Origin: a virus
Direction: 5' to 3' (one strand)
Length of the DNA stretch: 20,592 nucleotides
IMG/VR virus record: IMGVR_UViG_3300031787_008233
Coordinates: 1-20,592 of that record
Shown: piece by piece, positions 1 to 20,592 of the stretch
How the letters are laid out: every line of letters begins with the position of its first letter
How positions within the stretch are numbered: position 1 is the first letter of the stretch
The notes under the pieces: model-generated
The model's input: the letters and a program-made list of their open reading frames with translations, nothing else
Told to the model about the DNA's origin: nothing
Database searches by the model: none
Translations under genes and position numbers: made by a program

Positions 1-311
1 GATGCTTCATCGCCATTCCCCATTCGGCTTGCATACACTCGGTTGGCAATCTTTTCTGGTTGCCGCGCATAAGACTCTTCTAATGTTCCAGGAAAGTATT
101 TTCCAAAGATCCCTTGTAGACCTTGTGCTGAATAATTTAAATTTTCTGAAAATGCTTTAAAGCCGCCTGTTTCATGTGACGTTTGTGCAAAGAAGTGTGC
201 TGCTCTAACTGGAGTTAATTTATAAAACTCCATTGCTTTTTTCATTGTGCCTGGGCCAAATGCTCCATCTGCCGTAACACCAATTTTTTCTTGTAAACTT
301 TTTAAACTCAT
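1..311 (-). CDS. GH19-type (chitinase/lysozyme-like) phage endolysin, 3'-truncated by the window edge
   Basis: The frame is open from an ATG at 311-309 to base 1, giving 103 residues of a longer protein. The start reads MSLKSLQEKIG, then a stretch resembling a peptidoglycan-binding repeat (VTADGAFGPGTMKKAMEF). From about residue 38 it matches the glycoside hydrolase 19 family of phage lysins: AAHFFAQTSHETGGF carries the expected first catalytic glutamate (in SHE), followed by the conserved FSENLNYSAQGL and the ARQPEKIANRVYASRMGNGD stretch. Family members cleave the glycan backbone of peptidoglycan. The ATG shares one base with the stop of the holin-like gene (TAATG), so the two are translationally coupled as a lysis cassette. 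The second catalytic residue and the C-terminus lie outside the window. Confidence 0.88.
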   Translation of the reverse strand, partial: MSLKSLQEKIGVTADGAFGPGTMKKAMEFYKLTPVRAAHFFAQTSHETGGFKAFSENLNYSAQGLQGIFGKYFPGTLEESYARQPEKIANRVYASRMGNGDEA

Positions 312-559
312 TATTCTTCCTCAGTAGTGGTTTTTCCTTTTCCTGCAAATTTTTCTAAACCTGCAATACCTAAGCTACCTAATGTTACAACAACGAATGA
401 ATTATAAATGTACTCATTCAATTTTAATTCATTACCGAAATATCCGGTAACTAAATCAACAAACATTGCGATAGTCATCACTGCAAATGACATAAAACCA
501 ATAATAGTTTTTTCGTTGAAGTCATTTGAATTTTTAAAAATGTCCGTAAACTTTGCCAT
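311..559 (-). CDS. Probable holin, small two-helix membrane protein
   Basis: An 82-residue protein starting MAKFTDIFKN. I chose the ATG at 559 over an upstream in-frame option at 607 because an excellent ribosome binding site (AGGGAG, five bases of spacing) precedes it. Residues about 19-41 and 51-69 form two hydrophobic segments separated by a short charged loop, and the tail is lysine-rich then acidic (GKGKTTTEEE). Size, two helices, a charged C-terminus and direct coupling to the endolysin gene are typical of phage holins, which permeabilise the inner membrane to release the lysin. The family is not identified by sequence, so the function is inferred from topology and position. A 38-base gap separates it from the sugar operon and it may have its own promoter. 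Confidence 0.65.
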   Translation of the reverse strand: MAKFTDIFKNSNDFNEKTIIGFMSFAVMTIAMFVDLVTGYFGNELKLNEYIYNSFVVVTLGSLGIAGLEKFAGKGKTTTEEE

Positions 560-575
560 AAATTCTCCCTTTTTG

Positions 576-584
576 TATAAATAT
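576..584 (-). promoter_or_regulatory. Candidate promoter element ATATTTATA upstream of the holin-like gene
   Basis: Read on the coding strand this gap contains ATATTTATA, 16 bases before the holin ATG. The identical nine-mer occurs in two other short gaps (5723-5731 and 17793-17801) and I noticed it nowhere else. It resembles an AT-rich -10 element but no -35 box is obvious. In such AT-rich DNA chance matches are likely, so this is only a candidate. Confidence 0.25.
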
Positions 585-597
585 ATAACAAAAGAGA

Positions 598-1758
598 TTA
601 CTTGCAAATAATGAGTTCGTTTTTACGATCTGTAATAGAAACAATTGTTATTTTTAAATTACCTAATTGAAATAAACCAGGTTCTCCAGAATCTTGTATG
701 ATAGCTGATAAATTTTCTATAATATTATAATCTTGTTGAGTAAATCTATTGCCGTTGATTTCGACTATGATATCATCATAATCATATCGATCTAAATCAG
801 TTAGTGCATGGCAACGTTCTCTTAAATTAAATTTAGTATTAGGTTGTTCTAATGTAATATACTTCATCCATTCCGCATCAGAATATATTCTATCACACCA
901 CGGTTCCAATAAACGCAATAAATCTTGAGAACAATTTTCTACTCGAAATGCAACATTGTATTTCGGTAAAATAACAGGATGTTGCCATTCATTATTTTTA
1001 ATCCAACTACCCCATTTTCTTAAATAGTTTCTGCCGGCTTTTTCCGAAACTTGTTTAAAGTAATCATCATCTCGTCCGACTTGTTCAGTCCATCGATGTC
1101 CTCTACATGTTAGATGATATACAAATGCATCTCGGCTTTGAATTAATTCATAGCCCGCTAATATCCAGCGTTGAAAAATATCTGAATCTTCATATGGGAA
1201 AGGAGCAAACATCGGATCGTGGCCGCCTATTGCTTGAAAATCTTTTTTATAAAGAATCCATGGAGCAAACATTCCATATGTAACTTTATCTAATTCTTCT
1301 TCTTGTTTATGCAAAACAAATTCTTCAAATGCATCAATATTCAATGTATCGAAGTCTTGTCCAAAATCCATAATGATTTTTTCTTTACCTTCTGGGTGTA
1401 AAGGTGGTTCTATACGGGTCGCACAGACAACTTTCCCTGGCTGTAAGTGCTTTAACATATTTTCAATATACAAAGGACCAATAATCATATCAGCGTGTAA
1501 GATACCCACTATATCATTTGTAGCAAGTTCAATGCCTTTGTCATATAGTATCGTATGCCCTACTCGTTCTTCACTCCTTAGTATTCTGGTTTTATTATTT
1601 GCCTCAATCTCTACTTGTTGCATCCACTCCCATGATCCATCCGTTGAACCATCATCCAATAAAATAACTTCTGCTTCCGGAGCATGTTTTTTAATACTTG
1701 CGTATACATTCTTAAGATGTCGCAGATTGTTGTAACTAGGTATAATTAATGATATCAT
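598..1758 (-). CDS. Family 2 glycosyltransferase with a C-terminal extension
   Basis: A 386-residue protein. The N-terminal GT-A fold has the classical start MISLIIPSYNN, the nucleotide-binding DDGSTDGS at residues 35-42, and HADM at 88-91 in place of DxD. A PYEDSDIF acidic motif and an aromatic/His segment (VYHLTCRGHRW) follow, as expected for the acceptor side of GT2 enzymes. From about residue 270 a roughly 115-residue extension of unknown function continues. No transmembrane helix is visible, so it is probably a soluble inverting transferase using a nucleotide sugar. Its ATG overlaps the stop of the preceding GT2 gene (ATGA). The middle section resembles that of the GT2 encoded at 13550-14404, suggesting the two are paralogues. 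Donor and acceptor cannot be predicted. Confidence 0.87.
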   Translation of the reverse strand: MISLIIPSYNNLRHLKNVYASIKKHAPEAEVILLDDGSTDGSWEWMQQVEIEANNKTRILRSEERVGHTILYDKGIELATNDIVGILHADMIIGPLYIENMLKHLQPGKVVCATRIEPPLHPEGKEKIIMDFGQDFDTLNIDAFEEFVLHKQEEELDKVTYGMFAPWILYKKDFQAIGGHDPMFAPFPYEDSDIFQRWILAGYELIQSRDAFVYHLTCRGHRWTEQVGRDDDYFKQVSEKAGRNYLRKWGSWIKNNEWQHPVILPKYNVAFRVENCSQDLLRLLEPWCDRIYSDAEWMKYITLEQPNTKFNLRERCHALTDLDRYDYDDIIVEINGNRFTQQDYNIIENLSAIIQDSGEPGLFQLGNLKITIVSITDRKNELIICK

Positions 1759-2480
1759 AATGTATAAGTTTCTCCGTAAATTCTCATAGAAAAATATGTA
1801 GAACTAAATTCTGAATTTAAAAAGTATGATTTCATATTATCATCTGCAAGACGACAAAATTCATCTACTCCAATATTAATTTTATTTTCTTTAAATGTTA
1901 AAGAATTCATATGTGTAATTGTATTGTTATCTGATACAACTGTTTTAAAATTATATTGTTCGGCAATGCAACCTGTATAAAAATCTATACCCCAACCATA
2001 TATCAATTCCATTGGATATTTTTGAATCTTTTCTAAAATATCTCTTCGTAATAACGGAGCTTGAAAATCAATACACCTAACTTCTCGTAAATCATTACCC
2101 CAATTCCACATTTGTTTCCAATGACATTGCTCTTTAGATGCATTGATAACAGTAGGCGAATATACAGATGCATTTGTCGTTTTAGCCTCCATCAATGATG
2201 TTGTTATAAATTTAAGACCATGGAAAACTAAATCATTGTTTAAAAAATAAAGATATTCATGATCTGTTTGTAAAAAATAATCTAAAACAACGTTGAATCC
2301 GCCTCCGAAAAAAACATTTTCTTGTAATCGATGAGTTGTTGATTGTGCTAATGGCTCTGAAGATCCGTTGTCTAATACCATTAATTCACACTGTTCAAAT
2401 AAAGGATCTCGTTTAAGTTGCGTAACTAAATTATCTGTCCAATCTGGCAGATTATGATTAAGTGTTGCTAATAGTATCAT
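1755..2480 (-). CDS. Family 2 glycosyltransferase
   Basis: A 241-residue compact GT-A protein. It begins MILLATLNHNLPDW, has the UDP-contacting DNGSS at residues 37-41, the N-x-FFGGGFN stretch at 55-63 typical of rhamnosyl-type GT2 proteins, and NND at 81-83 as the metal-binding DxD equivalent. A YGWGIDFYTG segment in the second half probably holds the catalytic acidic residue. No membrane helix is present. It overlaps the following GT2 gene by four bases (ATGA), so the two are probably made in coordinated amounts. A 34-base AT-rich gap lies upstream. Substrate unknown. Confidence 0.82.
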   Translation of the reverse strand: MILLATLNHNLPDWTDNLVTQLKRDPLFEQCELMVLDNGSSEPLAQSTTHRLQENVFFGGGFNVVLDYFLQTDHEYLYFLNNDLVFHGLKFITTSLMEAKTTNASVYSPTVINASKEQCHWKQMWNWGNDLREVRCIDFQAPLLRRDILEKIQKYPMELIYGWGIDFYTGCIAEQYNFKTVVSDNNTITHMNSLTFKENKINIGVDEFCRLADDNMKSYFLNSEFSSTYFSMRIYGETYTL

Positions 2481-2514
2481 AATTTATTATAAGTATTTTT
2501 TTTAAATTTTCCAA

Positions 2515-4101
2515 TTATTGATTAATCATTGACTTTAATATATTTGACCAATGTGGCCTAGAACCTTCAATATGATCTAAATAATATTTTTCATCTTCTG
2601 GTAAATTGTTTGCATCAAAATACCATGGTTCGTGTCTAGCAAAAAAATTGCTAGCTGCTCTATACGCAAAATCACTATAACCGCAAGCCATACCAGGAGA
2701 ATTAACAGCAAATGTTGTATCAACCGGTGCCTTGAATAATTGACATTTTTCATCCATAATATATTCTCGTTCAAAGAAACTACTCTCATGTTGTACAACT
2801 CGTTCTTTTAACGGAAAGTGATCTGGCAAATCATCAATCTTAAGACTTAATCCTAATTTAGGTATTTGATATTTTTTACACATTTCAATCATATCATCAA
2901 TAAATGTGTCCGGAACTGTTTCTGTGGGTACTACATCACTATCTGTATATACATGATATTCATTTAAAACAATGTGATTGTATTTATTCTGAAATTCTGA
3001 TTCGTAATTTCGTACGCAATCTAAAGCTTCGGGGCCATAATTACTTTTGCAAAAATATACTTGATCTGAATGTAATGTTTTATACCAATCTAATAATGGC
3101 GGGTATGTTGATCCATTATCTAATATAACAATATTGTGATAACCTCTATCAGTTAATGATTTAACTAATCGTTTTGTTGGTTCTAAACGATTAAAATTAC
3201 AAATAAAAATATATGTAGATTTCATATTAGTATCCTTTATTACATAATTAAAAAGTTGTCTCGTTGTTAAATTGTTTTTAGCATATTGCAATAATAATTT
3301 AGTATATACAATGGCATCTTCAGATGTTAATTCTCCTATACGTAATTTAAAATTACAATCCAATATTAATTTTTTAGGAAAACTAATCATTGTGTGTTGA
3401 GGACATTGTTCTAAATCAGTAAAATATGGTATACATCCATTTGCAATGATTTCATAATGTCGTAGACAATCCCAACCGCCTTTTTTAAAAGTAACTCCAA
3501 AATAAGATTCTTGATACCCATTATAATAATCTTGTTCATTATCATATATGTATGTAGACAAATCTCCGGGAATTATAGTTGCATATTCTTTATGTTTTTC
3601 TGGAACATTTTCTAAAATAATATCTTCCGGAATAGCAAAATACAAAGCCTTTGCTTTATCCATATCACTTGTTAAAAGTTCTCGTTTAAAATACGTACCA
3701 TATTCTAATAAATTAGTTCTGATAGATTGATCGTCTTCTCCGTCAATTAAAATTACATCTTTTTTATCATATGTTTCCGTAACTAAATCAAAATAATCTA
3801 AACATCTTGTGCAAGAACCGTATATAATTTTATCAAAATAATGTTCTTTGATTTTTTCCGGAATATTAGTTCTATCAATATTATCTTCAGTTAATCTACC
3901 ACACATGGTAAAACCTCTACCGTATGATTTGCCGGCATCTGGTACTCTTGTTGTCCAATGAAGATCTTTTTCATCTTTATACATGTACCATAATTTGTTA
4001 CAATCAACAAAATTATCTCCTAATGCCGTACGACCTCCATGAAATATCATATCGCTTTGATAATCTGGTAGATCACCTTTTGCTATAAAAAGTATTTTCA
4101 T
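2515..4101 (-). CDS. Two-domain glycosyltransferase: GT-B/exostosin-like N-half fused to a GT2-like C-half
   Basis: A 528-residue protein with two apparent catalytic modules. Residues 1 to about 290 look like the C-terminal half of a GT-B or exostosin-like enzyme: residues 208-227 (GGWDCLRHYE, then ANGCIPYF) resemble the donor-binding segment of that group. Residues 293-528 restart as a GT-A fold: TYIFICNFNRLEPTKRL, DNGS at 328-331 and a DxD-type TDSD at 386-389. The seam at Met293 carries a full ribosome binding site (AAAGGA, seven-base spacing), so a separate 236-residue C-terminal protein may also be made. The gene starts one base into the preceding epimerase stop (TAATG). A bifunctional enzyme adding two successive sugars is an inference. 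Each domain call is moderate. Confidence 0.72.
   Translation of the reverse strand: MKILFIAKGDLPDYQSDMIFHGGRTALGDNFVDCNKLWYMYKDEKDLHWTTRVPDAGKSYGRGFTMCGRLTEDNIDRTNIPEKIKEHYFDKIIYGSCTRCLDYFDLVTETYDKKDVILIDGEDDQSIRTNLLEYGTYFKRELLTSDMDKAKALYFAIPEDIILENVPEKHKEYATIIPGDLSTYIYDNEQDYYNGYQESYFGVTFKKGGWDCLRHYEIIANGCIPYFTDLEQCPQHTMISFPKKLILDCNFKLRIGELTSEDAIVYTKLLLQYAKNNLTTRQLFNYVIKDTNMKSTYIFICNFNRLEPTKRLVKSLTDRGYHNIVILDNGSTYPPLLDWYKTLHSDQVYFCKSNYGPEALDCVRNYESEFQNKYNHIVLNEYHVYTDSDVVPTETVPDTFIDDMIEMCKKYQIPKLGLSLKIDDLPDHFPLKERVVQHESSFFEREYIMDEKCQLFKAPVDTTFAVNSPGMACGYSDFAYRAASNFFARHEPWYFDANNLPEDEKYYLDHIEGSRPHWSNILKSMINQ
3223..3238 (-). promoter_or_regulatory. Internal ribosome binding site and possible internal start at a domain junction
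   Basis: Inside the fused glycosyltransferase, the coding strand reads AAAGGA at 3238-3233, seven bases of spacing, then ATG at 3225-3223, exactly where the GT-A domain begins. The same AAAGGA-type element precedes real starts at 13553, 17771 and 20265. The ATG sits in the string TAATATG, the same string that forms stop-start junctions at three other gene boundaries here, although in this case the TAA is out of frame. Internal initiation would give residues 293-528 as a separate protein ending at 2515. Confidence 0.45.
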
Positions 4102-5051
4102 TATAAATTTGTAAAGTTATTGTTTGAATTTTCAATAATTGGGTATGCTTTAAGTAATTCTGCAATGCCGGCTTCTAATGTAAATTTAGGATACCACCCT
4201 AGTGCTTCTAATTTATCATTACTTACAATGTAATTGCGTTTATCGGGGTCTTCATTAATTTCACTTTCAGCAATATAAAAATCAGGAATAAATGTTTTGA
4301 TTGTTTCACATAATTCTTTTTTACTAATATTAGCTGATGATAAACCTACATTGTATGTTTGGCCTTTCATTTTGTCAAAATTTTTCATAACAAACACAAA
4401 GGTATATGCAATGTCTTGAATATGTATAAAATTACGTTTAAAATGAGATTCAAATAATACAATATACTTATCTTTATAAGCTTTGTATGTAAAATCATTC
4501 ACTAACAAATCTAAACGCATTCTAGGAGACATACCAAATACGGTAGCTAATCTTAAGGTAACCGCATTTCCGTTTGCTAATAACGACTTTTCAGCTTCAG
4601 TTTTAGTTACTCCATATAGCGAAATTGGATTCAATGGTGTTTCTTCCGTACAATGAATTCCATCTTGTCCAATACCATAACCACTATTTGTAGTTGGAAA
4701 AATAATTTTTTGATCCGGACGAGTTACTTTAGTTAACCACTGAACTGCTTCTTGGTTAGTTGCTACTGTAAGTTCTGGATATTTTTTACATGCCGGCATT
4801 CCAACAATACAAGCTAACGGAATAATTACATCTGCTTCTTGTACTAACGGAAGAATTTTATCGTAATCACGAACATCGAGTTTATGAAACTCAAATTTAT
4901 TTCGATGGCAATATTGAGTAAGAGTTGTTTGATTGTACATTAAACTATCAACAGCGATAATTTTATCAAACATTTCATCTTGAGTATTAAATAGGTAATC
5001 GATTAAAACGGAGCCAATATACCCAGCTGCTCCTGTTATTAATATAGTCAT
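4101..5051 (-). CDS. NAD(P)-dependent nucleotide-sugar epimerase/dehydratase (extended SDR)
   Basis: A 316-residue extended short-chain dehydrogenase. The Rossmann dinucleotide motif GAAGYIGS is at residues 7-14 and the catalytic YGVTK at 146-150 (Tyr146, Lys150), after a Thr-rich FPTTNSGYG segment that supplies the active-site hydroxyl. RNFIHIQDIA and the late YNVG segment are typical of UDP- or GDP-sugar epimerases, dehydratases and reductases. It would modify a nucleotide-bound hexose in the cytoplasm. The exact reaction cannot be assigned, although GalE-like 4-epimerisation is the default guess. AGAAAGAAG precedes the ATG. It is coupled by TAATG to the downstream fused glycosyltransferase. 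Confidence 0.87.
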   Translation of the reverse strand: MTILITGAAGYIGSVLIDYLFNTQDEMFDKIIAVDSLMYNQTTLTQYCHRNKFEFHKLDVRDYDKILPLVQEADVIIPLACIVGMPACKKYPELTVATNQEAVQWLTKVTRPDQKIIFPTTNSGYGIGQDGIHCTEETPLNPISLYGVTKTEAEKSLLANGNAVTLRLATVFGMSPRMRLDLLVNDFTYKAYKDKYIVLFESHFKRNFIHIQDIAYTFVFVMKNFDKMKGQTYNVGLSSANISKKELCETIKTFIPDFYIAESEINEDPDKRNYIVSNDKLEALGWYPKFTLEAGIAELLKAYPIIENSNNNFTNL

Positions 5052-5060
5052 AACTTCTTT

Positions 5061-5711
5061 CTATTTTAAAAATTCATTTTTTATCCAAACCGAATCACAT
5101 TGTGTTGCAGCATCAAAATCACAATAATCAATCATTGTAAACCCGGCATCGATTAATAAAATTTTGAAATCATCAAATAATTTTTGATTTTCATACAATT
5201 CAATTAATTCTCCTTCAATATGAATAGATTTAACAATATTTAACTGTTTTCCAAATCCGGATAATACTTCATAACTACAACCTTCTACATCAATTTTACA
5301 TACATCAATAGACTTAATATCATGTTCAATAATAAAATCATCCATTCGATATGTGTCTAATTCAATCTCATTGTAATTATCTAAATAATGACCATGATAA
5401 ACATAATGACTTACTCGTTTTTTAAATGATGAAATATCGGCAGCCGGGCCATGTAATTGAAATGTTTGTTTTCCTGTAAAATCAGATATTGCTACATGAA
5501 AATTATTAAAATCTGGAAAATTATTACATAGTGTTTGATAATTTCCTGGATTAGCTTCGAAACAATATACTTGTTTTGGGTCAACATTAAATGATTGTTG
5601 TAAATGCCAAGCATCTGCTCCGTTCGATGCTCCAATTTCAAAAACATTTGTAGGATTAATGTTAGTTGTTTTTCTTAATAACTCTGGTAAATCTGGTATT
5701 GTAATATGCAT
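5061..5711 (-). CDS. FkbM-family SAM-dependent methyltransferase
   Basis: A 216-residue protein with the class I methyltransferase core: FEIGASNGADA (SAM-binding loop, residues 24-34), FEANP at 51-55, and the FkbM hallmark KIDVEG at 139-144 followed by YEVLSGF and IHIEGE. FkbM enzymes O-methylate sugars and polyketides and are common in surface-polysaccharide clusters, so capping or tailoring of the glycan made by neighbouring genes is a reasonable inference. AAGG with five bases of spacing precedes the ATG. Upstream is a 34-base gap with the ATATTTATA element. Nine bases separate it from the next gene. Confidence 0.87.
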   Translation of the reverse strand: MHITIPDLPELLRKTTNINPTNVFEIGASNGADAWHLQQSFNVDPKQVYCFEANPGNYQTLCNNFPDFNNFHVAISDFTGKQTFQLHGPAADISSFKKRVSHYVYHGHYLDNYNEIELDTYRMDDFIIEHDIKSIDVCKIDVEGCSYEVLSGFGKQLNIVKSIHIEGELIELYENQKLFDDFKILLIDAGFTMIDYCDFDAATQCDSVWIKNEFLK

Positions 5712-5722
5712 ATAACCTTTTA

Positions 5723-5731
5723 TATAAATAT
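5723..5731 (-). promoter_or_regulatory. Candidate promoter element ATATTTATA upstream of the FkbM methyltransferase
   Basis: The coding strand reads ATATTTATA eleven bases before the ATG at 5711, in one of the few gaps longer than 30 bases. It is identical to the elements at 576-584 and 17793-17801. It may mark an internal promoter of the sugar operon, but its distance to the start is so short that a transcript would have almost no leader. Low certainty in such AT-rich sequence. Confidence 0.22.
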
Positions 5732-5745
5732 AAATTAATTTGAAT

Positions 5746-6555
5746 TTAGAATATAAATTTCCAAATACCTTCCATAATGTTAGGACCTTGATTTAGCTGT
5801 TGCCATGCTGGCCGATTATCGCCATTTGGGTCCATATATGAATTAGTAAAATCTTGTATTTTTTTATAGAATGATTGCGAATTTCTTTTTATTAATTTTT
5901 TACTAGCAATAAATTGATTTCCGGCGCCGAACTCCCAACTAGTTGGAGGATTCCATTTACCATCAATATTGGTAGCCGGCATCGATTTACAGAATTCCAA
6001 CCACGGAACTTTTGAAAAATCATCACTGTATAAAGACCATTGATAATCATGATCGGGCCATATCGTTCCAATTTGATCACAAAATGGTTCAAATTCTATA
6101 ACAGATTCAATTACATGCGGAATAGAATTTGTTAATTGCCCACCGGGTTGTTTTGTATATGTAGTATGTTTAATTTGATCTGGATTATTAAATATATTAA
6201 TTACATTTGAAACATATATTTCTGGATGAGCTTGTACGAATACCGTATAGTCATTTAACTGTTTGTATTTAGAATAACAATGAAACGCATATGTACTAGC
6301 TTCAAAGCCTGGATCATCTGGTATATTAATAATTTCTAAATTGATGCCATTTGCTTTGCATCGTTCTACATCTAAGCCGCCTAAAACATCATTTGGGTCT
6401 TTTGGTTTTGCCCATGCAACTGCATCCGGAACTCCCATTCCGGGAGATTCGCCGGACCTATTATATACGTATACATCTACATTCGATGTAATTTGTTCTA
6501 TCCAACGTAAATCTTCATAATATCTAGAAACTACGATGCCTACTTCGTTTTTCAT
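5746..6555 (-). CDS. DUF3431-family protein, putative glycosyltransferase-like
   Basis: A 269-residue protein that fits the DUF3431 pattern along its length. It opens with IVVSRYYEDLRWI (residues 7-19), then a YVYNRSG strand. GFEASTYAFHCYSKY at 83-97 runs into DYTVFVQAHPE (about 102-112), the most diagnostic part of the family. The C-terminal half has EFGAGNQFIASKKLIKR followed by FYKKI. The biochemical role of DUF3431 is not established; members occur near polysaccharide genes and are often regarded as glycosyltransferase-like. No signal peptide or helix is visible. The ATG shares one base with the preceding methyltransferase stop (TAATG) and is preceded by AAAGGATAG. Confidence 0.75.
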   Translation of the reverse strand: MKNEVGIVVSRYYEDLRWIEQITSNVDVYVYNRSGESPGMGVPDAVAWAKPKDPNDVLGGLDVERCKANGINLEIINIPDDPGFEASTYAFHCYSKYKQLNDYTVFVQAHPEIYVSNVINIFNNPDQIKHTTYTKQPGGQLTNSIPHVIESVIEFEPFCDQIGTIWPDHDYQWSLYSDDFSKVPWLEFCKSMPATNIDGKWNPPTSWEFGAGNQFIASKKLIKRNSQSFYKKIQDFTNSYMDPNGDNRPAWQQLNQGPNIMEGIWKFIF

Positions 6556-7289
6556 TAATCTATCCTTTTTGAAAAAATTTCAGATGTGTAACCAGCTCTA
6601 TCCAAAATAAAATTACTTTCATATGGTTCGAATCCATATTTTTGTATATGAACAACCCAATATTCTCTAGGTTGTGCATTGCAATGTATATGTTTATGGT
6701 CTTCAGCTGGATACTCAGTCGTGCACGCCGTAAAAATTAAATGCGTACCAGTTTTAGAATGATTTCTAATATTTTGCATTAATGCAGTTACGCTTTCATC
6801 TGAAATATGTTCGAAATGTTCAAATGATATAATTAAATCAAATAAAATTTTATTACCATTTGAATCTGTAAAATCTAACGGTTGATCGGTACGAGCAATA
6901 AAATGATTATCATCAATATATGGACTATTAATTACTTCTCTGTTTGCGTCTACAGTTACTGTAACAATATTGGGATCTAATTTTCTAATATAATTACTTA
7001 GTTGTCCGCTGCCACATCCTAAATCTAAAACATATTTAGGCTGTATAGTAGTTACTAAATATTCTGCAATTCTAGAAAACATGTTATGCCATAATTCTAA
7101 AAAATTATCTAATGGCATATGTTTGATATCTCTATTTAAAAATTCAGTACCTGGAGAATTTTTCCATACTAATGCATCATGAAATTGAAACCCGGGTGCT
7201 AGATTTCCATTTTCATCAACCCCAAATGATGTATTTTCTTTTTGAAAAAATCCAGTTATATTTTTTTTATTTTTTTGAAGTATTTTCAT
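6555..7289 (-). CDS. Class I SAM-dependent methyltransferase
   Basis: A 244-residue protein. I take the ATG at 7289, one base after the upstream stop (TAATATG), rather than a TTG at 7319 that would overlap the previous gene. The SAM-binding motif VLDLGCGSG is at residues 87-95, followed by an acidic strand end (VTVDANRE), then LIISFEHFEHI (motif IV region) and an unusual His/Cys-rich EDHKHIHCNAQPREYW segment. An N-terminal extension of about 60 residues precedes the fold. It could methylate a sugar, a nucleotide sugar or a small molecule; the fold is clear and the substrate is not. It sits between a GDP-fucose-synthase-like reductase and DUF3431. Confidence 0.84.
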   Translation of the reverse strand: MKILQKNKKNITGFFQKENTSFGVDENGNLAPGFQFHDALVWKNSPGTEFLNRDIKHMPLDNFLELWHNMFSRIAEYLVTTIQPKYVLDLGCGSGQLSNYIRKLDPNIVTVTVDANREVINSPYIDDNHFIARTDQPLDFTDSNGNKILFDLIISFEHFEHISDESVTALMQNIRNHSKTGTHLIFTACTTEYPAEDHKHIHCNAQPREYWVVHIQKYGFEPYESNFILDRAGYTSEIFSKRID

Positions 7290-7290
7290 A

Positions 7291-8247
7291 TTATTCTTTA
7301 TTTTGTTTATACCAATCAATAGTTTTCTTTAAGTTATTATTTAATGAATCTGGTTGAATAATAGATGTCCAGCCATATTCATTTTTAGCTAATGTAACAT
7401 CTAAAACTTTATGTTTAATTCCAACAAATCGATTGGTATTGTAAAATATATTACCAGCAAACCCAGATTGTTCTTTAATTGTTTCTGCCAATTCGCGTAT
7501 TGTAATAGATTTACCGGTACCGATATTAATTAATGATCCATTATAATCTAAAACAGATAACAATGCTTTGATTTGATCATCAACGTAAATTAATTCTCTT
7601 GTTTGTGTACCGTCGCCCCAAACTTCGACTTCTGTTTCATTGTTATCAACTGCATCTACAAATTTCTTAACTAATGCAGAAACCACGTGTGATTTTTCTG
7701 GGTCAAAATGATCATGCGGGCCATACAATGTAGCAAATATAACTGTTGTACCTTTTAGTTTATATTGGTCTTTATATGCTTCAATTCCTACACTTACTGC
7801 TTTTTTAGTAAACCCATAAATATCAACTGATTCGTGCATTGCGCCATCCCAATAATCTGATTCTGCTAGAACTTCTTTTGTTTTCGGATATGAACAAGAA
7901 CTTCCAATGCCTATCATTTTTGCTTGTGGTTGATACTTATGCCACATTTTAAATGTATTCGTATGTATTTTTAAATTGATATCATATTGTTCTGCTTTAT
8001 GATGCAATGGCCAATCTCCAGCGGCTTGCAATGCCGCACCATGGATAATATAATCAAATTTATCAGTTAATATGTTTTTAAACAAATGATCTGCTTGTTG
8101 TTCATCAGATAAATCATACGATGATCCAATTGTTATAACAGTTCCGCCAAGTTGTTCAACATATGTTTTAAAATTTTTTCCAAAAAATCCAGTGCCGCCT
8201 GTAACTAAGAATTTTTTACCATTAGTGTTTGTTTCAATTGAATTCAT
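7291..8247 (-). CDS. GDP-L-fucose synthase-like nucleotide-sugar epimerase/reductase (WcaG type)
   Basis: A 318-residue extended SDR. GGTGFFG at residues 17-23 binds NADP. GSSCSYP at 115-121 and YGFTK at 144-148 give the catalytic Ser-Tyr-Lys set. YGPHDHFDPEKSHV (175-188) and WGDGTQTRELIYVDD (210-224) are very close to the signature of GDP-L-fucose synthases, which convert GDP-4-keto-6-deoxymannose to GDP-fucose. A partner GDP-mannose 4,6-dehydratase is not evident in the window, so the enzyme may use a host intermediate or act on a related 4-keto sugar such as a heptose. Six bases separate it from the upstream gene; the leader reads ACTTATAATATATT before the ATG. Confidence 0.87.
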   Translation of the reverse strand: MNSIETNTNGKKFLVTGGTGFFGKNFKTYVEQLGGTVITIGSSYDLSDEQQADHLFKNILTDKFDYIIHGAALQAAGDWPLHHKAEQYDINLKIHTNTFKMWHKYQPQAKMIGIGSSCSYPKTKEVLAESDYWDGAMHESVDIYGFTKKAVSVGIEAYKDQYKLKGTTVIFATLYGPHDHFDPEKSHVVSALVKKFVDAVDNNETEVEVWGDGTQTRELIYVDDQIKALLSVLDYNGSLINIGTGKSITIRELAETIKEQSGFAGNIFYNTNRFVGIKHKVLDVTLAKNEYGWTSIIQPDSLNNNLKKTIDWYKQNKE

Positions 8248-8253
8248 AATATA

Positions 8254-9021
8254 TTATAAGTTTAAATTTTCAAATAACAAATCTTTTGTTATTGTATTGT
8301 TTCTAAATGTTATTGGGTCTGCATTAACGCCCGGGGCATTACAATGACAATCAGCCATATGATGAATAAAACAATGTTCTAAATCATTTCTGTTTAACGG
8401 TAATACTTTGTTCATAACACCGCGCGGCCCAATGGGCCAATCTTTGAATATTCCAGATGATGCTAATTCAGGTCCATTGCCATCTAATGCAGTTATATTA
8501 AAATCTGTATTTTCAATTACATACTTTAATTTATCCTGTGTCAAAATATATGCGGCTTGATGTACATTTGTTAAACTAAAATACTCATTGTTATTTAATG
8601 ATATATTATAATTTTTAATGTAATTGTATCCGCTAATGTTTTTCCATAAATCAATTAAATATTGAATTTGTTCAGGCGTATTTTCATAACGAATGAATCC
8701 TAAACAATAATCAATTGGTAAATGTTTATCATGTTTTAAAAATGTATCAATACACGATTCTTGTATTAACATATCATATTCTGCAAACAAAAACAAATCA
8801 AAATTATTTTGTTCTCGTATAAAATCTTGTCTATGAAATAAACAAGTTGTTGCTGGGTTATTATGTACTATTTGATTGATATCATCTCGATCTAATTTAA
8901 CCGTACAATGTACATCGATCGTAACATCATATTTTTTATATGATTTATAAACATCAATCACATGATTAAGATATTGTAAATTTTTATTACCATATGATGA
9001 TAATGATACTAATAATTTCAT
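8254..9021 (-). CDS. Putative glycosyltransferase-like protein of unknown family
   Basis: A 255-residue protein I cannot place in a named family. It begins with a Rossmann-like strand (MKLLVSLSSYG). Residues 73-85 (NFDLFLFAEYDML) look like a strand ending in an acidic metal-binding motif as in GT-A enzymes. Later features are the tryptophan-rich GIFKDWPIGPRG and a C-terminal cluster HHMADCHCNAPGV with several His and Cys. It overlaps the preceding gene by four bases (ATGA) and lies in the middle of the sugar operon. A transferase role is inferred from context and the acidic motif only. The His/Cys cluster could bind a metal. Confidence 0.6.
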   Translation of the reverse strand: MKLLVSLSSYGNKNLQYLNHVIDVYKSYKKYDVTIDVHCTVKLDRDDINQIVHNNPATTCLFHRQDFIREQNNFDLFLFAEYDMLIQESCIDTFLKHDKHLPIDYCLGFIRYENTPEQIQYLIDLWKNISGYNYIKNYNISLNNNEYFSLTNVHQAAYILTQDKLKYVIENTDFNITALDGNGPELASSGIFKDWPIGPRGVMNKVLPLNRNDLEHCFIHHMADCHCNAPGVNADPITFRNNTITKDLLFENLNL

Positions 9022-9818
9022 AAATTTAAATAGTTATTAAGATGATGTAAATTATTGTTTTGAATCCATTCATTTGTTATGTCTTTGAGATTTCGTTCTC
9101 CAAAGAAACAAGATGATTGATGTATGTATGGAAAATAACCACATCTTGTAGCAATCCACGGAAATACTGTTTCAAAATAACATGGTTCTTGTATTTTATT
9201 TTCATAAAATGTATTAGATGTTAATAATAAAAATGTTTCTATAGAATTTTTATTAATAGCATACATTGTTTCTATATAAGACCAATTAACATGAGTACAT
9301 GGCATTTTATCAGTAATAGAATTCAAACAAATTTCAATTTCATGATCTTTATTATATGTTGCCCAATCTAACATTCCGGCGCTTCTAGATACGCCTCGCA
9401 ACGCATAGCTACCTAAATGATCATTATTTTTAAACATTGATTCAATATGTTTGCGATTTCCAAATAGTTCCGTTAAATACATATTTCGTTCAAAGGGACG
9501 ATTGTTAACTGCACCTTTAGTATGAGCAAACCAATATAAATCATATGTTTTATTTGAATCTTTTAATAGTTTAAGTGCTTGTTGATACGCACTGGCATCT
9601 GAACCACAATATAAATCAGAATTCGTTAAACGTTTTATATTTGTATTTAAATCATATGAATCAATTATCGATTCTATTTCAGTAACTGAATTATAATTTA
9701 TTCCAATATAAAAATCACAATCTGAGTATGTAGTTTTAAATTGATTTAAAAATTCGTGCAATACATATAATTTTGAATTATCAAATATTGATATTGCAAA
9801 TATAACACATGATTTCAT
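9018..9818 (-). CDS. Putative glycosyltransferase-like protein with an HTKG motif
   Basis: A 266-residue protein without a firm family match. It starts MKSCVIFAISIFDN, has a strand DCDFYIGINYN, then YDLYWFAHTKGA (HTKG at residues 99-102), RPFERNMYLTELF and GSYALRGVSRSAGMLDW. A conserved HTK motif is also seen in rhamnan-synthesis RgpF-like transferases, which is a weak hint. The C-terminal half has a Trp/Tyr-rich HVNWSYIETMYAI segment and CYFETVFPWIATRCGYFP, like the acceptor-binding part of GT-A proteins. Its start follows the HAD gene stop in a TAATATG junction and its end overlaps the next gene by four bases. Confidence 0.58.
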   Translation of the reverse strand: MKSCVIFAISIFDNSKLYVLHEFLNQFKTTYSDCDFYIGINYNSVTEIESIIDSYDLNTNIKRLTNSDLYCGSDASAYQQALKLLKDSNKTYDLYWFAHTKGAVNNRPFERNMYLTELFGNRKHIESMFKNNDHLGSYALRGVSRSAGMLDWATYNKDHEIEICLNSITDKMPCTHVNWSYIETMYAINKNSIETFLLLTSNTFYENKIQEPCYFETVFPWIATRCGYFPYIHQSSCFFGERNLKDITNEWIQNNNLHHLNNYLNL

Positions 9819-9819
9819 A

Positions 9820-10179
9820 TTAAATTTCTAAATTAGATATTCCTTGATTTCTATTTAAATTTATTGCTTCTGCAGTTGACAGCCCGTTTGGTTTTAGATC
9901 ATTAATCAACACACGTGCGCCTCCTCCGATTCCCATTATCAATTGATCGTAAAAAATACCAACTTCAGCTAACTGTTTTTCGGTAATTTTTCGTAAACTT
10001 TCACGCCGGCCTGTTGTTAAAATAATATTATAACCTTTACGATCCCATTCTGCTAATTTTTCTAACGTGCCTGGTAATATTTTTACCTTAAATGCCGGCA
10101 ATGAACTTTCCCATGGAACTGTATGTTCTATTAATGTACCATCTATATCACAAAATATTGTTTTTGGTCTAATTTCCAT
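9820..10179 (-). CDS. Small HAD-superfamily phosphatase of polysaccharide-locus type
   Basis: A 119-residue minimal HAD fold. The nucleophile motif CDIDGTL (Asp11, Asp13) is followed by LPGTLEKLAEW, motif II as TTGR at 55-58 and a late INDLKP with Asp94 as the metal-binding acid. No cap domain fits in the length. Proteins of this size and pattern are common in capsule clusters, where they dephosphorylate sugar phosphates. It overlaps the nucleotidyltransferase-kinase gene upstream by 11 bases and precedes the next gene by one base, placing it in the same small-molecule activation step. The exact substrate is unknown. Confidence 0.85.
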   Translation of the reverse strand: MEIRPKTIFCDIDGTLIEHTVPWESSLPAFKVKILPGTLEKLAEWDRKGYNIILTTGRRESLRKITEKQLAEVGIFYDQLIMGIGGGARVLINDLKPNGLSTAEAINLNRNQGISNLEI

Positions 10180-11491
10180 ATTCTAATTCGTTGATTAAAT
10201 TTTCAGCAATAAAACTGTATTCTTTTTTATATGATGCTACTCTAACTGCTTCTGCGGCAATTAATGTATCAATATATTTAATATTTGATTTTTCTTTTAT
10301 ATAATTAAATGATGCCGAATCATTTTTATAAAATTTAAAACTAAAACATAATTTTGCTAAATCTAATTCATATGATCCAAATTTATGTTTTGAATACAAA
10401 GGATCAATCATTTTAAGTCCATTAATGGTTGGAATCATATTCATAACACTTAAATCGCCATGGCAAAATGTTGGTTGAATTTGTAATTTTTTTAACTTAT
10501 TAATTAACTTAGACCCATTAGTTATATTAGAATTTTTAATTAAATGATTTTCAATATTTTGTATATAACTATTAAATCTTAAATTGTTTAATTTATCATA
10601 TGTTTTATATGTATCGATCAACTCAAATACATCATCTAAATTAAAATCATCATTTCGTTTAATATATTCTAATACAATTTGACTATCTTGATATGTTATA
10701 ACTTTAGGAATTTGTTTTTTGTTTTTATATGAATGATACCACTCATTTTCAAAACATACTAATTCGCCAGTTTTAATCACAGTATTTTTATTTTTAATAA
10801 CTGTATTTTTAGTAAATCCTGTACTTAGATCTTTTTGTTTAGAATTACGAAATGAAAAATTATCAATGTAAATATCTTGCAATGTACCATAACGATATAT
10901 GATACTGTCAGTATTTAATTTACAATTGATGTTATTCAATAACATTGTGTTAATACATTCTGATATATTTTTACATGTTAATGAGTATTCATTAAATAAT
11001 TTTACATCTGAAAAATAATACATCCCGGCGCCGGCATATTTATGTAATTTTTGTTTTTCATTACATTCTAAAATATTGTTATTTGCATCAGATTTAAAAT
11101 TACTATAATTTAATAATTTAGTATCATTTAAAAAAGTAAAAACGGTTGAGTATTCTTTATTAAATTCAGTAATATCAATTGGTAAAATATCACAATCAAT
11201 AAACATACACGAGCCTTCTAATTCAGAAGTTACAGTCCGAAGTGTTTCTACTTGAGAATTTGTTTGTTGAATAACTTTAATCGTAACAGTAGAATCTAAT
11301 AATTTTCGAAGTGCATCGTAATATGATTGATTTGTTAAAATAATAACATTTGCATCTGTAAAACGTTGTTTAACGGTTTCAATTGATTTTAATATTAATT
11401 CGGTACCCTGATGTAATAAAAGATGTTTAGGCGTAGAAAATAAACTACCCATTCTTTCATTTCGACCATTAATGGGATAAATTATGTTCAT
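10169..11491 (-). CDS. Bifunctional protein: N-terminal nucleotidyltransferase fused to C-terminal aminoglycoside/choline-kinase-like kinase
   Basis: A 440-residue fusion. Residues 1 to about 215 are a sugar-nucleotidyltransferase fold: GRNERMGSLFSTPKHLL is a diverged G-x-G-x-R-M-G...PK signature, CMFIDCDIL supplies the acidic metal site, and YAGAGMYYFSD matches the typical mid-domain strand. From about residue 225 the protein is a phosphotransferase of the APH/choline kinase group: a VIKTGE strand, catalytic CHGDLSVMNM and a metal-binding MIDPLY, then ELDLAKLCFSF. The pairing suggests phosphorylation of a sugar, polyol or choline-like compound followed by NMP transfer, as with LicA and LicC. 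Its start overlaps the epimerase upstream by 23 bases (AAGGA precedes it). Sampled stretches here are poorer in G+C (15-20%) than the right end of the window. Confidence 0.8.
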   Translation of the reverse strand: MNIIYPINGRNERMGSLFSTPKHLLLHQGTELILKSIETVKQRFTDANVIILTNQSYYDALRKLLDSTVTIKVIQQTNSQVETLRTVTSELEGSCMFIDCDILPIDITEFNKEYSTVFTFLNDTKLLNYSNFKSDANNNILECNEKQKLHKYAGAGMYYFSDVKLFNEYSLTCKNISECINTMLLNNINCKLNTDSIIYRYGTLQDIYIDNFSFRNSKQKDLSTGFTKNTVIKNKNTVIKTGELVCFENEWYHSYKNKKQIPKVITYQDSQIVLEYIKRNDDFNLDDVFELIDTYKTYDKLNNLRFNSYIQNIENHLIKNSNITNGSKLINKLKKLQIQPTFCHGDLSVMNMIPTINGLKMIDPLYSKHKFGSYELDLAKLCFSFKFYKNDSASFNYIKEKSNIKYIDTLIAAEAVRVASYKKEYSFIAENLINELEYGN

Positions 11492-12344
11492 TTACTAATT
11501 CCTTAATCCATTGCTCAATAGAAAGCACTGGTTTCCAATTTAATTTTTTACAAGTATCATCATATACTTGTGGATCACTATTTGTACGATCACCTTTTCT
11601 TGATTCAACAAAAACAATGTTATCAGAAAACATTTTTGCTATCTCTATTATTTTATAAGATTTTATTGGATTAACCAAATCAAATTCATCATTTTTTTCA
11701 TATTTCCACGATTTGATTAAACCATCAACGATATCATCTACATATGTAAACATTCGTTGTTGTTCTCCATCGCCAACTATAGTAAGTGGTTGGTTGTTTT
11801 TATATTGTCGTTCGAATATACTAATTACTGATTCATAACCTGGTACTGGTGAACTATCATGGCCCGGGCCGAAAACATTATAGAAATAACAGATTGCATA
11901 CTTTAATCCATACCATTTTGCAAATCCTTTAACTAATTCAACACTCATTGATTTACTTAAAGAATATGGTGAATGATCGATGCCTTCTTTTGCAAATCTA
12001 GTACTAGAAGCAGCATATATAATTTTTATATTTCGTTTCATACAAAAATTAACTACTTCAAACGTGCCAACTGTATTGTAATTCCAAACTTTTTCATATT
12101 CATTAAATGATGGATGTATTCTAGAATATTCTCCTAAATGAAATACTACATCTGGATGAAATGGTAGATCAATATCATTAATGTTTTTTGTATGATCTTT
12201 AATATATATTACACCTGCAATTTCATTTTCATGTTTGCCGGCACTATAGTTATCGATAACTACAATTTTATGATTTTCATTTTTAAGGCGTTTAACTAAA
12301 TTTGATCCTACAAATCCAGCGCCTCCTGTTACTAATATATTCAT
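11469..12344 (-). CDS. GalE-like nucleotide-sugar 4-epimerase (extended SDR)
   Basis: A 291-residue extended SDR. GGAGFVGS at residues 7-14 is the NAD-binding loop. AASS at 111-114 and YSLSK at 127-131 (Tyr127, Lys131) form the active site. NVFGPGHD, the GDGEQQRMFTYVDDI motif and a C-terminal WKPVLSIEQWI complete the UDP-glucose 4-epimerase-type pattern. It is somewhat shorter than bacterial GalE (about 340). It follows the DUF6492 gene with a TAATATG junction reversed in order (its ATG comes one base after that stop? no: it is upstream of it on the map but downstream in transcription), and its 3' end overlaps the nucleotidyltransferase-kinase gene by 23 bases. Probably interconverts a nucleotide hexose for the downstream transferases. 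Confidence 0.86.
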   Translation of the reverse strand: MNILVTGGAGFVGSNLVKRLKNENHKIVVIDNYSAGKHENEIAGVIYIKDHTKNINDIDLPFHPDVVFHLGEYSRIHPSFNEYEKVWNYNTVGTFEVVNFCMKRNIKIIYAASSTRFAKEGIDHSPYSLSKSMSVELVKGFAKWYGLKYAICYFYNVFGPGHDSSPVPGYESVISIFERQYKNNQPLTIVGDGEQQRMFTYVDDIVDGLIKSWKYEKNDEFDLVNPIKSYKIIEIAKMFSDNIVFVESRKGDRTNSDPQVYDDTCKKLNWKPVLSIEQWIKELVNEHNLSH

Positions 12345-12345
12345 A

Positions 12346-13149
12346 TTAATACCTTAATGGTGCGTTCCAATTTGATGTCATTATTACTCCCATATAACAT
12401 GAAGCTATATCTTGTTCTGTATATCCTTGTTGTAAAAATTGTTGATATTGCAATGGATAATGAAATACCATGAATAACGGTTCAACGGGATATATTTCAA
12501 TTGGTTTGAATGCTAACAATGCTTCTCCATACCATGTAAATTCACTTGGCTCGAAATCAATTAATTGATTAAATGTTATGTTATTTGGCTCTAAATAATT
12601 TTGTTCCAATGATTCCCATACTTTACTAGACCATATGGTTGGAGATGGACCAAAATCATAATTCATATTAATTTCACGATTAAAAATTTTTCCAATTTTA
12701 TTTCTAGATGCATCAAAGCTTTGTTTAGGATCAAATCCTAACTCTCGACGATATCTAGCAGTCCATTGAAATAAATTTTTTTGTTGATGCATTACCGTAT
12801 ATGGCGTAGTATCATGTGCAATAAAATCATGTATATAAAACGGTCGAATAAAATATGAATCGGAATCAATACATACGTAATTCGATGTTGGCACGAGTTT
12901 ATAAAATTGTGATTTTACAATTTGTTGCGTATGCCAAGACTGTTCTATAGATTGTTGAATAATATCTTCATCTAAAATCAAATTAACAAAATCAGGTAAA
13001 TTATTTTTAAATGTTTCATAATCAGATTTTGGACATGAAACGTAATATGGTATTTTATCAACATTGTATTGAGCAATTGATTCTGCTTGAATTTTAACTC
13101 GATTTAAATCATTGATATAACTTTTACAATATAATACTACGGTTTCCAT
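12346..13149 (-). CDS. DUF6492-family glycosyltransferase-like protein
   Basis: A 267-residue protein. I chose the ATG at 13149, which overlaps the upstream stop by one base (TAATG), over a TTG two codons earlier. It begins METVVLYCKSYINDLNR, the N-terminal signature of DUF6492, followed by IPYYVSCPKSDYETF, LDEDII and a CIDSDSYF strand at 93-100 that provides a DxD metal site. SQFYKLVPT and a late PLFMVFHYPLQY also fit the family, which has a predicted GT-A fold but no defined substrate. No signal peptide or membrane segment is visible. It precedes the GalE-like gene by one base. Confidence 0.75.
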   Translation of the reverse strand: METVVLYCKSYINDLNRVKIQAESIAQYNVDKIPYYVSCPKSDYETFKNNLPDFVNLILDEDIIQQSIEQSWHTQQIVKSQFYKLVPTSNYVCIDSDSYFIRPFYIHDFIAHDTTPYTVMHQQKNLFQWTARYRRELGFDPKQSFDASRNKIGKIFNREINMNYDFGPSPTIWSSKVWESLEQNYLEPNNITFNQLIDFEPSEFTWYGEALLAFKPIEIYPVEPLFMVFHYPLQYQQFLQQGYTEQDIASCYMGVIMTSNWNAPLRY

Positions 13150-13553
13150 TACCAACTAATTTCCCAATCTTTAAATTCTGCAGCTAAACAATCAATTTTA
13201 TAATCTTTACGACCGCCAACAATTTCTTGAATTTTATTTTTAGCAGTATTTCTAATACCATTGATGCCATGAGTTAATTCTAGATTATTACCATCTTTAA
13301 TACCTTTACGATAATTTGATTCATTATGCCATATATGCAAATTCATTTGACTCAAAACAACAATTGCACGAATTGTTTCAGCTGTAATTTCTGATTTATT
13401 TTCATCAATATGTTTTTGTATATCATATACAATATCTTGAATTTCTTGACCATATTCTGCTTTGTGCTCTGGTATGAATACTTCTTTTAATTGTACAATT
13501 GATAATCTATCTATTAATTCGCTTAATGTTGGTAGATACTTTCTGTCTTTCAT
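13149..13553 (-). CDS. Small conserved-looking protein of unknown function in the glycosyltransferase operon
   Basis: A 134-residue protein I do not recognise with confidence. It has an N-terminal LPTLSELIDRLSIVQLK helix, a mainly helical middle, IVVLSQMNLHIWHNESNYRKG, then HGINGIRNTAKNKI and a final KDYKID. The pattern of a SELIDRLSI helix and an IWHNE motif reminds me of small helical proteins found beside phage glycosyltransferases and, loosely, of DUF4254-type sequences, but I cannot assert membership. No transmembrane helix is present. AAAGGA lies upstream of its ATG, which overlaps the stop of the preceding GT2 by four bases (ATGA). A partner or regulator of the adjacent transferases is a guess. 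Confidence 0.7.
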   Translation of the reverse strand: MKDRKYLPTLSELIDRLSIVQLKEVFIPEHKAEYGQEIQDIVYDIQKHIDENKSEITAETIRAIVVLSQMNLHIWHNESNYRKGIKDGNNLELTHGINGIRNTAKNKIQEIVGGRKDYKIDCLAAEFKDWEISW

Positions 13554-14404
13554 TTTTTTATTCCTTTAATTGTTCCAAATTCGTCAAATATGGGTAATCC
13601 GCCCCATTTGTTATAAAATTTTGTTTGATTTATTGATTCTGCTGTTTTTTGTCTAATATCTGTTTGACCATTGTTTTCTTCTAAACGATGTGAACCTCTT
13701 GCTCCAAAATGCCATACTAATGATTTAGTTGTTAATACAAAATGATATCCTGCATTCCGCATTCGTAAAAATAAATCCATATCTTCCCAGGAAGCTGGTG
13801 CAAACTGAGGATCGTTACCTCCAATACGATCCCAATCTTTCTTTTTAATTAATCCAGAAACGCCTTCGGTTTTTGGTATTTTAATATTATTAGTTTTAGT
13901 AAATTCTTTTGCCCATTCTTCAAATGCAGCTGCGTTAAAATCATCATGATATGCACCGAAAATATCTTTTTCAACGATAATTGTGCCTGGGCGCGACTGT
14001 CCGTTACCAAACATATCTGGCTCTATTCGATAACTAAATACCCATGTTGGCGCTTGATATTTTTCATGTTCTTGTAAGCATTCAATATCCCAATTTTTAG
14101 ATACATAAAAATCCGAATGAAGGAACATGATATATTCTGTTTCAACATGATCGGCACAAACATTCATTCCACCTCCAATACCTCGAACTTCAATATTTTC
14201 AGGTTCAACAAGTAAAGTTAAATTATATTTATCTTGATTTTCAAATAACCATTCATTAGTTCCATCAGTACAATTTTCAGCGTGAATAATAAATGGTGCA
14301 TCTTTAAAATAACTATTCTTTCTAACTGATTGAATTGCTAATTTAAGATATGATAAATTGTTATATGTGGATATACAAAATGTTATCGGACTAGAGTGTA
14401 TCAT
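13550..14404 (-). CDS. Family 2 glycosyltransferase
   Basis: A 284-residue GT-A protein. I use the ATG at 14404 because the fold starts immediately after it (ITFCISTYNNLSYL); a longer frame to 14485 would add 27 residues with no family character and overlap the upstream gene by 95 bases. HAENCTDGTNEWL replaces the usual DDGS, HSDF at 96-99 is the DxD equivalent, and ASWEDMDLF with WHFGARGSHR at about 231-240 supplies catalytic and acceptor elements. The second half resembles the GT2 at 598-1758 (GGNDPQFAPASWED versus GGHDPMFAPFPYED). It overlaps the upstream GT2 by 14 bases and the downstream unknown by four. Confidence 0.85.
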   Translation of the reverse strand: MIHSSPITFCISTYNNLSYLKLAIQSVRKNSYFKDAPFIIHAENCTDGTNEWLFENQDKYNLTLLVEPENIEVRGIGGGMNVCADHVETEYIMFLHSDFYVSKNWDIECLQEHEKYQAPTWVFSYRIEPDMFGNGQSRPGTIIVEKDIFGAYHDDFNAAAFEEWAKEFTKTNNIKIPKTEGVSGLIKKKDWDRIGGNDPQFAPASWEDMDLFLRMRNAGYHFVLTTKSLVWHFGARGSHRLEENNGQTDIRQKTAESINQTKFYNKWGGLPIFDEFGTIKGIKK

Positions 14405-15020
14405 AATATGCGTTTTGTTTTTCCTGTCGTTCAATTGTTTTTGGATGATATAATGCCCATTCTTTCTCCATTGGTAAGTAAGCAAATTGTTTATGCCCTT
14501 CTAATCGTTCATGAACTTTATTTTTCCATTTTATTTCTGGGAGATTTTTGTAGATTCTAGTTTGAAAATCAGGCCAGTTAACCCAGCCATTTTCATTCAC
14601 ATTCCATCTCCAGTTTTGAATATGTTTATCTGTTAAACCATCTACAGTATTAATTCTTGGAACAGCATATAATTCAACAGCCGAGTTATGTTCTAAGAGT
14701 GTAGGAAGATTTTGAATTAAATATTCTGAAGGAATTTCATCTGCATCAATCTGGAAAATATATTCTCCTTTACATGATTGAGTTAACATATTTTTCCAAT
14801 CAGAAAAATGTCCATTAAATAAATCTTCAACTAAAGTAATTTTATTATTAGAACTTAATTTATGTAAGTATCCTAATAATTCAGATGTTGGTTCGTTTTT
14901 AGTCATATCAACTAAAACTACTATTTCATCTTGTAGTCTTTTATTCTTTAATAAGAATGTAATAAGTCGTTGTATTTCAACAAACTCATTACAAACTGTT
15001 ACGGCATAACTTATTTTCAT
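14391..15020 (-). CDS. Family 2 glycosyltransferase of the LPS-core/LgtF-like type
   Basis: A 209-residue protein. MKISYAVTVCNEF is the typical GT2 N-terminus of the LPS-core beta-glucosyltransferase group, and IDADE at residues 91-95 is a textbook metal-binding DxD. Later come RIYKNLPEIKWKNKVHERLEG, a segment strongly associated with this subgroup, and an aromatic LYHPKTIERQ near the end. It is shorter than most relatives (about 250-300 residues) because the C-terminal region is compact. AAAGG precedes the ATG, which lies one base after the upstream GT4 stop. Product and acceptor are not predictable. Confidence 0.85.
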   Translation of the reverse strand: MKISYAVTVCNEFVEIQRLITFLLKNKRLQDEIVVLVDMTKNEPTSELLGYLHKLSSNNKITLVEDLFNGHFSDWKNMLTQSCKGEYIFQIDADEIPSEYLIQNLPTLLEHNSAVELYAVPRINTVDGLTDKHIQNWRWNVNENGWVNWPDFQTRIYKNLPEIKWKNKVHERLEGHKQFAYLPMEKEWALYHPKTIERQEKQNAYYDTL

Positions 15021-15021
15021 G

Positions 15022-16281
15022 TTATACCTTTTGTAATTTAGGTAGTTCTACTTTTTTAAGTTGAGGTAATTTTAATTCAACTGATTTTGGAATTTGTTCC
15101 ATTAATGTATCAATTTCATTGAAAACATTTCCATATATTTTAGTTACCGCAATCTTATTGAAATTACTTTTTGCAAAAAAACGTTGACGTTTTGCTAATT
15201 CAAACCATTTTTTGTAATTTTTTTGGACATCTCGTAAACATTCTACCGCATACTTATAATCTGGAGTAAACCACTTTGCGTCTCCAATTAACCAATCGTT
15301 TTGAGCTGACGGATGAATATTAGTTAAGCCTCCTTTAACTTCACAAATAAAATCTTGTTTAAGAAAATCAACTGGGCCGCTATGATATGGTGCAATAATT
15401 GGTTTAGATGTTGTTGTAAATTCTAATAATGGTCGGCCGAATCCTTCTGATTTTGTTAAAGAATACATTGCTTTAACTTTAGGGTGCATATACAATGAAT
15501 TCATTTGTTTGTCAGTTAATTCGCCGTGCAACAAATATATTTTAGGTAATCGATCTGTTTTTTTGAAAAGATTTTTAACTTGTGCTATTTTCTTTTCAAT
15601 CTCCATTCGATCTGTAATTGAATATGTAGCTCCGCTTGTTTTTAATATTAATGCGGGTTGATTTTTTTGATTTTTAAATGCATCAAAAAATGAATAAATA
15701 GTACCGCTAATATTTTTTCGGTCTTCACCTAATGTGCCTTGCAACCAATGACCTACTGTCAAAAATGCAAACGTTTCAGAAATTGAATCTAGTTCAGGTA
15801 ATGAAATTTCATATTGTCCCGTATATACTGTTTCATCAAAATATTCCGGAATTACATAAATTGGTGTAGTAATATGTTTTTGATGTTTCGCTGCCGTGTT
15901 TTGAAAGGTCTTTTTTGTAAACTCAGTAGGAACAATTATTAATTGCATTGAGTTTAAATTGTCAATCCATGATTCGGGACAAATATCACCTTCGGTACCA
16001 GCTGTAAATCCAATATTAAATTTACCAACCGGTTGAAATTCGTTCGGAACTGTTACTTGAATCCAAATATCTGGTTGCTCTTGTAATGGTAAGGGAACAA
16101 TTCTAGATTTTAAATCATTAGATATTGGATATGTAAATGGAGTATATCCCCATGGCAATGAAACTAATTTTACGTCCCATTCTGAACCTCGTTGTTCTAT
16201 TAATTGAGAAATAATTTCTCGTGCGTGATGTCCGTAACCTGATTGTGTCGCTACTGGCGATGCTATAACTAATTTTCTCAT
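15022..16281 (-). CDS. GT4-type (GT-B fold) glycosyltransferase with an ELPKLQK tail
   Basis: A 419-residue retaining glycosyltransferase. The N-terminal SGYGHHAREI (residues 14-23) is the acceptor-side loop, and KSEGFGRPLLEF around 277-288 carries the E-x7-E donor-binding signature of group 1 transferases. An SRTSG-like strand (LILKTSG) sits between them. The last 20 residues are a lysine-rich tail with two related units, LKLPQLKKV and VELPKLQKV; the second matches the start of the GT4 protein encoded just upstream. The ATG shares one base with the upstream stop (TAATG). With its neighbour it may form a pair of sequential or heteromeric transferases. Confidence 0.86.
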   Translation of the reverse strand: MRKLVIASPVATQSGYGHHAREIISQLIEQRGSEWDVKLVSLPWGYTPFTYPISNDLKSRIVPLPLQEQPDIWIQVTVPNEFQPVGKFNIGFTAGTEGDICPESWIDNLNSMQLIIVPTEFTKKTFQNTAAKHQKHITTPIYVIPEYFDETVYTGQYEISLPELDSISETFAFLTVGHWLQGTLGEDRKNISGTIYSFFDAFKNQKNQPALILKTSGATYSITDRMEIEKKIAQVKNLFKKTDRLPKIYLLHGELTDKQMNSLYMHPKVKAMYSLTKSEGFGRPLLEFTTTSKPIIAPYHSGPVDFLKQDFICEVKGGLTNIHPSAQNDWLIGDAKWFTPDYKYAVECLRDVQKNYKKWFELAKRQRFFAKSNFNKIAVTKIYGNVFNEIDTLMEQIPKSVELKLPQLKKVELPKLQKV

Positions 16282-17771
16282 TATTTTACAATTCCTATAT
16301 TTTCGTATTTTGTATCTTCAATTGAGTTAAATGTATATGTTGGCCTAGATTCTTTATTAACGTCAAATAAATAATCAATCATATGAATCATTTTGTTACC
16401 CATTTGCTCAGCAGTCAAACCATTTGCTAATGCCCATGTTCTTCCAACTAATCCCATTTCATCGCGAAGTGTTTCTGGTATATTATACCAATACATAATT
16501 GCATCAGCGACATCTTCAAATTTTACTCGGTCATCAAATATATACGGTGTTTGCGGTGAGCCTTGTAAACTTCTATTGCTAGGAAATACTGGTTTTACCC
16601 AAACGCCATGTAATTTATACTTACCGGTATGATTAGTTGCAAATTCACCATTAAAACGAATCCATTCTCCATTTTCATCTTCAAAACCGCATTGGTCTTG
16701 TAATCCGCCTGTTACGTTATTAATAATAGGTGTACCAGAAAGAATTGATTCCGTAGAACTTAAACCCCAACCTTCGTTACTGCCAATATTGATTACAACA
16801 TCTGATATATTATACAATGCATTAAGTTCTTCGCTTGTTAATTTTTGATCTGAAAAAATTATTTTACAATCAGGTGCTACTACATCTCTTACTGCAATCA
16901 AATCAGTACCATTATCATCAACTGGTTGAGTATGCATTACTAATCCAACTTTATTCTTTTGATCTTCTGGTAATGAATCAACAAAAGTTTTAAATGCTAA
17001 AATAACGTCGCCTGGTTGTTTTCTTCGAATATTTCTATTATTCCAAAATACCATGAATTCAATTCCGTTTTCTTTTTTAAATTGATCATGCATTTTTTTA
17101 TACAATTCATCATCTTTTGGAATCGGCTTGAATTTAGTATGATTCAATCCGTGAGGTACATATCCCGTAATAATTTCATTCCATTTTAGATCCAGCGGAG
17201 CCGAATCATGTTCATCGTAATCTACAACACCAAATCCATTCTGTTTAAGAACTTCTCTATGGATATTATCAGATTGCTTACTAATTCCCATAATTAAGTC
17301 ACAACTACCATAAAACGGCGCGTTCCACATTGGATAAGGTAAATCATCCCAAATAGAATAATAAACTAATGGAATATTGTAAGTAGTTTTTAACTCATGT
17401 TCTAATGCATACAACCAAGTCCAATAACGTGGATCAGTAAAGTGAAAAATTGCATCTGGTTGTTCTTGATTGATAAGTGCAAATAAAACATTGCGATCAC
17501 CATAACCTGACCATGGTATTAATTTAACTGATGCATCTTCGACACCTGTTTCATGTGCAACATGTTGAGACAAATCTACACCTTTTCCATGTTCAGGGTG
17601 TTGTAATGCTGCACCTAATTGTATCCAATCATAATGTTGTACGGTATTATAAATAATTTCTTTGCTAACAGTCCCAATACCAGATGGCAATCTAAAATCA
17701 TCTGCCAATAAAAGAATTTTTTTCTTTTTAAGTTTGTTAGGGTCAATTTTTTGTAACTTTGGTAATTCCAT
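16281..17771 (-). CDS. GT4-type (GT-B fold) glycosyltransferase, first gene of the sugar operon
   Basis: A 496-residue GT-B protein. It opens with MELPKLQKIDPNKLKKKK, a lysine-rich leader not expected in the family, then ILLLADDFRLPSGIGTVSKE (SGIG loop at about 30-33). GYVPHGLNHTKF at 203-214, FWNNRNIRRKQPG at 242-254 and the donor-binding SNEGWGLSSTES at 331-342 are classic GT4 features. A C-terminal Trp/Tyr-rich region completes the fold. AAAAGGA lies upstream of the ATG. The 33-base gap before it contains the ATATTTATA element, so transcription of the sugar operon may start or be boosted here. Confidence 0.87.
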   Translation of the reverse strand: MELPKLQKIDPNKLKKKKILLLADDFRLPSGIGTVSKEIIYNTVQHYDWIQLGAALQHPEHGKGVDLSQHVAHETGVEDASVKLIPWSGYGDRNVLFALINQEQPDAIFHFTDPRYWTWLYALEHELKTTYNIPLVYYSIWDDLPYPMWNAPFYGSCDLIMGISKQSDNIHREVLKQNGFGVVDYDEHDSAPLDLKWNEIITGYVPHGLNHTKFKPIPKDDELYKKMHDQFKKENGIEFMVFWNNRNIRRKQPGDVILAFKTFVDSLPEDQKNKVGLVMHTQPVDDNGTDLIAVRDVVAPDCKIIFSDQKLTSEELNALYNISDVVINIGSNEGWGLSSTESILSGTPIINNVTGGLQDQCGFEDENGEWIRFNGEFATNHTGKYKLHGVWVKPVFPSNRSLQGSPQTPYIFDDRVKFEDVADAIMYWYNIPETLRDEMGLVGRTWALANGLTAEQMGNKMIHMIDYLFDVNKESRPTYTFNSIEDTKYENIGIVK

Positions 17772-17792
17772 TTATTCCTTTTATAACTTTAT

Positions 17793-17801
17793 TATAAATA
17801 T
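17793..17801 (-). promoter_or_regulatory. Candidate promoter element ATATTTATA ahead of the sugar operon
   Basis: The coding strand reads ATATTTATA 21 bases before the GT4 ATG at 17771, in the gap after the SLOG gene. It matches the elements at 576-584 and 5723-5731 exactly. Its position at the start of the glycosyltransferase block is the best of the three for a promoter. No convincing -35 box is seen. It does not read as the T4 late consensus TATAAATA on the coding strand; that string lies on the opposite strand. Confidence 0.27.
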
Positions 17802-17804
17802 GTA

Positions 17805-18209
17805 TTAACCTAATATAACCACCGGTTTTTTAAGTTTATTTACATTGTTGTATGCTGTTTGAAGAACTGGATCTAATTTAGATTCATTATTTAAAATCAT
17901 CATATAATCGCATCGTTCTGCAATTAGTTTCATACGGTGATGTAGCTGACTAAAATGATAAGATTTTCCATAATATGACTCTGGCATTGCAGAATGTAGA
18001 TTGTAACCTGAAAATGATGGATTATATTCTTCATATTGCATTCCAAATTCTAAAGTAAATTTTCTTACCATACTATTTGCACCTTCATTCCCGCCGGCGC
18101 CAACGATAATTAATTCATCGCCAAATTTTTGTTTTAATTTTTGCAACGTATCTTGTACTTTGCGTTTATTTTGCCAATTTGTATTTCCTATAACTGCTAC
18201 ACGTGTCAT
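17805..18209 (-). CDS. SLOG-superfamily (YspA/cpYpsA-like) nucleotide- or ligand-binding protein
   Basis: A 134-residue Rossmann-like protein. It begins TRVAVIGNTNW, a typical DUF2493/YspA start, continues with a helix, then ELIIVGAGGNEGAN at 32-45, the glycine-rich loop of the SLOG fold, followed by VRKFTLEFGMQYEEYNP and a final KKPVVILG strand. SLOG proteins bind nucleotides or nucleotide-derived ligands; the phage members have no settled function. The ATG overlaps the stop of the 70-residue gene upstream by four bases (ATGA). It may sense or process a nucleotide sugar, but that is a guess from context. Confidence 0.75.
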   Translation of the reverse strand: MTRVAVIGNTNWQNKRKVQDTLQKLKQKFGDELIIVGAGGNEGANSMVRKFTLEFGMQYEEYNPSFSGYNLHSAMPESYYGKSYHFSQLHHRMKLIAERCDYMMILNNESKLDPVLQTAYNNVNKLKKPVVILG

Positions 18210-18418
18210 AATTTTTCATATAAAAATTTAACACCTTTAGGCATATATCCATAAACTATTCGTAGTGCTTCTTCTAATAATTTTTTATTTGCTTTGCTCG
18301 TTGGGCCATCATGATTTGTACATAATGTGTATTCTTGCGTAGTGAAATGAGTACCAGGCCATGTTGGATGATTCTTCATTTCAAATTGATAAACATATAT
18401 GTGCTTATGATGAAACAT
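18206..18418 (-). CDS. Small hypothetical protein
   Basis: A 70-residue protein with no family I can recognise. The N-terminus is His/Tyr-rich (MFHHKHIYVYQFEM), followed by HPTWPGTHFTTQEYTLCTNHDGP and a helical, basic C-terminal half (TSKANKKLLEEALRIVYGYMPKG). There is no hydrophobic segment. It is supported as real by the ATGA overlap with the SLOG gene and by the 18-base spacing after the nuclease gene. No Shine-Dalgarno sequence is evident; the leader is TATAATATAGT before the ATG. Confidence 0.62.
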   Translation of the reverse strand: MFHHKHIYVYQFEMKNHPTWPGTHFTTQEYTLCTNHDGPTSKANKKLLEEALRIVYGYMPKGVKFLYEKL

Positions 18419-18436
18419 ACTATATTATATAAAAAA

Positions 18437-19393
18437 TTATTCTCGAATCCTATTTTCTTTAGGACAATTTACATAATCTGTTTTAAATGGGCAATACTTA
18501 CAATTCTTATCGCCTTTGCCAGAAAATGCATGATATACTGCGTCTGCTCGTTTATTGCCTTCTGCATCAAAACAATTTTCAACGAATGCATCAATTTGAC
18601 GCTGCACTTTCTTTTGTGTGACAGAACCTGCTGACGGACGATGATTTTGTATGCGCTTTTGCGGAAACATTGAATCTTCAATCAACTTGCGTTTCACAAT
18701 AAAGAATTCAACATCAATATTTTCTTGCGGTACTCCAAATTGCTTTGAAAAATAAGTTTTATATGCAACTAATTGGGCAGACTTCAATGAATCTGATTTT
18801 TGATATTTATTCCAACCTGAGCGAGATGTTTTGATATCAAACAACACAATACGATTGGTTGCTGGATGACGCATTACAACATCAATGAAACCATACCAAT
18901 AAACTGAAGGATTCTTTTCTGATGCTTGAACACATAAATCTAATTCGATGCCTACAAGCTCCCAACCCTTCGAAGAAAAATATTGTGCTCGACGTTTCTT
19001 AAACCATTCTAATATTGCAACACCATCTTCTAGATATTCTGCTAATTGCAATGGATTAGAAAAATGTTCTCCACCCATTTCTGTTACGCACTTAACATAT
19101 TCTTCACGAAGCTTGTTTTGCAATATGCTACGGAAATCTAAATTCTCTGCTTTCTTTACAGATTCATTATACATTACCGTAAGGAAGTATTGAAATGTCT
19201 CGTGAAAGGCAGTACCAAACGTTGTGTCAATAGATGCTTGGAATGGAGCTAGACCATCAATGTAGGCAAGTTTCCAAGATAATGGACATCGTTCATACAT
19301 TGACCATTGTGAATAAGATATTTTTCTAGGCACCGTATCTGGGTCTCGTAATGATAAACGATAGATAGGTGCTACATATTGTCCAGCTTTCAT
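18437..19393 (-). CDS. PD-(D/E)XK nuclease with predicted 4Fe-4S cluster (RecB/AddB/Cas4-like)
   Basis: A 318-residue protein of the RecB-type nuclease group. SYSQWSMYERCPLSWKLAY at 26-44 contains Cys36. GTAFHE at 60-65 gives the conserved His64. GFIDVV at 168-173 (Asp171) and FDIKTS at 185-190 (Asp186, Lys188) are the core D and DxK residues, and SAQLVAYKTYF at 205-215 carries the QxxxY motif. The C-terminus has Cys298, Cys301 and Cys310, which with Cys36 match the four-cysteine iron-sulfur arrangement of AddB and Cas4. It probably degrades or resects DNA ends during replication, recombination or host-DNA breakdown. It is the first gene after the terminator at 19427-19454. Its base composition is less AT-rich than the sugar genes. 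Confidence 0.88.
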   Translation of the reverse strand: MKAGQYVAPIYRLSLRDPDTVPRKISYSQWSMYERCPLSWKLAYIDGLAPFQASIDTTFGTAFHETFQYFLTVMYNESVKKAENLDFRSILQNKLREEYVKCVTEMGGEHFSNPLQLAEYLEDGVAILEWFKKRRAQYFSSKGWELVGIELDLCVQASEKNPSVYWYGFIDVVMRHPATNRIVLFDIKTSRSGWNKYQKSDSLKSAQLVAYKTYFSKQFGVPQENIDVEFFIVKRKLIEDSMFPQKRIQNHRPSAGSVTQKKVQRQIDAFVENCFDAEGNKRADAVYHAFSGKGDKNCKYCPFKTDYVNCPKENRIRE

Positions 19394-19426
19394 ACTATTA
19401 ATATAAGAAAATTAATTCAAGAACAC

Positions 19427-19454
19427 AAAAAAAGCTCGACATTTTTGCCGAGCT
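19427..19454 (-). terminator. Rho-independent terminator
   Basis: On the coding strand the six-base stem AGCTCG (19454-19449) and CGAGCT (19438-19433) flank a ten-base loop, and a run of seven T residues (19433-19427) follows directly. This is the only strong intrinsic terminator I see in the window. It lies 19 bases after the YubB-like gene and 33 bases before the nuclease ATG, separating the replication module from the following operon. Confidence 0.87.
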
Positions 19455-19472
19455 ATATTCGTAACTTATTGT

Positions 19473-20042
19473 TTATTCTGATAAATCTTGTTGAATGAAT
19501 GATAAAACTTCATCAAGCACCATTTGCCTACGACTATCCATTTCTTCATAGTATTCGTCAGTCCAATTATCCTCATCATCTTTGTATTCATCTAACTCAT
19601 CAAAGTCTGGATGATGATATTCAACATCTCGAAATTCTTGATTAGATGCAGCTGCTCCAATGAAATTGTATCCTTCATCTTCGAATGTAACTTGCATTGT
19701 AACTCCTTGATAACGTTCTCGAAGGAAATCAGACAATTTGAAAAACAAACCTTCTGGGAAGTCCCATGCAGATGTCATATTGATAATTATGCTTGAATCC
19801 GATGATCGATCAACATCATCAAAATACATCCATTTAGCACCAACATTGTCAATCCACCATTGTCTTGTATCTTCATTATCGGGATATAAATTATCCATCA
19901 TGATGTTGCAACAAGCTTCAATTCGAGCCATCCATGGAATGTTTTCATCTTTCGGATCTAATCCGATCCATTCTGCAAACTTATTGCAATCTTCTTCTGT
20001 TTTGAAATCGATTTCAAAATAACTATAAACGTGATTTGCCAT
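19473..20042 (-). CDS. YubB/DUF1281-like ferredoxin-fold phage protein
   Basis: A 189-residue acidic protein starting MANHVYSYFEIDFKTEEDC. WWIDNVGAKW at 62-71, then MTSAWDFPEGLFFKLSDF at 89-106, and VTMQVTFEDEGYNFIGA at 114-130 follow the layout of the YubB ferredoxin-like domain (DUF1281) seen in plasmid and phage proteins of unknown role: a W-G-x-K-W motif, a TAW-P motif, then a strand and E-x-G-x-x-F-x-G. The last 50 residues are rich in Asp and Glu. It may mimic DNA or bind proteins, but this is not established. It is the last gene before the terminator. Confidence 0.66.
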   Translation of the reverse strand: MANHVYSYFEIDFKTEEDCNKFAEWIGLDPKDENIPWMARIEACCNIMMDNLYPDNEDTRQWWIDNVGAKWMYFDDVDRSSDSSIIINMTSAWDFPEGLFFKLSDFLRERYQGVTMQVTFEDEGYNFIGAAASNQEFRDVEYHHPDFDELDEYKDDEDNWTDEYYEEMDSRRQMVLDEVLSFIQQDLSE

Positions 20043-20061
20043 TTTTCTATATTATAGAAAA

Positions 20062-20265
20062 TTATTTGTTAGAATCCAATTGTTCTTTCAAATAAATGTC
20101 AATAAGATCCTTTGTCTTGGTTAAATCTTGTTCAAAGGAACCTTTATGCCGGCATCTTACAATGCGTTTAATGATATCAAATTCGTAGGTATTCAAACCC
20201 CAATCTTCTGCAAATTTATAAAGGCTATCTTTGCCTTTGTAATGTGATTGCGTATTTATGCTCAT
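20062..20265 (-). CDS. DUF3310-family small phage protein
   Basis: A 67-residue protein with the DUF3310 pattern: SHYKG at residues 7-11, FAEDWGL at 18-24, IIKRIVRCRHKG at 31-42, then a lysine-rich DLTKTKDLIDIYL helix at 47-59. DUF3310 is widespread in phages; T7 gp1.7, which carries a related domain, has been described as a nucleotide kinase, but this short version has no visible P-loop and its activity is unknown. The ATG overlaps the stop of the gp62-like gene by four bases (ATGA) and is preceded by AAAGGA, so it is probably co-made with the replication proteins. Confidence 0.74.
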   Translation of the reverse strand: MSINTQSHYKGKDSLYKFAEDWGLNTYEFDIIKRIVRCRHKGSFEQDLTKTKDLIDIYLKEQLDSNK

Positions 20266-20576
20266 TTGATTCCTTTCAACATTTTCTTTTTATCGCCTTC
20301 ACTATATCCGTACATTGTTAAAATGCGCTCACAATTTGTTTTATCCATTAATTCAACATAATCAGAAGCTTCTGATTTGCTTACTTGATAATGTTCAGCA
20401 ATTTGTGCAACTAATTCTTTGTCAAATTTATCTTCTGATTTGCCTTTTATGTATTTTGCAAATGTTTTGTTATTTGGCAGTAATTCATGATACAATTTAT
20501 ATGTCTCTTGTGGACGAAGTAATCCAATTGTATATGTTTGAAATTCGTTAATTAATTCTGTTAATTCCATTCGCAT
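20262..20576 (-). CDS. 62: Clamp-loader small subunit, T4 gp62-like
   Basis: A 104-residue protein resembling the C-terminal part of phage clamp-loader A subunits: NNKTFAKYIKGKSEDK (35-50) corresponds to the basic RGKRFSKW-type stretch, and ELVAQIAEHYQVSKSEASDYVELM (54-77) to the helix, HYQV-type motif and following helix. In T4, gp62 works with gp44 to load the sliding clamp gp45 on DNA. This version is much shorter than T4 gp62 (187 residues), as are those of several marine myophages. The frame stays open to the window edge, so the ATG at 20576 is provisional; a second ATG lies two codons in. Another frame that ends just inside could be the tail of an upstream gene such as gp44, but only a few residues are visible. 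Confidence 0.62.
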   Translation of the reverse strand: MRMELTELINEFQTYTIGLLRPQETYKLYHELLPNNKTFAKYIKGKSEDKFDKELVAQIAEHYQVSKSEASDYVELMDKTNCERILTMYGYSEGDKKKMLKGIK

Positions 20577-20592
20577 TGATAAGAATCGATTC

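Follow-up and report, generated by a model that had tools for sequence, protein, structure and literature searches.

Introduction

A single chain of the exostosins EXT1/EXT2 combines a GT-B with a GT-A part (families GT47 and GT64), and Pasteurella heparosan synthase 2 likewise carries two glycosyltransferase domains in one chain, presumably both GT-A. Each kind of domain is also encoded alone, i.e., by free GT-B-like glycosyltransferases of phages (here L043, L044 and their relatives) and by free GT-A-like transferases of viruses (L020, L028) and bacteria (L076-L155). A further related arrangement is the gene with an in-frame internal start for a free C-terminal domain, in which a start codon and a Shine-Dalgarno (SD)-like site lie at a domain boundary.

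The window, by which we mean the whole stretch of viral DNA analysed (20,592 nucleotides, IMG/VR record IMGVR_UViG_3300031787_008233), contains a fused glycosyltransferase gene on the minus strand (2515-4101; 528 codons plus stop) that resembles each of these systems in part. Its predicted GT-B and GT-A parts follow one another as in exostosin 7sch_A, the best match of the whole chain in a Foldseek search of the PDB (E 1.1e-5), with EXTL2 also among the matches; unlike in 7sch_A, to which it is 8% identical with a TM of 0.22 over the chain, the two domains are placed differently. No Pfam exostosin family matched the fusion at E up to 1, or the 65 aligned members at E up to 0.01, and the likeness is one of plan and not of membership. 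Heparosan synthase 2 was also matched by Foldseek (8vh8), but at 12-13% identity and a TM of 0.19-0.21. With the internal-start genes the fusion shares the start codon and the SD-like site at the domain boundary; unlike in those genes, the site is not conserved in its fused relatives.

Results and Discussion

The TAA at the seam of the gene is out of frame, so that the two domains are read as one in the 528-codon frame, as a first reading of the sequence alone had noticed. A structure model of the fusion was built from 65 sequences (mean pLDDT 85, mostly 70-97 over residues 1-292), and an earlier model from four sequences (pLDDT 39) was set aside. In the model, the final helix of the N-terminal domain (residues 1-292; 3226-4101, minus strand) stops at residue 292, and the first strand of the C-terminal domain (residues 293-528 plus stop; 2515-3225, minus strand) begins at residue 297. 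By VIA-align, which splits the chain where the model does, modelled residues 1-293 were superposed on BshA 6n1x (Z 13.7, 255 residues, rmsd 4.4), and many further GT-B entries aligned with modelled residues 1-295, while residues 292-513 were superposed on B4GALNT1 9h6k (Z 12.2, 174 residues, rmsd 3.3) and on GnTI 1fo8 (Z 11.2). The prediction thus gives the N-domain the two Rossmann-like halves of a GT-B fold and the C-domain a GT-A fold, which supports the GT-B/GT-A fusion proposed by the sequence-only reading. A metal-binding (D-x-D) motif of the form T-D-x-D, with D95 and D97 of the C-domain, is invariant in five diverse members.

In sequence searches, residues 1-292 matched no Pfam family at E up to 1, the N-domain profile found no relative among solved chains, and the C-domain profile found two chance-level rows only. 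The fusion scored 13.5 bits against PF00535 (Glycosyl transferase family 2), i.e., below the cut-off of 23.3, and 19 of the 65 aligned members matched this family at E up to 0.01. Pfam and PHROGs otherwise gave weak matches under the cut-off, those to Cmr1_C and thymidylate kinase being read as chance, and nothing matched when the whole protein was compared with 50,697 phage records. In a viral structure library the best matches to the fusion model were giant-virus proteins (Fadolivirus, Cafeteria roenbergensis virus; 23-31% identity), and one of the two domains may have giant-virus relatives. The gene is surrounded by transferases, methyltransferases and nucleotide-sugar enzymes, as judged by eye from the window ORFs.

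Both domains also exist in free form. Free relatives of the N-domain in other contigs have 283-299 residues, and 31 of the 37 viral N-domain loci lack the C-domain. The C-domain has free relatives in phages and bacteria: it is free in 17 of the 25 viral loci, part of the fusion in six and joined to another GT2-like domain in two; among the 80 bacterial loci kept of 121 found (those kept being mostly from Bacteroidota), 72 are free, eight carry other extensions and none carries the N-domain. The joining to a different, GT2-like N-terminal domain is seen at L012:3092-4654 and likewise in L013, L033 and L034 (another phage); the C-domain module has thus entered fusions on more than one occasion.

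We ran the comparison with homologues having separate domains that the sequence-only reading had called for, and the closest free N-domain stops, and the closest free C-domain starts, at the seam. The N-domain of L043/L044 is 61% identical and ends at the same point as that of the fusion, from which it differs by a stop at the seam; it reads NYIIND-stop and is overlapped by the next gene, where the window reads NYVIKDTNMKS. The counterpart of the window gene next after the fusion is separated from it in L043/L044 by three other genes. The free GT-A-like transferases share the TD-x-D motif and KIDD[LI]PD with the C-domain, but they are separate genes and at best 42-44% identical to it. The free C-domain L020 starts with MKNIPIVILN where the fusion has MKSTYIFICN, the initiator of L020 standing at the column of Met293. 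Since the closest free C-domains start with MKN at this column, the seam ATG (3223-3225, minus strand; in-frame codon 293) is a relic of the C-domain's own initiator. Adjacent but separate genes for the two domains were found in no contig examined; in the group L020/L022/L023 with L045-L047, a single contig carries both in free form, at a distance of about 3.1 kb.

In six more contigs the fusion is likewise an open, in-frame gene: L001 and L004 (100% identity), L002 and L003 (84%), L005 (83%) and L010 (73%). Together with the window these make four distinct fused lineages with protein identities of 73-100%, and a rescan with the fused proteins as query revealed no fused contigs beyond the six. 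The fused members form one clade in the trees of both the N-domain (support 100/99) and the C-domain (100/97), with L010 outside the window, L002 and L005, and with L043/L044 and L020/L028 as the closest free N- and C-domains, respectively. Among the fused lineages, dN is 0.09-0.21 in both domains and dS ranges from about 0.9 to saturated, being mostly at least 1; the low dN against the high dS indicates that both domains are under purifying selection.

We consider it likely that the locus is an ordinary, stable in-frame GT-B/GT-A fusion that arose from one event, retains a relic start codon and yields one 528-residue protein. Two glycosyltransferase genes, one GT-B-type and one GT-A-type, that a T4-like phage once carried apart would have joined a single time, before at least four lineages diverged; the first gene would have lost its stop codon, the few intergenic bases would have become two or three codons, and the ATG at which the second gene once began would have turned into an internal Met at the linker (Val in one lineage). 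As far as can be judged from the sequence, the fused gene would give a single product with two putative active sites, which probably acts in the sugar gene cluster of the phage, and such a two-headed transferase might add two sugars, or alternate, within this cluster.

What drew attention to the seam is the string on the coding strand at 3238-3223 (minus), AAAGGA-TACTAAT-ATG, i.e., an SD-like AAAGGA (3233-3238) seven bases before the in-frame ATG, which itself is embedded in TAATATG (3223-3229) with an out-of-frame TAA. The description holds: the pairing of the seam with the 16S tail (-5.5 kcal/mol) is close to that of the five best real starts in the window (-6.6 to -5.6). Besides the seam, the exact pattern AAAGGA-N7-ATG stands in the window only where the gene 5746-6555 starts. 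The minus strand has six copies of TAATATG, always with an in-frame ATG; it forms the true stop-start junctions that had been named (ATG at 7289, 9818 and 12344) and lies inside genes in the other three copies (ATG at 12666, 3225 and 1835). Pairing with the 16S tail is weak at the three true junctions (-1.0, 0.2 and -3.9), so a combination of TAATATG and AAAGGA is not how junctions are built locally. When codons were resampled synonymously with the amino acids fixed, AAAGGA appeared in 3.4% of draws and TAATATG in 24%, and of 100 ATGs lying in frame inside genes, the seam among them, seven pair at least as strongly as the seam at a spacing of -18 to -4. The string thus exceeds chance only mildly, and its location at a domain boundary is what is beyond chance. 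An even stronger SD-like site (-9.9) precedes an in-frame internal ATG at 14167, in a Gly-rich stretch of the gene 13550-14485, a reminder that such internal sites arise often.

The seam codons differ among the fused lineages, being ATA AAG GAT ACT AAT ATG in the window, ATT AAA GAA ACC AAC ATG in L002 and L003, ATA AGA GAA ACG AAC GTG in L005 and ATA AAA GAA ATA CCT ACT ATG in L010. The position of AAAGGA is occupied by AAAGAA, AGAGAA and AAAGAA in the three other lineages, none of which has a TAA ahead of the seam ATG or GTG, and the pairing energy falls from -5.5 in the window to -1.0 in L002, -2.9 in L005 and -1.1 in L010. As both sister lineages and the outgroup L010 lack AAAGGA and TAA, the tree suggests that both were gained on the window's branch, where they would have arisen later than the fusion, through codon choice. 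The idea that the fusion retains an old start is thus borne out for the ATG, at which free C-domains begin, and fails for AAAGGA and TAATATG, which belong to the window's lineage only. Fused homologues in which AAAGGA or the ATG is not conserved, together with the absence of a short product, had been named as what would speak against the sequence-only reading; the point on homologues applies to AAAGGA, while the ATG is kept in three lineages and replaced by GTG in the fourth.

Foremost among the alternatives is a nested gene, in which the phage makes both the 528-residue fusion and a free 236-residue GT-A domain initiated at Met293, aided by AAAGGA in the window's lineage and elsewhere by an unstructured, A+T-rich seam. 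We regard it as possible but unlikely. In its favour, a start-capable codon stands at the seam in all four lineages (ATG, ATG, GTG, ATG), and a free GT-A domain would be a natural product, as 17 of the 25 viral C-domains are free. The start signals around this codon are not conserved across the fused relatives: AAAGGA is present in one lineage of four, TAATATG is confined to the same one, and the start-context score of the seam falls within the 6th-10th percentile of real starts and in none of the four lineages exceeds the synonymous null (P 0.39, 0.96, 0.37 and 0.08). The weight of the missing AAAGGA depends on how these phages initiate translation. When the first ATG per ORF was mechanically picked as gene start, which applies to the start-context score as well, SD-like sites were more frequent at starts than at internal ATGs both in the window (7/22 versus 8/99) and in its twin contig (14/44 versus 19/212), which shows that window-type phages do use such sites and counts for the nested gene, while they were found at only 2/39 starts in the contig of L010 and 4/50 in that of L044. 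Phages that hardly use SD sites, such as that of L010, would have no need of AAAGGA, and little can be read from its absence in that contig; with SD use varying among these phages, the loss of AAAGGA alone does not decide on the short product. Across the related phages sharing the sugar cluster (L156-L164), SD sites stand at some 30% of starts in G001 and G005 and at 5-8% in G003 and G004, and differing hosts or translation strategies may lie behind it.

The local mRNA structure at the seam also bears on a nested gene, since it is weak in all four lineages (-4.0, -5.2, -1.7 and -0.1). Measured against synonymous versions of the fusion gene, columns 294, 293 and 296 ranked first to third of 255 positions; with two neighbouring control genes added, column 294 was first and the seam (293) 11th of 544 positions, and in another scan the seam was first of 85. 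The scans use overlapping windows and several features were tried, so these ranks overstate independence; moreover, the signal stems mainly from L005 and L010 and corresponds to about 2% of overlapping positions. We therefore take the weak structure as a hint near the edge of chance and not as evidence. Near the seam, synonymous differences are mildly reduced (8th-24th percentile for the gene windows overlapping it), which points at most mildly towards a nested gene. What persists in all four lineages is the start-capable codon and the weak structure, and what does not is the ribosome-binding site. A more specific version, which we rate as distinctly unlikely, holds that the seam is a conserved, largely SD-independent internal start consisting of a start codon and unstructured mRNA, that the whole clade makes the two-headed transferase and a free GT-A half, and that the SD site was added in the window's lineage so that the short form would be made in greater proportion.

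The sequence-only reading had also offered a recent fusion that retains the old start. A recent fusion in which the signals of the former junction are still intact is very improbable. The position of the seam ATG at the column where free C-domains begin would fit it, but the four lineages at 73-100% identity, their single clade in both trees and synonymous sites near or beyond saturation together indicate that the fusion is neither recent nor an assembly slip, and AAAGGA and TAA are missing from both sister lineages and from L010. A one-base assembly error joining two genes, also raised there, can practically be dismissed; the window by itself would be compatible with it, but we found no support for it and the same frame is present in six further contigs, including L002, L003 and L005 at 83-84% and L010 at 73%, with L001 and L004 adding less on this point because the window's twin differs from it by one base in 20.6 kb.

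As for the phage itself, the clamp loader encoded by the window's twin contig matches T4-like phages of several hosts (best 46%, an uncultured phage), and the large protein beside it has two matching records (35-36%). A 536-residue GroEL-like chaperonin is encoded at L156:3115-4725, in a contig 99.99% identical to the window, with a thymidylate-synthase-like gene nearby; it matches many phages, and its best match among the records of the phage collection reaches 60.6% identity, those to Bacteroides phages 57-58%. According to one report (PMC9976891), Bacteroidota ribosomes do not recognise SD sites. This is not used as an argument here, because the phage may have another host and the phage of the window has SD-like sites at its starts. 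Following a lead related to another report (PMC9723584), we looked for a ribosomal protein S21 gene, and none was found in seven records, all of them possibly fragments.

Conclusions

As the window shows, an internal ribosome-binding site may look like one from a textbook, stand at a domain seam and still be an accident of one lineage. If the short product is real, the four lineages, with and without AAAGGA, would form a natural series in which the weight of such a site could be gauged. With both halves also occurring free, with one joining event and with the former start codon surviving as a residue of the linker, the stable fusion that we favour would illustrate cleanly how two-headed glycosyltransferases of phages come about.
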